DNA of 64,000 bases from Acidobacteriota bacterium (lineage in GTDB: Bacteria; Acidobacteriota; Terriglobia; UBA7540). This document shows, one piece after another, positions 1-64,000 of the stretch; the first letter of the stretch is position 1, and each line of letters begins with the position of its first letter. Under the pieces are notes generated by a model. That model saw only the letters and a list, made by a program, of their open reading frames with translations. It ran no database searches and was not told the DNA's origin. The position numbers and the translations under genes are program-made. Where the stretch lies: NCBI GenBank assembly GCA_021828285.1, contig JAKASG010000003.1:1-64000 (forward strand). The letters are read 5' to 3'.

Positions 1-1
1 G

Positions 2-1546
2 GGCACGACGGTGACGACGGCGGGCGGAACGGTGGGCTATCTACCGCTGTGGGACTCGGCGAGCGACATCACGAAGTCGGCGCTATTCCAATCGAGCGGC
101 AACATCGGCCTGGGGACGACGACGCCGGCATCGCCGCTCGAGATTTCGATGGCGACTGCAGGGGTGGCGCTGACGCTGAGCGGGGGCGGGACGGGCGGCT
201 TCGGCTACGCGGACATCACGTCGGGAGCGAACCGAGGGTTGAGGTTGACGTCGGGGGGGAACTACGCGAACGGGCCGTCGTTCCAGTTGTGGCAAACGGG
301 CTCGGCGTTCCAGGGGATGTATTTTGACGCGGGTTCGAAGGCGGGGGCGGACATTAACTTTCGCACCAGCCCGACGAGCGGCGTGGTGGCCATGATCGTC
401 AAGCAGGGGACGGGCCTAGTCGGCATCGGCACGACCACGCCAGGCTCTCCGCTCGAAGTGGACAACAACGGAACCGTCGCGTCGGCGCACCTCCGGGTTA
501 TCGCTGGGTATGCGACGGCCACAAGCTCGACGAATTTGACGGAAGGGGTTTACGGCGAGTCGGACACCTCCACCGACGCTATAGGCGTGGAGGGCGTCGC
601 GGCGGCGAGTTCAGCGACTGTCGAGTCCTTGGGCGTTTACGGCGAGTCCGACGCGACTTCGGGACTAGGCTACGGGGTGTACGGATACTCCAACAACCCA
701 ACGGGCTACGGTGTTTATGGGTACAATGTCGCGGGCGGCTATGGCGTGTATTCCGAGGGCAACGCGGGCGTGTCCGGCACCCTGACGGTCAGCGGCAGCG
801 CGACGGCCGCGTCGTTCACCGGCTCGGGCGCAGGCCTGACCGCAATTGGGGATACCAACGTTTCCTCAGGTAGCGCAGCGACCGGCGAGGCATTAACGGC
901 CAACGGTTCCGGTGGGGCGAGCTGGGCTCTCACCGGGCCCAATGGACAGGCGGAGCTGTGCGCGCCACCGGGAATATCAGGTTGTACTTTCACAGTTCCG
1001 GCGGGCGTCACCCGGATTCGTGCATACCTCTATGGGGCAGGCGGAGGCGCGGGCGCGTCGGAAGCTGACAACGGCACGACTTGTCTGAACTCGAGCGGGT
1101 GCATTGGCGGCAACGGCGGTTCCGGAGGGTTCAGCGAAGGGGTCTTGAGTGTGACACCCGGAGAAAACCTGACGATTCAAATCGGCCTGGGCGGGTCGGG
1201 GGGAGGCTATAACACGACGAATTCGGGCGGGAATGGGGGTACGACGGAGATAGTAGACCCGTCATCCACCGTTTTGATTTCGGCGAACGGCGGCGGCGGC
1301 GGGACCTGCGGGGGTTGCGGTGCTACGGTTGGCAGCGCAGGGGCGGCGGGCACAGGTCCCGCCGGGTCGATCCTTAACGCTGGATCCGACGGCAGCGCGT
1401 GCGGCGGGAATTCGACGCGTTGCGGTTACCATCTCTGGTTTTTCACGACCGACTCAGACTTCGGCGGGCGCGGCTTCAACAATGGCACTCCAAGCGAAAC
1501 TGTAACCATTGACGGTATTCAGGGCCTTGTCTACCTCGAGTGGTAA
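2..1546 (+). CDS. Glycine-rich surface/fibre-like protein, 3' part
   Basis: The reading frame is open to the left window edge, so the true start is probably outside; the GTG at 11 is only the first possible internal start. About 510 residues are visible. Two copies of a G(L/I)GTTTP-x-SPLE(I/V) motif (about residues 32-46 and 136-150) resemble repeats seen in phage-tail-fibre-like and secreted bacterial surface proteins. A middle part is rich in YGVYG/VYGES repeats. The C-terminal ~190 residues begin with a TVPAGVTRIRAYLYGAGGG segment, the pattern of a glycine-rich beta domain, and contain several Cys pairs (CLNSSGC, CGGC). A role as an exported or surface-displayed fibre is inference. No signal peptide is visible because the N-terminus is missing. 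Confidence 0.75.
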   Translation, partial: GTTVTTAGGTVGYLPLWDSASDITKSALFQSSGNIGLGTTTPASPLEISMATAGVALTLSGGGTGGFGYADITSGANRGLRLTSGGNYANGPSFQLWQTGSAFQGMYFDAGSKAGADINFRTSPTSGVVAMIVKQGTGLVGIGTTTPGSPLEVDNNGTVASAHLRVIAGYATATSSTNLTEGVYGESDTSTDAIGVEGVAAASSATVESLGVYGESDATSGLGYGVYGYSNNPTGYGVYGYNVAGGYGVYSEGNAGVSGTLTVSGSATAASFTGSGAGLTAIGDTNVSSGSAATGEALTANGSGGASWALTGPNGQAELCAPPGISGCTFTVPAGVTRIRAYLYGAGGGAGASEADNGTTCLNSSGCIGGNGGSGGFSEGVLSVTPGENLTIQIGLGGSGGGYNTTNSGGNGGTTEIVDPSSTVLISANGGGGGTCGGCGATVGSAGAAGTGPAGSILNAGSDGSACGGNSTRCGYHLWFFTTDSDFGGRGFNNGTPSETVTIDGIQGLVYLEW

Positions 1547-1814
1547 ACGTTCGCAAAGTGAAACGCAAACCGGCCGGTGAGCTGATCGTTGCCTCTCGGA
1601 ACGTCCGCTTCCGGCGTGTTCGCACGCGCAGGGGCCAGTTACAGGATGCTGCCCGCCGCTGATGGCCAGACGCCGGCACGAACTCGCCGCTCTCTTCGCG
1701 GATGTTTCAGGTTTTAATCCTCCCCGATGATTTCAAGTGGGGCGGAGCGAAGCATTTCAGTTGAATAATGGCCGCCCGCCGTCGCACACTATGGCTGGGA
1801 GCATTCCGGAGCGG

Positions 1815-3215
1815 ATGAGCTCGGCATCAACCCAGCGTGACGCGATCGGCGAAATTCCCTCGCCCACATACCGCTTGTGGCTGGGGCTGTTTTTTATTCT
1901 CGCGACCTTCGGCTTTTTCGCCTATTACACGGCGGGAAAAATCAACCGGCTCGAGCGCTACCAATTGAACGTTGTGCAGCGCAACCGGAAGTCTTCCCTG
2001 CAGCTTCTCCGGATGCAGAATGACAGCTACCTGCTGGCGCTCCTGATCCGGGATATGGAAGTCAACCGCGCGGGCCAGTCCTTGACGGATTGGAAGCCCT
2101 CCTTGAATCGCTTGCTTGAAGACATGGAAGACGCGGCGCGGCTCGAAGCGCAATTCGCCGTCGCCTCGGCGCCCGGGAACGCGCTGCGCGATCGGTTGCG
2201 CGCGGACCTTGCGGGACTCGGCCAAAGCTCGGGTGCTGTCTTCACGCTCGATGCGCACGGGCACGGCGCGCAGGCTCGTGCGATGGTCGGGAGCGAGCTT
2301 GAACAGCAGCGGGCGGACTTGACCGCCATCGTCGTGCGGCTGCTGCGCATGAACTTCCATGCGCAGGTCGTGGCAGGAAGGAAAATTTCAGCTGTCTACA
2401 GCTCGGTAAAAAGGGACGTGCTCCTCGTGACGGGGCTGCTTTCGCTGCTGGCGCTCGCCACCGGCTTCTACGTGCTGCAAGCGAACCGGCGGACGTTTGC
2501 CAAGCTGCACCATCTGGCCGAGCAGCTCAACGACCAATCGCACCAGCTCCGGGAGCTTTCATGGCGGCTGATTGATTTGCAGGAGCAAACGCTGCGGCAG
2601 GTGGCGCGGGACCTGCACGACGAATTCGGACAAATCCTGACGGCGGTCGGGCTCGCGCTCAAGCGCGCGGAGCGGCATGGCGCAGGAAGTGAAATGCAGC
2701 AGGAACTTGAAAATGCGCGCGGGATCGTTCAAGAGACGCTCGAGAACGTGCGGGGGCGTTCGCAGATTTTCCGGCCAGCGATTCTCGATGATTTCGGGCT
2801 CACGCAGGCGCTCGACGGGCTGGCGCGGCAATTCAGCGAGCAGGCGAACATCTCCGTCCACTTCGATGCGCGAGGCGTGAACGGAGAATTCGCGCCTTCG
2901 GAGGCGATTCACCTCTACCGGATCGTCCAGGAGGCGCTGAACAACGTGGCGCGGCATTCGCACGCTTCCGAGGCATGGGTCACGCTTGAAGCACAAGGCG
3001 ACGAGCTCGAGATCCAGGTGCGCGACAACGGCTCCGGGTTCGATATGCAACGCGCGAATGCCCGCTCGCCCCGGCTCGGTTTGGGTTTATTGAGCATGCG
3101 CGAGCGCGCGGAACATTTGAATGGCACGCTCTCGGTTCAATCTTCACCTCAGAAGGGAACTGCGGTGACCGCGCGCGTTCCCTTGAAGCCCTCCGAGGCT
3201 AAGAAAGGCGTCTGA
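1815..3215 (+). CDS. NarL-family sensor histidine kinase
   Basis: Membrane sensor kinase that autophosphorylates on His and passes phosphate to the regulator encoded next. Counting from the ATG at 1815: TM1 about 20-40, an extracytoplasmic helical sensor of ~160 residues, TM2 about 200-222, a short coiled coil, then a HisKA_3 domain with RDLHDEFGQ (phosphoacceptor His about 268). The HATPase_c domain shows the N box (QEALNNVARHS) and G boxes (DNGSGFD, GLGLLSMRERA). The frame extends up to a GTG at 1737 and an ATG at 1791. None of the starts has a convincing Shine-Dalgarno; 1815 was chosen because it puts TM1 at a usual distance. The stop lies 3 bases before the response regulator, so the two are co-transcribed. 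The signal sensed is unknown. Confidence 0.9.
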   Translation: MSSASTQRDAIGEIPSPTYRLWLGLFFILATFGFFAYYTAGKINRLERYQLNVVQRNRKSSLQLLRMQNDSYLLALLIRDMEVNRAGQSLTDWKPSLNRLLEDMEDAARLEAQFAVASAPGNALRDRLRADLAGLGQSSGAVFTLDAHGHGAQARAMVGSELEQQRADLTAIVVRLLRMNFHAQVVAGRKISAVYSSVKRDVLLVTGLLSLLALATGFYVLQANRRTFAKLHHLAEQLNDQSHQLRELSWRLIDLQEQTLRQVARDLHDEFGQILTAVGLALKRAERHGAGSEMQQELENARGIVQETLENVRGRSQIFRPAILDDFGLTQALDGLARQFSEQANISVHFDARGVNGEFAPSEAIHLYRIVQEALNNVARHSHASEAWVTLEAQGDELEIQVRDNGSGFDMQRANARSPRLGLGLLSMRERAEHLNGTLSVQSSPQKGTAVTARVPLKPSEAKKGV

Positions 3216-3218
3216 AAC

Positions 3219-3893
3219 ATGTCCGAAACCTCATCGCCGAAGAAAATCCGTGTTGTGCTCGCCGACGATCACTCACTGGTGCGGCAAGGCTTCCGCAGAA
3301 TGCTCGAGGACGACCCGCGCATCCAGGTGGTGGGCGAAGCGAGCACCGGCTCGGCAGCGATTCGCGAGTGCGCAAAGCTCAAACCGGACGTCATCGTCAT
3401 GGACATTTCCATGCCGGAAATCGGCGGGCTTGAAGCGACGGCGGAAATTCTGAAGAGCCAGCCCGCAACGCGCGTCATCATTTTGAGCATGTATTCGAAC
3501 GCCGCTTACGTCCGCAAGGCCATCGAAGCGGGCGCGAAGGGATATATCCTGAAAGACGCGATGGACGTGGACTTGACGCGCGCCATCGTCGCCGTTGCGG
3601 AAGGGACCGCGTACCTGAGCGCTTCGGTCTCAAACCTGCTACTCGAAGGCGTGAAGGCGGGCGGATTTGAAAAGCCGCTCGATGATCCCTACGAGCGCCT
3701 CACCTTGCGCGAAAAAGAAGTCCTGCAGTTGATCGCCGAGGGCAAGTCGAATAAGGAAATTGCAGTGCTGCTCGACATCAGCGTCAACACCGTCGCCGTC
3801 CACCGCGCTCATTTGATGGAAACGCTCGGCATCCACCGCACCGCCGAGCTCGTCCTTTACGCCGTCAAGCGCGGACTCGTCCAGCCAAAATAA
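3219..3893 (+). CDS. LuxR/FixJ-family response regulator
   Basis: Cytoplasmic DNA-binding partner of the preceding kinase. An N-terminal receiver domain (about 9-125) has the acidic pair DD at 16-17, phosphoacceptor Asp62 in VIVMDISMP, the conserved Ser of the ILSMYS strand and Lys112 of the GYILKDA motif. A C-terminal LuxR-type helix-turn-helix (about 155-215) carries LTLREKEVLQLIAEGKSNKEIA and VNTVAVHRAHLMETLGI. Length (224 residues) is normal for the NarL/FixJ family. It starts 3 bases after the kinase stop, so this is a classic two-gene operon. Targets cannot be told from sequence; the neighbours on either side are transcribed independently. Confidence 0.93.
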   Translation: MSETSSPKKIRVVLADDHSLVRQGFRRMLEDDPRIQVVGEASTGSAAIRECAKLKPDVIVMDISMPEIGGLEATAEILKSQPATRVIILSMYSNAAYVRKAIEAGAKGYILKDAMDVDLTRAIVAVAEGTAYLSASVSNLLLEGVKAGGFEKPLDDPYERLTLREKEVLQLIAEGKSNKEIAVLLDISVNTVAVHRAHLMETLGIHRTAELVLYAVKRGLVQPK

Positions 3894-3946
3894 ATCACGA
3901 CGCGCTCCTTTTCGATTCGAGTTTCTTTCCGAGGGAGCAAACCGGC

Positions 3947-4588
3947 TCAATCGAGACCGGGCGCAACGAAGGTCACACCGCGCGCGGCGTTGGCGCGGCG
4001 CGTGGCGGCCAGATCGAGCGCGCTGAGCGGAATCTTCCGTGTCACCTCGCCTTGAAACACCCAGAGCGTTCCGCCGAGGACGGCGTAATTCTGGATGGTG
4101 GCTCGATGGCCATTGCGGAAGACCAAAGTGGTGGGGAGAAGTTTTTGGGGCGGCGCAGGCGGCGGAGCGGGCGCCTGGGTCTGAAAATTATCGGCTTCTG
4201 AACGCTGTTGCCGAAGGTAATCCACTTCATCCGACAAGTGCTGCACGGCCGTTGCGAGTTGAATATTTACAAGTTCATTCGATTGCTGCGGGGGCGAGTA
4301 TTCGACAGGCCGGTCATAGCCGTTGCCGTAATTATAAACTTGGCCGCCCGCCGTATCGAACCAGCCCACCTGCACGTAGGCCGGAGTGAAGCAGAAAGGG
4401 CAATAGAAGCCGCCGAATCCGCCAACGGGACCGCGCCTCGGAAACCAAGTTTGCACCGGAGAGGCGTGGCCGAAGGGGGCGGGCGCGGGCATCGGTTGAA
4501 ATTGCGCAAACGCAGGTTGAGAAGTGATGAGAGATCCGGCCAGCACGAAGCCGGATATGACCGCCGGGATGGCGATCAATCGCCTCAT
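3947..4588 (-). CDS. Exported protein of unknown function with coiled coil
   Basis: Not recognised as a named family. The 213-residue product has a clear signal peptide (MRRL, then a hydrophobic stretch ending near QPAFA-QF, residues 1-28). It continues with a Pro/Gly/Phe-rich section containing a YCPFC motif, a short helical, probably coiled-coil stretch (about 115-133, VQHLSDEVDYLRQQR), a proline-rich linker (APAPPPAPPQ) and a C-terminal beta-rich part (about 150-200, TTLVFRNGHRATIQNYAVLGGTLWVF). The latter resembles small domains common in Acidobacteriota exported proteins. It faces the response regulator convergently and lies downstream of korAB with a gap of about 60 bases. Confidence 0.7.
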   Translation of the reverse strand: MRRLIAIPAVISGFVLAGSLITSQPAFAQFQPMPAPAPFGHASPVQTWFPRRGPVGGFGGFYCPFCFTPAYVQVGWFDTAGGQVYNYGNGYDRPVEYSPPQQSNELVNIQLATAVQHLSDEVDYLRQQRSEADNFQTQAPAPPPAPPQKLLPTTLVFRNGHRATIQNYAVLGGTLWVFQGEVTRKIPLSALDLAATRRANAARGVTFVAPGLD

Positions 4589-4651
4589 GACAAAACTCTA
4601 CCACCGTTTTTCGCTTGATGCAACTCCGGGAGCGGCAGGCGCGCCGCGAAC

Positions 4652-5704
4652 CTACTTGAGAGATTCCATGACCTCGTCGAGCGCCGCTTTGGGCGGACGG
4701 ACGCGCGACTGGGGCAGCGTTGCGAGCGGCTCATCCACGAGGTTAAGCATGTCTATAAAGGTCGGCGCCGAAGTGTTCACGTACAACAGGCCGGTCAGAA
4801 TGGCGCCCTGATCGTGGGCCTCGGCGAGCAGGCTGAGGGCTGCGACTTTGTCGGTCGGATCGTAATCTTTGTCGAGTTTCTTCAGGAGCAGGTGCGAGCC
4901 GTCATGCAGGCGGACTTGGGTGGTGGTTCCAGGATCGTATTCGACATTGATTTCGTCGAAGAAGGGAATATAGCTCAAGTCTTCGAGCGGCTCATCGTGA
5001 TCGCGGACGAAGCTATAGCTCTTGGTCGAGCCTTCGTGATCGTTGAAGGTGACGCAAGGCGAAATGATGTCGAGCATGGCCGTTCCGTGGTGGCTGAGCG
5101 CGCCCTTGATCAGAGCCATGACTTGCGGCTTGTCGCCCGAGAACGACCGAGCCACGTAGCTTGCTCCCAGCTCGATGGCGAGCGCGCAAGTGTCCACGGG
5201 AGGGAGATCGTTGATGACTCCGGTCTTGAGTTTCGCGCCGCGGTCGGCCGTAGCGGAGAACTGGCCTTTGGTGAGGCCGTACACGCCGTTGTCCTCGATG
5301 ATGTAGACGATCGGCAGATTGCGCCGCATCAAGTGGACGAACTGGCCAATGCCGATGGATGCGGTGTCGCCGTCGCCCGAAACGCCGAGGGCGATGAGAT
5401 GGCGGTTCGCGAGCATCGCGCCGGTCGCGACCGAGGGCATCCGCCCGTGCACGGCATTGAAGGCATGGGAACGGCCGAGGAAGTAGGCGGGGCTCTTCGA
5501 GGAGCAGCCGATTCCCGAAGGCTTGATGATGCGGTGCGGCTCGATGCCGAGCTCGTAGCACGCTTCAATGATGCGCTCCGAGATGGCATTGTGCCCGCAA
5601 CCGGCGCACAGCGTGGTCCGCCGGCCTTTGTAATCGGCGGGCTCGAGTCCAATGCGGTTGACCTTTTTCGCGGGGGCCGGAGGAACGGCCGTGGTGGCGC
5701 CCAT
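4652..5704 (-). CDS. korB: 2-oxoacid:ferredoxin oxidoreductase, beta subunit
   Basis: TPP-binding catalytic subunit of a 2-oxoglutarate (or other 2-oxoacid) :ferredoxin oxidoreductase, which makes acyl-CoA, CO2 and reduced ferredoxin in the cytoplasm. Starting from the ATG at 5704 the product has 350 residues. It shows the Fe-S/TPP-site Cys pair in CAGCGHN (33, 36), a further Cys at 67, the TPP-Mg motif GDGD (110-113) and DNGVYGLTKGQ (138-148). The frame is open much further upstream, but that part overlaps korA antisensically in codon quality and is not coding. The start is one base past the korA stop, so the two subunits are translationally coupled. Exact substrate (2-oxoglutarate versus pyruvate) is not settled by sequence inspection; 2-oxoglutarate is favoured by overall type. 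Confidence 0.93.
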   Translation of the reverse strand: MGATTAVPPAPAKKVNRIGLEPADYKGRRTTLCAGCGHNAISERIIEACYELGIEPHRIIKPSGIGCSSKSPAYFLGRSHAFNAVHGRMPSVATGAMLANRHLIALGVSGDGDTASIGIGQFVHLMRRNLPIVYIIEDNGVYGLTKGQFSATADRGAKLKTGVINDLPPVDTCALAIELGASYVARSFSGDKPQVMALIKGALSHHGTAMLDIISPCVTFNDHEGSTKSYSFVRDHDEPLEDLSYIPFFDEINVEYDPGTTTQVRLHDGSHLLLKKLDKDYDPTDKVAALSLLAEAHDQGAILTGLLYVNTSAPTFIDMLNLVDEPLATLPQSRVRPPKAALDEVMESLK

Positions 5705-5705
5705 A

Positions 5706-7550
5706 TCAATTCTCCGTTTCCTGCTGAATGATGGAGTCGGTGATGCTGCGCGCGTCCATCGGCAAACCGCCGTAATGGAGCACGCTGTGCAGCCGATTGA
5801 TGCTCGCGCCGTCGAGTTCCATGCGGAGCAGGCTGAGAAGCTGCGCATCGCGATTCTGCTCGACGACGTAAACCCGTGGCATGCGGCGGATAAAGTCCGA
5901 AACTTCCTCGCTGAAGGGATAGGAGCGAACGCGGCAGTAGGCGGCCTCGATGCCGTGCTCCTGCCGGAGCTGGTCGAGCGCTTCGGCGACCGCCCAATGG
6001 CTCGACCCGTAGGCAATGATACCCAGGGCCGCGCTCCGGCCGTCTCGAATTTCCGGCTTCGGCACGCGCCGCCGCGCCGTTTCGAATTTGCGCGCCAGGC
6101 GATCCATGTTGCGGACGTAGTCTTCCGAGCGCTCGCTGTACTGAGCTTTCTCATCGTGCCCGCTGCCGCGCGTGAAGTAAGCGGCCGCGGGATGGTTCGT
6201 TCCGGGCAGCGTGCGGTAGCCGATGCCGTCGCCGTCCACGTCCTTGTACCGCTCGAAGCTCCCGAGGCGCTTCAGGTCTTCCACGGTCAGCACCTTGCCG
6301 CGGGCGATGGGCTTTTCGGGATAGGCGAAGGGATCCGCCATCCAGTTGTTCATTCCGAGATCCAGATCCATCATGACGAAAACAGGCGTCTGGAATTCTT
6401 CCGCGAGATCGAAGGCCTCAATCGCCAGCGAGAAACATTCTTCGGGCGATGAGGGCATGAGCATGATGTTGCGAGTATCGCCGTGAGAAAGCAAAGCGTT
6501 CTTGAGGATATCGCCTTGCGCCGTGCGCGTGGGCAACCCGGTGGAGGGGCCGACGCGCTGCACGTCGAAGATGACAGCGGGAATCTCCGCGTAGTAGCCG
6601 AGGCCCACAAACTCCGCCATCAGCGAAATACCGGGCCCCGAAGTGGCGGTCATCGAGCGCGCTCCGGCCCAGCCGGCGCCGAGCGCCATTCCGATGGAGG
6701 CAAGCTCGTCTTCCGCCTGGACGATCGCAAAGGTCGCCTTTCCGGTCTCCGGATCAATGCGGAAGCGCCTCATATATTCGATCACGGATTCGGCGAGCGA
6801 AGACGACGGCGTGATCGGGTACCAGGTGAGCGCCGTGCACCCTGCAAATACCGCGCCCAGCGCCGCAGCCGAGTTTCCGTCAATAATGATTTTGCCGCGC
6901 GTTGCATTCATGCGCTCGAGGCGAAGGCGGTCGCTTTTTCCAAAGTGTTTTTGCGCGTAGTCGAAGCCCGCGCGCGCCGCGTTGAAGTTCATCTCCGCCG
7001 CGCTCGCCTTCTTGCGAAACTGTTTTTCGAGCGCCGCGTGGATTTCCTCCATTTCGATCCCGAGCAGCTCCGCGACCGCGCCGTCATAAATCATATTGCG
7101 GACGCGCTTGCGCAATTTGGCGTTCGGGCAAACGGGCGCAACCAATGCGTCGAAAGGCACGGGATAGAACGAGCAGTCGTTGCGCAGCCGGTCGAGCTTC
7201 AGCTTCTCGTCGTAAACGATGAGGGCCCCGGGCGGCGCCGCGCGCGCGTCCTCATCGGCCGTTTCCGGATTCATCGCCACCAGCAACTCCACTTCGCGGC
7301 GGCGCGCCACGTATCCGTGCTTTGAAGCGCGAATGGTGAACCAGGTGGGTAGACCCTCGATGTTCGAGGGAAACATGTTCTTGCCGGAGACGGGAATGCC
7401 CATCTGGAAGATGGCCCGCAGCAGGACGGCGTTGGCCGTCTGGCTGCCGGAGCCGTTGACGGTGGCAACTTGAATGGTCAGATCGTTGGTGACTCTCTGA
7501 GTTTGCGGCGCGGCCTCCGCCTCCTGCGGGATAACCTCCGTAGTTCCCAT
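5706..7550 (-). CDS. korA: 2-oxoacid:ferredoxin oxidoreductase, fused gamma-alpha subunit
   Basis: Partner of KorB. The 614-residue protein is the fused form. The gamma-type domain comes first (about 25-215) with NGSGSQTANAVLLRAIFQMG and the SNIEGLPTWFTIR segment. The alpha domain follows (about 225-600) with YPITPSSSLAES, DELASIGMALGAGWAG, TSGPGISLMAE and DVQRVGPSTGLPTRTAQGD, which are hallmarks of this family. The start ATG at 7550 has a good upstream Shine-Dalgarno (AGAGGGGG). An extended -10 promoter candidate lies about 190 bases upstream. It probably serves ferredoxin-linked TCA flux, as in many Acidobacteriota; that physiological role is inference. Confidence 0.94.
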   Translation of the reverse strand: MGTTEVIPQEAEAAPQTQRVTNDLTIQVATVNGSGSQTANAVLLRAIFQMGIPVSGKNMFPSNIEGLPTWFTIRASKHGYVARRREVELLVAMNPETADEDARAAPPGALIVYDEKLKLDRLRNDCSFYPVPFDALVAPVCPNAKLRKRVRNMIYDGAVAELLGIEMEEIHAALEKQFRKKASAAEMNFNAARAGFDYAQKHFGKSDRLRLERMNATRGKIIIDGNSAAALGAVFAGCTALTWYPITPSSSLAESVIEYMRRFRIDPETGKATFAIVQAEDELASIGMALGAGWAGARSMTATSGPGISLMAEFVGLGYYAEIPAVIFDVQRVGPSTGLPTRTAQGDILKNALLSHGDTRNIMLMPSSPEECFSLAIEAFDLAEEFQTPVFVMMDLDLGMNNWMADPFAYPEKPIARGKVLTVEDLKRLGSFERYKDVDGDGIGYRTLPGTNHPAAAYFTRGSGHDEKAQYSERSEDYVRNMDRLARKFETARRRVPKPEIRDGRSAALGIIAYGSSHWAVAEALDQLRQEHGIEAAYCRVRSYPFSEEVSDFIRRMPRVYVVEQNRDAQLLSLLRMELDGASINRLHSVLHYGGLPMDARSITDSIIQQETEN

Positions 7551-7737
7551 AGCCCCCTCTTTCCTACTGCAGAATCTCTTTCCTCCGCGCGCGCCTTTTC
7601 CGCGATCGTGGATCAGGCAACGGCAAGAGCGAATTTCGCCCCCCTCGAAAGCCGATCAATCCTCGGCGCTTCCGGGCGGTTACTTCTGCGGGAGACTCAA
7701 CGCCAGGCCTCGTGGCTTGCCACTCCCTGCCGTTTTA

Positions 7738-7746
7738 AGTATAACA
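7738..7746 (-). promoter_or_regulatory. Candidate extended -10 promoter for korAB
   Basis: Read on the minus strand this is TGT-TATACT, an extended -10 element (TGn directly before a 5/6 -10 hexamer). No -35 hexamer is visible, which is normal for this promoter class. Predicted transcription would start near 7731, giving korA a leader of about 180 bases. Support is sequence match only. Confidence 0.35.
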
Positions 7747-7894
7747 GATTACGCCGTCCGCCGCGCGCGCCCTCCGCCCGCGCTATTGGCGAGCCTCGCG
7801 GCCGTACCAAAGTACTATTGACCCGCTCGAAACCAAGCCGTAAACTCATTTCCGTTGGCGACGCCCCATACCTGTTTTTCGCCTGCTATTTCGC

Positions 7895-7922
7895 TTGACA
7901 GCAGGGGAAATTCTGGGAGAAT
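7895..7922 (+). promoter_or_regulatory. Candidate sigma-70 promoter for the small-peptide module
   Basis: A perfect -35 TTGACA (7895-7900), a 16-base spacer and -10 GAGAAT (7917-7922). A transcript from here would carry the whole hairpin at 7982-8039. A second, weaker candidate (TTGACT 7955-7960, 17 bases, TAGGCT 7978-7983) would start after the 5' arm of that hairpin and so give an open ribosome site. Confidence 0.35.
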
Positions 7923-7981
7923 GGGGACCGTGGGCAATGGTGTAGAAAAAACTCTTGACTCAGGAGGCATAAGCAGCTAGG

Positions 7982-8039
7982 CTCTCCTTCGAGCGGGCGG
8001 CAGGTTGGCGCCCGCCATCCCGAAGATATCGAAGGAGAG
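7982..8039 (+). promoter_or_regulatory. Hairpin that buries the ribosome-binding site of the 64-residue peptide gene
   Basis: CTCTCCTTCGA (7982-7992) is a perfect 11-base complement of TCGAAGGAGAG (8029-8039), and the second arm contains the AAGGAGAG Shine-Dalgarno of the GTG start at 8044. Between the arms lies a second perfect 7-base stem, GCGGGCG (7993-7999) with CGCCCGC (8009-8015). Folded RNA would hide the ribosome site. Whether it acts as a thermometer, a ligand- or protein-controlled switch, or a DNA operator is not known. Confidence 0.6.
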
Positions 8040-8043
8040 TTCC

Positions 8044-8238
8044 GTGAAAAATTATATCTTGACGTTTGTGTTGGCAGTGTTCGTGGTCTTGGTTGCATTT
8101 TCACTGAAACAGAAGCTGACTTCGGCCACGCCAGCGCAAGGCAATACGCAGGTGATGGCACTGGGAAGTTTCCCGCCACCGTTACCGCCTGCCGTAAATC
8201 TAGGCAGCTTTCCCCCGCCGCTACCGCCGACTCGATAG
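8044..8238 (+). CDS. Small membrane-anchored peptide with duplicated LGSFPPPLPP
   Basis: A 64-residue product from a GTG at 8044, chosen because AAGGAGAG ends 4 bases upstream; the in-frame extension to 8005 would lie inside the hairpin. Residues 4-21 are a strongly hydrophobic helix after MKNY, either a membrane anchor or an uncleaved signal. A polar linker (22-39) is followed by two copies of the decapeptide LGSFPPPLPP at 40-49 and 53-62, ending in TR. The two copies differ at 8 of 10 codons, all synonymously, which argues that the peptide sequence itself is selected. No known family is recognised. It is followed 63 bases later by a 7-TM protein gene. A secreted or displayed signalling/ligand peptide is a hypothesis. 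Confidence 0.72.
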   Translation: MKNYILTFVLAVFVVLVAFSLKQKLTSATPAQGNTQVMALGSFPPPLPPAVNLGSFPPPLPPTR

Positions 8239-8301
8239 GTGAGTTGAGTCGCTTGGGCGTTCAGCGGGGGAGCGGCGAATGAACCCTGCGAAGGACCGCT
8301 C

Positions 8302-9045
8302 ATGCTTCATCAACTCCTCGGCTATCCCATCGGCTACATCGGCCTCCTGTTGGAAGCTATCCTTCCGGTTTACATCGTGTGGAAGCGGCTGCTTAAAGGA
8401 CTGGAGGGGGTCGCAGCGTATCTGCTCGTTCTCGCGATCGCTGACGGCCTGAGGGCGGGTGTGGTCCACGCTTTCGGCTTTTCCTCGCCTCAGTACGCTT
8501 ACGCGTACTGGCTTCCAGATTTCGGGATCGAGATCGCGGTTTTCCTGGTGGTCTCCGCATTCTTCCGTCGCGCTGCAAGCGGCCGGCCCGAACTTTTGAA
8601 ACAACTGCGGTTCCTGCTGGGAACGGTGTTCGTACTCGTCATCGGCATTTCATCGTTCGTCCTGTTCCAAAACTACGACCGCCTCTTCACCCGCTTCATC
8701 ATCGAATTCAACCAGAACCTCTATTTCACCTGCCTCGTTCTCACAACCCTCCTCTATCTCATGCTCGTGCAGATCAAAAGCGAAGATGAGCAATTGGTGC
8801 TTTTCGTATCCGGCCTCGGAATATCTTTAGCGGGTCCAGCGGCGTCGTTGGCGCTTTTTCACCTAACTTCCGGCGATGGTTTTGCACGCGCGCTGGTGGG
8901 CTTGACCATTCCGATGTGCAACGTGATCATGCTGGGGATTTGGTTCTATGCCGTCGGGCGTGCGCCGAGGACTGTAGCGAGCGGAATCCCGCTTGCGCGC
9001 GGTAGCAACGACGGAAAAGTGGTATTGGAGGTTTCGAGGGCGTAG
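8302..9045 (+). CDS. Seven-transmembrane protein of unknown function
   Basis: A 247-residue integral membrane protein with seven predicted helices (about 8-27, 37-58, 70-90, 102-122, 138-157, 164-187, 197-218) and a ~28-residue cytoplasmic tail. No enzymatic motif is seen; loops are short and the only longer one is between TM4 and TM5. The ATG at 8302 follows an AAGGA site. It is the middle gene of a three-gene same-strand module with ~63-base gaps on both sides, after the LGSFPPPLPP peptide and before a one-TM protein. The topology fits receptors, sensors or small-molecule transporters. A receptor for the neighbouring peptide is an attractive guess but unproven. Confidence 0.8.
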   Translation: MLHQLLGYPIGYIGLLLEAILPVYIVWKRLLKGLEGVAAYLLVLAIADGLRAGVVHAFGFSSPQYAYAYWLPDFGIEIAVFLVVSAFFRRAASGRPELLKQLRFLLGTVFVLVIGISSFVLFQNYDRLFTRFIIEFNQNLYFTCLVLTTLLYLMLVQIKSEDEQLVLFVSGLGISLAGPAASLALFHLTSGDGFARALVGLTIPMCNVIMLGIWFYAVGRAPRTVASGIPLARGSNDGKVVLEVSRA

Positions 9046-9114
9046 AGTGCGACAGCCGGCTGGCGCTCTCGAGGGCCATGTCCGTGCGGATTCCTTCAGA
9101 GGGGAAGGATGACG

Positions 9115-9591
9115 ATGATTATCTCCACCTTGATTTTGGTTTTTTCGTCGGCCCTGTTGATTTTCTACATGCAGTCGGTGGGCGAGCGGATTCTTGGCCG
9201 GGAATTCGACCGCGAATATTTCCGCTCGATTGTGGCTGCGAACCGGCTGGAATTTCCTTTCGTGAAGGAAGCGGTCGAGCAATTTGACGTGCCCGGTGAT
9301 TACACTCGGTTCCGCATGATGCTAAGGTGCGATTTCCTTGCTTTAACCTATTTGCTCAAGCACACCGCCAACCGCCGCCATCGGTACAGCCTCGAGGATC
9401 GTGTCCTGATTTGGAACTACAAGCTGATCTCGTTTCTGATGTCCGTGCGGCGCGCTTTGGGCCGCGAGGAAAAACCGGCGATGATTCAGTTGACGCGCAT
9501 CCTCCAATATTTCGCGAACGTGCTCGGCAAGCGAGTGAGCGATGCGGGCGCGGGAAGCCTCTTTGGGCCGGATTACCTTCTGGGGCTTTAG
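9115..9591 (+). CDS. One-TM protein of unknown function
   Basis: About 158 residues. Two ATGs (9109, 9115) follow an AGAGGGGAAGG site; 9115 has better spacing. The N-terminal ~20 residues (IISTLILVFSSALLIFYMQS) form one transmembrane helix. The rest is a soluble, helical, Arg/Phe/Tyr-rich cytoplasmic domain with FRMMLRCDFLALTYLLKH and YSLEDRVLIWNYKL. No named family is recognised. It follows the seven-TM gene by about 70 bases on the same strand, and its stop is ~170 bases before the acyl-CoA dehydrogenase start. A membrane-tethered adaptor or effector of the preceding proteins would fit the layout; this is inference. Confidence 0.7.
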   Translation: MIISTLILVFSSALLIFYMQSVGERILGREFDREYFRSIVAANRLEFPFVKEAVEQFDVPGDYTRFRMMLRCDFLALTYLLKHTANRRHRYSLEDRVLIWNYKLISFLMSVRRALGREEKPAMIQLTRILQYFANVLGKRVSDAGAGSLFGPDYLLGL

Positions 9592-9759
9592 CGCCACAGC
9601 CTCGCGCAGCGGGAGTTCGCGGCTCCGCGAGCGCCGCTGGCGCACTGCCCACGGCTAATGGGTATTCTCTCTTCTCATCTGTTTCTCCCGAGAAATATTG
9701 ATATAGTGAAAGCGGACGTGGCCCGCTCCATGGCGGTCACGGACACAGGAAAGGCAGCT

Positions 9760-11550
9760 ATGACGACCGTTGCGAACAATCTCCGGATCCGAGGCGGCAG
9801 CTTCTTGATCGAGGCGCGAGCGCCCGAAGATATTTTCACGCCGGAGGACCTGACCGACCAGCACAAGCTCATCGCGCAAACCGCAGACGAGTTCATCGCG
9901 CAGGAAATCGTTCCGCGCGTGAAGGAGATCGAGGAGAAAAAGCCGGGGCTGCTGCATGAATTGCTGAAGAAGGCTGCGGAGATAGGATTGTGCGCCACGG
10001 ACGTGCCGCAAAAGTACAGCGGGCTCGGGCTCGACAAGATCTCGAGCATCGTGGTGGCGGAAAAAATGGCGCGGAATGGCTCGTGGGCGGCGACGATCGG
10101 CGCGCAGGCGGGCATCGGCGTGCTGCCGATCGCCTTTTTCGGCACGGACGCGCAGAAAACGAAGTACGTCCCGAAGCTCGCCTCGGCGGAGTGGGTGGGC
10201 GCGTACGCGCTCAGCGAGTCAACCTCCGCCTCGGACGCGCTCCACTGCAAGACGCGCGCCACGCTCAGCCCGGAGGGCAAGCATTACCTTTTGAACGGCT
10301 CGAAGATGTGGATCACCAATGGCGGCATCGCCGATCTCTACGTGGTCTTCGCCAAAGTGGACGGGGAAAAGTTCACCGCCTTCATCGTCGAGCGGAAATT
10401 CCCGGGGGTTTCGCCTGGCGCCGAAGAACACAAGATGGGCATTCGCGGATCTTCGACGACGCCGGTGAATTTTGAGAACACGCCCGTGCCGGTTGAAAAC
10501 GTTTTGGGAGAAATCGGCAAGGGCCATCTGATTGCGTTCAACATCCTCAACATGGGTCGGCTCAAGCTCGGCGCGGGCTGCGTGGGCGGGTCGAAATATC
10601 TGATTGCGGACGCGCTCCGCTGGGCGAAAGAGCGCGTGGCGTTCGGCCATCCCATCGCCGACTTCGGATTGATCAAAGAGAAACTCGGCGAGATGATTGC
10701 GCGCACATTCGCCGCGGAGAGCATCTCCTACCGAACCGCGGGAATGATCGAGCAGCTCCTGGAAGGCGTTCATCAAGGCTCGCCCCAAGCCGCCGAAGAG
10801 ACCCTCGCGGCGCTTCAGGAGTACGCCGTCGAATGCTCCATTCTGAAGGTGATGGGCACGGAGACGCTCGACTTCGTCGCCGACGAGGGCGTGCAGATTT
10901 ACGGCGGCTACGGCTTTTCGAGCGAATACGAAGTCGAGCGCGCTTACCGCGACCAGCGCGTCAACCGCATCTTCGAGGGCACCAACGAAATCAACCGGCT
11001 GCTCATCACCGATATGCTGCTCAAGCGCTCGATGAAGGGCGAGCTCGCGCTGATTCCGGCGGCGCAGAAATTATTGGATGAGATTCTGACCCCTGCCGCG
11101 GAAAGCGCAGACGGCGATGAAGCGCCGCTCGCTGAGGAAGCCGCGCTTGCGGCGGGCGCGAAGAAGGCTGTGTTGCTCGTGGCGGGCGCGGCGGTCCAAA
11201 AATATCTTCAGGCGCTCGCCGATGAGCAGGAGGTGGTTGCCGCCATCAGCAGCATGGTGATGGAAACTTATGCCATGGAAAGCGCGGTGCTCCGCGTGAG
11301 GAAACACGGGGGCTCCGGCGAACAGGCGCAAGCGGAGGCGGATGTTGCGCAAATTTTTATCCATGAGGCTGCGGAGCGCCTCGAATCGAGCGCGCGCACA
11401 GCCCTCGCGCACATCGCCGAAGGTGACGCGCTTCGCGCTCAGCTTGCAGTTCTGCGTCGTTTTCTGCGGCGCACGACGCCCGACCTCGTTGCGCTCAAGC
11501 GGCGCCTGGCAGATCGCGCGCTTGACTTGAACCGCTATCCATTCGCCTGA
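9760..11550 (+). CDS. Acyl-CoA dehydrogenase family protein
   Basis: FAD enzyme introducing the alpha-beta double bond into acyl-CoA during fatty-acid or related degradation; cytoplasmic. The start at 9760 was chosen because AGGAAAGG lies 5 bases upstream; upstream ATGs at 9658 and 9730 lack this. The product has 596 residues, longer than the ~380-residue core. N-terminal, middle and C-terminal dehydrogenase domains occupy ~25-420, with KMWITNG (182-188), the QIYGGYGF motif and the catalytic-base region RIFEGTNEINR (Glu about 406). An extra ~175-residue helical C-terminal domain resembles that of the larger Bacillus-type FadE enzymes. Chain-length preference cannot be told. No beta-oxidation partners lie beside it. 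Confidence 0.92.
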   Translation: MTTVANNLRIRGGSFLIEARAPEDIFTPEDLTDQHKLIAQTADEFIAQEIVPRVKEIEEKKPGLLHELLKKAAEIGLCATDVPQKYSGLGLDKISSIVVAEKMARNGSWAATIGAQAGIGVLPIAFFGTDAQKTKYVPKLASAEWVGAYALSESTSASDALHCKTRATLSPEGKHYLLNGSKMWITNGGIADLYVVFAKVDGEKFTAFIVERKFPGVSPGAEEHKMGIRGSSTTPVNFENTPVPVENVLGEIGKGHLIAFNILNMGRLKLGAGCVGGSKYLIADALRWAKERVAFGHPIADFGLIKEKLGEMIARTFAAESISYRTAGMIEQLLEGVHQGSPQAAEETLAALQEYAVECSILKVMGTETLDFVADEGVQIYGGYGFSSEYEVERAYRDQRVNRIFEGTNEINRLLITDMLLKRSMKGELALIPAAQKLLDEILTPAAESADGDEAPLAEEAALAAGAKKAVLLVAGAAVQKYLQALADEQEVVAAISSMVMETYAMESAVLRVRKHGGSGEQAQAEADVAQIFIHEAAERLESSARTALAHIAEGDALRAQLAVLRRFLRRTTPDLVALKRRLADRALDLNRYPFA

Positions 11551-11556
11551 GGGCGC

Positions 11557-11952
11557 TCACAATCCGCGCAGCGCCTTTACGGCGCCTGCGAGGTCCGCGA
11601 CGGCGAGCACGACTTCCGCTTTCTTTGTCCCCTTGGCGACGGTCCCGTAAGCGTACTGAACGTTGATCCCCGCCTTGCCCAGCCGCTCGCTCACTTCCGC
11701 GAGTTTGCCGCGCTTGTCGGGCAGCGTGACGCGCAAAACTTCTTCTTCTGAAATGCGCACGTTCAGGGCTTCAAGCGCTTTGCGCGCTTTTGCGGGACTG
11801 CTCACTTGAAGCCGCAGCGGGCTTTCGCCGGAAGTCGAGCTTGCGGAAAAAGCGGTGATATTGACGCCGGCCCGTGCGAGCGCGCGTGAGACGCGCGCGA
11901 GCTGCCCCGGCGTGCTTTGAACCCACACGGTCATTTGTTTGACTTTGGCCAT
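11557..11952 (-). CDS. Tandem ACT-domain protein
   Basis: A ~131-residue protein consisting of two ACT ligand-binding domains: about 4-65 (TVWVQSTPGQLARVSRALARAGVNI) and 70-130 (LRVTLPDKRGKLAEVSERLGKAGINV). ACT domains bind amino acids and usually act as allosteric sensors; free-standing pairs like this are thought to regulate or sense amino-acid levels, but no partner is adjacent. Two starts are possible: GTG at 11964, which overlaps the GGAAG site, and ATG at 11952, used here, which gives the typical MAKVKQ start. It ends 6 bases from the convergent acyl-CoA dehydrogenase. The upstream gene xylB is 43 bases away on the same strand. Confidence 0.85.
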   Translation of the reverse strand: MAKVKQMTVWVQSTPGQLARVSRALARAGVNITAFSASSTSGESPLRLQVSSPAKARKALEALNVRISEEEVLRVTLPDKRGKLAEVSERLGKAGINVQYAYGTVAKGTKKAEVVLAVADLAGAVKALRGL

Positions 11953-11994
11953 TGCTGCGTTCACCTTCCTTTCACTACGGCGATTCGGACCTCC

Positions 11995-13542
11995 TCAGGC
12001 CGTTGACGCCTTTTCATTCCAATCGGCGAGCTGGTGAGCAAATTCTTTCACGGCGGGATAGAGGGAGCGGTAAATCGCGTAGAGGCGGCTGTAAGCCTCG
12101 GAATTTTCTTTGCGCGGAGACAGGCGCTCGCCGATTTGAATGGCGGCCCGGGCCGATTCCTCGACGGAAGAATACTCGCCCGCGCCCACGCCCGCGAGCA
12201 GCGCGGCGCCGAAGGCCGAGCCTTCCGAGGTTTCAAGCGTTACCACCTCTTTGCCGTAGATATCGGCCTGGATCGCGCGCCAGAGAAAGCTGCGCGAGCC
12301 TCCGCCCGACGCGCGGACGTGCTCGACGGGAATTCCGAGCTCCTTAAAAATTTCGAGTGAGTCACGCAGACTGAACGCGACGCCCTCGAGGATCGAGCGG
12401 ACGAGATGCGCTCGCGTGTGCGCGGCCGTCAATCCGAACCAGACGCCGCGCGCCCGGGCGTCCAGGTGCGGCGTGCGCTCGCCCATCAGATAGGGCAGGA
12501 ACAGAAGGCCTTCCGAGCCGGGCGGAACTCGTTCGGCTTCTCGGATAATCAGCTCGTAAGGGTCCGAGCCAATACGCTCGGCGTACCAGGATTCGCCCGA
12601 GCCGAATTGATCGCGGAACCAGCGCAGTGAGAGCCCCGCGCCCTGCGTCACTCCCATGACGTGCCACTTGCCGGGTACCGCGTGGCAAAAAGTGTGAATG
12701 CGGCCTTGCGGATCGAGCTTCGGCGAATCGGTATAGGCGAAAATCACGCCGGAAGTTCCAATGGTGGCGGAGCTGATTCCCGGCTTGATGATGCCATTGC
12801 CCACGGCGCTCGCGGCCTGGTCGCCCGCGCCCGCGACGACCGGCGTTCCGGCGCTTAAACCCGTGAGCAGCGCCGTCTCGCGCGTGATCTGGCCCGTCAC
12901 TGCCGGCGACTCGAAAGCGCGCGGCAAAATGTGCGCATCCAGCTCAAGCGCGGAGAGCATTTCGCCCGACCATCGCCGGTGCGCCACGTCGAAGAGCAGC
13001 GTTCCCGAAGCATCCGAAACATCGGTTGCGAATTCGCCCGTGAGCCGGAATCGCACAAAATCCTTCGGCAAAAGGAAATGGGCGACGCGGCCGAAAAGCT
13101 GCGGCTCGTGCTCGCGCACCCAAAGCAGCTTCGGCGCGCTGAAGCCGGTGAGCGCCGGGTTCAGGACGAGTTGAATCAAGCGCTCCGCGCCGACCTTTTG
13201 CGTGATCCTGTCGCACTGAACCTGGCTCCGCTGATCGCACCAGATGAGCGCCGGCCGCAGAACCGCGCGCGCGCTATCGAGCAGCGCGACGCCGTGCATC
13301 TGCCCCGATAAGCCCACCGCGGCAATGTCTGAGCCTTTGAGTTGCGCTGCGTTCAGGGCGCCGCAAACCGCCGTCGTCGTCGCTTGCCACCAGTCTTCGG
13401 GGTCCTGCTCGGCCCAGCCCGGATGCTCCATGCGCATCGGTTGATGCTCGCCCGTCGCCGCGCCGATCAAATGGCCGTCCGGCCGCACGATTACCGCCCG
13501 AGTCCCCGTCGTGCCAACGTCAATGCCCATGAAATAAGCCAT
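11995..13542 (-). CDS. xylB: Xylulokinase (FGGY carbohydrate kinase)
   Basis: Phosphorylates D-xylulose to xylulose 5-phosphate for the pentose phosphate pathway. The 515-residue length and motifs fit XylB of the FGGY family: phosphate-1 motif MGIDVGTTGTRAVIV (5-19), the WWQATTTAV segment, GLSGQMHGVALLD (~77-89) whose QMHG is characteristic of xylulokinases, ICDQRS-like IWCDQRS, and the adenosine motif ASGGGSRSFLWRAIQADIYG near the C-terminus. No xylose isomerase or xylose transporter is adjacent. The 167-base stretch upstream holds only degenerate GTCAG-type repeats. Other pentulose substrates remain possible. Confidence 0.93.
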   Translation of the reverse strand: MAYFMGIDVGTTGTRAVIVRPDGHLIGAATGEHQPMRMEHPGWAEQDPEDWWQATTTAVCGALNAAQLKGSDIAAVGLSGQMHGVALLDSARAVLRPALIWCDQRSQVQCDRITQKVGAERLIQLVLNPALTGFSAPKLLWVREHEPQLFGRVAHFLLPKDFVRFRLTGEFATDVSDASGTLLFDVAHRRWSGEMLSALELDAHILPRAFESPAVTGQITRETALLTGLSAGTPVVAGAGDQAASAVGNGIIKPGISSATIGTSGVIFAYTDSPKLDPQGRIHTFCHAVPGKWHVMGVTQGAGLSLRWFRDQFGSGESWYAERIGSDPYELIIREAERVPPGSEGLLFLPYLMGERTPHLDARARGVWFGLTAAHTRAHLVRSILEGVAFSLRDSLEIFKELGIPVEHVRASGGGSRSFLWRAIQADIYGKEVVTLETSEGSAFGAALLAGVGAGEYSSVEESARAAIQIGERLSPRKENSEAYSRLYAIYRSLYPAVKEFAHQLADWNEKASTA

Positions 13543-13553
13543 TTTTTCGTCTG

Positions 13554-13577
13554 TCGTCAGTGGTCAGCCGTCAGCCC
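13554..13577 (+). repeat. Short degenerate (T/C)GTCAG repeats
   Basis: Three imperfect heptamer-like copies (gtcgtcag, tggtcag, ccgtcag) lie between xylB and the next gene. Such GTCAG runs are common intergenic litter in GC-rich soil bacteria; no function is claimed. The rest of the 13543-13709 gap shows no gene or clear signal. Confidence 0.35.
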
Positions 13578-13709
13578 TTGAACCGAAATTCCCAACGCGC
13601 TGAGGCGCGAAACATACTGCGGCTGGACCTGAAAGACTCTTCCTTTCTTATTCCCCGGCAGTGTCAGTCGCAGCTTCAGCGGGCGGCCCGGCTTTGTGCC
13701 TCCAACCAC

Positions 13710-14363
13710 CTATATAGACAGGCTCTGCGGCTCGACCAGAGCTACGCTGTCGAGTTTAGAATACCAATGGAAGCCGATGTAATGGCGCCCAACCAGGATG
13801 ATGAGATTGTCGCGGCCACAGAGCCGCAGGCGGCGCTTCTGCGAACTCAGCTCGGCAATGTTTGCATCTTCAGCGAGGTCGGCCTTGTTCACGCCGGTTG
13901 CCAAGGCCCGCAGTTCGTTGAGCGTTCCCTCATCCGTCTCGGCAAGCTTTTTCCTGTAAGTGTAATAACTGGCGAAGAGACTAACCGCAAGACCTACTTC
14001 AACAAGGACGAAGACCGGGTTGAAGGGGATCACAGCATGTGAGGGGCGCCATGCGAGGTATTCGTGGTGAAGCTCGTTAGCCAACATGACAAGGATCACC
14101 GCCCCGGCTATCGGGAGCGCCGCCGGTTCGGGAGCAGGACTGAAAAGGTACCCGCCAAAAGCGAACAACGCGAGAAATTCGAGGCCGGTTAGCGAATACA
14201 TGCCGGAATGCCCGATCAGATAAAGCACCGCAAATCCCCCCAGCCACATGCAGTATATTCCTGCCTCGCGGAGCTTGGGGCCGAGGCTCAGGCAAGCCGC
14301 TGCAGCACGGAATTGCGCCACCCGGGAGCCGATATAAAGACTTGTCCCTTCGCGTTCCGTCAT
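13710..14363 (-). CDS. Four-TM membrane protein of unknown function
   Basis: A 217-residue protein with predicted helices near 34-50, 57-74, 83-98 and 115-135, an N-terminal cytoplasmic segment of ~30 residues and a C-terminal ~80-residue soluble tail. The ATG at 14363 follows a GAGGGTG site with good spacing. The tail has a charged helical portion (KKLAETDEGTLNELRALATG) and a beta-like end containing IILVGRHYIGFHWYSKLDSVAL, possibly a small PH-like or adaptor domain. No named family is recognised. It stands alone between xylB and a Gfo/Idh/MocA gene on the same strand. Confidence 0.65.
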   Translation of the reverse strand: MTEREGTSLYIGSRVAQFRAAAACLSLGPKLREAGIYCMWLGGFAVLYLIGHSGMYSLTGLEFLALFAFGGYLFSPAPEPAALPIAGAVILVMLANELHHEYLAWRPSHAVIPFNPVFVLVEVGLAVSLFASYYTYRKKLAETDEGTLNELRALATGVNKADLAEDANIAELSSQKRRLRLCGRDNLIILVGRHYIGFHWYSKLDSVALVEPQSLSI

Positions 14364-14446
14364 GTTGCACCCTCGCGGCGGGTGGTCGGCACAACGGGAT
14401 CCTCCTATGGACCGCTGGCCGCGCGCTTCCCGTCAAGCGCCGGATA

Positions 14447-15601
14447 TCACTTCATCTTTTCCCAACTCCCCGACCTCGCGGAGCGCTCGACGGCATCGAG
14501 CACGGCCTGATTCGCGACGCCGTCTCTGAAGTTAGGCGAGGGCATCACATCCTTTTCAAGTGCGACGAGAAAATCGTGGATCGCGTGGATGAACGTGTGC
14601 TCGTAGCCGATGATGTGTCCCGGCGGCCACCACGCGCCGCCATAAGGATGGACGGCTTCCGTGACGTTGATTTTCTTGAAGCCCTGCCGGCCCGGCCGGT
14701 CGGTGCAATCGTAAAATTCCAACCAATTCATGTGTTCGAGATTGAAAGCGATGGCGCCTTTGTCGCCGTAAATCTCAAAGACATTAAAATTTCGCCGGCC
14801 GCCGCAGAAGCGCGAAGCTTCAAAGACGCCGTTCGAGCTGTTCTTGAAGCGCGCGAGAAAATTCGCTTCGTCGTCCACGGTGACTTTGCCTCGCCGGGCT
14901 TTCGCGCCCTTCGCTCCCCACGCGCCTTCGCCCGAGCCGGGAATCGGCCGTTCTTTGATGAACGTCGTCAACTGGCCGGTGACGGCGGTGAATTCGCCGT
15001 TCAGGTAGCGCGCGAGGTCAATGATATGCGAGCCGATATCGCCGAGCGTGCCGGAGCCCGCAAGATTCTTGTGAAGCCGCCAGACGAGGGGGAAATTGGG
15101 GTCCATAATCCAATCCTGCAGATAGGCGCCGTGATAATGATAAACGCGCCCGACGCGGCCTTCCTCAATCAACTGGCGCGCAAAGCCCACGGCGGGAATT
15201 TTGCGGTAATTGTGCATCAGCATGTGCTTGACGCCCGCTTTTTCGACCGCCTTGAGCATTTCCTTTGCATCGGCAAGGGAATTGGCGAGCGGCTTTTCGC
15301 AGATGACATGCTTGCCTGCCGCCGCGGCCGCCATCGCCATCGGATGATGGAGATTTCCCGGCGTCGAGACGTCCACCACGTCAATGTCGCTGCGCTCAAC
15401 CACCTTTCGCCAATCCGTCTCGGCTTCTTCCCACCCATAGAGCCTCGCGGCTGCTTCCACGCCGGCGCGGTCGCGCCCGCAAATCACCTTCATCACCGGC
15501 TCGATCTTCCCGGGGAAGAACCGGCGCACTTGCCGGTACGCGTTCGAATGCGCCTTCCCCATGAATTTGTAGCCAATCAATGCGATATTCGCTTGGGTCA
15601 T
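14447..15601 (-). CDS. Gfo/Idh/MocA family oxidoreductase
   Basis: NAD(P)-dependent sugar/cyclitol dehydrogenase family, cytoplasmic. The N-terminal Rossmann fold (about 4-130) has IALIGYKFMGKAHSNAYR and the signature CEKPLA (97-102). The C-terminal alpha/beta catalytic part includes the LGDIGSHIIDLARYL segment with the usual catalytic Asp/His of this family. Length 384 residues is typical. The gene lies about 70 bases downstream of a sugar isomerase/epimerase on the same strand, a common pairing in myo-inositol-like or modified-sugar catabolism. The exact substrate is unknown. The GAGAWGAKGAKARRGK loop in the middle is an unusual basic, Gly-rich insertion. Confidence 0.9.
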   Translation of the reverse strand: MTQANIALIGYKFMGKAHSNAYRQVRRFFPGKIEPVMKVICGRDRAGVEAAARLYGWEEAETDWRKVVERSDIDVVDVSTPGNLHHPMAMAAAAAGKHVICEKPLANSLADAKEMLKAVEKAGVKHMLMHNYRKIPAVGFARQLIEEGRVGRVYHYHGAYLQDWIMDPNFPLVWRLHKNLAGSGTLGDIGSHIIDLARYLNGEFTAVTGQLTTFIKERPIPGSGEGAWGAKGAKARRGKVTVDDEANFLARFKNSSNGVFEASRFCGGRRNFNVFEIYGDKGAIAFNLEHMNWLEFYDCTDRPGRQGFKKINVTEAVHPYGGAWWPPGHIIGYEHTFIHAIHDFLVALEKDVMPSPNFRDGVANQAVLDAVERSARSGSWEKMK

Positions 15602-15670
15602 CTCGCTGCTCCAGGAAGGAAGTTTACACCGATCCGCCGTACTCTCTCACTATCACCATTCAACGGCATT

Positions 15671-16630
15671 TCACGCCCACCACATTCCTTTCAGCTTCTC
15701 TTTAATGACAATCTCATTGAGGAAACCGGCGGCTTTCGCCAATCCCTCTTCGACGGACATCAGGCTGTCCTCGTGCTCAATAGAAAGCACATCGTCATAT
15801 CCGACCATTTGAAGTGTGGAAATCATATCCGTCCAGAACTCGCGCCCGTGTCCGTAACCGACCGTGCGGAAGAGAAACGCGCGATGGATCTCGTCGCTAT
15901 AAGGCTTCGCATCGAGCACGCCGTTGATCTTGTAATTTGCTTCGTAGAGTTTGGTGTCTTTGGCGTGACAGTGGAAGATCGCTTTATTGAGCTGGCGAAT
16001 TGCCGCGCAGGGATCAATGCCCTGCCAGAACATATGGCTCGGATCGAAGTTGCAGCCGATCGCCGGCCCCGCGGCTTCCCGCAAGCGAAGCATGGTTTCG
16101 GGATTGTAAACCACAAAGCCTGGGTGCATCTCGATCGCGATCCGCACGCCGTGATCTTCGGCGAATTTGGCTCGCTGCTTCCAATAGGGAATGACCTTCT
16201 TTTCCCACTGCCACTTCAGAATATCCTGGAAATCGGGCGGCCAGGGCGTGGGCGACCAATTGGGATACTTCGCATTGTCCGAATCTCCGGGGCAACCTGA
16301 AAAATCAACCACTGTGCGCACGCCGAGTTTTTCGGCCAGCAGAATGGTCTTCCGGGTGACTTCCGCGTTCTCCGCGGCGAATTTTTTATTGGGGTGGAGG
16401 GGATTGCCATGGCAGCTCAGAGCGCTGATTGAAAAACCCTCGCCCTCGAGACGCTGCTTGAATTCCTTAAGCCTGGCCGGCGCATTCAACCAGTCGAGGC
16501 GAAGATGCGGGTCGCCAGGGTAATTGCCCGTGCCAAGCTCCACGGTTTGGATGCCGAGCGGCTTGATCTTCTTCAGTACATCTTCGAGGCTCATCTTCGC
16601 GAGCAGCGCGGTAAACAAACCGACCTTCAT
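15671..16630 (-). CDS. Sugar phosphate isomerase/epimerase (AP-endonuclease-2 TIM barrel)
   Basis: A 319-residue TIM-barrel protein of the xylose-isomerase-like family that includes IolE/IolH-type enzymes. The start at 16630 is set by an AGGAGG site 7 bases upstream; the ATG two codons earlier (16636) lies only one base from that site. Metal-ligand motifs of the family are visible: VELGTGNYPG near 32, IAIEMHPGFVVYNP (Glu/His), GCNFDPSHMFWQG (Asp/His), FHCHAKDTK and a late Glu/His segment LSIEHEDSL. It probably acts with the adjacent Gfo/Idh/MocA dehydrogenase on a sugar or inositol derivative; the reaction is not known. Two small GC hairpins sit in its 5' leader region. Confidence 0.9.
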   Translation of the reverse strand: MKVGLFTALLAKMSLEDVLKKIKPLGIQTVELGTGNYPGDPHLRLDWLNAPARLKEFKQRLEGEGFSISALSCHGNPLHPNKKFAAENAEVTRKTILLAEKLGVRTVVDFSGCPGDSDNAKYPNWSPTPWPPDFQDILKWQWEKKVIPYWKQRAKFAEDHGVRIAIEMHPGFVVYNPETMLRLREAAGPAIGCNFDPSHMFWQGIDPCAAIRQLNKAIFHCHAKDTKLYEANYKINGVLDAKPYSDEIHRAFLFRTVGYGHGREFWTDMISTLQMVGYDDVLSIEHEDSLMSVEEGLAKAAGFLNEIVIKEKLKGMWWA

Positions 16631-16650
16631 GGGCATTCCTCCTTCTTCAT

Positions 16651-16689
16651 CGCGGCAAAGCCGCGCGCCGAGATTCGCCCTTCGGCGAA
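16651..16689 (-). promoter_or_regulatory. Two hairpins upstream of the isomerase gene
   Basis: CGCGGC-AAA-GCCGCG (16651-16665) and TTCGCC-CTTC-GGCGAA (16674-16689) are perfect 6-base stems. Neither is followed by a T run on either strand, so they are not textbook terminators. They may be leader structure or short palindromic repeats. Confidence 0.3.
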
Positions 16690-16886
16690 GATTGCCGGCC
16701 TTAATGCCGCAATCGGAAATAGAAGGTAATCTATCGGCAGGTGGAAGGCACGTCAACCGGAAAATTTTGGCGGAAAGTTTTGCTTGCGCCTCTGCTGCCA
16801 TCGCCGCCGGCGCACATCCCTTTGACCAAGCAGATGCCCACGGCGCAGAAATTTGCGCGAGGGCATCAATGGAACTGTCAGGCGGG

Positions 16887-17828
16887 TTAACAGCGAAAGC
16901 CGCGGCCGAAGCCGTATCTTCCAAAATCAAAGCCGATGAAATACGGACCGGCATAGGGTCCGCCCCAACCAAGCCAGCCCCACGGACCGTAGTAAGGCGG
17001 ATAGCCGCAAGCCGGGCAATACGGTCCGGGCGGCACGAATCGCGGGCGGTGATGAAGCGCAGGCGCGGTGTCGCGGGAGCTATAGTCCGATTGCCTCACC
17101 GGACGGAATGCGACCCCGCTCGCCGCGGTTGAGAATGTGACGGGCGACTGCAATTCGAAGGTGAGTTCGCTCTCCGGCGGAATGATCGCCGGACGGCCCC
17201 GCGTGAGCAGCACTCCCGCAAGGCCCGCGCCCGCGCCAATCAGCGCACCAACGCCTGCACCCTCGCCGCCATTCGCTGCGGCGCCGATGATTGCGCCCAA
17301 TCCCGTCGTTGTTCCCACGGCTTCGGCATCCGCTCCATGAGAAGTCCCGCCCGAAGTGCGCCTCAACTGTGTTTGGACACTGATTTGTTGGCCATCCACG
17401 AGAATCAGTTGCGTCAAGCTGACGCCAAGCTGCGAAACTCCCCGGATACGTCCCGCCTTTTTTGCCGCGTCAACGCGGCCGATGACGGTCTGGCCGCGGC
17501 GGGCAACCACCCACCCGTTCACGACGAGCGGCTCGGCAAGTTCGCCGTGAAAAAGCTCGCCCGCTTTATCGCGGTTGCTCGAAAGATAATCCGACGTTCG
17601 CATGAGAATGTAAGTTCCAGCTGGAAGCGTCAATTTGGCTGGCACTTGCGCGTCGGAGGGCCCTTGAACGGGCGGCGCCTCCGTGGCCGTCGCTGGAGAT
17701 GTGGTGTTCTCAGGATTTTGGCCGGCTCGCAGCGGCAACGCAGTCAGTCCAAGCGCGAGCGCAAGCGCCGCAGCGACCGGCGCAGAAGCAGAATGAAACC
17801 GCTGAAACGGAGATTTTGCATTTTCCAT
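16887..17828 (-). CDS. Exported glycine-zipper protein of unknown function
   Basis: A 313-residue exported protein. The start at 17828 was chosen from the frame because it places a signal peptide at residues 1-36 (basic n-region, ALALALGLTALPLRA) and has a GGAGG 12 bases upstream. After a Pro/Thr linker comes a beta-rich segment (~65-160, LPAGTYILMRTSDYLS ... VSLTQLILVDGQQISVQTQL). A glycine-zipper stretch follows (TTTGLGAIIGAAANGGEGAG, then GVGALIGAGAGLAGVLL), typical of membrane-inserting helices. The C-terminus is rich in Gly, Tyr, Trp and Pro and contains YCPACG. The pattern matches a widespread but uncharacterised acidobacterial exported family. Envelope location is inferred. Confidence 0.72.
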   Translation of the reverse strand: MENAKSPFQRFHSASAPVAAALALALGLTALPLRAGQNPENTTSPATATEAPPVQGPSDAQVPAKLTLPAGTYILMRTSDYLSSNRDKAGELFHGELAEPLVVNGWVVARRGQTVIGRVDAAKKAGRIRGVSQLGVSLTQLILVDGQQISVQTQLRRTSGGTSHGADAEAVGTTTGLGAIIGAAANGGEGAGVGALIGAGAGLAGVLLTRGRPAIIPPESELTFELQSPVTFSTAASGVAFRPVRQSDYSSRDTAPALHHRPRFVPPGPYCPACGYPPYYGPWGWLGWGGPYAGPYFIGFDFGRYGFGRGFRC

Positions 17829-18085
17829 TGAAATCCGGTTCCTCCAAAATCTTCCCCTCCGCGCGGACTCGCAACCGATCAAAGTCGAGCCCCCACTTGT
17901 TGTTTGCACGCGGAATGCCGTTCGGCCGCGCGCAGATATCTTCCGAAAGGACAAGGTTTAGCGGCGCCTCCATTGGTGGCAAAGCCGGCCAATCTGCGCT
18001 TTGGCCGCTCAACTTCGGCCAGGCAATGATGATTTTCAGCCACCGTGCAGGCGACGGTCATTCCGATGGGCTACAATGACAAACC

Positions 18086-18832
18086 ATGCGAGGCACGGAA
18101 TTGGCGTGGCGGGTCGTGCTTGTGCGGCCAAGAAATCCGCTGAACATCGGCGCAGCCGCGCGGGCGATGGCGAACTTCGGGATGAAGGACCTGGCGGTCG
18201 TTTCGCCTTATGAGGCGGGATGGCGCGAAGCGCAATCCGCGGTGGGAGCGGAGCCGCTGTTGCATTCGGCGCTTGCGACTGAAGACCTGGCGCAGGGGCT
18301 CGGCGAAGCGACGCTGGTGCTCGGAACCACGACGGGCAGGCGACGCACGCTCGACCGCAGCCTGATTTCAGTGGCCGAACTTGCGGACTGGGTCAAGAGG
18401 CAGAAGGGCCATCGCCGTGCGGCGCTGCTCTTTGGCTCGGAAAAGACGGGCCTCTCGAACGAGCACCTCAGTTTTTGCCATGCGCTCATCCGCATTCCGA
18501 CGCTCGCCGTGCAACCTTCGATGAACCTCGGCCAGGCCGTTGCCGTGTGCTGCTACGAACTGGCTCGTTCGGGACTGATCCGCAACCGGGGGCCCGCGTT
18601 CGCCGCCCACGCTTCGAGCCCGGCGCCGGCGGTTTCGCTCGAACATCTGCTTGCACGGGCCATCCGGCTTCTCGATGAGTCGGGCTACTTCAAACCCAAA
18701 GCCCGCAACGCACAAGTACGCAAACTTCGGCGATTCCTTTTCGATCTACGGCTGACAAATTACGATGCCAGGGTTCTCGGCGGAGTGCTCGCGCAACTGG
18801 CGTGGAAAATCGAGCAGGGCAGCGAACGGTGA
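18086..18832 (+). CDS. trmJ: TrmJ-like tRNA (cytidine/uridine-2'-O)-methyltransferase
   Basis: SPOUT-class methyltransferase (TrmH family group 1) that probably 2'-O-methylates position 32 of tRNA using S-adenosylmethionine. Knot-fold motifs are clear: VRPRNPLNIGAAARAMANFG (13-32, motif 1), ALLFGSEKTGLSNEHL (~118-133, motif 2) and PSMNLGQAVAVCCYE (~150-164, motif 3). The C-terminal helical extension (~170-248) matches the TrmJ layout. The gene stands alone on the plus strand between two minus-strand genes, so it has its own promoter. The precise target nucleotide is inferred from family only. Confidence 0.9.
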   Translation: MRGTELAWRVVLVRPRNPLNIGAAARAMANFGMKDLAVVSPYEAGWREAQSAVGAEPLLHSALATEDLAQGLGEATLVLGTTTGRRRTLDRSLISVAELADWVKRQKGHRRAALLFGSEKTGLSNEHLSFCHALIRIPTLAVQPSMNLGQAVAVCCYELARSGLIRNRGPAFAAHASSPAPAVSLEHLLARAIRLLDESGYFKPKARNAQVRKLRRFLFDLRLTNYDARVLGGVLAQLAWKIEQGSER

Positions 18833-18921
18833 GGGCGCAAAATCAACGCTCTCAAACCGATTGGGAACAACCGGCTCCCTCGAGCGGCGCCGGCGAATGA
18901 TGGTTTCCGGTTGGCGGCTGC

Positions 18922-19959
18922 TTACTGCTTGCCGCTCGCGCATTCGGTTTCAAGCTCGGCGAGGTCGGCGGGGCGGGGTTTGAAGGCGGGGAGGGTTTGG
19001 GGATCGCGCCAATTATCAAAGAGGCCGATTTGCTGAACGCATTGAAGTGTGCAAAGAGGCGCACAGGGCTTCTTGGTGGAGTATTCGTGCCGCAGGTGCT
19101 CGCGCGTATATTGCTCGAGCGGAATGGCCGGGTAGCCGCGCTGCTGCGAGCAATAATGCACCAGGCCGTTCTCGCAGATGTAGAGATACCGGCTTCCGGC
19201 GCGGCAACGCCATTCATGAGGCAATCCCCGGGCGACGTCTTTCTCGAACCAATTGAAGCGCGAGTAAGAGCGTTTGCCCCAGCTCATAATTTCTTCGAAA
19301 ATCGCCTGTTGCCGGTCGTTGAGCGGGCGGAGCTGGCCGTTGTGATCGTGCAGAATGCCGACCGTGGAAGTGAATCCAAGCCCGATCGCCCGCCGCGCCA
19401 CGGCGAGCGCGTCCTCGGGATTGTGCACCGGGCTGCCCAGAACGGAATTAATATTCACCTGGAAAATCGCATGGCGGGCAAGCAACTCGAGCTTTTGATC
19501 GAGCACCTTCAGGCTCTTCACCGAGACGTCATCGGGTTTGACGTTGTCAATGCTGATCTGGAGATGTTCGAGGCCGGCGCGGTTAAGCGATTGGATCCGT
19601 GCCGCGGTCAGCAAATAGCCGTTCGTGATCATGCCGGCGATCATGCCGCGAAGGCGGATGTGGCGGATGATTTCGTCAAGCTCGGGATGGAGCAAAGGCT
19701 CGCCGCCGCTGATCGTGATGATGCTGGTTCCGAGCTCCGCCAGGCGGTCAATGCGGCGAAACATAACGCCGAGCTCGATGGGATTCGAGAAGTTGTCGTA
19801 TTCGTTGCAATATCCGCAGGAAAGATTGCAGCGGCGAATCGGAATGATATGGGCCAGGATGGGATGCCCGGTGGAGGCAAGGCCGCGACCGATCATTTTC
19901 AGTTCGCGCACTCGCGTCCGCGCAAATCGCAATTTGCGCCGAAATGGAATCAAATCCAT
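18922..19959 (-). CDS. Radical SAM protein with C-terminal Cys-rich (SPASM-like) region
   Basis: About 345 residues from the ATG at 19959; a TTG at 20061 would add 34 residues of non-conserved look. The radical SAM CxxxCxxC motif is CNLSCGYC (~45-52), followed by [15 protein letters not shown], the AdoMet GGE motif, and ITNGYLL. The C-terminal part has [20 protein letters not shown] and [11 protein letters not shown], enough Cys for an auxiliary Fe-S cluster as in SPASM/twitch proteins. This is typical of enzymes that modify peptides or small molecules. No precursor peptide is adjacent. Substrate unknown. It ends 90 bases from the convergent trmJ gene. Confidence 0.85.
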
Positions 19960-20286
19960 AAGTCGAAATCCCGGCGGCAATCGCCCCGTGTGCTGCTCCT
20001 GGTCTCCGGGGGACGCTGTTCCCGCTACCTTCACTTGCGCCCGGCCGGGCACCTCTTTCAAGCTTCCAGACTAATCGAAGTCCGCCGCCATGGCAAAACC
20101 ACACGATTGAAAAGCTAAAAAAGGGCGTCCAGCGGTGATTTTCGACGGCTGAAACGGCCGGCCGGGAGTCCAGTTTTTTCCTGCGAAGCGGCCCTGGCGC
20201 CCTAGCGCTCCGCCGTCGAAATTTCCGGAGCGAGTGCGGCTTTCCCGATCGAGCGGAACGGACCCAGCGCCCAGGGTTCCAAAAAG
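19960..20286. other. Intergenic stretch with a spaced 10-base inverted repeat
   Basis: No gene is seen here apart from a possible N-terminal extension of the radical SAM protein (TTG at 20061). TTTCGACGGC (20140-20149) is repeated in inverse as GCCGTCGAAA (20212-20221), 62 bases apart. Too far apart for a simple terminator; could be a protein site or chance. Confidence 0.3.
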
Positions 20287-20997
20287 CTACTTCATCTTTA
20301 CGCGCTTGGCGCTTTTCGTCAGGTGGAAGATGCTGGGCGAAAGCCAGCGGTTGACCTGCACGTCGGAATATCGGACGACCAGGTAATTGCCCGAAGCCTC
20401 ATAAAATTTCTGCTGCACCGGAAGCCAGGATTCCTCATTGACCCACAGTTCGATCTTGGAAAGTTGGGAGGCGACATCCGGCCGCAACGGTTTCAACTCC
20501 AGCACCGCAGTAGAGCCACCGCCGATTTCCTCTTCGCCGGTGAGGCGCACTGAATAATTGCTCTTGATCTCGATCTCATCGGTCCCAAATCCGAGCAGCA
20601 GGAACTGCTGAAGCAAGTCCGCGTGCCGGCTGAGATCATACTGCTGAACCTGATCAATTCGGGGATTATAAATCTCCGCTTTCTTGCTGGTGACGAGAAT
20701 CTGTTCGGGGGCAGGCTTGAGAAAATGGATGAGGATCTTCGCGTGCCGGCCCTTGTGCAGATAAAAATTCCCTGACTTCGTTTCGCTGTCGTTCACGATG
20801 ACGGTTACGTTGGTGTACTCAATGCTCGCTGAAACCGTCTTCAGGCGCCTGGCGCTCGCGTTCATGCGGGACAGGATCTCCGCCAATTCCGGCTTCTGAT
20901 GGTGGGGAAGGAAGTAGGCGGCGCTCGCGGCGACCGCGGCTGAAAGCCACGCGGCCAGCGCCCATCCCGCCAAAGCCTCTATCCTTCGATGCGTCAT
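20287..20997 (-). CDS. LolA-like outer-membrane lipoprotein carrier-type protein
   Basis: A 236-residue exported protein: N-terminal membrane/signal segment (~8-28), then a LolA/LolB-like half-barrel fold. This is recognisable from SARRLKTVSASIEYTNV, GNFYLHKGRHAKILIHFLKP, the ILVTSKKAEIYNPRIDQVQQYDL strand region and FLLLGFGTDEIE. LolA-type proteins carry lipoproteins or lipids across the periplasm. It is the last gene of a minus-strand operon whose upstream members are a LolB-size lipoprotein, an FtsX-type permease, an ATPase and a small membrane protein. That context supports an envelope lipid/lipoprotein transport role. It may hold another hydrophobic ligand instead. Confidence 0.82.
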   Translation of the reverse strand: MTHRRIEALAGWALAAWLSAAVAASAAYFLPHHQKPELAEILSRMNASARRLKTVSASIEYTNVTVIVNDSETKSGNFYLHKGRHAKILIHFLKPAPEQILVTSKKAEIYNPRIDQVQQYDLSRHADLLQQFLLLGFGTDEIEIKSNYSVRLTGEEEIGGGSTAVLELKPLRPDVASQLSKIELWVNEESWLPVQQKFYEASGNYLVVRYSDVQVNRWLSPSIFHLTKSAKRVKMK

Positions 20998-21039
20998 AGT
21001 TCCTTCCAGTTAGACTCACGCGGGGCGTGTTCTGCTGCC

Positions 21040-21492
21040 TCAGGGCCGCGAAACGATCACGGTATAGCCCAGCACCACGCCGCTCTTATCGCGAAGCGGA
21101 GCGACGGATCGGAGGGTGAACTGCCCTGGCACACGGCGTGCGAGAATTTGGCGCATCAACTGGTCCATCGGTACCGCGCCCGAGGGTTTCACCAGACGAG
21201 CGTCCACAAGATAAACCCAGTCCGCCTGGCGGTGGCTGACCTGAACGATGCCCGGAACGTGCCGCACGTCGCTCAGCTCGAGCCGGGGGCCGTCGTGGAA
21301 CCATAGGCGGGGCGTCAGGAAGATGTAGGCCAGAATGACCAACACCATGATATCGTACTGCCAGCTTCCCCGCTCGTAAGACCAAAGAACGGCCCGTTCG
21401 AGCGCGCGCTTGATTTTCCGGCCGAGACCATGCGACCGATCACGCTCTTCCCCCATGAGATCCGGCTGCTTGGATTCCATCGTCCCGTTCAT
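21040..21492 (-). CDS. Single-TM protein in the Lol-like operon, unknown function
   Basis: A 150-residue protein with a basic cytoplasmic N-terminus (about 1-45, LGRKIKRALERAVLWSYERG) and one transmembrane helix (~47-62, DIMVLVILAYIFLTPR). The ~85-residue periplasmic domain is beta-rich, with the motif VYLVDARLVKP and VAPLRDKSGVVLGYTVIV. No named family is recognised. It lies between the LolD-like ATPase (42 bases upstream) and the LolA-like gene (42 bases downstream) on the same strand, so it is very likely part of that system. Its place there suggests a linker or regulator of the transporter; inference only. Confidence 0.75.
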   Translation of the reverse strand: MNGTMESKQPDLMGEERDRSHGLGRKIKRALERAVLWSYERGSWQYDIMVLVILAYIFLTPRLWFHDGPRLELSDVRHVPGIVQVSHRQADWVYLVDARLVKPSGAVPMDQLMRQILARRVPGQFTLRSVAPLRDKSGVVLGYTVIVSRP

Positions 21493-21534
21493 GAAGGTGG
21501 CCGAACGGCGGCCAAAGCCGCGTGAAGCCGGGAA

Positions 21535-22206
21535 TCAATTCGAAACGATTCTGCCGTCCCTCATTCGCACGATTCGGTCGGCAAACGCCGCGGCCTCGGG
21601 ATTGTGGGTGATCATCACGACCGACTGGCGCAATTCCTCATTGAGCTGCCGCAGCATGGAAAGAACAACCTGGGAATTTTCCGAATCCAGGTTCCCCGTC
21701 GGTTCATCCGCGAGCAGGAGCTTCGGCTCACAAATGACGGCGCGCGCGATGGCGACGCGTTGCTGTTCGCCGCCCGACAGCGCAAAGGGTCTCGAATTGA
21801 GTTTCCCTTCGATCCCGAGCAACTTTGTGACGCGCTCGAAACGGTGCGGGTTGAAGCCATTGCCGGCAATTTCCTGTGCGAGGGCAATGTTCTGCCGGGC
21901 CGAGAGCGTGGGCAGCAAATTGTACCTCTGGAAGACGAACCCGATCTTATCCCGGCGGAAGCGAGTCATTTCCGCATCTTTCATGCAGCAGAAGTCGTTG
22001 CCATCCACCAGGACACGCCCGGCCGTGGGACGGGTCAGGCCTCCGAGGATGTGCAGCAAAGTGGATTTGCCGCAGCCGGAGGGTCCGACAACGGCCACAA
22101 ACTCGCCTTGGTCAATCGTCAGCGTCACGCCGCGCAGGGCCGGGACCTTGACCTTCCCGACGCGGTAGACTTTTTCGAGGCTATCGGTGAGGATGATGGG
22201 TTCCAT
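21535..22206 (-). CDS. ABC transporter ATP-binding protein (LolD/MacB type)
   Basis: ATPase driving the adjacent permease. From the ATG at 22206 (223 residues) it has the expected start [17 protein letters not shown]. The frame also opens at 22260, adding 18 residues that do not look conserved; neither start has a strong ribosome site. Walker [11 protein letters not shown]-loop [16 protein letters not shown], signature [15 protein letters not shown], Walker [13 protein letters not shown] and H-loop ITHNP are all present. The [10 protein letters not shown] form and FtsX-type partner place it in the LolD/MacB/FtsE group that works on envelope substrates rather than importing solutes. Confidence 0.93.
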
Positions 22207-22290
22207 GGCCAACTCGGAGGCAGCTTCAGTCGGCGCAATTTGCAAGGCGGTAATTCGCATATTGGGCCGGGTCGAAAGCCGGCTTCCTCC

Positions 22291-23391
22291 TCATTCGTAG
22301 GCGAGCGCCTCGATCGGATCGAGTCGCGCGGCGCGCAAGGCGGGATAAAGCGCTCCCAGCAGCGCGCCCGCAAGGGCGAGAACACCAGCGATCAGCGCCC
22401 ACTGCACGGTCAGCTCGACCGTCAGCGTCGGAAACACCGTCACCATCACTTTTCGTCCCAGCCACGCAATGAGGTACCCCGTGACCACACCCAAAGCGCT
22501 CAGCAACCACGCTTCCTTCAAAACAACCTCCATGATATACCCTTTTGACGCTCCGAGCGACTTCAAGATGCCGACTTCGCGCGTGCGCTCGGTGACGGTG
22601 GTGTACATGGAAAGGAAAATGATCAGAAAGCCGATGATGACCGCCACGGCAATCAGGACTGCGTTAAAGTCGGTCATGGCCGGAATGTCATTCGAAGTCA
22701 TCATGGACATATATTCCTGCACGGACCGAACCGTATACTTGGGGAGCAGCGTCTCCGCCGATTGGATGACCGCCTGCGTGTAGCCTGGATCCGTGCATTT
22801 GATGAAAAACGCCGATGCGCGGTCCTCCTGCTCGGCCAGGTTATCCGCCGTCGTCAGGGGAATAAAGAGGCGGCCTCCTTTGCCGTGCATAACGATTCCT
22901 GAGACCTTGAAAACGTGGTTCAGCAGATTGACCGGGTCGCCCACCTTGATTTTCTCCGCCCGCGCATACCAATCGTCCACCAGAACGTCGTACGGACCTT
23001 GAAACGGCCCTCCTTCGCGATAGACGAACCCTCCAGTGACCTGGTTCCAGGTCTTCATATCAATGCCCCAGATCAGGCTGAGCCCGTGCGCGGACTCGAA
23101 TTGGAAAAGGACCGGAGTCACGGCGCGCACATGGGGCAATTGCTGAAGCCTGTTCGCAATCGCAACGGGCATCGGCGCGCTGGTCAGGCCGAGGAAATAG
23201 GAGGAATTCGGCGGCTGGACCATGATATCGGCGCCCACCCCCTCAACGCGCGTCGCCGAGTCATGAAGCATGCCGTGGGTCAGGCCAACGACCAGCATGA
23301 CCATGCCGACTTCGATCCCGACGGCAAGAACGCACACGACGGTCCGGATGGGCCGATGCCAGATGTTCTGAAGGATCATTCTGTGAACCAA
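22291..23391 (-). CDS. ABC transporter permease, FtsX/LolC/MacB type
   Basis: A 366-residue membrane protein with the 4-TM MacB layout: TM1 about 18-38, a ~200-residue periplasmic domain (MacB-PCD-like, with GADIMVQPP), then three TM helices in the last ~130 residues. The FtsX-domain signature TERTREVGILKSLGASKGYIM sits between TM2 and TM3, and the end is ALYPALRAARLDPIEALAYE, standard for this class. Such permeases do not translocate through the membrane but couple ATP hydrolysis to work in the periplasm, for example extracting lipoproteins. It lies 4 bases after the lipoprotein gene and upstream of the ATPase. Confidence 0.93.
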   Translation of the reverse strand: MVHRMILQNIWHRPIRTVVCVLAVGIEVGMVMLVVGLTHGMLHDSATRVEGVGADIMVQPPNSSYFLGLTSAPMPVAIANRLQQLPHVRAVTPVLFQFESAHGLSLIWGIDMKTWNQVTGGFVYREGGPFQGPYDVLVDDWYARAEKIKVGDPVNLLNHVFKVSGIVMHGKGGRLFIPLTTADNLAEQEDRASAFFIKCTDPGYTQAVIQSAETLLPKYTVRSVQEYMSMMTSNDIPAMTDFNAVLIAVAVIIGFLIIFLSMYTTVTERTREVGILKSLGASKGYIMEVVLKEAWLLSALGVVTGYLIAWLGRKVMVTVFPTLTVELTVQWALIAGVLALAGALLGALYPALRAARLDPIEALAYE

Positions 23392-23395
23392 AGTC

Positions 23396-24238
23396 TTAAC
23401 CCGCGGTTTCTTTCTGCCCGAGCTCGATCACCTTGTAACCCTCGGGCTTTTTGACCACAAATTTATCTGACGTAATTGGCGTATTGAAGGTAACCCTTTC
23501 AAAGCGGATTTCCAGGGAATAATCTTCCTGCGGCCTCAAGATCGTGATGCGGCTTGGGTAATGGGCGCCTTGAAACGTCTGATACCTGTCGTACGCAACA
23601 TCTTCGAGGAGGCGGCCGCCGGACTTAAAAATCTCGACGCGGCGGATTTGGAGCGTCGCAACGTCGAACCAGATCTTGCGCAATAGCAACAAGGAGCCGC
23701 TGCCGGAGCCGCGGAGGACTCCGAGCACTTCGTAGCTTTGTCCGTCGCGTTCCGCCTGCTCGATGAAATAGCGGTCGCCCGAGGCAGCCATCGGAGGGAC
23801 GACGAGAGCTTCGATGATGTGTTGCGGGCGGATGTTTTCAAGCGAGTTTTTGGCGGAGCCGCGATAATGGTTGGCGCCTTCGAACACTTCGTGCTTCGTC
23901 GGCAACAGCAGCGTGAAATGCTCTCCATTCGAAGCCATATCGAAGATATCCGTTCCCACCACAGGCGCCTGGCCAATCATCCGAATCCACGCGGGCTTTT
24001 TGAAAAGGATGTATCCGCGAATGGCGTGGCGTCGCTTGAGCGCGCGTGAAGCCCCCGAACCGCCGCTCGCCGTCAAACGCACGGTCGCCGTCAGTGTTTC
24101 GATCTGCTTGCCCCAGGCATTAACCGCCTTGATCAAGTCCGAAGCCGGAACGACTCGTTCTGCAACTGGCGCAGCGGGCACGGGAGGATAGACGCGCCTG
24201 CGCGCCGCACAACCGGCAAGCAGAGCGGCTGCAACCAT
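23396..24238 (-). CDS. Lipoprotein of the LolB/DUF4292 type
   Basis: A lipoprotein with a clear lipobox, ALLAGC, followed by ~270 residues with the LolB-like beta fold seen in DUF4292-type proteins (TLTATVRLTASGG, IRGYILFKKPAWIRMIGQAP, GTDIFDMASNGEHFTLLLP). The start is uncertain. The frame reaches a TTG at 24301, but a strong promoter at 24307-24335 would start transcription right there. The first ATG in frame (24238) leaves an unusually short signal peptide; an ATT near 24277, after AAGGA, would give a perfect one. It is the first gene of the Lol-like operon and is likely the outer-membrane acceptor. Confidence 0.82.
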   Translation of the reverse strand: MVAAALLAGCAARRRVYPPVPAAPVAERVVPASDLIKAVNAWGKQIETLTATVRLTASGGSGASRALKRRHAIRGYILFKKPAWIRMIGQAPVVGTDIFDMASNGEHFTLLLPTKHEVFEGANHYRGSAKNSLENIRPQHIIEALVVPPMAASGDRYFIEQAERDGQSYEVLGVLRGSGSGSLLLLRKIWFDVATLQIRRVEIFKSGGRLLEDVAYDRYQTFQGAHYPSRITILRPQEDYSLEIRFERVTFNTPITSDKFVVKKPEGYKVIELGQKETAG

Positions 24239-24306
24239 CGCCAGGAATCCGGTCTTTGATACGCGAAGGAGGAAAATGAAATCCTTATCCAGCCTGCACA
24301 ACCGCT

Positions 24307-24335
24307 AGTTTAACAAGCGCCCCGAAGGGTGTCAA
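24307..24335 (-). promoter_or_regulatory. Strong sigma-70 promoter for the Lol-like operon
   Basis: Read on the minus strand: -35 TTGACA (24335-24330, perfect), 17-base spacer, -10 TAAACT (24312-24307). Transcription would start near 24300. Confidence 0.6.
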
Positions 24336-24357
24336 ACTACGGCTGAAACTACGGCTG
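24334..24357 (-). repeat. Perfect tandem 12-base direct repeat at the Lol-operon promoter
   Basis: AAACTACGGCTG occurs twice head to tail (24334-24345, 24346-24357) and overlaps the outer edge of the -35 element of the promoter at 24307-24335. The placement is that of an activator- or repressor-binding site; a neutral duplication is the alternative. Confidence 0.5.
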
Positions 24358-24450
24358 AAAATTCAAGCACGGCGCGGGACATGGGCCTTCTTGCCAGGGA
24401 ATTGCACCGGTCTTTCTTGAGGCGATTATGCGGCGCACCGTGCGGAGGTG

Positions 24451-24687
24451 TCAGCGGCCGGCGCTGCGGCGGCGCTTGGGCCGGTGATTGAGGTCGAGCT
24501 CGATCATCTTGCGGCTGAGCGTGTTGCGATGGATGCCGAGGATTTTGGCGGATTTCGATTGATTGCCTTTATGAGCTTCGAGGACACGGCGAATGAAACG
24601 TTTCTCGAATTCGCGCGTCGCTTCTTCAAATCGGATCCCGCGGTCTATCATCTGCCCAATCAGGGATTCAAGCTGGTCTCTCATCAC
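24451..24687 (-). CDS. Fis-type helix-turn-helix protein
   Basis: A 78-residue protein ending in a Fis-type helix-turn-helix (~28-66: FEKRFIRRVLEAHKGNQSKS then AKILGIHRNTLSRKM), the same module found at the C-terminus of NtrC-type activators. The length is close to E. coli Fis (98 residues), but the N-terminal dimerisation part is shorter. It could be a nucleoid-associated regulator or a free-standing remnant of an activator; genome-wide DNA binding is not proven. It lies 19 bases downstream of cvpA on the same strand, so it is probably transcribed with purC and cvpA. Confidence 0.85.
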   Translation of the reverse strand: MMRDQLESLIGQMIDRGIRFEEATREFEKRFIRRVLEAHKGNQSKSAKILGIHRNTLSRKMIELDLNHRPKRRRSAGR

Positions 24688-24706
24688 AGTCCTCGTGTCG
24701 AAGCTC

Positions 24707-25273
24707 TTATCGCGCAGGGCGCTTTTTCTCTTGGGCCTTTTTGGCGCTCTCGATGAGCGCGGATTGGAAGCTCTCGAAGCCGGTATGGAACCGCGCCTTC
24801 AAATCGGCGGGCATGGCGAGCACCATCACTCGCGCTCCCGTCAGCACATAAGGCGCAAGCTCCGATTGCTCGACTTCCGCGGGTTTGATCGAAAAGGCGA
24901 CCAGCACCATCAGGAGTATCGAGCCAATCACCACTCCGCGCACCAGCCCGAACAGCCCGCCCAAAAAGCGGTCCGCGCCGGTCAGGTTCGCTTCCTTCAC
25001 CAGGCGCCGCGCAATCGCGGAGGCAATCGCGCCCACCGCGAGCGTCGCAAGAAACAACGCCAGGAAAGCAAACCCTTTTGCGATGGCATCGGACCGGGTC
25101 AGGTCTTCGAACCAGGGCGCCAGCCGGCCATAGCCGAGCGCAGCGACGCCGATCGCCGCGACCAGGCTTCCGAGCGCGATCATCTCACGGACGAAGCCTT
25201 CGAACGCCGCGGAGAGCGCGGAAAGCAAGACAATGGCGGCCAGGATCCAGTCAAGCCCGTTCCACGTTCCCAT
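24707..25273 (-). CDS. cvpA: CvpA family membrane protein
   Basis: Inner-membrane protein of the colicin V production family. It has 188 residues, four predicted helices in the first ~130 (about 7-25, 31-50, 66-90, 103-125) and a helical C-terminal tail. The family signature is visible in LDWILAAIVLLSALSAAFEGFVREM-like order (given here in parts: GLDWILAAIVL, GFVREMIALG) and in GGLFGLVRGVVIGSILL. CvpA proteins are linked to envelope stress tolerance and in E. coli are co-transcribed with purF. Here the upstream neighbour is purC, which keeps the purine link. Biochemical activity is unknown. Confidence 0.85.
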   Translation of the reverse strand: MGTWNGLDWILAAIVLLSALSAAFEGFVREMIALGSLVAAIGVAALGYGRLAPWFEDLTRSDAIAKGFAFLALFLATLAVGAIASAIARRLVKEANLTGADRFLGGLFGLVRGVVIGSILLMVLVAFSIKPAEVEQSELAPYVLTGARVMVLAMPADLKARFHTGFESFQSALIESAKKAQEKKRPAR

Positions 25274-25309
25274 CGTTTCCTTCGGTAGCGTCGGTCGAAC
25301 GGATCGAAC

Positions 25310-26215
25310 TCAGGCCAGCTCCTGTCCCGTCAATAGCCGGTATGCGTCGCGGTACTTCCGGCTTGTGCGTTCGACGACTTCCGGCGGTAACGGGGGAGGA
25401 GGAGGCTCTTTGCTCCAATCGAGCGATTCCAGGTAATCACGAACGGATTGCTTGTCGAACGAAGGCTGTGACTTGCCCGGCGCATAGCCTTCTTTCGGCC
25501 AAAACCGCGAAGAATCCGGCGTCAGCGCTTCATCAATCAGAATAATTTCATCGCCGAGCATTCCCCATTCGAATTTCGTGTCGGCAATGATGATCCCGCG
25601 GCTTTCGGCGTACTCGCGGGCGCGCGTGTAAAGCTCGATGCTCCGCTCGCGCACGCGCTCGGCGGCGGCATTCCCAATTCTCGCCGCAGCCTCGCTGAAG
25701 GAAATGTTTTCGTCGTGTCCCGAGTGACTCTTGGTCGCGGGAGTAAAAATCGGCTCATCGAGCCTCGCCGATTCGCTGAGCCCGGCGGGCAAGGGAATTC
25801 CGCAGACTTTTCCTGTGGCGCGATAATCTTTCCAGCCGGACCCCGCAAGATAGCCGCGGACCACGCACTCGATCGGCAAGGGATGCGTCTTTTCGACGAG
25901 CATCGCGCGGCCATCGAGCTGATCGGCGTGGCCGCGCAGCGCCGCGGGGAAATCCTCCAGGCGCACGCTCAAGAAATGATTGCGAAACTCCTTGCGATAC
26001 CGCTCAAACCAGAAACGTGAAAGCTGAGTCAGCACGCGCCCTTTATCAGGTATGCCCTGGCTCATGACCACGTCGAAGGCCGAGAGCCGGTCCGTGGCGA
26101 CAATCAGCAGCCGCCCATCGTCCACCTGATAGATATCCCGAACCTTGCCCCGAGAAAGGAGCGTCAGGCCGGGCAAGTTCGTTTGAAGGAGCACCGCGGC
26201 TCGCATCGTTCCCAT
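25310..26215 (-). CDS. purC: Phosphoribosylaminoimidazole-succinocarboxamide synthase
   Basis: SAICAR synthase: joins CAIR and aspartate with ATP in step 8 of purine biosynthesis. A 301-residue form, as in the longer eukaryote-like/proteobacterial PurC subfamily. Recognisable are SRGKVRDIYQVDD (22-34), the ATDRLSAFDVVMSQGIPDKG segment, VEKTHPLPIECVVRGYLAGS, and the C-terminal DTKFEWG ... LIDEALTPDSSRFWP region. A consensus-like promoter (26237-26264) puts the start of transcription ~15 bases before the ATG at 26215; the ATG at 26206 is an alternative start. cvpA follows 36 bases downstream. Confidence 0.95.
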   Translation of the reverse strand: MGTMRAAVLLQTNLPGLTLLSRGKVRDIYQVDDGRLLIVATDRLSAFDVVMSQGIPDKGRVLTQLSRFWFERYRKEFRNHFLSVRLEDFPAALRGHADQLDGRAMLVEKTHPLPIECVVRGYLAGSGWKDYRATGKVCGIPLPAGLSESARLDEPIFTPATKSHSGHDENISFSEAAARIGNAAAERVRERSIELYTRAREYAESRGIIIADTKFEWGMLGDEIILIDEALTPDSSRFWPKEGYAPGKSQPSFDKQSVRDYLESLDWSKEPPPPPLPPEVVERTSRKYRDAYRLLTGQELA

Positions 26216-26229
26216 GGTCGTCTGCTGAG

Positions 26230-26266
26230 GGTTGACATTTTAAACGAAAGCGGCGCTTTGTCAACC
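26230..26266 (-). promoter_or_regulatory. purC promoter flanked by an inverted repeat
   Basis: On the minus strand: -35 TTGACA (26264-26259), 16-base spacer, -10 TAAAAT (26242-26237). The whole is framed by a perfect 8-base inverted repeat, GGTTGACA (26230-26237) and TGTCAACC (26259-26266), so one arm contains the -35 and the other overlaps the -10. This is a possible operator for a purine regulator. Confidence 0.55.
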
Positions 26267-26292
26267 GATAAAACTTCCTCTCTCTCGGTTCG

Positions 26293-28995
26293 TCAGCCCG
26301 TGCTCTTCATGCCGAAGGCGACTCCGCCGATGGTGATTTGCAGCACGCGAAGAAGGTCGGGACGGGAGCGGAGCGAGCGGCGCCATGCGGCGAGAAAACG
26401 AATTTGCAGCAGGTTCAGCGGGTCAACGTAAGGGTTGCGCAGGCGAATAGACTCATCGAGCACGGGATGGTGCTCGAGCAGGCGCGAAGACCCGGTGACG
26501 GCAAGCGTCATCCGAACGCTGCGGTGATATTCCTCTTCAATGCGCGCGGCGATTGCGCGGCGAAGCGACGCGGGCTCGACCAGGCGTTCGTACTGGCGCG
26601 CGATATAAAGATCGGTTTTGGCGAGCGAAGTCGCGGCGTTATCCACGAGCAACTGAAAGAACGGCCAATGGCGGTACATTTGGCGCAAGTGCGCCAGGCC
26701 ATCGGGCGAGTGCGCGGCGGAAAATTCTTCAAGCGCGTAGCCCAGGCCGTACCATGCAGGAAGCAGGTGGCGCGACTGCGTCCAGGCGAAAACCCAGGGG
26801 ATTGCGCGCAAGGCCCCGAGAGCGCCCGCGGGCGAGCGACGCGCGGGCCGCGAGCCGAGACGCAACTGGCCGATTAAATCAATCGGCGTGGCCTGGCGGA
26901 AGAACTCAAGGAAGCCGGGCGTCTCATAAACCAGGTTGCGGTAGAAATCTCGGCTTCGCGCGGCCATTTCCTCCGCCCACGTTTCCCAGCGGGCAAGGTC
27001 GCGGCCGTTCGCAGCGTCCCGGCGGCGCAGGCGGCCGTCAAGCACGGACGTGGCAAGCTGCTCGAGATTGCGCTCGGCGATATCGAAGTTTGCGTATTTG
27101 AGCGAAACGACTTCGCCTTGCTCGGTGATCCGGATGCGCCCGCCCGGTGCGGCATCGGGCTGCGACTGGACACTGCGATGCGACTGTCCGCCTCCGCGGT
27201 CAATGGCGCCGCCTTTGCCGTGAAACAAGCCGAGTTCGACGCCACGGTGCTCGGCGACCCGGGCGAGCTGCTTCTGTGCGCGAGCGAGCGCCCAATTTGC
27301 TGCGAGATAGCCGCCGTCCTTTACGGAATCCGAATAGCCGAGCATGACTTCCTCGAAATTGCCGCGCGCATCGAGCACGGCCCGATAAGTGACGTCGGCC
27401 AGCAAACCATCGAGGATCGCAGGGCCGGCGGCGAGATCGGCGAGGGTTTCAAAGAGCGGAACCACATCGAAAGAGCATTCAAAGCGGCCGGCGCGCCCTG
27501 GTTTGAGAAGACCCGCCTGCCAGCCGAGGAGTAGTGCGTTCCACACGTCCGATGCGCGCTCGGTCATGCTCAGGACGTAGCGATGCGCCGCAGGTTCGCC
27601 GTACCGCTTCTGAATTTCCGCGAGGGTTTTGAATTCTTCGAGAACCGGACGCGCGGCGGCAGGCCAGCGCCCAGGGCGCGGCCGGCGCCGGAGAAGCGAG
27701 CGAATGGAAGCGATGCGCGAGGCTTCATCAGCGGCGGGAAGGCCGTAAGCTTCGATCAGCGCCCCCGCCGCAGCGCGAACGAGCGAGCAATGCTGGCGGA
27801 AATCGAGGCTTGCCGCGTGAAAGCCGAAAATCTCGACGACGGCGGCGAGACGGCCCGGCCCGAGGCGCGCCACGCGCGGGCTCGGATGCGCGGTGAGCAG
27901 GCGCTCGAGCAACCGCAAGTCGGACAGGAATTGCGCGGGAGTTTCATAACCCTCTTCGGCCAGGCTCCGCGCGAGGCGCAGGCGCCATAGCATGACGCGG
28001 ATTTTCCGGCGATAGTATTCATTCGGCTGATCGAGCCTCTCGAAGGCGCGAGTAGAAGGCCAGCGGCGCTGCGCTTCGGCAAGGTCTCGCGCGAGGACGC
28101 GCACGATCGAGGGCCGGGAGCATGGAAATGACACCACGCTCAGCAGCCGCGTCAGGTAGCGTTCGTAATAATCAAGGATGCTCCTGCGGAGGCGCGCCGC
28201 CGCTTCCAGGCTCACGCGCGGCGTGACGTGCGGATTCCCGTCCCGATCCGCGCCCACCCAGGAGCCGAAAGCGAGGAACGGTTTTGCCGGGCGCAAGCGG
28301 GGAAAAGCGCGCGCCGCCTCCAGCCGGAATTGATCCCAGAAATTTCCGCCCAGATCGTAAATGGTGCGCTCGAGAAAGACCAGAGCGCTTTCAATTTCAA
28401 GCTGCGGCGTCACGGGCCGGTCGCGGACTTCGTCGGTGAGCCAAAGGGCTTCGATCCAGGGATCGATCGAATCGCGAAAGAATTCGGGAGAAGCGGCTCC
28501 GAGCGAGTCGAGCGTGTCAAGCGCGCGGCCGAGGCGAAGGATGTGGTTGAATATGCTCCGGCGCTTGGCTTCCGTGGGATGCGCGGTGAGCACGGGCTCA
28601 ATGCGCATCGAGCGGAGAAGTTTCGCAATCGAGCGCTCGCGCACGCCGGCGCGGGCCAGGTCGCTGAAAGTGTGCCGCAGCGACATCGGCGCGCCCGATG
28701 CGGTGCGGGCGTATTGGCGAAGCCGGCGAACGCGCTGGCGCTCTTCCGAGAGATTCACCAGGTGGAAGAACAGGCTAAAGGCGTGCGCCACTTCCGCCGC
28801 GCGCCGAGGGCCGAGCCGCGCCGCAGCGCGGCGCGCCTGCTCCATGAGAGCGGGATCCTGGTTCTGCCGAACACTCTTCGAGAGCCGGCGAAGCTGTTCG
28901 ATCGAGCGAAAGAGCGCTTCACCGCCCTGCTCGCGCGCAATCGCACCAAGACGGGTGGTCAATAAGCGAACTTCTTTGCGAAGAGTCTCGTCCAT
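26293..28995 (-). CDS. ppc: Phosphoenolpyruvate carboxylase
   Basis: Makes oxaloacetate from PEP and bicarbonate, feeding the TCA cycle and the aspartate family whose first enzymes are encoded just upstream. A 900-residue bacterial-type enzyme. First active-site motif VLTAHPTEAKRRS with catalytic His139. A second block covers FHAASLDFRQHC, MLGYSDSVKDGGYLA and FHGKGGAIDRGGG, the last holding the mobile catalytic loop. The C-terminus is near-standard (RNPYVDPLNLLQIRFL, then ITIGGVAFGMKSTG, where GVAFGMKSTG replaces the usual GIAAGMRNTG-like end). The Asp and aspartate/malate inhibition sites were not checked. The frame is complete and undisturbed. Confidence 0.95.
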   Translation of the reverse strand: MDETLRKEVRLLTTRLGAIAREQGGEALFRSIEQLRRLSKSVRQNQDPALMEQARRAAARLGPRRAAEVAHAFSLFFHLVNLSEERQRVRRLRQYARTASGAPMSLRHTFSDLARAGVRERSIAKLLRSMRIEPVLTAHPTEAKRRSIFNHILRLGRALDTLDSLGAASPEFFRDSIDPWIEALWLTDEVRDRPVTPQLEIESALVFLERTIYDLGGNFWDQFRLEAARAFPRLRPAKPFLAFGSWVGADRDGNPHVTPRVSLEAAARLRRSILDYYERYLTRLLSVVSFPCSRPSIVRVLARDLAEAQRRWPSTRAFERLDQPNEYYRRKIRVMLWRLRLARSLAEEGYETPAQFLSDLRLLERLLTAHPSPRVARLGPGRLAAVVEIFGFHAASLDFRQHCSLVRAAAGALIEAYGLPAADEASRIASIRSLLRRRPRPGRWPAAARPVLEEFKTLAEIQKRYGEPAAHRYVLSMTERASDVWNALLLGWQAGLLKPGRAGRFECSFDVVPLFETLADLAAGPAILDGLLADVTYRAVLDARGNFEEVMLGYSDSVKDGGYLAANWALARAQKQLARVAEHRGVELGLFHGKGGAIDRGGGQSHRSVQSQPDAAPGGRIRITEQGEVVSLKYANFDIAERNLEQLATSVLDGRLRRRDAANGRDLARWETWAEEMAARSRDFYRNLVYETPGFLEFFRQATPIDLIGQLRLGSRPARRSPAGALGALRAIPWVFAWTQSRHLLPAWYGLGYALEEFSAAHSPDGLAHLRQMYRHWPFFQLLVDNAATSLAKTDLYIARQYERLVEPASLRRAIAARIEEEYHRSVRMTLAVTGSSRLLEHHPVLDESIRLRNPYVDPLNLLQIRFLAAWRRSLRSRPDLLRVLQITIGGVAFGMKSTG

Positions 28996-29083
28996 CGAAC
29001 GTCTTCCCTCTTGCAGCGCCGCTCATCCGCGTTCCGCAACCTCAGAGCGTGGCGCAAACGATCGCCCTGCGGGCGCCCGGGCG

Positions 29084-30358
29084 TTACAAATGGCGGGTGA
29101 GGGCTTCGCGGACGGCTCCAAGCGTGGGTTCAACGCGCAGCCGCTGGCGATCTTCCTCTGAGGGCGGGCGATGCCGCATGACGTATTCAGTATCCTTCAG
29201 CTGATGGCCGGTCAGAATCGCAACGACGTCGGCGTGCCGCTCGATTTTCCCGGAGCGCACGAGCTTCCGGACGCCGGCGACGGTGGCGGCGGAAGCGGGC
29301 TCGCAGCCGACGCCATCCTCGGCGAGCACCCTTTTCGCCTCGAAAATTTCCTCATCGGTCACGGATTCGCACATGCCATTCGTCCATTCGAGCACGCGGC
29401 GCGCCTTTTTCCAGTTGGCAGGTCTGCCGATCCGAATGGCGGTCGCTTCCGTTGAAGGATTCTCGACGGGGATCAGATCGGGAGACTGCGCCGTCAGGGT
29501 TCGATAGAAAGGATTCGCGCCGGCGGCCTGCACGACTACGACCCGCGGCACTTTTTCAATGAAGCCGAATTCCTTCAGCTCGCGGAGACCCTTGCCGATC
29601 GCCGAGGCGTTGCCGAGATTTCCGCCCGGAACCACGATGAAATCCGGCGGGCGCCAGGCGCGCTGCTCCATCAATTCAGCGACGATGGTCTTTTGCCCTT
29701 CGATGCGGAAGGGATTGACGGAATTCACAAGATACATGCCGAGCGAAGGCGCCACTTCACGCAGAAGACAGAACGCCTGGTCGAAGGTATCGCCGACTTC
29801 AAGCACGAGCGCGCCGAAATCGAGCGCCTGGGCGAGCTTGGCGGAGGAAATCTGTTTGTAGGGAACGAAGAGAACGGCTCGCAGGCCCGCGCGTCCGGCG
29901 TAGGCGGCCATGGAGGAGGAGGTGTTGCCCGTGGAGGCGCAAGCGACGATGCGCACGCCTTTCGAGGCGGCGCGCGTGATGCAGGCCGTCATTCCGAGAT
30001 CCTTGAACGAGCCCGTCGGGTTGTTGCCCTGATGCTTGATGGTCAAATGGACCGGGCCGGCCCACCATCCGGCGCGGCGCGTTCCGACGAGTGGCGTCGA
30101 ACCCTCCGAAAGCGAGACAATCCGCTCGCCCGGCCGGACAAAAGGCAGCAGCTCGCGAAACCGCCAGACGCCGCTGCGGTCAATCGGTTCGCCCGAAAGC
30201 CGCCGTTGATGCCAGATGCGCCGCATCCCGTCCGGATCGAACGGGTCGAATTCGCACACCAACTCGAGCAGCCCGCCGCAGTCTGCGCAGGCGACAGCAT
30301 CCTTTTCCTGCCGGTGTCCGCAGGCTTCTTCAATGCATTGCAAGTAGGCCGATGACAT
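29084..30358 (-). CDS. thrC: Threonine synthase
   Basis: PLP enzyme converting O-phosphohomoserine to threonine, the last step of threonine biosynthesis. 424 residues with an N-terminal zinc-ribbon-like pair (CIEEACGH ... CADCGG), the EGSTPL segment, the PLP lysine in NNPTGSFKD (Lys119), the CASTGNTSSSMAAYAGRAG phosphate loop and VPGGNLGNASA. It follows lysC on the same strand with a 57-base gap, an operon for the aspartate-to-threonine pathway; homoserine dehydrogenase and kinase are not in the window. Confidence 0.94.
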   Translation of the reverse strand: MSSAYLQCIEEACGHRQEKDAVACADCGGLLELVCEFDPFDPDGMRRIWHQRRLSGEPIDRSGVWRFRELLPFVRPGERIVSLSEGSTPLVGTRRAGWWAGPVHLTIKHQGNNPTGSFKDLGMTACITRAASKGVRIVACASTGNTSSSMAAYAGRAGLRAVLFVPYKQISSAKLAQALDFGALVLEVGDTFDQAFCLLREVAPSLGMYLVNSVNPFRIEGQKTIVAELMEQRAWRPPDFIVVPGGNLGNASAIGKGLRELKEFGFIEKVPRVVVVQAAGANPFYRTLTAQSPDLIPVENPSTEATAIRIGRPANWKKARRVLEWTNGMCESVTDEEIFEAKRVLAEDGVGCEPASAATVAGVRKLVRSGKIERHADVVAILTGHQLKDTEYVMRHRPPSEEDRQRLRVEPTLGAVREALTRHL

Positions 30359-30415
30359 TTTCTGAACCTGGCGCTATCAGTTTTCAGTTCCCGGGCTTCC
30401 CTGAAAATCGAGGGC

Positions 30416-31849
30416 TTACAGCCCGAACTCCTCATGCACGGCGCTGACGGCTTCCTTCACTTCCGACGCCTTGACGGCGAAAGAAATGCTGAGCTCGGAA
30501 GATCCCTGCGCGATGGCAATGATGTTGATGCCGCGGCGCCCGAGTGCACTGAAGGCGCGGCCTGCAAGTCCCGGCGTGCCCTTCATATTCTCGCCAACGG
30601 CGACGACGATCGCAATTTTGCTCCGGAATTCGAGCGGGCCAACGTATTCGTGGAGCAATTCAAGCTCGAACATCTTTTCGAGCCGCGTCTTCAAGCGCGG
30701 CCAGTCTATGGCGTGAATGGCGAAGCATAGTACGTTATCCGCGGAGGATTGCGTGGCCATGAGCGCGGTGACGGACTCGAGGTGCAATCCGTTGAAGACG
30801 CGCGTCGCGAGGCGCGGAAAACTCATCGTATCCTTGCCGCTCATCGTGACCAGAACGGCGTCGGTCACGCAGGTCACGGCCTTCATTCCCGGCTGTCCGC
30901 TCGAAGCCGAGGGAGCGATCCGGGTGCCTTTCGCCGAAGGGTTGAAGGAGTTCTTGATACGCACCGGAATCCGCTTCTTCATAACGGGCTGAATAGTTTT
31001 CGGATGGAGCACTTTCGCGCCAAAGAACGAGAGTTCGATCGCTTCCCGGTAAGACACTTCCGGTAAAATCCGGGCGGAAGGAACGAAGCGCGGGTCGGCG
31101 GTCATCACGCCGTCCACATCCGTCCAAATCCAGACTTCACTCGCGTCGAGCGCCGCTCCAAGAATCGTTCCACTGTAATCCGAACCGCCGCGGCCGAGCG
31201 TGGTGGCGAGGCCGTCGCGCGTGGCGCCGCGAAAACCCGTGACGACCGGGACGATGCCGCGCCGCCGCAAAGGCGCCAGGCGCTCGCGGGTCTTTGCGGC
31301 CGTCTCCGCTTCAAGAGGAGAGGCGTTGCCGAAGTTCTCATCAGTCACAATCAGTTCGGCGGCATCCACGGCTTCCGAGGCAACACCTCTCGAGCGGAGC
31401 ACCGCAGCGAGGAGTGTCGCGGACATCAATTCACCCAGGCTCGAAAGCGCGTCCATCGCTCGCGGCGTCACCTCGCGGACCAGAGCGAAGCCGGAGCAGA
31501 GGCTTTCGAAGCGGCGCAACTGCTCGGCAAGGCGCGGCAGGACCCGCGCCTGCTCCGCCGCGGTGAGCATTTGGTCGGCCACCTCGCGGTGTCGCTGGGC
31601 CAATTCGCGGCGCACGCTGTTCCAGTGCCCTTGCTCGCCCTCGCTTGCTTCGTTCGCCGCGCGGATCAGCATGTCCGTCACGCCGCCGAGCGCAGAAACC
31701 ACCGCAATCACTTCAGAGCGCCCGAGGTGCTCCGCGACAATCTCCGCCACCGCCTTCATCCGCTCGGCGTTTGCGACGGACGTTCCGCCGAACTTCATCA
31801 CCAGCAACGGCTTCTTTGCGCGGCCCGGCGCGGGGTTTTCCTTGGTCAT
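30416..31849 (-). CDS. lysC: Aspartate kinase
   Basis: Phosphorylates aspartate, the committed step to lysine, methionine and threonine. The 477-residue protein has the kinase motif VMKFGGTSVANAERM (17-31), the GFRGATRDGLATTLGRGGSD substrate/ATP motif and WTDVDGVMTADPR. Two C-terminal ACT domains follow (~325-475) that bind feedback inhibitors. The single-function form of this length resembles the E. coli LysC/ThrA-kinase type. It is the first gene of lysC-thrC on the minus strand. Which end product inhibits it cannot be read from the sequence. Confidence 0.94.
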   Translation of the reverse strand: MTKENPAPGRAKKPLLVMKFGGTSVANAERMKAVAEIVAEHLGRSEVIAVVSALGGVTDMLIRAANEASEGEQGHWNSVRRELAQRHREVADQMLTAAEQARVLPRLAEQLRRFESLCSGFALVREVTPRAMDALSSLGELMSATLLAAVLRSRGVASEAVDAAELIVTDENFGNASPLEAETAAKTRERLAPLRRRGIVPVVTGFRGATRDGLATTLGRGGSDYSGTILGAALDASEVWIWTDVDGVMTADPRFVPSARILPEVSYREAIELSFFGAKVLHPKTIQPVMKKRIPVRIKNSFNPSAKGTRIAPSASSGQPGMKAVTCVTDAVLVTMSGKDTMSFPRLATRVFNGLHLESVTALMATQSSADNVLCFAIHAIDWPRLKTRLEKMFELELLHEYVGPLEFRSKIAIVVAVGENMKGTPGLAGRAFSALGRRGINIIAIAQGSSELSISFAVKASEVKEAVSAVHEEFGL

Positions 31850-31913
31850 ATCGCTAAAAGTACAGACTCCTCCCGTTCATCGCGCGCCGGAGCGAAAAGG
31901 CACGCCCCAGCGC

Positions 31914-32840
31914 TCAGCGCGTCTTCGTAATGGTCGCGGCGGGTGCGGCGTGATTCGTGGACGGAGCGAACTCCCGCGCCACTTGGATGAATGCTTTGGC
32001 GGGCAGTGAAAGATAGCGGTCAGGGCGGTAAACCAGCCCCAGCTCGCGGTAAATCTTCTGGCCGTCAAGCGGAACGAGCTTCAGCTCGCCCGCCGTAACT
32101 TCCTGCTGCGCGTAGGACCGGCTGATGACGGAGACACCCAGTCCTGCGCCGACGAATTTCTTGATGGTCTCGACGCTCGCGAGCTCCATTGAGACCTGAA
32201 TGTGGTCGTGATGGTCGCGCAGCAGCCGGTCAATCACCACGCGGGTGTGGCCCGTCTTGGGCAGGATAAGCGGATATTGCGCAAGCTCTTCGGCGCTCAC
32301 GCTGCGCTTCTTCGCGAGCGGGTGCTTGCGCGATGCCACCACTTGAACCTCGTCTTTGAACAGCGGAACGATCTCCATATTGTTGGCGCTCAGCGGCAGC
32401 GTGACCACCCCCAACTCGATCGCGCCTTCTTGGACCTTCTGCAGAATCTTATGGCTGAAGTTGCGATAAATGCTGATTTGAACCAGAGGATAAAGCTGCA
32501 GGAAGCGCGCGAACGTTTTCGGCAGCACGTAGAGGCAGGTTGCTTCGTTCGCGCCGATAAAAAGCTTCCCGCGCGGCGTCTCGTTCAGCTCGGCGATGGC
32601 TTGGAGCGCTTCCTTGTGGAGCACAAGAATTTTTTCAGCGTATTGGCGGAGCAATTCGCCCGCCGGCGTGAGCTGGACTTTCTTTCCGCTGCGGTCAAAC
32701 AGCTTCTCGCCGCACTCCTGCTCGAGCAGCCGCACCTGCGCGCTGATCGCCGGCTGCGTGCGAAATACCTTCTCCGCCGCGCGCGAGAAACTTTCGAGCT
32801 TCGCCACTTCGAGAAAACTGGCCAGTTGATCGTAATTCAT
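31914..32840 (-). CDS. LysR-family transcriptional regulator
   Basis: A 308-residue regulator: N-terminal winged helix-turn-helix (~1-60, LASFLEVAKLESFSRAAEKV ... QPAISAQVRLLEQECGEKLF) and a C-terminal periplasmic-binding-like effector domain (~90-295). It resembles the CynR/CysB side of the family. Downstream on the same strand is lysC (64 bases), upstream and divergent is the restriction-modification pair. It could control either neighbour; LysR regulators often act on the divergent gene, but here that gene looks foreign, so the link is doubtful. Effector unknown. Confidence 0.92.
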   Translation of the reverse strand: MNYDQLASFLEVAKLESFSRAAEKVFRTQPAISAQVRLLEQECGEKLFDRSGKKVQLTPAGELLRQYAEKILVLHKEALQAIAELNETPRGKLFIGANEATCLYVLPKTFARFLQLYPLVQISIYRNFSHKILQKVQEGAIELGVVTLPLSANNMEIVPLFKDEVQVVASRKHPLAKKRSVSAEELAQYPLILPKTGHTRVVIDRLLRDHHDHIQVSMELASVETIKKFVGAGLGVSVISRSYAQQEVTAGELKLVPLDGQKIYRELGLVYRPDRYLSLPAKAFIQVAREFAPSTNHAAPAATITKTR

Positions 32841-33045
32841 CGGACTCGCCCGAATCGCAAGGCAGTTATTCTAGCAGGTTCGCGGAGTGTTTGCATGCGG
32901 CTTGGGGCTGTCCGAAACAGCTCGCTACCCGGCTTCGACCCTGCTCTGTTGCCCGCGTTCGGGCCAATTCGTCTATGGAAAATCGAACAGATGTCGCGTA
33001 TCATCTTTCGCTAGCCAGCTTAGTTTTTCACAGGAGACCGGCCAA

Positions 33046-33969
33046 GTGCTTTGGGGAGACCTACGGATCGCTTCACATTACGACGATAGCGCCGCGGTCA
33101 CTCTTTTTCATGGCGACCGGCTTGGCCTTTTGCGCCAAATACCGGACGGCCAAAGCCCGCTCATCGTCACCTCGCCGCCTTACAACATCGGCAAGGAGTA
33201 CGAGAGGCGCGTCGGCTTCGAGGAGTACTTGAGCCAGCAGGCAGACACCCTGCGGGAATGCGTTCGTACGCTCGGGGAGGGCGGAAGCCTGTGCTGGCAG
33301 GTGGGGAATCATATAGCAGAAAGCGGTGAAATTTTTCCGCTGGACATTTATATCTATAGGGTTTGTAAAGAACTCGGCTTGAAACTCCGAAACCGGATTG
33401 TGTGGTCCTTCGAGCATGGCTTGCACTGCCGTCGGCGCTTCTCGGGCCGATATGAGACAATTCTCTGGTTCACAAAAACAGATCGCTACACCTTTAACCT
33501 TGACCCCGTTCGGGTCCCCCAAAAATACCCGGGCAAGAAATACTTCAAAGGGCCGAGGGCTGGCCAGTACTCATGCAACCCGCTCGGCAAGAATCCGGGC
33601 GATTTGTGGGTGATTCCAAATGTGAAGCATAATCACATCGAGAAGACATCGCACCCTTGCCAGTTCCCAATAGAGTTGGTGGAGCGACTAATCCTGTCTC
33701 TGACGAACGAGGGGGACCTTGTGGTGGATCCCTATGTCGGCGCCGGAAGCACCGCCTGTGCCGCAGTTATTCACCGGCGGAGAGCGGCGGGAGCGGAGAT
33801 CGTGGCGGACTACCTGAGGCTCGCGCGAAACCGAGTCAGGTTGTCGTGGGAGGGAAAGCTCTCGCGCCGTCCGATAGACCGACCCGTCTACGTCCCCGGC
33901 CCTAGGGACCGCATTGCTCAAATGCCGCTGGAATTGCGAGAGGCGAGACGATCCCTTCTGGCGCCATAG
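33046..33969 (+). CDS. Site-specific DNA methyltransferase of a BglII/BstYI-type system
   Basis: Methylates a palindromic DNA site to protect it from the partner endonuclease. The start at the GTG 33046 is set by AGGAG nine bases upstream and puts VTLFHGD near the N-terminus; the frame is also open from 32887, but that part is not conserved in look. Motifs: TSPPYNIGKEYE (catalytic motif IV with the SPP(Y) core typical of N4-cytosine beta-type enzymes) and the AdoMet-binding VVDPYVGAGSTACAAV (motif I) near the C-terminus, i.e. permuted order. 307 residues. It is followed 18 bases later by the endonuclease gene. Base modified (N4-C versus N6-A) is inferred. Confidence 0.88.
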   Translation: MLWGDLRIASHYDDSAAVTLFHGDRLGLLRQIPDGQSPLIVTSPPYNIGKEYERRVGFEEYLSQQADTLRECVRTLGEGGSLCWQVGNHIAESGEIFPLDIYIYRVCKELGLKLRNRIVWSFEHGLHCRRRFSGRYETILWFTKTDRYTFNLDPVRVPQKYPGKKYFKGPRAGQYSCNPLGKNPGDLWVIPNVKHNHIEKTSHPCQFPIELVERLILSLTNEGDLVVDPYVGAGSTACAAVIHRRRAAGAEIVADYLRLARNRVRLSWEGKLSRRPIDRPVYVPGPRDRIAQMPLELREARRSLLAP

Positions 33970-33987
33970 CCTGACGAAAAGACGATA

Positions 33988-34599
33988 ATGAAAATTGCGA
34001 AGACGCACTCGCATCTCAACGGCCACGAGTGGTTGCTCGTTCACCACCCCGAGGTCTGGAAAGAAATCGAGAAAATCGTAAGCAGCATTGACGCTGAAAA
34101 GTGCAGGACCAAGGTCAGCAAGGAAAAGACGATGAAGGGGCGAATTCTCTACTCGCCGATCGAGCTTAACCGGGAGTTTTCCGCACAGTTCAGAAAGGCA
34201 GGCTGGCACGAGACCCGCACAAGCTATTGGGTGACCGACGATTACAACCTTATCCGGAAGACCCTGCTTATGGAGCCAGGGCGACAGAAGGATGAGATTG
34301 AAGCAACTGGCCGGAGCGCGATTTTTTCGTATAACCAAACCGACTTTGTCAAGAAAAGGGCGGCCGTTGAAGTATAGTTCGGCAAATACAGCTTTGTTGC
34401 TTACGACCTATTCGTTAAGCACTTGGCGTTTTACGTTGGCGACGCGATTGACCTGGGAATTGAGATCCTACCCATGAAGGCCATGCAAGGCCATATGTCC
34501 TCCGGCCCGGGTTACTACGAAGGCGCGCTATACGACTTGGCGCGGCAAGGAAGAGGCGTACCGGCCGTTCCACTGATCCTGCTAGGAATCGAACCATGA
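33988..34599 (+). pseudogene. BglII/BstYI-family restriction endonuclease interrupted by one TAG
   Basis: Reading on through a single TAG at 34375-34377 gives one continuous 203-codon frame to the TGA at 34597-34599. The first half has SHLNGHEWLLVHHPEVW, SKEKTMKGRILYSP and FSYNQTDFVKKRAAVEV. The second, in the same frame, has FGKYSFVAYDLFVKHLAFYV, EILPMKAMQGHMSSG and GYYEGALYDLARQGRG. This is the BglII/BstYI endonuclease layout and length. Active-site spacing D119-x8-E128-x-(130) matches Asp84, Glu93 and Gln95 of BglII, so the stop replaces the catalytic Gln (CAG to TAG would be one C-to-T change). The short product would be inactive. Confidence 0.85.
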
Positions 34600-34650
34600 A
34601 AAGCTCCCTTCCTCGTCAGCCCGCGCCGAATCTCTAGGCCCCCGAGCCGC

Positions 34651-35115
34651 TCAGTGCCCGCAGGCGAGCATTCCGTGTTTTTCGGAATATCTTTGGTGGT
34701 ACTCTTCGGCGCGGTAGAAGACGCCGGCGGGGATGATCTCCGTCACGATGGAGCGGGGATGCTTCGCTTGCTGTTTCCGCTTGGACGCTTCTGCAGCGGC
34801 TTGCTGAGCGGGCGAGTGAAAGAAAATTGCGGAGCGGTATTGCGTGCCCACGTCCGGCCCCTGCCGGTTGAGTTGCGCGGGATCGTGCAGCTCCCAGAAA
34901 GCGTCGAGAAGCTGATCATAAGTGATCCGAGCGGGATCGAAAGCGACCTCCACGGCTTCGGCGTGCCCCGTGCGATCCGTGCAGACGTCGCGATATGTCG
35001 GGTTCGCAAGCGTTCCTCCGGTGTATCCAGCCTGCGTGTCCGCCACGCCCGGCAGCTTGCGGAATTCCGCTTCCACACCCCAAAAACATCCCGCCGCAAA
35101 TGTTGCTTTTTCCAT
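34651..35115 (-). CDS. msrA: Peptide-methionine (S)-S-oxide reductase
   Basis: Repairs methionine sulfoxide in proteins. 154 residues, with the catalytic motif GCFWG (Cys10) right after the short N-terminus, then [30 protein letters not shown], the [12 protein letters not shown] block and [23 protein letters not shown], all standard for MsrA. A resolving Cys is present at the extreme C-terminus (MLACGH). It is transcribed on its own, divergently from the gamma-glutamyltranspeptidase. Confidence 0.95.
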
Positions 35116-35315
35116 TTTCCCGTCACCTCTCGGCCATTATACCGCACCCGGGCAGCGCGAAGTTCGCGCTCCCCAAACTCCACGACCGATTCCTTCGACG
35201 TGCGCTTTGAGGGCGCCCACCGGCATTCGGCGATGGCAACTCGAAACCTCATGCGCTAAGATGAACCGTTCATTTCGAAATCGCTGCGGCGACATCCGAA
35301 CACGAAGGGAGATCC

Positions 35316-37037
35316 ATGAAGAGATATTTTCTGCCTTTATTCACATTGGCGGGGTTACTTTGCGCTGCTGTTCCAAGCTTGCGGCCGGCAAGGCTGATGA
35401 CCTGGTCGCAAGGCCGCTCCATGGTCGTTTCGCGGCTCGGGATTGTGGCTGCGGAGCAGCCGCTCGCTTCGCAGGCCGGCGCTTCAATCCTCGCGGAGGG
35501 CGGTTCGGCGGCCGATGCAGCCATCGCTGCGAGCGCCGTCATGGGTGTGATGCAGCCGATGATGAATGGAATGGGCGGCGACGATTTTGCGATCGTGTAC
35601 AACGCCAGGACGGGGAAGGTGACTGGGCTGAACGCCAGCGGCTGGGCCCCGGAGCGGCTGACTCCTTCCTATCTTCACTCGAAGGGGCTGCAGCACATTC
35701 CTGATACCGGAATTCTATCCGTCACCGTTCCGGGTGCTGTGATGGGCTGGTGGGAACTGCATCAGCGCTTCGGCAAGCTTCCGTGGAAGGACCTTTTCCA
35801 GCCCGCCATCTATTACGCCTCACACGGGTTTCCTATTCCGCAGTGGGACAGTATGTATTGGCCGGCCTATGCGGGGGTGTTTCGCGCTGATGCCGTTGCG
35901 GCGAGCATTTATCTGCCGGGAGGCCATGCGCCCAAGCTCGGCCAGGTATTTCGGAATCCCGAGTACGCTCGCGCGCTCGAGCTGGTTGCCAGCCAGGGTG
36001 AGCGCGCCTTCTATGAAGGGAGTATTGCGCAAGCTATTGTGAAGACTTCGCGCGAGCTGGGTGGCGTGATCGAGCCCGAAGATCTGAGCGACTACAAGGC
36101 CGAGTGGGTTGACCCGATTGAAACGGACTACCGTGGCTGGAAGGTCTTCGAAATTCCGCCGAATTCGCAGGGCATCGCCGCACTAGAGATGCTGAACATC
36201 ATGGCCCAATTCCCGCTTTCGACCTACGGACCGGTGAGCACTCGGCGATATCACGTGGAAATGCAGGCGCAGAAATTGGCTTATGCGGACCTTTACCGCT
36301 ACCTCGGTGACCCGCGCTTTGTCAAGGTGCCGGTTGCTGGAATGATTTCCATGAGCTATGCCCGGGAGCGCGCGAAGCTGATCAATATGGACCAGGCGAA
36401 ATGCAGCTTTCAACCCGGGATTCCGCCGGGCGCCGGGAAGGTGATCGCGGCAATGCCTCATCCCGGCACCGATACCAGCTACCTCACCGCCGTAGACCGC
36501 GACGGCAACATTGTTTCTTTCATTCAAAGTCTCGCGGGGGCGTTCGGCTCGGGAGTGGTCGTGCGCGGATACGGCATCATTCTGCAGAACCGCGCGACCG
36601 GATTCACGCTCCGGCCCGGCAGCCCGGACGTTCTGGCTCCTCACAAGCGCCCCTTTCATACCATCATGCCGGCCTTCATGGAGAAAGGTGACCTTCATAT
36701 CGGATTCGGCGTTATGCGCGGCGGGAATCAGCCGCTCGCCCATGCGCAGTTTGTCTCCGACATCGCCGATTACAAAATGAACATTCAGCAAGCTCTTGAA
36801 GCGCCGCGCTTCAATCACTTCGGCCGCGACTGCGGCTACCTGATTGAGAGCCGTGTGCCGAAATCCACCTTAGTAGGCCTTTCGGTCCTTGGATATAATC
36901 TGCGAGTCGTGGGGCCTTATGCGGAATTCGTCGGAGGCGGCCAGGCCGTGCTCCATGATTCCGCGACGGGCGTGAACTACGGCGGTTCCGATCCGCGTAA
37001 GGATGGTGAAGCGATTCCCCAGCCTTCGCCACATTGA
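35316..37037 (+). CDS. ggt: Gamma-glutamyltranspeptidase family protein
   Basis: Autoprocessing N-terminal nucleophile hydrolase of the periplasm or outside. 573 residues with a signal peptide (~1-25). The family pattern is clear: QPLASQAGASILAEGGSAADAAIA, MMNGMGGDDFAIVY, and the processing site in GTDTSYLTAVDRDGN, where Thr387 aligns with the catalytic Thr of E. coli GGT (the residue after it is Ser instead of Thr). Normally the enzyme cleaves gamma-glutamyl bonds such as in glutathione. In this bacillithiol-type organism the real substrate may differ. SD-like AAGGGAG precedes the start. Confidence 0.9.
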   Translation: MKRYFLPLFTLAGLLCAAVPSLRPARLMTWSQGRSMVVSRLGIVAAEQPLASQAGASILAEGGSAADAAIAASAVMGVMQPMMNGMGGDDFAIVYNARTGKVTGLNASGWAPERLTPSYLHSKGLQHIPDTGILSVTVPGAVMGWWELHQRFGKLPWKDLFQPAIYYASHGFPIPQWDSMYWPAYAGVFRADAVAASIYLPGGHAPKLGQVFRNPEYARALELVASQGERAFYEGSIAQAIVKTSRELGGVIEPEDLSDYKAEWVDPIETDYRGWKVFEIPPNSQGIAALEMLNIMAQFPLSTYGPVSTRRYHVEMQAQKLAYADLYRYLGDPRFVKVPVAGMISMSYARERAKLINMDQAKCSFQPGIPPGAGKVIAAMPHPGTDTSYLTAVDRDGNIVSFIQSLAGAFGSGVVVRGYGIILQNRATGFTLRPGSPDVLAPHKRPFHTIMPAFMEKGDLHIGFGVMRGGNQPLAHAQFVSDIADYKMNIQQALEAPRFNHFGRDCGYLIESRVPKSTLVGLSVLGYNLRVVGPYAEFVGGGQAVLHDSATGVNYGGSDPRKDGEAIPQPSPH

Positions 37038-37109
37038 CCGTCTTCGCGCATCATGAGGCTGGCACTCGCGCCGTGTCACTGAAGAAAGTGATATATGCCA
37101 TCGTCGTGC

Positions 37110-37193
37110 TGTCATGGTGAGCGAATCGAAGCATCGGCTGTTCCTCTAGAGGAATAGGCAAAAGCGGATTCTTCGCGGCGCTCAGAATGGCGG
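37110..37193. repeat. Palindromic GTCAT..GAGCGAA-type interspersed repeat
   Basis: The left arm (GTCATGGTGAGCGAATCGAA, 37111-37130) and the reverse complement of the right arm (ending near 37193) match at about 18 of 26 positions. Such GTCATnnTGAGCGAA(g)CGAAG elements recur between genes in Acidobacteriota genomes. They look like mobile or recombinogenic palindromes with no coding content. They fill most of the gap between ggt and hemY. Confidence 0.6.
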
Positions 37194-37258
37194 GTTATCG
37201 GATGTGCAATTTATTTCGGTAACGCGACACCGGCTGGCACAACGCGCAATGCGCGGCT

Positions 37259-38728
37259 CTAGGAAAACATCGCAAGCGCGCGCGAGGCGGCGAGGCGGCC
37301 GGCGCGAATGCAGTCGGAGATTCCGATGCCGCTGAATGCATTGCCGGCGAGAAACAACCCGGGATGGCGTTCGAGCGCCGCTTCAATCGCCCCAACGCGA
37401 GCCTGATGGCCGACCGTGTACTGCGCCATCGCGGAAGGCCAGCGAGAGACGCGCGTCAAGAGCGGCTCGGCGGAAATTCCCAAAATCGCGCGAAGCTCGC
37501 CGCGAACGAGCGAGACGATTTCAGCGTCGCTCGTCTGGAGCAGCTCCGGATGGCGCGAACCGCCGAGGAAGCAGCGCAACAGCGCTTTCCCTTCGGGTGC
37601 GCGGCCCGAAAACTTGCGATGGACGAATGTGCAGGCGAGCAGCTTGCGGTTTTCCTTCTGCGGCACGAGAAATCCGAAACCCGGCGGAAGCGAGCGGCGG
37701 ACGTCATCATCAAAAGCCAGCGAGACGATGAGCGCCGAGCTGTAAGGGATCGCGCCCAAAGATTCGGCGAGCTCGGGATCGAGCGTCTTCAGCAGGCGCG
37801 CCGATTCGTGCGCGGGCAAAGCGAGGATCACCGCGTCCGCCTTCTCACCGGCTGCGCGATCCGATTCGACGCGCCATTCAGGAGCTCCATCCGTTGGCGC
37901 GGGCGCAAGTCCGTTCACTCGCTCGCCGAGACGGACGGACGCTGGCGAGAGCGTTTTCTCAATGGCCTGGATCAATTGTTCCATCCCGCCGCCGAAAGTG
38001 GAGAAGAGCGATGGCGGCGCGCCGGTGGCAGGCGCCGTGCGCGCGCGCTTCCTCCGGCTTGACGCGACGGCTCGAATCAGGCTGCCGTGGCGGCTTTCCA
38101 TTTCCCAAAAGCGCGTCAGCACGGATCGCGCGCTGAGCGCTCTTGAATCTCCGCCGTAAACGCCGGCGAGTAGCGGCTCGGCGATATTCTCCAGCAGGGC
38201 GCGGCCGAAGTGGCGCGTGACGAAACTTTCGACGGATTCATCGGGAAACTTTTCACGGCTGCGGTCCGGCGGCGCCATGAATAATTCCGCGGCTGCTTTG
38301 ATCCTCGAACTCCAGGGAAGAAGCGGCGTTCGAAGCATCGGAGCGAAGCGCATCGGAACCAGCATCATCATGCCTTCCGGCAGGGCTGCCAGGCGGCCGC
38401 GATGGAGAACGTAAGTGCGGCGATCGCGGTCGTTCGAGCCGAGGAGCGCATCTCCGAGGCCCAGCTCGCGCGCAAGCTCGGCCGATTCGGGCTTCGCAGT
38501 GAGGAAGCTGTCGGGTCCGGCTTCAAGAATGAAACCGTCGGCTGGTTCCGTGCGGATAACGCCGCCGAGGCGCGCGCCGGCTTCAATCAATTGGAATTCG
38601 ATGCGCGCTCCCGATTGCCGCGCGCGCTCGAGCGCGTGAGTCGCCGCGAGGCCGGAAATCCCGCCACCGATAATGATGACTCGGCGAGGCGAAGCCGGCG
38701 CTTGCGATGACGCTTTTATCGCGGACAT
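37259..38728 (-). CDS. hemY: Protoporphyrinogen oxidase (oxygen-dependent, HemY type)
   Basis: FAD enzyme oxidising protoporphyrinogen IX (or coproporphyrinogen III, in the coproporphyrin-dependent route) in haem synthesis. 489 residues, N-terminal dinucleotide motif VIIIGGGISGLAATHALERA, the SFLTAKPESAELARELGLGD region and the C-terminal FAD motif LFLAGNAFSGIGISDCIRAGR. It is the last gene of a bshA-hemE-hemY run, 49 bases after hemE. Whether it is HemY or a coproporphyrinogen oxidase CgoX cannot be settled by eye. Confidence 0.9.
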   Translation of the reverse strand: MSAIKASSQAPASPRRVIIIGGGISGLAATHALERARQSGARIEFQLIEAGARLGGVIRTEPADGFILEAGPDSFLTAKPESAELARELGLGDALLGSNDRDRRTYVLHRGRLAALPEGMMMLVPMRFAPMLRTPLLPWSSRIKAAAELFMAPPDRSREKFPDESVESFVTRHFGRALLENIAEPLLAGVYGGDSRALSARSVLTRFWEMESRHGSLIRAVASSRRKRARTAPATGAPPSLFSTFGGGMEQLIQAIEKTLSPASVRLGERVNGLAPAPTDGAPEWRVESDRAAGEKADAVILALPAHESARLLKTLDPELAESLGAIPYSSALIVSLAFDDDVRRSLPPGFGFLVPQKENRKLLACTFVHRKFSGRAPEGKALLRCFLGGSRHPELLQTSDAEIVSLVRGELRAILGISAEPLLTRVSRWPSAMAQYTVGHQARVGAIEAALERHPGLFLAGNAFSGIGISDCIRAGRLAASRALAMFS

Positions 38729-38777
38729 GAGCAGAAGCTGGATTATGCGGCGAAGCCGCCCGATTCGTTAAGAATTC

Positions 38778-39890
38778 TCAAGTGGCGCGCTGCCGGGCGC
38801 TCATTTCGTGCACCATTTCAATCAACGCGACGACGTTTTCAAAAGGCGTTTCAGGGAGAACGCCGTGGCCGAGATTGAAAATGTGGCCGGGACGCCGGGC
38901 GGCCTGGCGAAGTATCCGCTCCACATTCGAGCGAATCACGCGGCGTCCCCCGAGCAGCACGGCCGGATCGAGATTGCCCTGCACGCCGATGCCCGGGCCA
39001 AGCCTCGCCCACGCCGCATCGAGATCCTCTCGATGGTCAAGGCCGATCACCGCGCCGCCGGCCTCGGCCAGCGCCTCGGTCAGCGCGGGACTGCCGGTCG
39101 AAAAATGAATCACGGGCGCTTCGATGCTCCGGATCAGCGCTCGTGAAAACGGCTGGACGAAAGCGCGATAGTCCGCGGGCGCGAGGCAGCCGGCCCACGT
39201 ATCAAAAATCTGCACGGCCTGAACCCCGGCGGTAATCTGGCCCTTGACGTAAAGCGCGAGCGCACGGACGAGCCGCTTCATCAGCGCGCGCCAGGCGGCC
39301 GGCTCGGTGTACATCATTCGCTTCGTGCGCTCGAAGGTGCGCGATGAGCCGCCTTCGATGAGATAGGAAGCGAGCGTAAAAGGCGCGCCGGCAAAACCGA
39401 TGAGGGGCGTGTGTGGATCGAGTTGAGCCCGCGTGCGCCGAATGCCTTCATAGAAATATTCAAGCGCGCCGCGAGGATCGGCCTTCGGCATCCGCTCAAC
39501 GTCGCGGCGGGAGCGCAGCGCCGGATGGACAAGCGGGCCTTCGCCCTTTTCATATTCGATCCTAAATCCCAAAGGCTCCGCAAGGAGCAGCAGGTCGGCA
39601 AAAATGATGGCGGCATCAGCGCCGATTTTTTCCGCCGCGCTCACAGTCACTTCCGCGACCAGGTCCGGAGTCTTGCAGAGCTTGAGGAAAGGCGTGCGCG
39701 CCCGCAGCCGGCGATATTCCGGCATATAGCGTCCGGCCTGCCGCATCAGCCAGACGGGTGTCACATCCACGCGCTCGAGCCGGCAAGCCTTGAGGAAGCG
39801 CGACTCGTTCCACGCTGGCGCCCGCGAGCTTCCGGCGCCCTCCGCCGCATCGTCACGAATTCCCGAGGACGCGTTCGTAGAGTTTTTCAT
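38778..39890 (-). CDS. hemE: Uroporphyrinogen decarboxylase
   Basis: Decarboxylates uroporphyrinogen III to coproporphyrinogen III. From the ATG at 39890 the product has 370 residues; ~35 residues precede the conserved start of the family (RFLKACRLERVDVTPVWLMRQAGRYMPEYR), so the true start could be later. Active-site strand PVWLMRQAGRYMPEYR, GFAGAPFTLASYLIEGG, QIFDTWAGCL and FNLGHGVLPETP are all standard. The start overlaps the 3' end of bshA by about 38 bases, implying coupled translation. Confidence 0.93.
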   Translation of the reverse strand: MKNSTNASSGIRDDAAEGAGSSRAPAWNESRFLKACRLERVDVTPVWLMRQAGRYMPEYRRLRARTPFLKLCKTPDLVAEVTVSAAEKIGADAAIIFADLLLLAEPLGFRIEYEKGEGPLVHPALRSRRDVERMPKADPRGALEYFYEGIRRTRAQLDPHTPLIGFAGAPFTLASYLIEGGSSRTFERTKRMMYTEPAAWRALMKRLVRALALYVKGQITAGVQAVQIFDTWAGCLAPADYRAFVQPFSRALIRSIEAPVIHFSTGSPALTEALAEAGGAVIGLDHREDLDAAWARLGPGIGVQGNLDPAVLLGGRRVIRSNVERILRQAARRPGHIFNLGHGVLPETPFENVVALIEMVHEMSARQRAT

Positions 39891-40977
39891 ATAGCGGAAT
39901 GATTTTCGACGCGCAGAACTGATGGTCGGCGCGGGCGCGGGCCGCCTGGCCCATGCGTCGCTGGAGGTCGGCATCGGTCAGGATGAGGAGGGTGCGCTTC
40001 GCCATGGTATCGAGGTCGCCGGGCGGAACGAGAAACCCTTCCACGCCGTCCTCAACCACCTCCGGAAGGCCGCCGACGCGCGATGCGACGGGCGGAACGC
40101 CGCACGCCATCGCTTCAAGAGCGGCGAGCCCGAAGGATTCGAGCTGGCTCGGCAGCAGCATGACGTCGCCGCAACAGAGTAAATTCTGCACCTGATTCTG
40201 CTTCCCAAGGAAATGGACGTCCTTCGTCAAGCCTTTCTCCCGCGCCATCCATTCCGCCACGACGCGGTCGGGGCCGTCGCCGATCATCACCAGCTTCGCG
40301 GGAATTTCCTTGCGGACGCGGGAGAAGATTTCGACGACGTCGGGGACGCGCTTGACGGGGCGGAAGTTCGAAAGATGGACCAGAACCTTCTCCCCGTCCG
40401 GCGCGAATTCCCGCCGGCGCGTGGCGTGGTCGGCGGGCGTGAAGACATCGCAGTTGACGAAGTTGGGAATGACCTCGATTTCCCGTTTGACCCCAATCTC
40501 GCGGAGCGTGACGCCATGGAGATACTGTGAAATGGCCGTGACCGCATCGCTTTCCTCAATCGAGAAGCGGGTGATTGGCAGGTACGAGCGGTCCACGCCG
40601 ACCAGCGTAATGTCGGTTCCGTGCAGTGTGGTGACGAAGGGCAGGCGGCGGCTCTTGAGCATTGTCCTCGCCAGATGCGCGCTCACCGAATGCGGAATCG
40701 CGTAGTGAACGTGCAGCAGGTCGAGCGATTCGTTGACTGCGACGTTATACATTTGGCTCGCCAGGGCCAGCGTATAGGGCGGATGGTCGAAGAGCGGGTA
40801 ATTCATCACTTCGACTTCGTGGAAATGAATTCGATCCGAGGGCTCCCCAATGCGCACGGGGAGCGCATAACTGATGAAGTGAATGTCGTGGCCGCGGGCG
40901 GCAAGTTCAAGCCCGAGCTCCGTTGCCACCACCCCGCTGCCGCCGTAAGTGGGGTAACAAGTGATGCCGATTTTCAT
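39853..40977 (-). CDS. bshA: N-acetyl-alpha-D-glucosaminyl L-malate synthase
   Basis: GT4 glycosyltransferase that makes GlcNAc-malate, the first step of bacillithiol synthesis. 374 residues. Typical for BshA: KIGITCYPTYGGSGVVATEL at the N-terminus, HVHYAIPHSVSAHLA, TTLHGTDITLVGVDRSYLPI, and the donor-site E-x7-E-type region (SQLESFGLAALEAMACGVPP). The bshB deacetylase and bshC genes are not in the window. Its coupling to hemE and hemY is notable, since it suggests co-regulation of thiol and haem supply; that idea is inference. Confidence 0.93.
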   Translation of the reverse strand: MKIGITCYPTYGGSGVVATELGLELAARGHDIHFISYALPVRIGEPSDRIHFHEVEVMNYPLFDHPPYTLALASQMYNVAVNESLDLLHVHYAIPHSVSAHLARTMLKSRRLPFVTTLHGTDITLVGVDRSYLPITRFSIEESDAVTAISQYLHGVTLREIGVKREIEVIPNFVNCDVFTPADHATRRREFAPDGEKVLVHLSNFRPVKRVPDVVEIFSRVRKEIPAKLVMIGDGPDRVVAEWMAREKGLTKDVHFLGKQNQVQNLLCCGDVMLLPSQLESFGLAALEAMACGVPPVASRVGGLPEVVEDGVEGFLVPPGDLDTMAKRTLLILTDADLQRRMGQAARARADHQFCASKIIPLYEKLYERVLGNS

Positions 40978-41086
40978 AAGTGATTCGCCGGGCGGCGCAT
41001 TGGACCTTCACTCCGGCACATTGCCCGCCGCCCGTCGCGCAAACCGCAATCAGCACGTAATCATTGGAGCGGCGAGGCACGCCCCG

Positions 41087-41557
41087 TTAGAAGGGGTGAT
41101 GACCTTTGCGCCTCGTTTTGGCCGCTTCGTTTTTGAGGATCGTGATGCGCTGGACGGCGCGCCGCCCGTTCTGCTCCCGGAAGTTGACCATCACGCTGAG
41201 GCCCGTAGCGAGAGCTGCCCAGCGGACCTTCCTTCCGTTGGCGGTGATGACGCGAACGTGCCGGTTCACGGGAAAGTATTCCGTATCGTTGTTCATCGAG
41301 GATTCCACCGTGAGGATTTTGCGCTTCTTATCAAGCGATTGCACAACCCCGGTGAAGTTCTGACGAATGACCGGCGTGGTGTTCTTGTTGATTCCTTTGG
41401 GCGCTCTTTTGAAGGGGTGCTGGGCAAGGGCAGGGATTGAACAGAATACAGAGGCTGCGAAAGCGATCGCCGCGATTCGAGCGCTCCAGCGTTCGTGATG
41501 GCGCTCCACCCGTCCTCCCAAAGTCCGCACCGATTTTCCAGTTCCTGCCATCGCCAC
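41087..41557 (-). CDS. Exported protein of unknown function, small beta domain
   Basis: A 156-residue product with a signal peptide (about 25-46, ending in PALAQ) after a basic n-region that may be over-long; the ATG at the start of the frame and one two codons in are both possible. The mature part is a ~100-residue beta-rich domain (VIRQNFTGVVQSLDKKRKILTV, VNRHVRVITANGRKVRW, MVNFREQNGRRAVQRITI), looking like the DUF5666-type small OB/barrel repeats found in exported acidobacterial proteins. It lies 87 bases downstream of the Hfq-like gene on the same strand. Function unknown. Confidence 0.72.
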   Translation of the reverse strand: MAMAGTGKSVRTLGGRVERHHERWSARIAAIAFAASVFCSIPALAQHPFKRAPKGINKNTTPVIRQNFTGVVQSLDKKRKILTVESSMNNDTEYFPVNRHVRVITANGRKVRWAALATGLSVMVNFREQNGRRAVQRITILKNEAAKTRRKGHHPF

Positions 41558-41644
41558 TCAGTCGGCTTTTTCGATAACCTCGAACACCCTCGCGCGCCTG
41601 CGAAATGGGTGCCGGTGAACTGCCACCCTTACGGGCCCGGAGAT

Positions 41645-42076
41645 TCAATTCGCATCATCGCCGCTGTTTCCAGCATCGTTTCCGTTCCACTCTTCTTTCG
41701 GCGGCCGGCTCTCTTCCCGCTCGCCGTTTTCGCCTTGCTTGTACATATAGCGAATCGAGGCTTTCATCACCAAGAGGTTTGGCTCGTGATTGCGGTTGAC
41801 CTTGATGCAATTCTTGTCGTACCACTCGATCACGCCTTGGAGGATTTCGCCGGTGTGAAGCACAATGACCATCGGAGTGCGTGCCTGCATTTGCTTGATG
41901 TAATAGAAATTCTCGGCGTTCGTCTGCTCAGGCGGAACAGGTTTCTTACGCTGCAGGCGCGACCCCATGTGCTCCTGCACTTCTGAAAGTGACGGTCTGA
42001 TCAATTTTCGATTCACTGCGGGACACCCCTTTCGCCCCGGGACTCCGGAGCCTCGGCCCGAAGACCGCACCTTCAT
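41645..42076 (-). CDS. hfq: Hfq-like Sm-fold RNA-binding protein, divergent
   Basis: A 143-residue protein. An extended ~50-residue N-terminal region leads into an Sm-type core (~57-110): [39 protein letters not shown], then [14 protein letters not shown]. The Sm1 pattern fits Hfq, but the Sm2 motif usual in proteobacterial Hfq (YKHA) is replaced by [11 protein letters not shown]. The tail is acidic and Asn/Gly-rich. This form is known from Acidobacteriota, where it is annotated as Hfq-like. The start at 42076 is the longest; ATG at 41968 (GSRLQRKKP onwards) is a plausible shorter start. sRNA chaperone function is inferred from the family. Confidence 0.75.
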
Positions 42077-42333
42077 GCCCTAGAGGATTACGGCATTCAA
42101 TTCGATGCGAATCCTGACAGCTTGGTTACTTCCGGGCCTCCGCAAACGCCGAAGAAGGAAACAGCACTCTTCGATAGGAAGGAGTCTAACACGGCGATTG
42201 CGGCTTTGCAATTCAAACTCGGTCTCTCCCCGTTCGCCGAGATGCAATAGTTTACGCGCCGATTCAATCCTCAAACGGATGTGCAATCCGACGCATGTTG
42301 CGGAGTAAAGCAGCCCGTGACTCGCGCGTTTCT

Positions 42334-43410
42334 TTACTTGCCAGGAAGAGTTGACGCGATGTCCAGGGCCAAGGCCTCGAGGCTGAGTTCGGGATTGATA
42401 TTGCGGATTCGCTGCCGGTAGGCTTGCTGAAGCCCGGCATGGAGCATCGTGATTCCTCGGAAGCCGAGTTTCACCGCGTAGGAGCGGATCCGAGGCGCGA
42501 TATCCAGATTGACGAGAGTCTTTCCGGAATCGTCCGCGAGCGCGCGGAGGAGGTCGGCCGCGAGGATCGCGCCGGTCGAGAGCGTCTCGTTCCATTCCGC
42601 ACGGTTCTCCGCAAGCGTTTTGCTTGAGGAAAAGACGGCACGCCAGTCGGCGAGTTCGGGGGAAGCGCCGGCAAGCGCTTGCACATAGTCGAGCCAGGGG
42701 CGGCGCCTTTGTTCATAAAGGGAGAGGTCGAGATTTTTCGCGGCGGCGATGCTGCCTCCCGCGACGCGGACCGCCAGCCTGCGTTGCGGCGGCGTTAGAC
42801 CGTTCGCTTGGGGGAGATTCTTCTCGATCACCGAATCGTCCGCCGGATGGAAAACAATTTGTCGGCATCTCGAGCGGATCGTTGTCCGCAGCTCGAACGG
42901 GTTGCGGCAGATCAGAATGATTCGCGTCGTCGCCGGAGGCTCTTCGAGCATTTTGAGAAGCAGATCGGCCGCTTGCCAGTGGACGCTCTCCGCTTCGTCA
43001 ATAATAAAGACGCGCTGCGGAAGCTCGAAAGGCATGGTCAAGGCCGTGGCGCGAAGCTCCCGGATTTGCTCGATCAGAATGTAGCCCGTTATGGGCGCGA
43101 TGAACTGCACATCGAAATAGACCAGCCCTTCAACGCGTGCGCGGGAGTCCTTGATTTCGCGCCGCCTTGCGAGATCTTCTTCCGCGGCCTGGATCATCTG
43201 CGCGGCTTTTCGGCAGCGCGCGCACTCTCCGCAGAAATCGTCCTTCAGCCGCTCGCAATTGAGCGCCTTCGCGAGCATAAGAGCGAGCGTTTTTTTGCCG
43301 ACGCCCTCAGGGCCGGCAAAGAGCAGAGCGCCGGGAACGCGTCCTGCGTCCAGCATCCTCCGGATTTGCTCGACCGCCTCGGTATTCGAAAGAAAATCGC
43401 TGAACCCCAT
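42334..43410 (-). CDS. holB: DNA polymerase III delta' subunit
   Basis: Clamp-loader subunit that helps open the sliding clamp. 358 residues: N-terminal AAA+ domain with Walker A GPEGVGKKT, a zinc-binding Cys set (CGECARCRKAAQ), sensor/SRC-type segment CRNPFELRTTIRSRCRQI, and a C-terminal helical collar domain. Its start is 15 bases after the tmk stop (tmk-holB order, also seen in Firmicutes and other phyla), so the genes share a transcript. The AAA+ lid region is complete. Confidence 0.92.
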   Translation of the reverse strand: MGFSDFLSNTEAVEQIRRMLDAGRVPGALLFAGPEGVGKKTLALMLAKALNCERLKDDFCGECARCRKAAQMIQAAEEDLARRREIKDSRARVEGLVYFDVQFIAPITGYILIEQIRELRATALTMPFELPQRVFIIDEAESVHWQAADLLLKMLEEPPATTRIILICRNPFELRTTIRSRCRQIVFHPADDSVIEKNLPQANGLTPPQRRLAVRVAGGSIAAAKNLDLSLYEQRRRPWLDYVQALAGASPELADWRAVFSSSKTLAENRAEWNETLSTGAILAADLLRALADDSGKTLVNLDIAPRIRSYAVKLGFRGITMLHAGLQQAYRQRIRNINPELSLEALALDIASTLPGK

Positions 43411-43425
43411 CGTGATTCTCGCTTC

Positions 43426-44151
43426 TCAGCGCCCGCTCGCCCGGCCTTCGCTTCTCGCTCCAAGAAAACCATCCACGACCGCGCGGATTTCCTGCTGGAT
43501 TTCCCGCACCGGCCGGTTCGCATTGACGATTTTGATGCGGCCGGGATTTGCGCGCGCGAGCTTCAGATATCCGGCGCGCACGCGCTCGTGAAATGCAATG
43601 CCCTGGCGCTCGAAGCGCGCCTGGACCGATGAACCGGCCCGCTCGCGCCCCTTGGCGCGGCCGAGGGATTGGTTCGGCGGCTGGTCGAGCAGAAGGGTGA
43701 GGTCCGGTTGCGTGTCGCCGCAGATCGCATTGTCGAACGCTCGGACTGTCCCGAATCCGAGCTCGCGCCCACAGCCCTGATAGGCGAACGAGGAGTCGTT
43801 GAACCGGTCGGTCACGACCAGAGCGCCTCGCGCGAGCGCCGGCCGGATCACTTGCTCCAAATGCTGGGCGCGCGCCGCGTACATGAGCGCGAGTTCGGCG
43901 AGCGGCGCAATGCCTTTCGAGCGCGTCGCGAGCAGTATGCGGCGCACTCGCTCGCCGAGCGGCGTTCCTCCCGGTTCTCGCGTTGCCACAACCGGCCGGC
44001 CGCGCCCGCGCAAATAGCGGACCAGCAGGCGATGCTGAGTGCTTTTGCCTGCGCCGTCCGCGCCTTCAAGCGAAATCAGCAGGCCGCGCGACCTCACGCG
44101 CCCGGACGCCGTTCTCTGCGCAGATGATTTTGCTGGGTGTTTTCCCGGCAT
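43426..44151 (-). CDS. tmk: Thymidylate kinase
   Basis: Phosphorylates dTMP to dTDP. 241 residues, slightly long because of a ~25-residue N-terminal extension (MPGKHPAKSSAQRTASGRV). P-loop LEGADGAGKST (~30-40), the TREPGGTPLGERVR substrate motif and DRFNDSSFAYQG (Arg/Tyr dTMP site) are present. The lid region GRERAGSSVQARFERQG follows. The C-terminal end matches tmk structure. First gene of tmk-holB; divergent from recJ (108-base gap). Start could be later than 44151; the P-loop position allows ATG alternatives only within the extension. Confidence 0.93.
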   Translation of the reverse strand: MPGKHPAKSSAQRTASGRVRSRGLLISLEGADGAGKSTQHRLLVRYLRGRGRPVVATREPGGTPLGERVRRILLATRSKGIAPLAELALMYAARAQHLEQVIRPALARGALVVTDRFNDSSFAYQGCGRELGFGTVRAFDNAICGDTQPDLTLLLDQPPNQSLGRAKGRERAGSSVQARFERQGIAFHERVRAGYLKLARANPGRIKIVNANRPVREIQQEIRAVVDGFLGARSEGRASGR

Positions 44152-44259
44152 CGCACACGCATCGTAACACCTTGCCCCGCAGGCTCACAACCCTCTCACT
44201 CGTTTCTCGGTGTGCCTTGCAGCCGCGCGGAGCCTGTGTCAGGATGGCCCTAACGAACC

Positions 44260-45957
44260 ATGCGCTGGGAGCTGACTCCGACGGATCCTGCGGCGGCCGA
44301 AACGCTTCGGCAGGAGCTTGAGATTCCCGCCACGCTCGCCCGTGTAATGGCCGGCCGCGGCTTCGCCGAGCCTGAGCGCGCCTATCAGTTTCTCCATCCC
44401 AGCCTCGACCAGTTGCACGATCCTTTCCGCATGGCCGGCATGCCGGAAGCGGTCGAGCGCCTTCGCCGCGCGATTCATGGGCGGGAAAAAATCCTGATTT
44501 ACGGCGACTACGACGTGGATGGCACCATGGCGGCGGTCGCGCTCCTGACGGCTCTCACGAGCCTCGGCGCGGTAGTCGAGACCTTCATTCCACATCGCAC
44601 GGAAGACGGCTACGGAATGCAAATTCCCGCGATCGAGCGCGCGGCGGCGCAGGGTTTCCGAGTCATCGTCAGCGTGGATACAGGCATCCGCGAGCACCCG
44701 GCTCTCGTCCGCGCCCGCGAACTCGGACTCGATTGCATCGTTACGGATCACCATCTGCCGAAGGAAACTCTTCCGGCCGCCTGTGCCATTTTGAATCCTC
44801 ACCGAAGCGATTGCCGTTATCCCGATAAGAATCTATCGGGCGTCGGCGTCGCGTTCAAGCTGGTTCAGGCGATGATGGGGCCTGAGATGTCCGAGCCGCT
44901 TCTGAAGTCCTATCTGAAGATCATTTCCATCGGCACCATCGCCGATGTCGTTCCCCTGATTGGCGAGAACCGGATTTTCGCGCGATTCGGCCTTGAGGGG
45001 CTCGGACGGCCGCGCCAGCCGGGCCTCGAGGCGCTGATCAAGGTTGCGGGGCTTGAGGGTTCACCCATCACCGCCGGCGACGTGGGCTTTCGCATTGCGC
45101 CGCGTTTGAATGCCGCGGGTCGCATGGAAGACGCGCGCTCCGTCATCGAGCTCTTCAGCGCTACCGATGCAAAGCATGCGGAATCCATTGCCTTGCGGCT
45201 CGACGCTCTCAATCGCGAGCGGCAGCGCATCGAAGACCATATCCTGGCCGCGGCTCTCGATCAGGCGGCTGAGGATTCTGAAATTCCGCGACGCCGCTCG
45301 CTGGTCTTTGCCGGCGAGGGTTGGCACCCCGGAGTCATCGGCATTGTCGCGCAGCGCCTCGCTGAGCGCTTCTACCGGCCGACGCTTGTCGTCGGAATGG
45401 CCGACGGAACGGGCCGCGGCTCGGGACGGTCTATTCCGGGTTTCAATCTGGATCAGGCGCTTGCGGATTCGAGCAATCTCTTCGAGCGGTTCGGCGGCCA
45501 TGCGCAGGCCGGCGGCTTCACCCTTCGCTCCGAGCACGTCCCGGAATTGCGGCGGCGTTTTGAAGCCTATGCGCAGCGTGTGCTTCGCCCGGAAGACCTC
45601 GAACCCAGACTGAGGATTGATGCCGAGGTCGCTCCGCATGATGTGGATTGGCCCCTCCTGAATGCGCTCGACCGGCTCGAGCCTTGCGGCCCGGGCAATC
45701 CGACGCCGGTGCTTCTGGCGCGAGGCTTCACGATCGCCGCGCCACCGCTCGTGCTTCACGAAAAGCATCTAAAATTGAAGGTGAGAGGCGGCGGCAGGAT
45801 TTATGACGCCCTCGCGTGGAACAAGCGGGCGTGGATGAATTCGCTTTCGGCGGGCCAGTGGCTGGATGCGGCTTTCACCCTTGAGGAAAATCATTACCAG
45901 GGCTTTCGCTCGCTTCAGCTCATACTGAAAGATGTGCGCCCGGCGGCTGCGGCCTGA
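44260..45957 (+). CDS. recJ: Single-stranded-DNA exonuclease RecJ
   Basis: 5'-3' single-strand DNA exonuclease for recombinational repair and mismatch repair. 565 residues: DHH motifs YGDYDVDGTMA (81-91, motif I), DTGIREH, VTDHHLPKE with DHH at 163-165 (motif III), and the C-terminal DHHA1 region GRGSGRSIPGFNLDQALADS plus an OB-like end. All metal-binding motifs are intact. First gene of a long plus-strand block; the lptC/lptA-like gene follows 30 bases later. Confidence 0.95.
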   Translation: MRWELTPTDPAAAETLRQELEIPATLARVMAGRGFAEPERAYQFLHPSLDQLHDPFRMAGMPEAVERLRRAIHGREKILIYGDYDVDGTMAAVALLTALTSLGAVVETFIPHRTEDGYGMQIPAIERAAAQGFRVIVSVDTGIREHPALVRARELGLDCIVTDHHLPKETLPAACAILNPHRSDCRYPDKNLSGVGVAFKLVQAMMGPEMSEPLLKSYLKIISIGTIADVVPLIGENRIFARFGLEGLGRPRQPGLEALIKVAGLEGSPITAGDVGFRIAPRLNAAGRMEDARSVIELFSATDAKHAESIALRLDALNRERQRIEDHILAAALDQAAEDSEIPRRRSLVFAGEGWHPGVIGIVAQRLAERFYRPTLVVGMADGTGRGSGRSIPGFNLDQALADSSNLFERFGGHAQAGGFTLRSEHVPELRRRFEAYAQRVLRPEDLEPRLRIDAEVAPHDVDWPLLNALDRLEPCGPGNPTPVLLARGFTIAAPPLVLHEKHLKLKVRGGGRIYDALAWNKRAWMNSLSAGQWLDAAFTLEENHYQGFRSLQLILKDVRPAAAA

Positions 45958-45987
45958 GCCGCTCGAGCGCAGCGGGAAAACGCGACG

Positions 45988-48366
45988 ATGGATTCGAAGC
46001 TCCCAGACACCGCGAAACTGGCGGCGCGGCAGAAACGGCGGCAAAAGTGGGCAAGGCGGGGTGTTGCCGCGGCGCTCGCAGTTTCCGCGGCAACCGTCTT
46101 CGCGTTCTATTGGCTCGGCCGCAAGCACGCCGCCCCGCCAGCCGCCCCGCCGCCGCACCCGGTTCCCCGCGGCGTTCGCCAGCAGCTCACAGGCTTCACG
46201 ATGACCCGCTCCGAACGTAACCGCCAGATTTTCCGCATTCAAGCCGCGCGCACGCTCGATTTGAAGCAGGGCGGGACGGTGATACTTCAGGACGTTCTCG
46301 TCAAATTCTACGGCGAGCCCGGAGGCCAATCCGACCTTCTTCGCACTGAGCAAGCCGAATACAACGCGCTTTCCGGCGATCTCTTCACTTCACGAAATGT
46401 GGAACTCGAGCTGAACGTTCCCCCTTCTGCTTCCTTCGCGCCGGCCGCGAAGCCAGCCAAAACTACTCGCGCCTCCTCCAGCACGCCTTTGCTCGTCAAG
46501 ACATCCCGCGTCTCCTATCGCCGGCAGGATTCCCTCATCAGGACGGACGCGCCCGTCAAGTTTCAGGTGGGCGCCATCATCGGCACGGCGCAGGGCCTCA
46601 CTTTTGATACGAGGAACGGCGAGCTCGACCTGATGAAAGACATCGCTGCCAAGTTCGCTTCCCCTACGGGCAAGCTTTCGGCGTTTCCCGTGCACCTGAC
46701 GGCGGCTCATCTGCATTATTCGAAAGAGGAGCGGACTGCGCTCCTCACCGGACCGGTCACAATAACCGAAGGATCTTGGAAGGTTACCGCCGGCGATGCG
46801 GTGATTGGCCTCAACGCTCAAAACCAGGTGACTGCGGTTTCGCTTTCAGAGGGCATTACGGGTAACGAGCATGGCCCATCGGGCGTGGCGAGCTTCAATG
46901 CTCGGGGAGCGAACCTCCATTTTCTGCCGGGCGGCGGACTTCGAAGCCTTCTGGCTGAGGGTAAGGTCAGCGGCAGAAACCAGCAAGAGGGGAATCTCAG
47001 TTTCCTTCAAGCGGACCGGGTCGAAATTGAATTCTCCGGACCGCAAGCGAAACCCGCCGCAGCAAACCTTCAAGGGAACGTGGTATTGACCTTCCTGCCC
47101 GCTTCTTCGCGCAACGCCTCGGCGGCTGTCCCGAATCAATTTTCGGCCGATGCGGCGGGTCAGGAGAAGCTTGTTTGCCAGAATCTAACTCTCCTTTTTC
47201 GCTCCGGCGGCCGAAGTCTTAGGCGCGCAGCGACGAGCGGGCCTGGAACCGTAACGATTTATCCGAGAGGCGCGGAGACGGGCGGCCGCGTGATTGACGC
47301 CGGCCGTTTCGCAATGGATTTCGACCATCAAAGTCGAATTCGTACGCTCATCGGAAGTGAGGGCACGAAAGTGACATTGTTGCCCACCCCAGCACGCGGG
47401 GCGAAAAGCTCGCCGGTGATTACGACTGCGCAGGATTTGACGGCTGAATTCAATCCGCAAACGCAGGTCCTGACGAGCATGACTCAGCAAGGCAATTTTC
47501 GATTTCAACAGAGCGAATGGCGTGGCTTCGCGTCGTCCGCAACTTATTCCTCCTCGGGACAGAGCGTCACGTTGACGGGAGAGCCGCGGATTAAAAACGC
47601 CGGCACCTGGGCTCAGGCGCGCCACGTTCGAATGGATTTGCAGCAGGATCGAGCCGTCGCCTGGGGCCGCGTCCAGGTGAGCGAATCCCAGACGGGCGGG
47701 AGCGCGGCGGATGAGCAGGCTTCCACACTGCCGGCGAGCGTCCTTGCCGACCGCGCGGTCTTCAATTGGAAGGATAACGTCGCTGATTACGAGGGCCATG
47801 TGCGCGCCTGGCGGGATGACGACGTGCTGGAAGCGCCTTCGCTCGAAGTCGACCGCTTGAACCGTCAGCTTATCGCTGGCTCGGGCGTAGTTTCTTCATT
47901 TCTCGAGCCCGCGGCCTCAATGGCCGGCCGGCCGGCGCCCACTGGCCGCGATTCCCGCCTGCCCGTCACCGTACGGGCGCGCCATCTCACTTACAGCGAC
48001 CGAACCGGCACAGCCGTTTATCAGGGGGATGTGCGGCTCGCGACCGAAGGCGCCACCCTTCGCTCGGATCGAATGGAGGTTCACGTGGCGCGCGGCCAGG
48101 GCGGGAATGGCGTGGCGCTCGAGAGGGCAGTCGCCACAGGCCACGTCCGGGTGACGGAACCCGGGCGCCGCGCGACAGGCGATCGCGCCGTTTACACGGC
48201 GCAGGACGGCAAGATCGTGCTGACGGGCGGTCCGCCGCGCCTCACGGACGCATCGAAAGGCCTTGTGACCGGCCGGCGTTTGACATTCTTTATCCGCGGT
48301 GATAGGTTGCTCGTGGATGGGGGGAACGGATCACCCGCCGTCACCACTCACCGCGTCGCCCAATGA
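45988..48366 (+). CDS. LptC-LptA fusion-like LPS transport protein
   Basis: A 792-residue bitopic protein. It has a basic N-terminus and TM at ~27-44 (VAAALAVSAATVFAFYWLG), then an LptC-like periplasmic domain (~60-240: LTGFTMTRSERNRQIFRIQA, LRTEQAEYNALSGDLFTSRN). Several OstA/LptA-type beta-jellyroll repeats follow, ending with a strong LptA domain (~650-785: VRARHLTYSDRTGTAVYQGD, ALERAVATGHVRVTEPGRRA). LptC anchors the LptBFG transporter and LptA bridges the periplasm, so the protein likely combines both. lptB follows 6 bases later, confirming the LPS-export context. Such long OstA-like proteins are known in Acidobacteriota, but the fusion details are inferred. Confidence 0.85.
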   Translation: MDSKLPDTAKLAARQKRRQKWARRGVAAALAVSAATVFAFYWLGRKHAAPPAAPPPHPVPRGVRQQLTGFTMTRSERNRQIFRIQAARTLDLKQGGTVILQDVLVKFYGEPGGQSDLLRTEQAEYNALSGDLFTSRNVELELNVPPSASFAPAAKPAKTTRASSSTPLLVKTSRVSYRRQDSLIRTDAPVKFQVGAIIGTAQGLTFDTRNGELDLMKDIAAKFASPTGKLSAFPVHLTAAHLHYSKEERTALLTGPVTITEGSWKVTAGDAVIGLNAQNQVTAVSLSEGITGNEHGPSGVASFNARGANLHFLPGGGLRSLLAEGKVSGRNQQEGNLSFLQADRVEIEFSGPQAKPAAANLQGNVVLTFLPASSRNASAAVPNQFSADAAGQEKLVCQNLTLLFRSGGRSLRRAATSGPGTVTIYPRGAETGGRVIDAGRFAMDFDHQSRIRTLIGSEGTKVTLLPTPARGAKSSPVITTAQDLTAEFNPQTQVLTSMTQQGNFRFQQSEWRGFASSATYSSSGQSVTLTGEPRIKNAGTWAQARHVRMDLQQDRAVAWGRVQVSESQTGGSAADEQASTLPASVLADRAVFNWKDNVADYEGHVRAWRDDDVLEAPSLEVDRLNRQLIAGSGVVSSFLEPAASMAGRPAPTGRDSRLPVTVRARHLTYSDRTGTAVYQGDVRLATEGATLRSDRMEVHVARGQGGNGVALERAVATGHVRVTEPGRRATGDRAVYTAQDGKIVLTGGPPRLTDASKGLVTGRRLTFFIRGDRLLVDGGNGSPAVTTHRVAQ

Positions 48367-48372
48367 GCCCCC

Positions 48373-49101
48373 ATGCAGACGCTCGCCACATTCGAGCTTA
48401 CGAAGTCCTATAAGGGCCGCAAGGTTGTTGACAACATCAGCATCGAAATCAGCCAGGGTGAGGTGGTCGGGCTGCTCGGCCCGAATGGCGCGGGGAAGAC
48501 GACGACTTTTCAGTTGATCGTTGGGCTGGCTTCTCCCGATTCCGGCCGGGTGCTTCTCAACCGCGCCGACGTCACGCATCTTCCCATGTATTTGCGCGCG
48601 CGCAACGGGATCAGCTATCTCCCCCAGGAGCCTTCGATCTTCCGCAAGCTCACGGTCGAGGAAAATCTCCTCGCCGTGCTTGAGACTTTGCCGCTCCATG
48701 ACCGTCAGCGCCGCGAACGGATGGAGGAACTGATCGCCCTCCTTGGCCTCGAAAAGGTCCGGAGAAATTATGGCTATCAATTGTCGGGCGGAGAGCGCCG
48801 CCGCGTTGAGATTGCGCGCTCGCTCGTGATTTCTCCCTCCTTCATGCTCCTCGATGAGCCGTTTTCCGGCATCGATCCGCTTGCGGTACTCGATATTCAG
48901 GACATCGTCGTGCGCCTGAAAGGCTCCGGTATCGGAGTTCTGGTGACGGATCATAACGTGCCGGAGACGCTGCAAGTTACCGACCGCGCATATATAATTA
49001 TGGGGGGCAGGATATTCCGCTCTGGAACGCCGGAGGAACTGGGCAACGACTCGGAAGTCAAACGGTTTTACCTCGGCGAGAAGTTTCGGTTGGCAATCTG
49101 A
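48373..49101 (+). CDS. lptB: LPS export ABC transporter ATP-binding protein
   Basis: Cytoplasmic ATPase of the LptBFG complex, which lifts LPS from the inner membrane to the LptC-LptA bridge. 242 residues: Walker [13 protein letters not shown], LptB-typical [18 protein letters not shown], signature [15 protein letters not shown], Walker [18 protein letters not shown], and the C-terminal VTDHNV histidine. Overlaps rpoN by one base (TGATG). lptF and lptG are not in the window. Confidence 0.96.
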
Positions 49102-50621
49102 TGGGCAACTATGAGCCGAGAATCGGACTGAGCCTCAAAGTCGCGCAGAAACAGATTCTGACGCCGGGCTTGGTGCAAATGGTTCGCCTCCTGCAGCTCA
49201 ACAATCTTGAGCTGACGGAAGCGATCAACGAAGAATTGATGGCGAATCCCGTCCTCGAGGTGGTTTCCGACGCGGCGCCCTCCGCTGACGAAACGCAAAA
49301 GGACCCGCTTGAGGTTCTGCCTTCAGGGAACGGAAACGCCCAAGCGGATGGCGATGAGAAGCGCGACTCGTTTGAGGAGACCGATTTCGGAAATTTCTTT
49401 TCCGAATACCTGGATCCCGGTCACAAGTCGCCGACCGCAGAAATTCCGGATGGGCTTCTGGAAGGCGGAGGGTTTCACACCGAAGGTGGCAGCGACTTTC
49501 TCGAGGCGGAAGTTGCCGAGCCGGTTACGTACGAAAATTTCCTTTCCCAACCCGCGTCCCTGCACGACCATCTCGAGTGGCAATTGAGCCTGAGCGATTG
49601 CACGGAGGCCGTGCGCCGGGCGGCTTATTCGGTCATCGGCAATCTCAACGAGGACGGATACCTCGCCGCGACGCTTGAAGAAGTCGTGCGAAGCGGCGGC
49701 CACCTGACGGAAGACGTGGAAAAGGCGCTCGTTCTCGTGCAGACATTCGATCCGCCGGGCGTCGCAGCCCGCGATTTGCAGGAGTGCCTGCTCATTCAGC
49801 TCCGCTCCTATCCGGCCGAAAGCAAGCTGGCGCAGCAGATCGTCCAGGACCATATGAAGCAGCTCGAAAACCGGCAGTACCGCGAGATCGCGCGGGCGCT
49901 CGACCGGCCGCCTCATCTCATCGAGCGCGCGGTCGAGCTGATTCGCAATCTCGATCCCCGCCCCGGCCTCCGTTACAACAAGGCCGATCCGAAGACCGTC
50001 CGCCCCGATGTTTACATCTTGAAGCAAGGCGACGAATATCTGGTGCGCTTCGACCAGCAGGGGTCGCCGCATTTGCGCATCAGCCCCCGTTACCGGCGCA
50101 TGCTGCGGGAAAACGCCGGCGACCGCGAGCTGCGCAATTACATCAAGGAGCGGTGCAACTCCGCCTTGCAGTTGATGAAGAATATCGAGCAGCGGAAGCA
50201 TACCATCGTGCGCGTGTGCGAGCTGATCATCCGGCGGCAGCGCGAATTTCTGGATAAAGGCATCGCTTATCTTCGCCCCATGATGATCAAGGAAATCGCC
50301 GAGGAGCTCGGTGTGCATCCTTCGACGGTCAGCCGTGCTGTGGCCAGCAAGTATGCGCACACGCCGCAGGGCGTTTTCGAATTACGCTACTTCTTTTCGG
50401 AATCCGTGCAAGGCCCGGCGGGCGGCGCAACATCTCTGATCAACTTGAAACGGCTGGTGAAAGAAATCATCGAACGCGAGGACAGCGTCCATCCGCTGAC
50501 CGACGAGCAAATCACCGCCCTCCTGCACCAGCAGGGATTCAGCGTCACACGGCGCACGGTCGCCAAATATCGCGAGGACATGCGAATTCCGAGCACCCAC
50601 CACCGACGGGTCAGACCTTGA
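49101..50621 (+). CDS. rpoN: RNA polymerase sigma-54 factor
   Basis: Sigma factor for -24/-12 promoters that need an AAA+ activator. 506 residues: region I (Gln/Leu-rich, about 1-50: LSLKVAQKQILTPGLVQMVR), an acidic, variable region II, the core-binding domain (about 110-300), a helix-turn-helix, and the C-terminal RpoN box TRRTVAKYREDMRIP. Start overlaps the lptB stop. lptB-rpoN-hpf-rapZ neighbouring is standard in Gram-negative bacteria. NtrC-type activators are not in this window. Confidence 0.96.
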   Translation: MGNYEPRIGLSLKVAQKQILTPGLVQMVRLLQLNNLELTEAINEELMANPVLEVVSDAAPSADETQKDPLEVLPSGNGNAQADGDEKRDSFEETDFGNFFSEYLDPGHKSPTAEIPDGLLEGGGFHTEGGSDFLEAEVAEPVTYENFLSQPASLHDHLEWQLSLSDCTEAVRRAAYSVIGNLNEDGYLAATLEEVVRSGGHLTEDVEKALVLVQTFDPPGVAARDLQECLLIQLRSYPAESKLAQQIVQDHMKQLENRQYREIARALDRPPHLIERAVELIRNLDPRPGLRYNKADPKTVRPDVYILKQGDEYLVRFDQQGSPHLRISPRYRRMLRENAGDRELRNYIKERCNSALQLMKNIEQRKHTIVRVCELIIRRQREFLDKGIAYLRPMMIKEIAEELGVHPSTVSRAVASKYAHTPQGVFELRYFFSESVQGPAGGATSLINLKRLVKEIIEREDSVHPLTDEQITALLHQQGFSVTRRTVAKYREDMRIPSTHHRRVRP

Positions 50622-50662
50622 GCGCCCGCAGAACATCCGCTTCCGGCTCCCGGAGGATTTCC

Positions 50663-51199
50663 ATGAAGATCGAATTCACAGGACGTCAAATGAATGTGAC
50701 GCCTGATCTGCAGGCGTTCGCCGAAGAGCACATGAAAAAATTGCGCCGCATCCTTCGGAGTGCGCCGGAAGTCCACGCCATCCTCACCGCGGAAAAGCAC
50801 CGGCGCAAAGCCGAATTCACGCTGAAGTTCCGCGACCATACGCTTATCGGTATCGAGGAAACGCACGACGCCCGCGCTTCCATCAAAGGCGCGATTGAAA
50901 AAATCGAGCGCCAGGCCGTTCGCCTTTTCGAACGCCGCCGCTCCCGCAAGCGCCGACCCAGGCCTTCGACCGCCGTCTTGTTCAACGTGCTTTCTCCGGC
51001 CAGCCACGATCACGAGGATCGTCAGCCGCTTGAAGTGGAGCGTGTTCCGCTCAAACCTCTAAGCGTTGGCGAAGCGATCGAATGCCTCGATGAGGCTTCT
51101 CGCGGCGTGGTGGTTTTTCGCAACGCGGAAACGGAGCGTGTCAACGTCGTCTTTCGCGCGCCGGACGGCCGGCTGACACTGATCGAGCCGGTCTCATAG
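50663..51199 (+). CDS. hpf: Ribosome hibernation-promoting factor, long form
   Basis: Binds the 30S subunit in stationary phase and dimerises ribosomes into inactive 100S particles. The start at 50663 follows GGAGGATTT nicely; the longer frame from 50618 adds 15 basic residues with no ribosome site. 178 residues: N-terminal S30AE domain (~1-95, MKIEFTGRQMNVTPDLQAFA) and the C-terminal long-HPF dimerisation domain (~120-178, SVGEAIECLDEASRGVVVFR), separated by a basic linker (ERRRSRKRRPRP). Next to rpoN as usual. Confidence 0.93.
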   Translation: MKIEFTGRQMNVTPDLQAFAEEHMKKLRRILRSAPEVHAILTAEKHRRKAEFTLKFRDHTLIGIEETHDARASIKGAIEKIERQAVRLFERRRSRKRRPRPSTAVLFNVLSPASHDHEDRQPLEVERVPLKPLSVGEAIECLDEASRGVVVFRNAETERVNVVFRAPDGRLTLIEPVS

Positions 51200-51347
51200 A
51201 GGCGTCGCTTTGCAGCGACTGTGCTGGCTCGCGGAGACGGTGCAGACTTCCCGTCGTTCGTGAGCTGGGCGCCTCCGGAGATTTTTCTCTCGCGCAGACG
51301 CAAATCGGCCGGGTCGCCTTCGCTCCGTGGCACTGGTTTCGAAGTCC

Positions 51348-52241
51348 ATGAAAAAGCTGCTCAGAAAAAAGTCTGCTCGCCAGTTTGTCGTGATTACTGG
51401 CATGAGCGGCTCGGGCAAGGGCTCCGTCCTCAGGAACTTCGAGGACCTCGGCTATTATTGCGTAGACCATCTGCCGGTAAATCTCGTCCCGAACTTCGCC
51501 GATTTTTGCGCTGCGCCGGGCAGCGACATCGACCGCGCCGCCGTCGTCGTGGACATTCGCGAGGGGGAAGCGCTCAGCCGCCTTCCGGACATCTATCACA
51601 GCCTGCACCGCAACGGCCTGCATTCTTCGCTCGTTTTCCTTGAAGCCTCAGACGCCGCGCTCCTTCGCCGCTTTGAGGAGACTCGCCGCCCGCATCCTTT
51701 GGGCCGCGATTTGCCGGTTCGCCAGGAGATTCGCCTGGAGCGCATGCTTTTGAAGCCCATGCGGCGTCTCGCCACTGTCGTCATTGACACAACCCGCATG
51801 AACGTCCACGAGCTGCGTGACTCGATCGAGGCGCGTTTTGGCGCGCGGCGAAACCGCATGGCGATGCTCATTTCCGTGTTGTCTTTCGGATTTCGTTACG
51901 GCGTCCCTGCTGATGCGGACATGGTTTTTGATGTGCGCTTCCTGCCCAATCCCAATTTCGTGGCCGGCCTGAAGAACAAAACCGGCCGCAGCCCCGCGGT
52001 GCGCAAGTTCATGGATTCTTATCCCGAAACGCGCGAGTTCGTTCGCCGTCTGATGGAATGGCTGCTTTATCTCATGCCGGGTTTCATTCGCGAAGGCAAG
52101 AGCTATCTAACCGTCGCCATCGGCTGCACGGGCGGGCGGCATCGCTCCGTTGCCATCGCCGAGCAAGTTGCCGCCCAGCTTGCGGCCGAGGGTTACAAGG
52201 TGAAGAGTTCGCACCGCGACCTCGGCCGCGCGGGCGCTTGA
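51348..52241 (+). CDS. rapZ: RNase adapter protein RapZ
   Basis: P-loop protein that in E. coli guides RNase E to GlmZ sRNA and controls amino-sugar supply. From the ATG at 51348 it has 297 residues; the GTG at 51327 is an alternative. Walker A GMSGSGKGS (18-26), DLGYYCVDHLPVNL, and the C-terminal domain with SFGFRYGVPADADMVFDVRF and TVAIGCTGGRHRSV, which binds GlcN6P/nucleotide in the family. rpoN-hpf-rapZ is conserved, but hprK, often present between hpf and rapZ in Acidobacteriota and other phyla, is missing here. The gap 51200-51347 is a 148-base stretch without a gene. Confidence 0.93.
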   Translation: MKKLLRKKSARQFVVITGMSGSGKGSVLRNFEDLGYYCVDHLPVNLVPNFADFCAAPGSDIDRAAVVVDIREGEALSRLPDIYHSLHRNGLHSSLVFLEASDAALLRRFEETRRPHPLGRDLPVRQEIRLERMLLKPMRRLATVVIDTTRMNVHELRDSIEARFGARRNRMAMLISVLSFGFRYGVPADADMVFDVRFLPNPNFVAGLKNKTGRSPAVRKFMDSYPETREFVRRLMEWLLYLMPGFIREGKSYLTVAIGCTGGRHRSVAIAEQVAAQLAAEGYKVKSSHRDLGRAGA

Positions 52242-52259
52242 TCGAGAGGAGATTCGTTT

Positions 52260-53237
52260 CTGCCGCTCACGCTTGCGATGGACATCGGCGGAAGCAGATT
52301 TCGCCTCGGCCTTTTCGCTGAAGATGGCGCCCGCCGTTCTCTTTTTGAGGCTGAAACGCTCCGATCGGGTGGCCGCGATTGGATGCTCGCCCAGCTCCTT
52401 GAGCGCGGCCGCGCTCTTTTGGCGGAAGCTCCGGCCGCCGTCGAGGCCTGCGGCATCAGTTTTGGCGGGCCCGTCGATTTTGAGCGGCAGAGCGTCACAT
52501 CTCTTCGCACGCCCGGCTGGAAGGATTTCGAGCTGGCCCGGTGGGCTCAAGAGAATTTCGGCATTCCCGCACGCGTTCTGAATGACGCGAAAGCCGGCGC
52601 CTGGGGTGAATTTCGCTATGGCGCGGGCCGTGGCAAGAATTCCCTCGTTTACATCACCTTGAGCACCGGCATTGGCGCCGGATTGGTTTTGAACGGAGAA
52701 TTGGTTTTCGGGAAGGACGGCCTCGCCGGTGAAATCGGCCATCTTCCCTTGCTCGATGGCGGACCCAAATGCGATTGCGGGGGCCGCGGCTGTCTTGAAA
52801 CCCTCAGTTCCGGCCGCGCCATCGAGCTGCGCGCCCAAGCCCTTGCCTGCCGCCAGCCGGAAACCCTGGCGCGCGTCATTCAGTTGAGCGGAGGCGACGT
52901 TTCCCGAATCACCGCGAAAGCCGTCTTCGAAGCCGCCATGCAGAAGGAAGAAGGCGCACTGTTCATCGCCCGCGAGGCGACCCGCTGGCTCGCTCGCGGC
53001 CTGATGGCTGCGATCCGTCTCTTCAATCCCGATGTCATTGTTCTCGGAGGCGGCGTCTCGCAGGCGGGCGAGGGGCTTATGCAACCGCTTTCGAAAGCAC
53101 TTGACGATCTGGCTGCTCCCAGCCTCCCTTACTCGACCGAAATCGTCCTCACACCTTTGGGGAATTACTCTCCGCTCTTGGGAGCGGCGGCAATTGCCTG
53201 GGACCTCACTCGCGCTGCCCAGTACCCGATTAGTTAA
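52260..53237 (+). CDS. ROK-family sugar kinase
   Basis: Probably glucokinase or another ROK hexose kinase. Starting at the CTG 52260, which is placed 7 bases after AGAGGAGA, the N-terminus reads (M)PLTLAMDIGGSRFRLG, a full phosphate-loop strand; starting at the ATG 52278 would cut into the strand. Catalytic Asp in RVLNDAKAGAWGE, ROK signature GTGIGAGLVLNGELVFGKDG-type segment, and the zinc motif (C-x-C-x4-C) in GPKCDCGGRGCLET. About 325 residues. Downstream of rapZ (18 bases) on the same strand. Substrate specificity is inferred only. Confidence 0.88.
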   Translation: MPLTLAMDIGGSRFRLGLFAEDGARRSLFEAETLRSGGRDWMLAQLLERGRALLAEAPAAVEACGISFGGPVDFERQSVTSLRTPGWKDFELARWAQENFGIPARVLNDAKAGAWGEFRYGAGRGKNSLVYITLSTGIGAGLVLNGELVFGKDGLAGEIGHLPLLDGGPKCDCGGRGCLETLSSGRAIELRAQALACRQPETLARVIQLSGGDVSRITAKAVFEAAMQKEEGALFIAREATRWLARGLMAAIRLFNPDVIVLGGGVSQAGEGLMQPLSKALDDLAAPSLPYSTEIVLTPLGNYSPLLGAAAIAWDLTRAAQYPIS

Positions 53238-53333
53238 TAGATTTCACTCCGCAGGGAAGTGACGCAATCATCTGATTTTACTAGACTTATACGTTGCCCG
53301 AGCACGCCTTTCGCCGAATTCTGATTTCCTTGC

Positions 53334-53363
53334 TTGACGCCGCAAATCGCGAAGAACTAATAT
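53334..53363 (+). promoter_or_regulatory. Candidate sigma-70 promoter for the msbA-like gene
   Basis: TTGACG (53334-53339), 18-base spacer, TAATAT (53358-53363). Transcription would start near 53370, ~40 bases before the ATG at 53409 and only ~15 before the GTG at 53385, which favours the ATG. Confidence 0.5.
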
Positions 53364-53408
53364 CGTAAGCGCGCCCCGGGTCGTTTGTGCCCCAGGCGAG
53401 TTTTCCGC

Positions 53409-55220
53409 ATGGCCAAAGTCAAACGCCTGCTGCGATTTGTCCGTCCTTACTCGTTACCCTTCATTGCATCGCTGATTCTGATGGCGGTGGTTGGAGCGTG
53501 CGAAGCCCTGCGCGCGTTCCTCATGGGCCCGATTTTTAACCAGGTGCTTCGCCCGGCGAATGATGCGGGGCGCACGCTTCTGTTCGATTTGCCCATCAGC
53601 CATCGTCCGGTGTATCTTCAGGAATTTTTCCCGGAGCGCATCCACAACGTCTGGACCATCGTCGCTCTGGCCTTCATCATCGTCACCATCGTTCGCGGCC
53701 TTTCGGAATTCCTCGCCACCTATCTGATCAACTTGGTCGGGCAATCGGCCGTGCGCGACCTCCGCAATCAGCTTTACACGCGGATGGTCCAGCAATCGCT
53801 CAATTTCTTCACCGAGAACCCGACCGGCCGCCTGATGTCGGCCGTCAGTAACGACACGGACAAGATCCAGGACGCTGCTTCGAACGTCTTGTCGAATCTC
53901 CTGAAGCAAACCTTCACGCTCGTCTCAATGCTGGCCGTGATGTTTTATGTGGACTGGCGCCTGTCGCTCTTCTCGATGCTGCTCATCCCGCTCGTTGTCT
54001 ATCCTTCGGCGAATATCGGCCGCGCGATCCGCGCTTCGAGCGCTTCGAGCCAGGATAAGATGGCGGAAATCAACCGCCTCGCGCATGAGACCTTCGCCGG
54101 CATTCGCATCGTCAAAGCCTTCGTGATGGAGCATCTTGAAATCGCCCGCTTCAAGGCCGCTACCGAGCGGCTGCTCAAGAGCAATATGCGCTGGGTCCGC
54201 GCCCAGGCGGCGACGGCTCCCTTGATGGAGATTCTCGCCGCGGTGACCATCGCCGGCCTTCTGCTTTACGAACGGAATAAGATCGCCCACGACACCCAAA
54301 CGATCGGCATGTTCGTCGCTTTCATCTACGCGCTCTTCAAAGCTTCCGAAGCCGTCAAGCGCCTCACCGGCGTCAACAACTCGCTTCAACTTGCCATCGG
54401 CGCTTCCGACCAGGTCTTCCGATTTTTGAACGTCACGCCTGAGCTCACGGACCGCACGGGCGCCACGCCGGCGCCGACCTTCAGCCGCGACATCGTTTTT
54501 GACGGGGTGGACTTCGAATATGAGCGCGGGGTACCGCTCTTGCGCAATGTGAATCTCCAAATCCGCAAGGGCGAGATCGTGGCGATTGTAGGTTCGAGCG
54601 GCGCGGGCAAGACGACGCTGGCCAGCCTCATTCCACGCTTTTTTGACGTGACCCACGGGCGCATCCTCATGGACGGTCGCGACCTCCGGGATATCACGCT
54701 CAGCTCCCTGCGCTCCCAGATCGGCATGGTCACGCAGGAAACAGTCCTCTTCAACGATACCGTTTACAACAACATTTGTTACGGCAGCGGCTCGCGACAC
54801 AGAAGCGAAGTGGTGGCGGCGGCGCACGCGGCCCTCGCCCACGATTTTATCGAGCAGATGCCCGGCGGATATCAGGCCGCCATCGGCGAGCGCGGCCAGA
54901 GGCTCTCCGGCGGCCAACGCCAGCGGATAGCCATCGCCCGCGCGCTTCTGAAGAACCCTCCTTTGCTGATTCTCGATGAGGCGACTTCCGAGCTCGACTC
55001 GGAATCGGAGATGCTCGTCCAGAAGGCGCTCAACAATTTGATGGTCGGCCGCACCGTCCTCGTCATCGCGCACCGCCTTTCCACTGTCCGCCGCGCCGAC
55101 CGCATCATCGTTCTCGATCGAGGCACGATTTCGGAAGTTGGGACGCACGCGGATTTGGTCAGTCAGGGTGGCATTTACCAGCGGCTTCACGATCTTCAGT
55201 TCGTGGACGCGGAACCGTAG
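53409..55220 (+). CDS. msbA: MsbA-like ABC transporter (lipid exporter type)
   Basis: A 603-residue half-transporter from the ATG at 53409 (GTG at 53385 is possible; see promoter entry). N-terminal transmembrane domain with about six helices (residues ~1-310, first at ~17-40), then a nucleotide-binding domain: Walker A GSSGAGKTT (~395), Q-loop, signature LSGGQRQRIAIARALL, Walker B LLILDEATSELD and an H-loop AHRLST. The fusion order and length fit MsbA, the lipid A flippase. Position among LPS genes (lptB, lptC/lptA-like) supports lipid export, but other substrates are possible. Confidence 0.9.
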   Translation: MAKVKRLLRFVRPYSLPFIASLILMAVVGACEALRAFLMGPIFNQVLRPANDAGRTLLFDLPISHRPVYLQEFFPERIHNVWTIVALAFIIVTIVRGLSEFLATYLINLVGQSAVRDLRNQLYTRMVQQSLNFFTENPTGRLMSAVSNDTDKIQDAASNVLSNLLKQTFTLVSMLAVMFYVDWRLSLFSMLLIPLVVYPSANIGRAIRASSASSQDKMAEINRLAHETFAGIRIVKAFVMEHLEIARFKAATERLLKSNMRWVRAQAATAPLMEILAAVTIAGLLLYERNKIAHDTQTIGMFVAFIYALFKASEAVKRLTGVNNSLQLAIGASDQVFRFLNVTPELTDRTGATPAPTFSRDIVFDGVDFEYERGVPLLRNVNLQIRKGEIVAIVGSSGAGKTTLASLIPRFFDVTHGRILMDGRDLRDITLSSLRSQIGMVTQETVLFNDTVYNNICYGSGSRHRSEVVAAAHAALAHDFIEQMPGGYQAAIGERGQRLSGGQRQRIAIARALLKNPPLLILDEATSELDSESEMLVQKALNNLMVGRTVLVIAHRLSTVRRADRIIVLDRGTISEVGTHADLVSQGGIYQRLHDLQFVDAEP

Positions 55221-55326
55221 CGCCGCGGTGTCGGCGGCATTTCTTCGGGCCGGGATGCGGGCCGCTCAGAGATTGCGGATTTCAGACTCTGCGGCTCGTC
55301 CTGAAAGTTGAAAGCAGAAGGTTTCC

Positions 55327-56223
55327 ATGATTCGCAGCATGACGGGTTACAGCAGCGCTCAGCGCGAGGACGACGGCTTTTCCGTCGGCGTGAACGTCAA
55401 ATCGTTGAATCACCGTTACCTCGACATCCTGCTCCGCTCGCCTGCGGGCGCGGAGCCGCTCGAGCCGCTGATCCGGCAGGCGGTCAAGGAGCGCGTCGCT
55501 CGCGGCCGCGTCGAAGTGGTGGTCAGCATCGGGTGCTCCGGCGCCGTCGGAGCGCCTATTAATTACCGCCTGCTTGAAGCTTACGCCGCGGCCTGCGTGC
55601 GCCTTCGCGAAGGCGGCCTTGCGGGCGCGGAAACGGACCTCGCTTCGCTTCTTCGCCTTCCCGGCGTCATCGCCGCGCCGAACGGCCATCTACCGCCGGA
55701 AGATTTCGATCGGGTCCGCGGGCTCCTTGCCGCGGCGCTTGAAGATTCGCTCGCCGCGCTGAACGCCATGCGCGCCCGCGAGGGCGAAGCGCTCGAACGC
55801 GATTTACGAGCTCGGCTGGCCCGGCTCGGAGAAATCGAAGCCGAAATCGGCCGGCTCGCGGGCCGCGTCACGGAGGTGGTTCGCCGTCGTCTTGAAGAGC
55901 GTGTCCGCGAAGTTCTCGGCCTCGTGGAACTCGACCGCAGCCGTCTGGCTCAGGAAGTCGCTTATCTCGCCTCGCGCTCGGACATTGCCGAGGAGCTGAC
56001 GCGCTTCAGAAGCCATCTCGAGCAGGCGGCGAAGCTGCTCGATGAAGGGACGGAGATTGGCAAAAAGCTCGATTTTCTGCTTCAAGAAATGAACCGCGAA
56101 GCGAATACGATTCTTTCGAAGACTTCGGACGTCCCTGAAGTTGGCATGGCGCTCGGCGAGCGCGCCATCGAAATGAAAGTGGAGATCGAAAGACTGCGCG
56201 AGCAGGCGCAAAACGTCGAATGA
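55327..56223 (+). CDS. yicC: YicC family protein (endoribonuclease-like)
   Basis: 298 residues. N-terminal YicC domain (IRSMTGYSSAQREDDGFSVG, then VNVKSLNHRYLDILLR) and a C-terminal DUF1732 domain with RSDIAEELTRFRSHLEQAAK and FLLQEMNREANTILSKTSD. In E. coli YicC has RNase activity and affects RyhB sRNA; cellular role here is inferred. Its stop overlaps the gmk start (ATGA), so the pair is translationally coupled, matching the yicC-gmk-rpoZ order of many bacteria. Confidence 0.93.
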   Translation: MIRSMTGYSSAQREDDGFSVGVNVKSLNHRYLDILLRSPAGAEPLEPLIRQAVKERVARGRVEVVVSIGCSGAVGAPINYRLLEAYAAACVRLREGGLAGAETDLASLLRLPGVIAAPNGHLPPEDFDRVRGLLAAALEDSLAALNAMRAREGEALERDLRARLARLGEIEAEIGRLAGRVTEVVRRRLEERVREVLGLVELDRSRLAQEVAYLASRSDIAEELTRFRSHLEQAAKLLDEGTEIGKKLDFLLQEMNREANTILSKTSDVPEVGMALGERAIEMKVEIERLREQAQNVE

Positions 56224-56864
56224 ATCGAACGGGCCGTCAGAAGCCGGTGGCGCGCCGGGGAAACCTGATCGTCATTTCCGCTCCCTCCGGTGCGGGCAAG
56301 ACCACGCTGGTCCGCCGTTTGCTCGCTTCGGTCCGCGGCATTCGCTTCTCCATTTCGCACACCACGCGCCCGCCGCGGCCGGGTGAGCGCGAAGGGCACG
56401 ACTACTTTTTCGTCGCTGAGGCTCGCTTCAAGCGCATGATCGCCCGGGGCGAGTTCGCCGAGTGGGCGCAGGTCTTCGGACATTTTTATGGCACAAGCTG
56501 GCGGCAGCTTCGCGCCAGGCAATCGGCGGGCGTGGATGTGCTCCTCGATATTGACGTTCAGGGCTGGCAGAAACTGAAGCCGAAACTTAGCGAGACGGTC
56601 AGCGTCTTCATATTGCCGCCCTCTTTTTCCGTGCTGGAGGACCGGCTCCGCCGCCGCCGCAAGGACCCGCCGTGGGAAATCGCCCGCCGCCTGGAAACGT
56701 CACGGCGCGAGGTGCGGCATTGGCGCGAATACGATTATTTGATTGTCAACGACGATGAAAATCGCGCAGCGACCGCTTTGCGCTCGGTGGTTCTCGCCGC
56801 GCGCTTCCGCCGCGCCGCGCGCAAGGAACAGGCAAGGAAAGTTCTCAAAACATTTGGAGGATAG
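56220..56864 (+). CDS. gmk: Guanylate kinase
   Basis: GMP to GDP kinase. 214 residues with P-loop SAPSGAGKTTLVRRLL, the GMP-binding HTTRPPRPGEREGHDYFFV segment and LLDIDVQGWQKLK. Overlaps yicC by 4 bases and is followed at once by rpoZ. Confidence 0.95.
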   Translation: MNRTGRQKPVARRGNLIVISAPSGAGKTTLVRRLLASVRGIRFSISHTTRPPRPGEREGHDYFFVAEARFKRMIARGEFAEWAQVFGHFYGTSWRQLRARQSAGVDVLLDIDVQGWQKLKPKLSETVSVFILPPSFSVLEDRLRRRRKDPPWEIARRLETSRREVRHWREYDYLIVNDDENRAATALRSVVLAARFRRAARKEQARKVLKTFGG

Positions 56865-57083
56865 ATGAATCTCCCACAAGGAATGGACAGTAAATTTCGC
56901 CTTATTCTTATCGCGGCCAAGCGGGCGCGGCAATTGCAATCCGGCGCCAAGCCGCTCGTGCAGTCGGCTCAGAAGAAGGTCACGAAAATCGCGCTGGCGG
57001 AGGTCGGGGGCGGGCTCATCCCTTTCGAAATTCTCGAGTCTGCAAACGATCACCGCACGAGGGACCGGAAATCGAAATCCTAA
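56865..57083 (+). CDS. rpoZ: RNA polymerase omega subunit
   Basis: A 72-residue RNA polymerase omega subunit: it helps assemble beta' and takes part in ppGpp binding. Family core about 7-62: FRLILIAAKRARQLQSGAKP, IALAEVGGGLIPFE. The ATG at 56865 abuts the gmk stop; an in-frame ATG six codons later is possible. The N-terminal MNLPQG is a little longer than usual. The tail ends after a short basic segment. Confidence 0.88.
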   Translation: MNLPQGMDSKFRLILIAAKRARQLQSGAKPLVQSAQKKVTKIALAEVGGGLIPFEILESANDHRTRDRKSKS

Positions 57084-57194
57084 CGGGCGTCCCGACGAAT
57101 TCTTTGCGCTCGTCCAGAAGGCCGGCCTTCCTGGCGAAGCGAAGAATCTGGTCTTGCTCTTTGCCGCAGGAGCGGTGCATGGGCCTCGAGTGCG

Positions 57195-58460
57195 ATGACT
57201 GAATCAGCCAAACCCGCGCGAATCGCCGTGGGCGTTTCCGGCGGCATCGCGGCTTATAAAGCCGCGGAACTGGTGCGCGCGCTTCAGGACCGCGGAATCG
57301 AAGTGCAAGTCGTGATGACGCGCGCCGCGTGCGAATTCGTCCGCCCGCTGACCTTCGCCGCGCTGACCGGCAGCAAAGTCATCACGGAAATGTTCAGCGG
57401 GGAAGCGGCTGAGCCGAACGTCGAAAGCGCCATCGAACACATCGCCGTCGCCCAGCGGATCGAAGCGCTCGTCATCGCGCCTGCGACCGCTGACGTCATC
57501 GCCAAGCTCGCCCACGGCATGGCGGACGATTTCCTCTCGACGCTCGCGCTCGCCACGCGCGCGCCCATCGTCGTCGCCCCGGCCATGAACGTCGTGATGT
57601 GGGAAAGCGCCTCGACCCGGGCGAATATTCAGGTTTTGCGCGAGCGCGGAATCAAAGTGGTCGAGCCGGAGGAAGGTTATCTTGCTTGCGGCATGACGGG
57701 CGCGGGCCGCCTTGCCTCACTCGAATCCATTGTCGCGGCCCTCCTGAGCGCGCTCGGCCTCTCGGAAGACTTGAAGAATGAGACCGTCCTCGTCACCGCC
57801 GGTCCCACCGAGGAAGCGCTCGATCCCGTCCGCTACATCAGCAATCGCTCCTCGGGCAAGATGGGTTACGCGCTGGCCGAAGCCGCCCGCCGGCGCGGCG
57901 CAAACGTCGTTCTCGTCAGCGGTCCGGTTCGTCTCGACCCTCCCGAGGGCGTCCGTCTCGCGCGCGTTCGTTCGGCGGAAGAAATGGCGGAAGCCGTCCT
58001 GCGCTTTCTCGGTGAGGCGACCGTCGTTTTGATGGCCGCCGCTGTCGTGGACTTTCGTCCTCTTCGCCCGAGCGCGCAAAAATTAAAGAAAGAGAACGGC
58101 GCGCCTTCGATCGAATGGATTTCCACGCGCGATATTCTCAAGGAAGTCGCCTCGCGCCGCCGCGCAGGCCGGATCGTCGTCGGCTTCGCCGCGGAAACGG
58201 ATCGCGTGCTCGAAAATGCCGCCGCCAAAATCCGCTCAAAGCGTCTCGACATGATCGTGGCCAATGACGTGACACAACCAGGCGCCGGCTTCGACGCCGA
58301 CACCAACATCGTCACGTTGGTTTTTCCGGACGGCCGCGCGGAAACGCTTGAGAAAATGCCGAAGCGCGAAGTCGCCGGCCGCGTTCTCGATGAAGTCGTC
58401 CGCCTGCGTGCCGCAAACAAAGCAAAAGGTGCGCCGGCTTCGCGGTCGCGCAAGCGCTGA
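57195..58460 (+). CDS. coaBC: Phosphopantothenoylcysteine synthetase/decarboxylase
   Basis: Bifunctional coenzyme A biosynthesis enzyme. N-terminal CoaC half (~1-190): FMN motif GVSGGIAAYKAAEL, APAMNVVMW, and the substrate clamp with active Cys in GYLACGMTGAGRLA. C-terminal CoaB half (~195-400): TAGPTEEALDPVRYISNRSS, KMGYALAEAA, AAAVVDFRP. 421 residues. 111 bases after rpoZ on the same strand. Standard order rpoZ-coaBC. Confidence 0.95.
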   Translation: MTESAKPARIAVGVSGGIAAYKAAELVRALQDRGIEVQVVMTRAACEFVRPLTFAALTGSKVITEMFSGEAAEPNVESAIEHIAVAQRIEALVIAPATADVIAKLAHGMADDFLSTLALATRAPIVVAPAMNVVMWESASTRANIQVLRERGIKVVEPEEGYLACGMTGAGRLASLESIVAALLSALGLSEDLKNETVLVTAGPTEEALDPVRYISNRSSGKMGYALAEAARRRGANVVLVSGPVRLDPPEGVRLARVRSAEEMAEAVLRFLGEATVVLMAAAVVDFRPLRPSAQKLKKENGAPSIEWISTRDILKEVASRRRAGRIVVGFAAETDRVLENAAAKIRSKRLDMIVANDVTQPGAGFDADTNIVTLVFPDGRAETLEKMPKREVAGRVLDEVVRLRAANKAKGAPASRSRKR

Positions 58461-58512
58461 GTGATTCCGTAATGGCCCGAGTTCGCCTGGATTTTGCCCG
58501 CTGCGGGCGCCG

Positions 58513-59394
58513 ATGAAAGCAAATCCAATGGACGACCGTCTCCTTCAGGAATTGAGCGCGTGGCTCGACTTCTACCGCGACATGGGATTTGAAGGTCTTT
58601 ACCTGCCTCCCGTTTCCGAGCGGACCCGAAGCTCACCCGCCACGAATTCCGCCGGAGGTTCCGCGCCCGGTCCCTCCGCTGCCTCCGACGCAACGGATTC
58701 AAATGAACCGTCTGGCGCCGCCCCGGCGCTCGGCATGTTGCCGCCCCAGAGCGCGCAAAAAGCGAATGCGGCGCCGCTTCTTCCCGCTTCTTCGCGGAAC
58801 TTCTCACTTTTCGAGCCTGCACCCCCTCCGCCCAAATTGAAAGAAACGCTCGATGAAATTCGCTTCGATTTGGGCGATTGCCACCGCTGCCGCCTTTCGC
58901 AAGGCCGGAAGACCATCGTCTTCGGCCAGGGAAATCCTCGCGCGGAACTCGTTTTCGTCGGCGAAGGTCCCGGCGCCGATGAAGATGAGCAAGGCCTTCC
59001 GTTCGTCGGCCGCGCGGGACAATTGCTGAACCGGATGATTCAGGCGATTGGATTGCGCCGCGAAGAGGTTTACATCTGCAACGTGGTCAAATGCCGGCCT
59101 CCGGGCAATCGCACGCCCGCGCCGGATGAGATCGAAACGTGCTCGCCTTTTCTTTACCGCCAGATCGAAGCGATCCGCCCGAAGCTCATCTGCTGCCTCG
59201 GCGCGCCTGCGGTGCGGACCGTGCTCGGCGTCAAGGAAGGCATCACCAAAATTCGCGGGCGCTTTTACGAATACGCCGGCGTAAAGGCTCTCGCCACCGT
59301 GCATCCCGCTTACATCCTGCGCAATCCGCGCGAAGAGAAAATTTTGCGGGAGGATTTCGAGAAGATCCGCGAATTTCTCCGCGCTGCGCGCTGA
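58513..59394 (+). CDS. Type-4 uracil-DNA glycosylase
   Basis: Removes uracil from DNA. About 293 residues; the ~170-residue catalytic core follows an N-terminal helical bit ([20 protein letters not shown]) and a ~75-residue low-complexity Pro/Ser/Ala linker. Iron-sulphur cysteines are in [19 protein letters not shown] and [11 protein letters not shown]; active-site motif [20 protein letters not shown] (Glu/Asp) and HPAYILRNP (His). The start at 58513 has alternatives at 58528. The long linker between N-terminal helix and core is unusual in length. Confidence 0.93.
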
Positions 59395-59496
59395 ATCCCG
59401 TTTCACCATCGAAATGCCGGCTCACCGGCGTGCTAACATATCCTGAAGCTCCCCGCCGTTTTTGTGCCTGGACCGGCGCGGCAGTGGAAGAGGCGC

Positions 59497-60423
59497 ATGA
59501 AGTTTCGCGATAAACTGCTCGACGCACGTCAACCTCTCATCCTTTTTGAGATGGTCCCGCCTGTGGCCGATAAGGCCGGAGCGCTTGAGGCCGCGGTCGA
59601 AGACGCCCGGCGAGTGCACGGCCGTGTGGACGCCTTTAATCTTCCTGAAATTCGCGACGAATCGCGCGGGGTGGATCGCACTTACAAATTTGTGCCGCGC
59701 GTCGAGCCGCGGACGCTCGGCGGCGAAATTTACCGGCGGCTTGGCGCGGAAGTGGTTCTCAATCGGTGCGTCGTTTGCGAGCCGGATCAGTTGGCGTGGT
59801 GGCGGGAGACTCAGGAAATGGCGCCGCTTTCGAACGTGATTCTCGTGGGCGGCGAATCGAGCGAGGTTCGGTATCCCGGTCCGAACGTGGCGGAAGCCGC
59901 GCGGCAGATTCTCGCGAGCGGCACGCCGGCGACGCTCGGAGGCATCACGCTGCCGAATCGGGCGCAGGAAGCGGAGCGAGTGCGGCGCAAGCAGGCCGCT
60001 GGGCTGCGCTTCTTCACCACGCAGATTCTCTTTGATTCGAACGATATCGTCTGGCTGATTCAACGCTTGAACGGTCTTGAGGCGCGCGTGTTTTTGAGCT
60101 TCGCCCCCGTCAGCCATCCGCGCGACGTCCAGTTTTTGCGCTGGCTCGGCGCCGATGTTCCGGCCGAGCTGGACGAGTTTCTGATTCAGAATGCCGAAGG
60201 AACGAGCGCGGATAACGACGCGAAGGCGGAGCGGTCGCTTGATCTGGCGCAGCGCATTCTGATGGACGTCTTCGATAATCTCCCGCCCGATCCGCCGCCC
60301 CTGGGCCTCAATATCGAGCACATCAACCGAAGAAATTTCGCTTCCGCCGTGCGCATGGTCGAGCGATTGGGCCATCTTTATTCAAATCTCCTTGCGGCGC
60401 GCGGAAGCCCGAGCCGAGGGTGA
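59497..60423 (+). CDS. metF: Methylenetetrahydrofolate reductase-like protein
   Basis: TIM-barrel protein of the MTHFR family, reducing 5,10-methylene-THF to 5-methyl-THF for methionine synthesis, or a relative. 308 residues from the ATG at 59497, which has GGAAGAGG upstream; the 59464 start adds 11 basic residues. Family features: an early catalytic-type Glu strand (ILFEMVPP, ~18-25), NVILVGGESSEV, LRFFTTQILFD, SFAPVSHPRDVQFLRWLG and LNIEHINRRNF. The first block is divergent from E. coli MetF, so activity and electron donor are uncertain. Directly upstream of priA (6 bases). Confidence 0.8.
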   Translation: MKFRDKLLDARQPLILFEMVPPVADKAGALEAAVEDARRVHGRVDAFNLPEIRDESRGVDRTYKFVPRVEPRTLGGEIYRRLGAEVVLNRCVVCEPDQLAWWRETQEMAPLSNVILVGGESSEVRYPGPNVAEAARQILASGTPATLGGITLPNRAQEAERVRRKQAAGLRFFTTQILFDSNDIVWLIQRLNGLEARVFLSFAPVSHPRDVQFLRWLGADVPAELDEFLIQNAEGTSADNDAKAERSLDLAQRILMDVFDNLPPDPPPLGLNIEHINRRNFASAVRMVERLGHLYSNLLAARGSPSRG

Positions 60424-60429
60424 TTCCGC

Positions 60430-62868
60430 ATGAGCCCGAAGCGCAGCGAAAATCTTGTCAACGTTGCGGTGATCTCGGCGATTCGCCGGCCTCTCACCTA
60501 CCGCGTTCCTCCGGGTCTCGACCTTCGCACAGGCCAGCGCGTTACGGTCCCGCTCGGACGGCGTCCTGCACCGGGCATCGTCCTCGAACCGGTGACGCGC
60601 GTGGCGCCGGGCATCGCCCTGCGCGACGTGATTCGCGCCGTTGACTCCGAGCCTGCTCTTTCACCTGAATTGCTGACGCTGGGCCTTTGGATCGCCGATT
60701 ACTATCTTGCTCCGCCGGGTGAAGCTTTGAGAGCCATGCTGCCTTTGCGATCGGAGTCGCGACGGGCACGGACGGCGTCTCTCGGCGAGCCGGGCCGCCG
60801 CCGGCTCGAAGAGCTTTCGTCAAGTCTGCTCGAAGAAGCTCGCGAAAGCGTGGAGGCGAAATTGCTGCGCTACGTCGTGGACCGCAAGCGCGTAAGCCTC
60901 GAAACACTTCGGGAAAAATTCGGCGGCGCCCCGGCGGAGATTCTCGAAGCAGCACTTCGCGCAGGATTCATCGCAATAGAAGAAAGCCGGCGAGCCACGG
61001 GCCGCAGAGAGGTTTTTGCCGTCCGCGTGGCTCAACAAAGCGCGGGCGGCGCGAAACTCTCGCCGGTTGCACGGAAAATTGTGGATTACCTCGAGAAGCA
61101 AGGGCCGGTCGAAGATCATCGAGCCCTTCTCAAGTCGGCGGGCGGATCTCTGGCCCGCTTGAAGAAGTTGCGCGAGAGCGGCTGGATCGAATTGGCGGAG
61201 CCCGCGGCCTCGCCGCCCGGAGAAGGCGAATCCTCGCAACCGCCGGTCGAGCTGACCCCGGCGCAAACGCGGACGCTCGATGAGCTGGAAGCGCGGCTCG
61301 GCCGCACCGGTTTCAGCGTCGCATTGTTGCACGGCGTCACGGCGAGCGGCAAGACGGAAATTTATCTCCGGCTGATCGCGCGCTGCCTGGAACGCGGCCG
61401 AACGGCGCTCGCGCTGGTTCCGGAAATCGGATTGACGCCGGCCATTCAATCGCTCTTCATCGAGCGATTTGGAAACCGCGTCGCGGTGTTACACAGCGGC
61501 CTCGGTGAGAATGAGCGGCACGACGCCTGGTGGCGAATCCGGCGGGGCGAAGCGCCGGTGGTTTTGGGAACGCGTTCGGCGGTATTCGCGCCGATCGAGC
61601 GTCCGGGATTGATCGTGGTGGATGAAGAGCACGACGCGAGTTACAAGCAGGAAGATACGCCTCGCTACAACGGCCGGGATGTCGCCGTGGTGCGCGGGCG
61701 GATAGAGAAAGCGCTCGTCGTGCTCGGCTCGGCGACACCATCGCTTGAAAGCTACGCGAACGCCCGGAGCGGAAAATATACGCTGTGCGAGCTGCCGGAG
61801 CGCGTGGCGGGGCGGCCGCTCGCGACGGTCGAAATCGTGGATATGCGCGAGGAATTCCGGGAAACGCACACGCAGGTTCCGATTTCCCGCAGGCTGCGCG
61901 AGGCGATTGAAGCGCAGCGCGAGGCGGGCGGGCAAACGATGATTCTTCTGAATCGCCGCGGCTACGCGTGGTTTCTCCTTTGCCGAAGTTGCGGCGAAGC
62001 GGTGCGCTGCGTGAATTGCTCGATTTCGCTCACCTATCATCGCCGCGAACACCGGCTGCTTTGCCATTACTGCGGATATTCCGCGCCCGTCCCGTCGCAC
62101 TGCCCGGCCTGCGGCAGCGAGTATCTTTACTACGTCGGCGAGGGAACGGAGAAACTCGAAACGAAATTGGCGGAAGCCTTTCCGAAGGCGCGAGTCGCCC
62201 GGCTCGACCGGGATACGGTGCATCGCGCGGGACAATATCGCAAAATCCTCTCGGCGTTTCGGGAAGGGAAGATTGATATCCTCGTCGGCACGCAACTGAT
62301 TGCGAAAGGGCACGACTTTCCCGGCGTAACCCTGGTCGGCATTGTTTCAGCGGACACGGCGCTCAGCCTGCCGGATTTTCGGTCGGCGGAAAGGACCTTC
62401 CAGTTGCTCACGCAAGCGGCGGGACGAGCCGGCCGAGGCGAGGCGCCGGGGCGCGTGCTGGTGCAGACTTTTTATCCCGAACATTACGCCATCCGGCTCG
62501 CCGCGGAGCAGAATTACGCCGGCTTCTTCGCGAAGGAAATGCAGTTTCGCCGGCTAATGCATTATCCCCCGGCCGTTGCGCTTGCGAACATCGTAGCGCG
62601 CGATGAGAAGCTCGAACGCGCGGCGCGGACGGCGGAAATCGTTTCCGGAATTTTCGGCGAACTCGCGGATCCGCACTTGAAGGTCATCGGCCCAAGCCCA
62701 GCGCCGCTTGCGCGCATCGAAGGCCGCTACCGGATTCAGTTCCTTGTGAAGGCGGATTCGCGCGAACGGTTGAAAACGGCGCTCAACCGCGCGCTCGACG
62801 AGTGCGAGCAGCAAGGCATTCCGCCCCGGTCGCTCATCGTGGATATGGACCCGCTCAGCTTGATGTGA
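60430..62868 (+). CDS. priA: Primosomal protein N' (replication restart helicase)
   Basis: 3'-5' DNA helicase that reloads the replisome at stalled forks. 812 residues: N-terminal 3'-DNA-end-binding domain (~1-105), winged helix, Walker A GVTASGKTEIY (~300), DEEH box VVDEEHDASYKQED, zinc-binding cysteines (CRSCGEAVRCVNC, LLCHYCGY, SHCPACGSEY), motifs V/VI (GTQLIAKGHDFPGVTLVGIV, QAAGRAGRGEAPGRVLVQT) and a C-terminal domain to LIVDMDPLSLM. Starts 6 bases after the metF-like gene. Last gene of the plus-strand block. Confidence 0.95.
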   Translation: MSPKRSENLVNVAVISAIRRPLTYRVPPGLDLRTGQRVTVPLGRRPAPGIVLEPVTRVAPGIALRDVIRAVDSEPALSPELLTLGLWIADYYLAPPGEALRAMLPLRSESRRARTASLGEPGRRRLEELSSSLLEEARESVEAKLLRYVVDRKRVSLETLREKFGGAPAEILEAALRAGFIAIEESRRATGRREVFAVRVAQQSAGGAKLSPVARKIVDYLEKQGPVEDHRALLKSAGGSLARLKKLRESGWIELAEPAASPPGEGESSQPPVELTPAQTRTLDELEARLGRTGFSVALLHGVTASGKTEIYLRLIARCLERGRTALALVPEIGLTPAIQSLFIERFGNRVAVLHSGLGENERHDAWWRIRRGEAPVVLGTRSAVFAPIERPGLIVVDEEHDASYKQEDTPRYNGRDVAVVRGRIEKALVVLGSATPSLESYANARSGKYTLCELPERVAGRPLATVEIVDMREEFRETHTQVPISRRLREAIEAQREAGGQTMILLNRRGYAWFLLCRSCGEAVRCVNCSISLTYHRREHRLLCHYCGYSAPVPSHCPACGSEYLYYVGEGTEKLETKLAEAFPKARVARLDRDTVHRAGQYRKILSAFREGKIDILVGTQLIAKGHDFPGVTLVGIVSADTALSLPDFRSAERTFQLLTQAAGRAGRGEAPGRVLVQTFYPEHYAIRLAAEQNYAGFFAKEMQFRRLMHYPPAVALANIVARDEKLERAARTAEIVSGIFGELADPHLKVIGPSPAPLARIEGRYRIQFLVKADSRERLKTALNRALDECEQQGIPPRSLIVDMDPLSLM

Positions 62869-62976
62869 GCGGTGCGCGGCGGAGCGAAGAATTGACTCGC
62901 ATTTTGGTTTGCGGATATCGCGCATTCCGCCCCCTCAACGCATCTGCGTGACAATCCTCGTGCATCCGCGCTCGCC

Positions 62977-63005
62977 TTGCTTTCCGATTGCGAGGTGTGT
63001 ATGAT
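62977..63005 (+). promoter_or_regulatory. Sigma-70 promoter for the gene at 63279
   Basis: TTGCTT (62977-62982), exactly 17 bases, TATGAT (63000-63005). Transcription would start near 63012, giving a leader of about 265 bases before the ATG at 63279. Otherwise the 62869-63278 gap holds no gene. Confidence 0.55.
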
Positions 63006-63214
63006 GCACGAGTTCGGAGGCCCGACTGGTTCCCGGGTTCCGCGCATGCGGCTCAAACGTCAATTTGATAAAAACGCGCCTTCAAACCGCTGGGGAGCGA
63101 CAGCCGCTATAAGCTGAAGAGCGTCAAGCGGCCGGCTCGCAAGGGCAAAACGCCCCCGCTTGCCTCGAAAGGCTCGGCTGCCTCGGAACGTCCCGGCTTG
63201 AGGTGACGCCGCGA

Positions 63215-63230
63215 GCCGCCGCGAGGCGGC
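63215..63230 (+). promoter_or_regulatory. Leader hairpin with GNRA-type loop
   Basis: GCCGCC-GCGA-GGCGGC is a perfect six-base stem closed by a GCGA (GNRA) tetraloop, ~49 bases before the start at 63279. No T run follows. Part of the long leader; function unknown. Confidence 0.4.
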
Positions 63231-63278
63231 GACTGCCCTGGACCAAGACTCCGGCGACGGAAAAAGGGGAGGGAAACG

Positions 63279-64000
63279 ATGCGCGCATCAAGAGTAATGA
63301 TTTCAGCCGTGGTTCTCCTGGGAGCAAGCTCCTTGCTCTGGGGCCAAAACGGCCAGCATTTCTCGGCGACGATGAACAGTCCCATGGTGACCGCGCTTGG
63401 CGGGCCGCCCACGAAGATGTACGTTTACGTGGATGGTCCCAGGCAGAGAGTCAATCAGCCGATGCCGGGCTCGAAGAATGACGAAGCCGACACGCTGATC
63501 CTGTTCGACAAGCACGAGCAGTTTTTTATACAACCCTACAAGCACACGTGCCAGGAAAGCGTTTTCCCCGCTTCAGCGGCTTCAGACCTTTCCATCGCCA
63601 ACATGATGGGCGGACCCATTGCGAAGCCGTCGTCCACGACAAAGATCACTCACATGGGGACGGGGATGGCGGCGGGTGTCAAGTGCGATATTGAGGACAT
63701 CGAAGCGGCTGGCTCGCCGATGATGCGGGTATGGGTCGCCAAAGGGTTCGATTTGCCGGTCAAAGTTGCGATGTCCAGGGACGCGATGGCGCAAGCTTCG
63801 CACCTGCTGAGCCAAAGCCAACCCACTACGATTGATGCAACCTTCAAGAACAGAGTGAAGGCCCAATTCAAGCCGCAGGAAAAGGTCGCGTTTCTATTCC
63901 TTTCGAGCATTTCGACTTTGGAACAAGCTTGCGGAAACACTCTCCATCGCGCGTGCACGCTCGCGGAAATGATCAAGACGGTTGTCGCTCCCGCGCCCCA
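63279..64000 (+). CDS. Exported protein of unknown function, 5' part
   Basis: The frame runs off the right window edge; ~240 residues are visible. The ATG at 63279 follows a strong AGGGGAGGG site. A signal peptide covers residues ~1-23 (MRASRVMISAVVLLGASSLL, then WGQ), cleavage probably near the Gln. The mature part has no recognised domain. It is rich in Met, Gly and Pro in places (GTGMAAGV, MNSPMVTALGGPPTKMYVYV) and contains four Cys in the visible part. Near the edge is a HRACTLAEMIKTV segment. It lies alone after priA with its own promoter. An extracytoplasmic location is inferred. Confidence 0.75.
   Translation, partial: MRASRVMISAVVLLGASSLLWGQNGQHFSATMNSPMVTALGGPPTKMYVYVDGPRQRVNQPMPGSKNDEADTLILFDKHEQFFIQPYKHTCQESVFPASAASDLSIANMMGGPIAKPSSTTKITHMGTGMAAGVKCDIEDIEAAGSPMMRVWVAKGFDLPVKVAMSRDAMAQASHLLSQSQPTTIDATFKNRVKAQFKPQEKVAFLFLSSISTLEQACGNTLHRACTLAEMIKTVVAPAP

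Follow-up and report, generated by a model that had tools for sequence, protein, structure and literature searches.

A conserved three-gene cassette of Acidobacteriota pairs a proline-rich repeat peptide with a seven-helix membrane protein: a probable peptide signal and its receptor

The locus and its conserved cassette

The window, that is, the whole stretch of 64,000 nucleotides analysed here (contig JAKASG010000003.1 of an Acidobacteriota bacterium), carries a 64-codon gene that the original prediction had described as encoding a membrane peptide with a duplicated decapeptide. Clustering of gene neighbourhoods placed this gene at the head of a cassette, in which the repeat-peptide precursor is followed by a protein with seven transmembrane helices (7TM) and by a helical protein anchored at its N-terminus. 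The features of the locus, in order, are as follows.

7955–7983, forward strand: sigma70-like promoter, read from the sequence (TTGACT at 7955–7960, 17 nt, TAGGCT at 7978–7983)
7980–8041, forward strand: predicted hairpin occluding the Shine–Dalgarno sequence, in which GGCTCTCCTTCG (7980–7991) pairs with CGAAGGAGAGTT (8030–8041) in a single-sequence fold
8032–8037, forward strand: Shine–Dalgarno sequence AAGGAG of the peptide gene; a strong one precedes all order-level homologues
8044–8238, forward strand: peptide precursor gene, 64 codons, with an anchor or signal helix at about codons 1–26, a spacer and two decapeptide repeats
8161–8190, forward strand: repeat copy 1, LGSFPPPLPP, codons 40–49
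8200–8229, forward strand: repeat copy 2, LGSFPPPLPP, codons 53–62, with 8 of 10 codons unlike copy 1 and all residues the same
8302–9045, forward strand: 7TM membrane protein, proposed peptide receptor, 247 aa, with a homologue wherever the peptide occurs among order-level genomes
9109–9591, forward strand: third gene, proposed output or adaptor protein, about 160 aa, present at 35 of 35 order-level loci

The peptide gene starts with GTG behind a good Shine–Dalgarno sequence (AAGGAG) and is translated as VKNYILTFVLAVFVVLVAFSLKQKLTSATPAQGNTQVMALGSFPPPLPPAVNLGSFPPPLPPTR, ending at a stop codon. The repeat, which includes the motif PPPLPP, stands twice around the linker AVN. The claim that 8 of the 10 codons are unlike between its two copies, without any change of residue, was confirmed by translation and by a site count, which gave 8 synonymous changes at 9.0 synonymous sites and none at 21 nonsynonymous sites, and the transmembrane or signal helix expected ahead of the repeats was also borne out.

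Within the window's order, which falls in Acidobacteria subdivision 13 ("Acidobacteria subdivision 13 bacterium RH2", "gp13"), the 7TM gene was found as a single copy in 35 of 40 genomes and in all 18 genomes of good quality. The third gene accompanied it in all 35, and the peptide was present at each of the 33 loci whose contig reaches upstream (28 complete, 5 truncated where the contig ends). Within about 8 kb, no neighbours recurred except the 7TM and third genes, the others being inconstant or housekeeping-like (pyruvate kinase, TonB receptor, vWA protein). At many loci the fourth gene is, as we read its sequence, a pyruvate kinase; it occurred at 13 of 36 loci and was rejected as a member of the cassette. 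At one locus (L030; G012:C242:13466-14170), a single in-frame TGA splits the 7TM frame into two ORFs, which is either a pseudogene or an assembly error.

No significant match to any of the three cassette proteins was found in Pfam or NCBIfam, in keeping with the earlier statement that no known family was recognised for the peptide, or among families of solved structures in a profile search. Rfam gave no match at the locus at the gathering threshold, and a plasmid collection searched with the 7TM protein gave none. The AlphaFold2 model of the 7TM protein (29 sequences) has seven helices, with a pLDDT of 87 and a pTM of 0.81, and the loop charges point to an N-out/C-in topology. The top Foldseek matches in the PDB were GPCRs and a designed GPCR-like fold (E of at least 0.028, TM about 0.5–0.6), a ranking that probably reflects likeness of shape only, because the 7TM entries in the PDB are mostly GPCRs. 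There was no profile match to solved chains at E ≤ 1 and no match to Pfam 7tm; the protein has only a short C-tail, with no fused signalling domain. On this model, we take it as a 7TM bundle in a receptor-like orientation rather than a homologue of GPCRs; alternatively, its role could lie in export or in immunity. The third protein is predicted to consist of one N-terminal transmembrane helix (N-out) and a cytoplasmic helical domain (AlphaFold2 pLDDT 81), and a fold search with it gave no match. A second relative of this protein (E 2e-19) is encoded in the window's genome (L213:4928-5482; contig C2:12951-13370, minus strand), alone, downstream of hisF-like genes, where no 7TM gene was seen nearby. 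This protein may serve as an output partner, or the domain may be employed there for something unrelated. A similar lone relative occurs at L074 (gp13 AA75).

The promoter pattern TTGAC-N16/17-TAGGCT is kept ahead of almost every homologue in the order, and the hairpin over the peptide start site covaries. In an alignment of 26 homologues, 83.2% of cells were paired and seven pairs had double changes, including GC to CG, values that were reached by 0 of 500 shuffles. A similar Shine–Dalgarno hairpin precedes the peptide genes of the family designated f6. In the window (7955–8041), the −10-like TAGGCT lies partly within the 5′ arm of the hairpin; T, A and T of this hexamer are invariant, and its remaining bases covary with the Shine–Dalgarno side. 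The promoter and the hairpin therefore seem to use the same bases, so that either the transcription start would have to be placed farther upstream or the pairing would act at the level of the DNA. In f6 (e.g., L163, L166, and L171), a near-palindrome like GGTGTGTACCGTTTAGACACA is kept approximately 90–110 nt before the peptide start, just upstream of a TTGACA promoter, and may be an operator that a dedicated regulator binds.

Repeat copies within and between species

A direct pattern scan of the genome contigs with the peptide alone gave no match; the peptide is too short and too variable for such a scan, so its partner genes served as bait. A search of the 39 genomes of the window's family yielded clear peptide homologues with tandem repeats in many genera, and the 20-odd homologues of the same architecture in other genera of the family indicate that 8044–8238 is a real coding gene. 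All homologues in the family begin with M(K/R)NYxLtflLAvLVVLasvsLRR and continue with tandem Pro-rich cores that are the same within a protein and different across species, such as IGADPVPLPP in four copies, IGPSPAPIPP in three, and IGGTPPPRPM in three. Further cores in the order are IGGSPMPPIP (four copies), IGGEPVPIPH (four), and IGSAPMPTGK (eight). At least two copies were found in 61 of 74 precursors, and the N-termini were hydrophobic in all of them. Several members have a single copy (e.g., L029, L034, and L174). In genus g11 (L029, L032, L034, and L036), the single copy has a different core, G(P/I)GPxPCPPxC, with two cysteines, and, judging from these sequences, this genus seems to have given up tandem copies for a single peptide, possibly closed by a disulfide.

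When neighbouring copies were compared in the 61 repeat-bearing precursors, there were 633 synonymous differences at 1524 sites versus 84 nonsynonymous differences at 4062 sites (pS 0.415 versus pN 0.021); the repeat regions were picked by amino-acid similarity, which lowers pN and leaves pS unaffected. At the codon level, the copies are, by this pS, either old or saturated. Neither recent duplication nor gene conversion was accepted as the origin of the identical copies, given the 8 of 10 differing codons in the window and the general pS of 0.42, and the proposal that selection keeps the repeat sequence was upheld on the same grounds.

The cores are conserved copy by copy, with 98.8% identity within proteins, whereas the linkers are 75% identical. 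Between species, core identity was 61% in the window's order and 56% in f6, with 42 distinct cores among 47 proteins. The earlier claim that the peptide sequence itself is kept is thus true of the copies inside one protein and does not extend to comparisons between species. Because the cores are the same within and different between species, the copies must match something that is common to a cell line and changes between lineages, and the 7TM protein fits this description. The turnover of the cores between species is in step with the 7TM protein: in partial Mantel tests, which remove common ancestry incompletely, the repeats correlated with the 7TM protein given the third gene (r = 0.40, P = 0.00025; a smaller first pass agrees), and the value for the repeats and the third gene given the 7TM protein was r = −0.16.

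Relatives across the class

The 7TM profile had matches in 134 of 399 genomes of the class, and upstream of distant 7TM relatives there were small ORFs that share this design and have 1–20 copies of repeats unrelated in sequence. Their cores include ANGSAPVPPVPWK in three copies, NTSSPVPVTPW in four, and HGGAPIPPIPF in three, the last without any linker. In Bryobacteraceae-like genomes (the family label is inferred), signal-peptide-like N-termini are followed by ISPLPPPDPWGDGL in eight to nine copies, IGPTLPPNPWDEGPPKLT in six, HGPVRPPGGGTNIVA in five, or AAGPWPFPDDSAGGNI in three, and about 20 copies of GPMTPAPTPPGPTFA occur in a 6.8-Mb genome made up of one contig. Elsewhere, many f6 members have one K or one R as the linker; VVG, or no linker (L135), also occurs. 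In Acidobacteriaceae-like genomes (f10, label likewise inferred), the 7TM gene is multi-copy. Genomes with several 7TM genes have one peptide per gene: in one Acidobacteriaceae-like genome, each of seven 7TM genes has its own different small Pro-rich peptide of the secreted type 190–310 bp upstream. These peptides are mostly single copy with an AxA-type N-terminus, such as ...TTVWA|DGPVPLCVPGKPCANR, where the cleavage point is our reading. The label "membrane peptide" is therefore probably too narrow, because the Bryobacteraceae-like and Acidobacteriaceae-like N-termini resemble a cleavable signal peptide. The first description of the gene was also incomplete, in that the gene is one of three in a cassette that also encodes a 7TM protein, and its family is phylum-wide.

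An automatic filter (small ORF, Shine–Dalgarno sequence, hydrophobic start, Pro-rich tail) was positive upstream of 78 of 97 7TM genes in the class versus 3 of 440 control ORFs, one of which lies partly antisense to a peptide repeat, and at 0 of 4 7TM genes from other classes. No repeat peptide was found near the 7TM relatives L146, L153, L154, L157, L204, and L206, or near those in other classes of the phylum (L207–L210), indicating that 7TM proteins of the broad family do not always come with a peptide partner. The third gene varies as well. In f6 it encodes an approximately 135-aa protein, some members of which match the window's family at E about 1e-4 (in hhalign, E 0.002 but probability 14). 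In f10 it encodes an N-anchored protein of 127–217 aa similar to the window's, and the Bryobacteraceae-like loci are without it.

A proposed peptide signal, its alternatives and known systems

The reading that we ranked first, and consider rather probable on the sequence evidence, is that the cassette encodes a secreted multi-copy peptide signal and its cognate 7TM receptor, in a design like that of the fungal α-factor. The gene at 8044–8238 would encode the precursor of a short extracytoplasmic Pro-rich signal, present as two identical copies with a disposable linker between them. The precursor would be exported by the Sec pathway, and proteases would excise the cores from the variable linkers. 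The peptide would then bind the adjoining 7TM protein (8302–9045) from outside as its ligand, and the membrane-anchored third protein (9109–9591) would relay the signal inside the cell.

The rival ranked next, which we regard as unlikely, is that the small protein stays in the membrane as a tethered structural or regulatory subunit, comparable to the small subunits of membrane complexes, with its Pro-rich repeats forming polyproline helices outside as a binding site for several 7TM molecules or for a component of the envelope. The peptide is always co-encoded with the 7TM protein, and in the window's order the N-terminal sequence is the best-conserved part of the precursor and positive residues (K/R) flank the helix on both sides. 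No tool predicted a cleavage site in the anchor of the window's family, and, given these flanking charges, the peptide may indeed stay tethered there. However, the Bryobacteraceae-like and Acidobacteriaceae-like members look secreted, with 1–20 copies of unrelated repeats, and linkers that vary between cores that do not are better suited to units cut from a precursor.

The pairing of one peptide with each membrane protein, their co-divergence, and the multiple different pairs in one genome would also be consistent with a bacteriocin or contact toxin and its cognate 7TM immunity protein. Bacteriocin loci are patchy, whereas this cassette is near-universal and single-copy in the order; there was no match to a bacteriocin family (TIGR01654 only at E 0.74), and no export or maturation genes were conserved beside the cassette, all of which makes this explanation improbable. 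Still less probable is a multi-core RiPP precursor with chemically modified copies: a leader followed by identical cores is the layout of such precursors, but no RiPP modification enzyme was conserved within about 8 kb, where only the 7TM and third genes recur. Least probable of all is a regulatory leader or arrest peptide (SecM-like, with stalling at PPP) controlling translation of the 7TM gene, because, despite the position just upstream of that gene, the N-terminal hydrophobic helix, the PPPLPP motif and the hairpin over the Shine–Dalgarno sequence, only 16 of 74 precursors contain PPP, arrest does not need identical tandem copies with synonymous divergence, and an arrest site would not vary by species.

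If the peptide-signal reading is correct, the cassette would represent a new kind of bacterial cell–cell communication, whose peptide code is built in and whose 7TM protein is dedicated to it, and would provide orthogonal peptide–receptor pairs for engineering. In soil, Acidobacteriota rank with the commonest bacteria, and no peptide signalling is described for them in the literature searched. That search, with subscription papers and preprints outside its scope, found no description of such a system, and an earlier description is possible. More tentatively, the family may be a phylum-wide Acidobacteriota counterpart of fungal mating-pheromone signalling, in which each precursor, with as many as about 20 identical copies of a secreted peptide, would have a dedicated GPCR-like 7TM receptor to read it and an N-anchored, cytoplasmic-facing output protein, with lineage-specific codes and several orthogonal pairs per cell. 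The paralogous pairs and the turnover of the repeats would make receptor–ligand co-evolution directly measurable.

Among known systems, bacterial peptide quorum sensing (Agr, ComQXPA, and RRNPP/Phr) is similar in that a small precursor, encoded next to its partner, gives rise to a short peptide. The cassette differs in its tandem identical copies and in its partner, a stand-alone 7TM protein, and it lacks a histidine kinase, an AgrB-type processing protease, and a TPR receptor. No AgrB-like membrane protease or AgrC-like kinase was found at the locus, where the 7TM and third proteins have no Pfam or NCBIfam match, nor was any conserved TPR protein; no kinase, sigma factor, or regulator was found in the cassette. 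Multi-core RiPP precursors, such as those of cyanobactins, share the leader and the repeated identical cores, but here the N-terminus is hydrophobic and of the export type, and there are no modification enzymes nearby. Bacterial 7TM receptors, as far as described in the available text on 7TMR-DISM in RgsP (PMC6107284) and on the LytS-type 7TM in BtsS (PMC10653868), share the seven helices and the N-out/C-in topology; unlike 7TMR-DISM, 7TMR-HD, and LytS, the cassette protein has no fused extracytoplasmic or cytoplasmic signalling domain and no Pfam match.

The closest likeness in design is to fungal precursors of the alpha-factor type and KEX2-processed repeat proteins, which, in the available text of PMC6339444, have an N-terminal secretion signal and near-identical short repeats with spacers between them, and to the GPCRs of fungal pheromones, in that of PMC6265332. 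The cassette is bacterial, has no sequence relation to these and no G protein, has linkers (K, R, VVG, AVN, or none) in place of KR/RR Kex2 sites between its repeats, and holds the peptide, 7TM, and third genes together in one operon-like unit. What the two have in common, to the extent of those texts, is a secretion-type N-terminus, identical or near-identical repeats with spacers, a 7TM partner, and repeats that are specific to the species.
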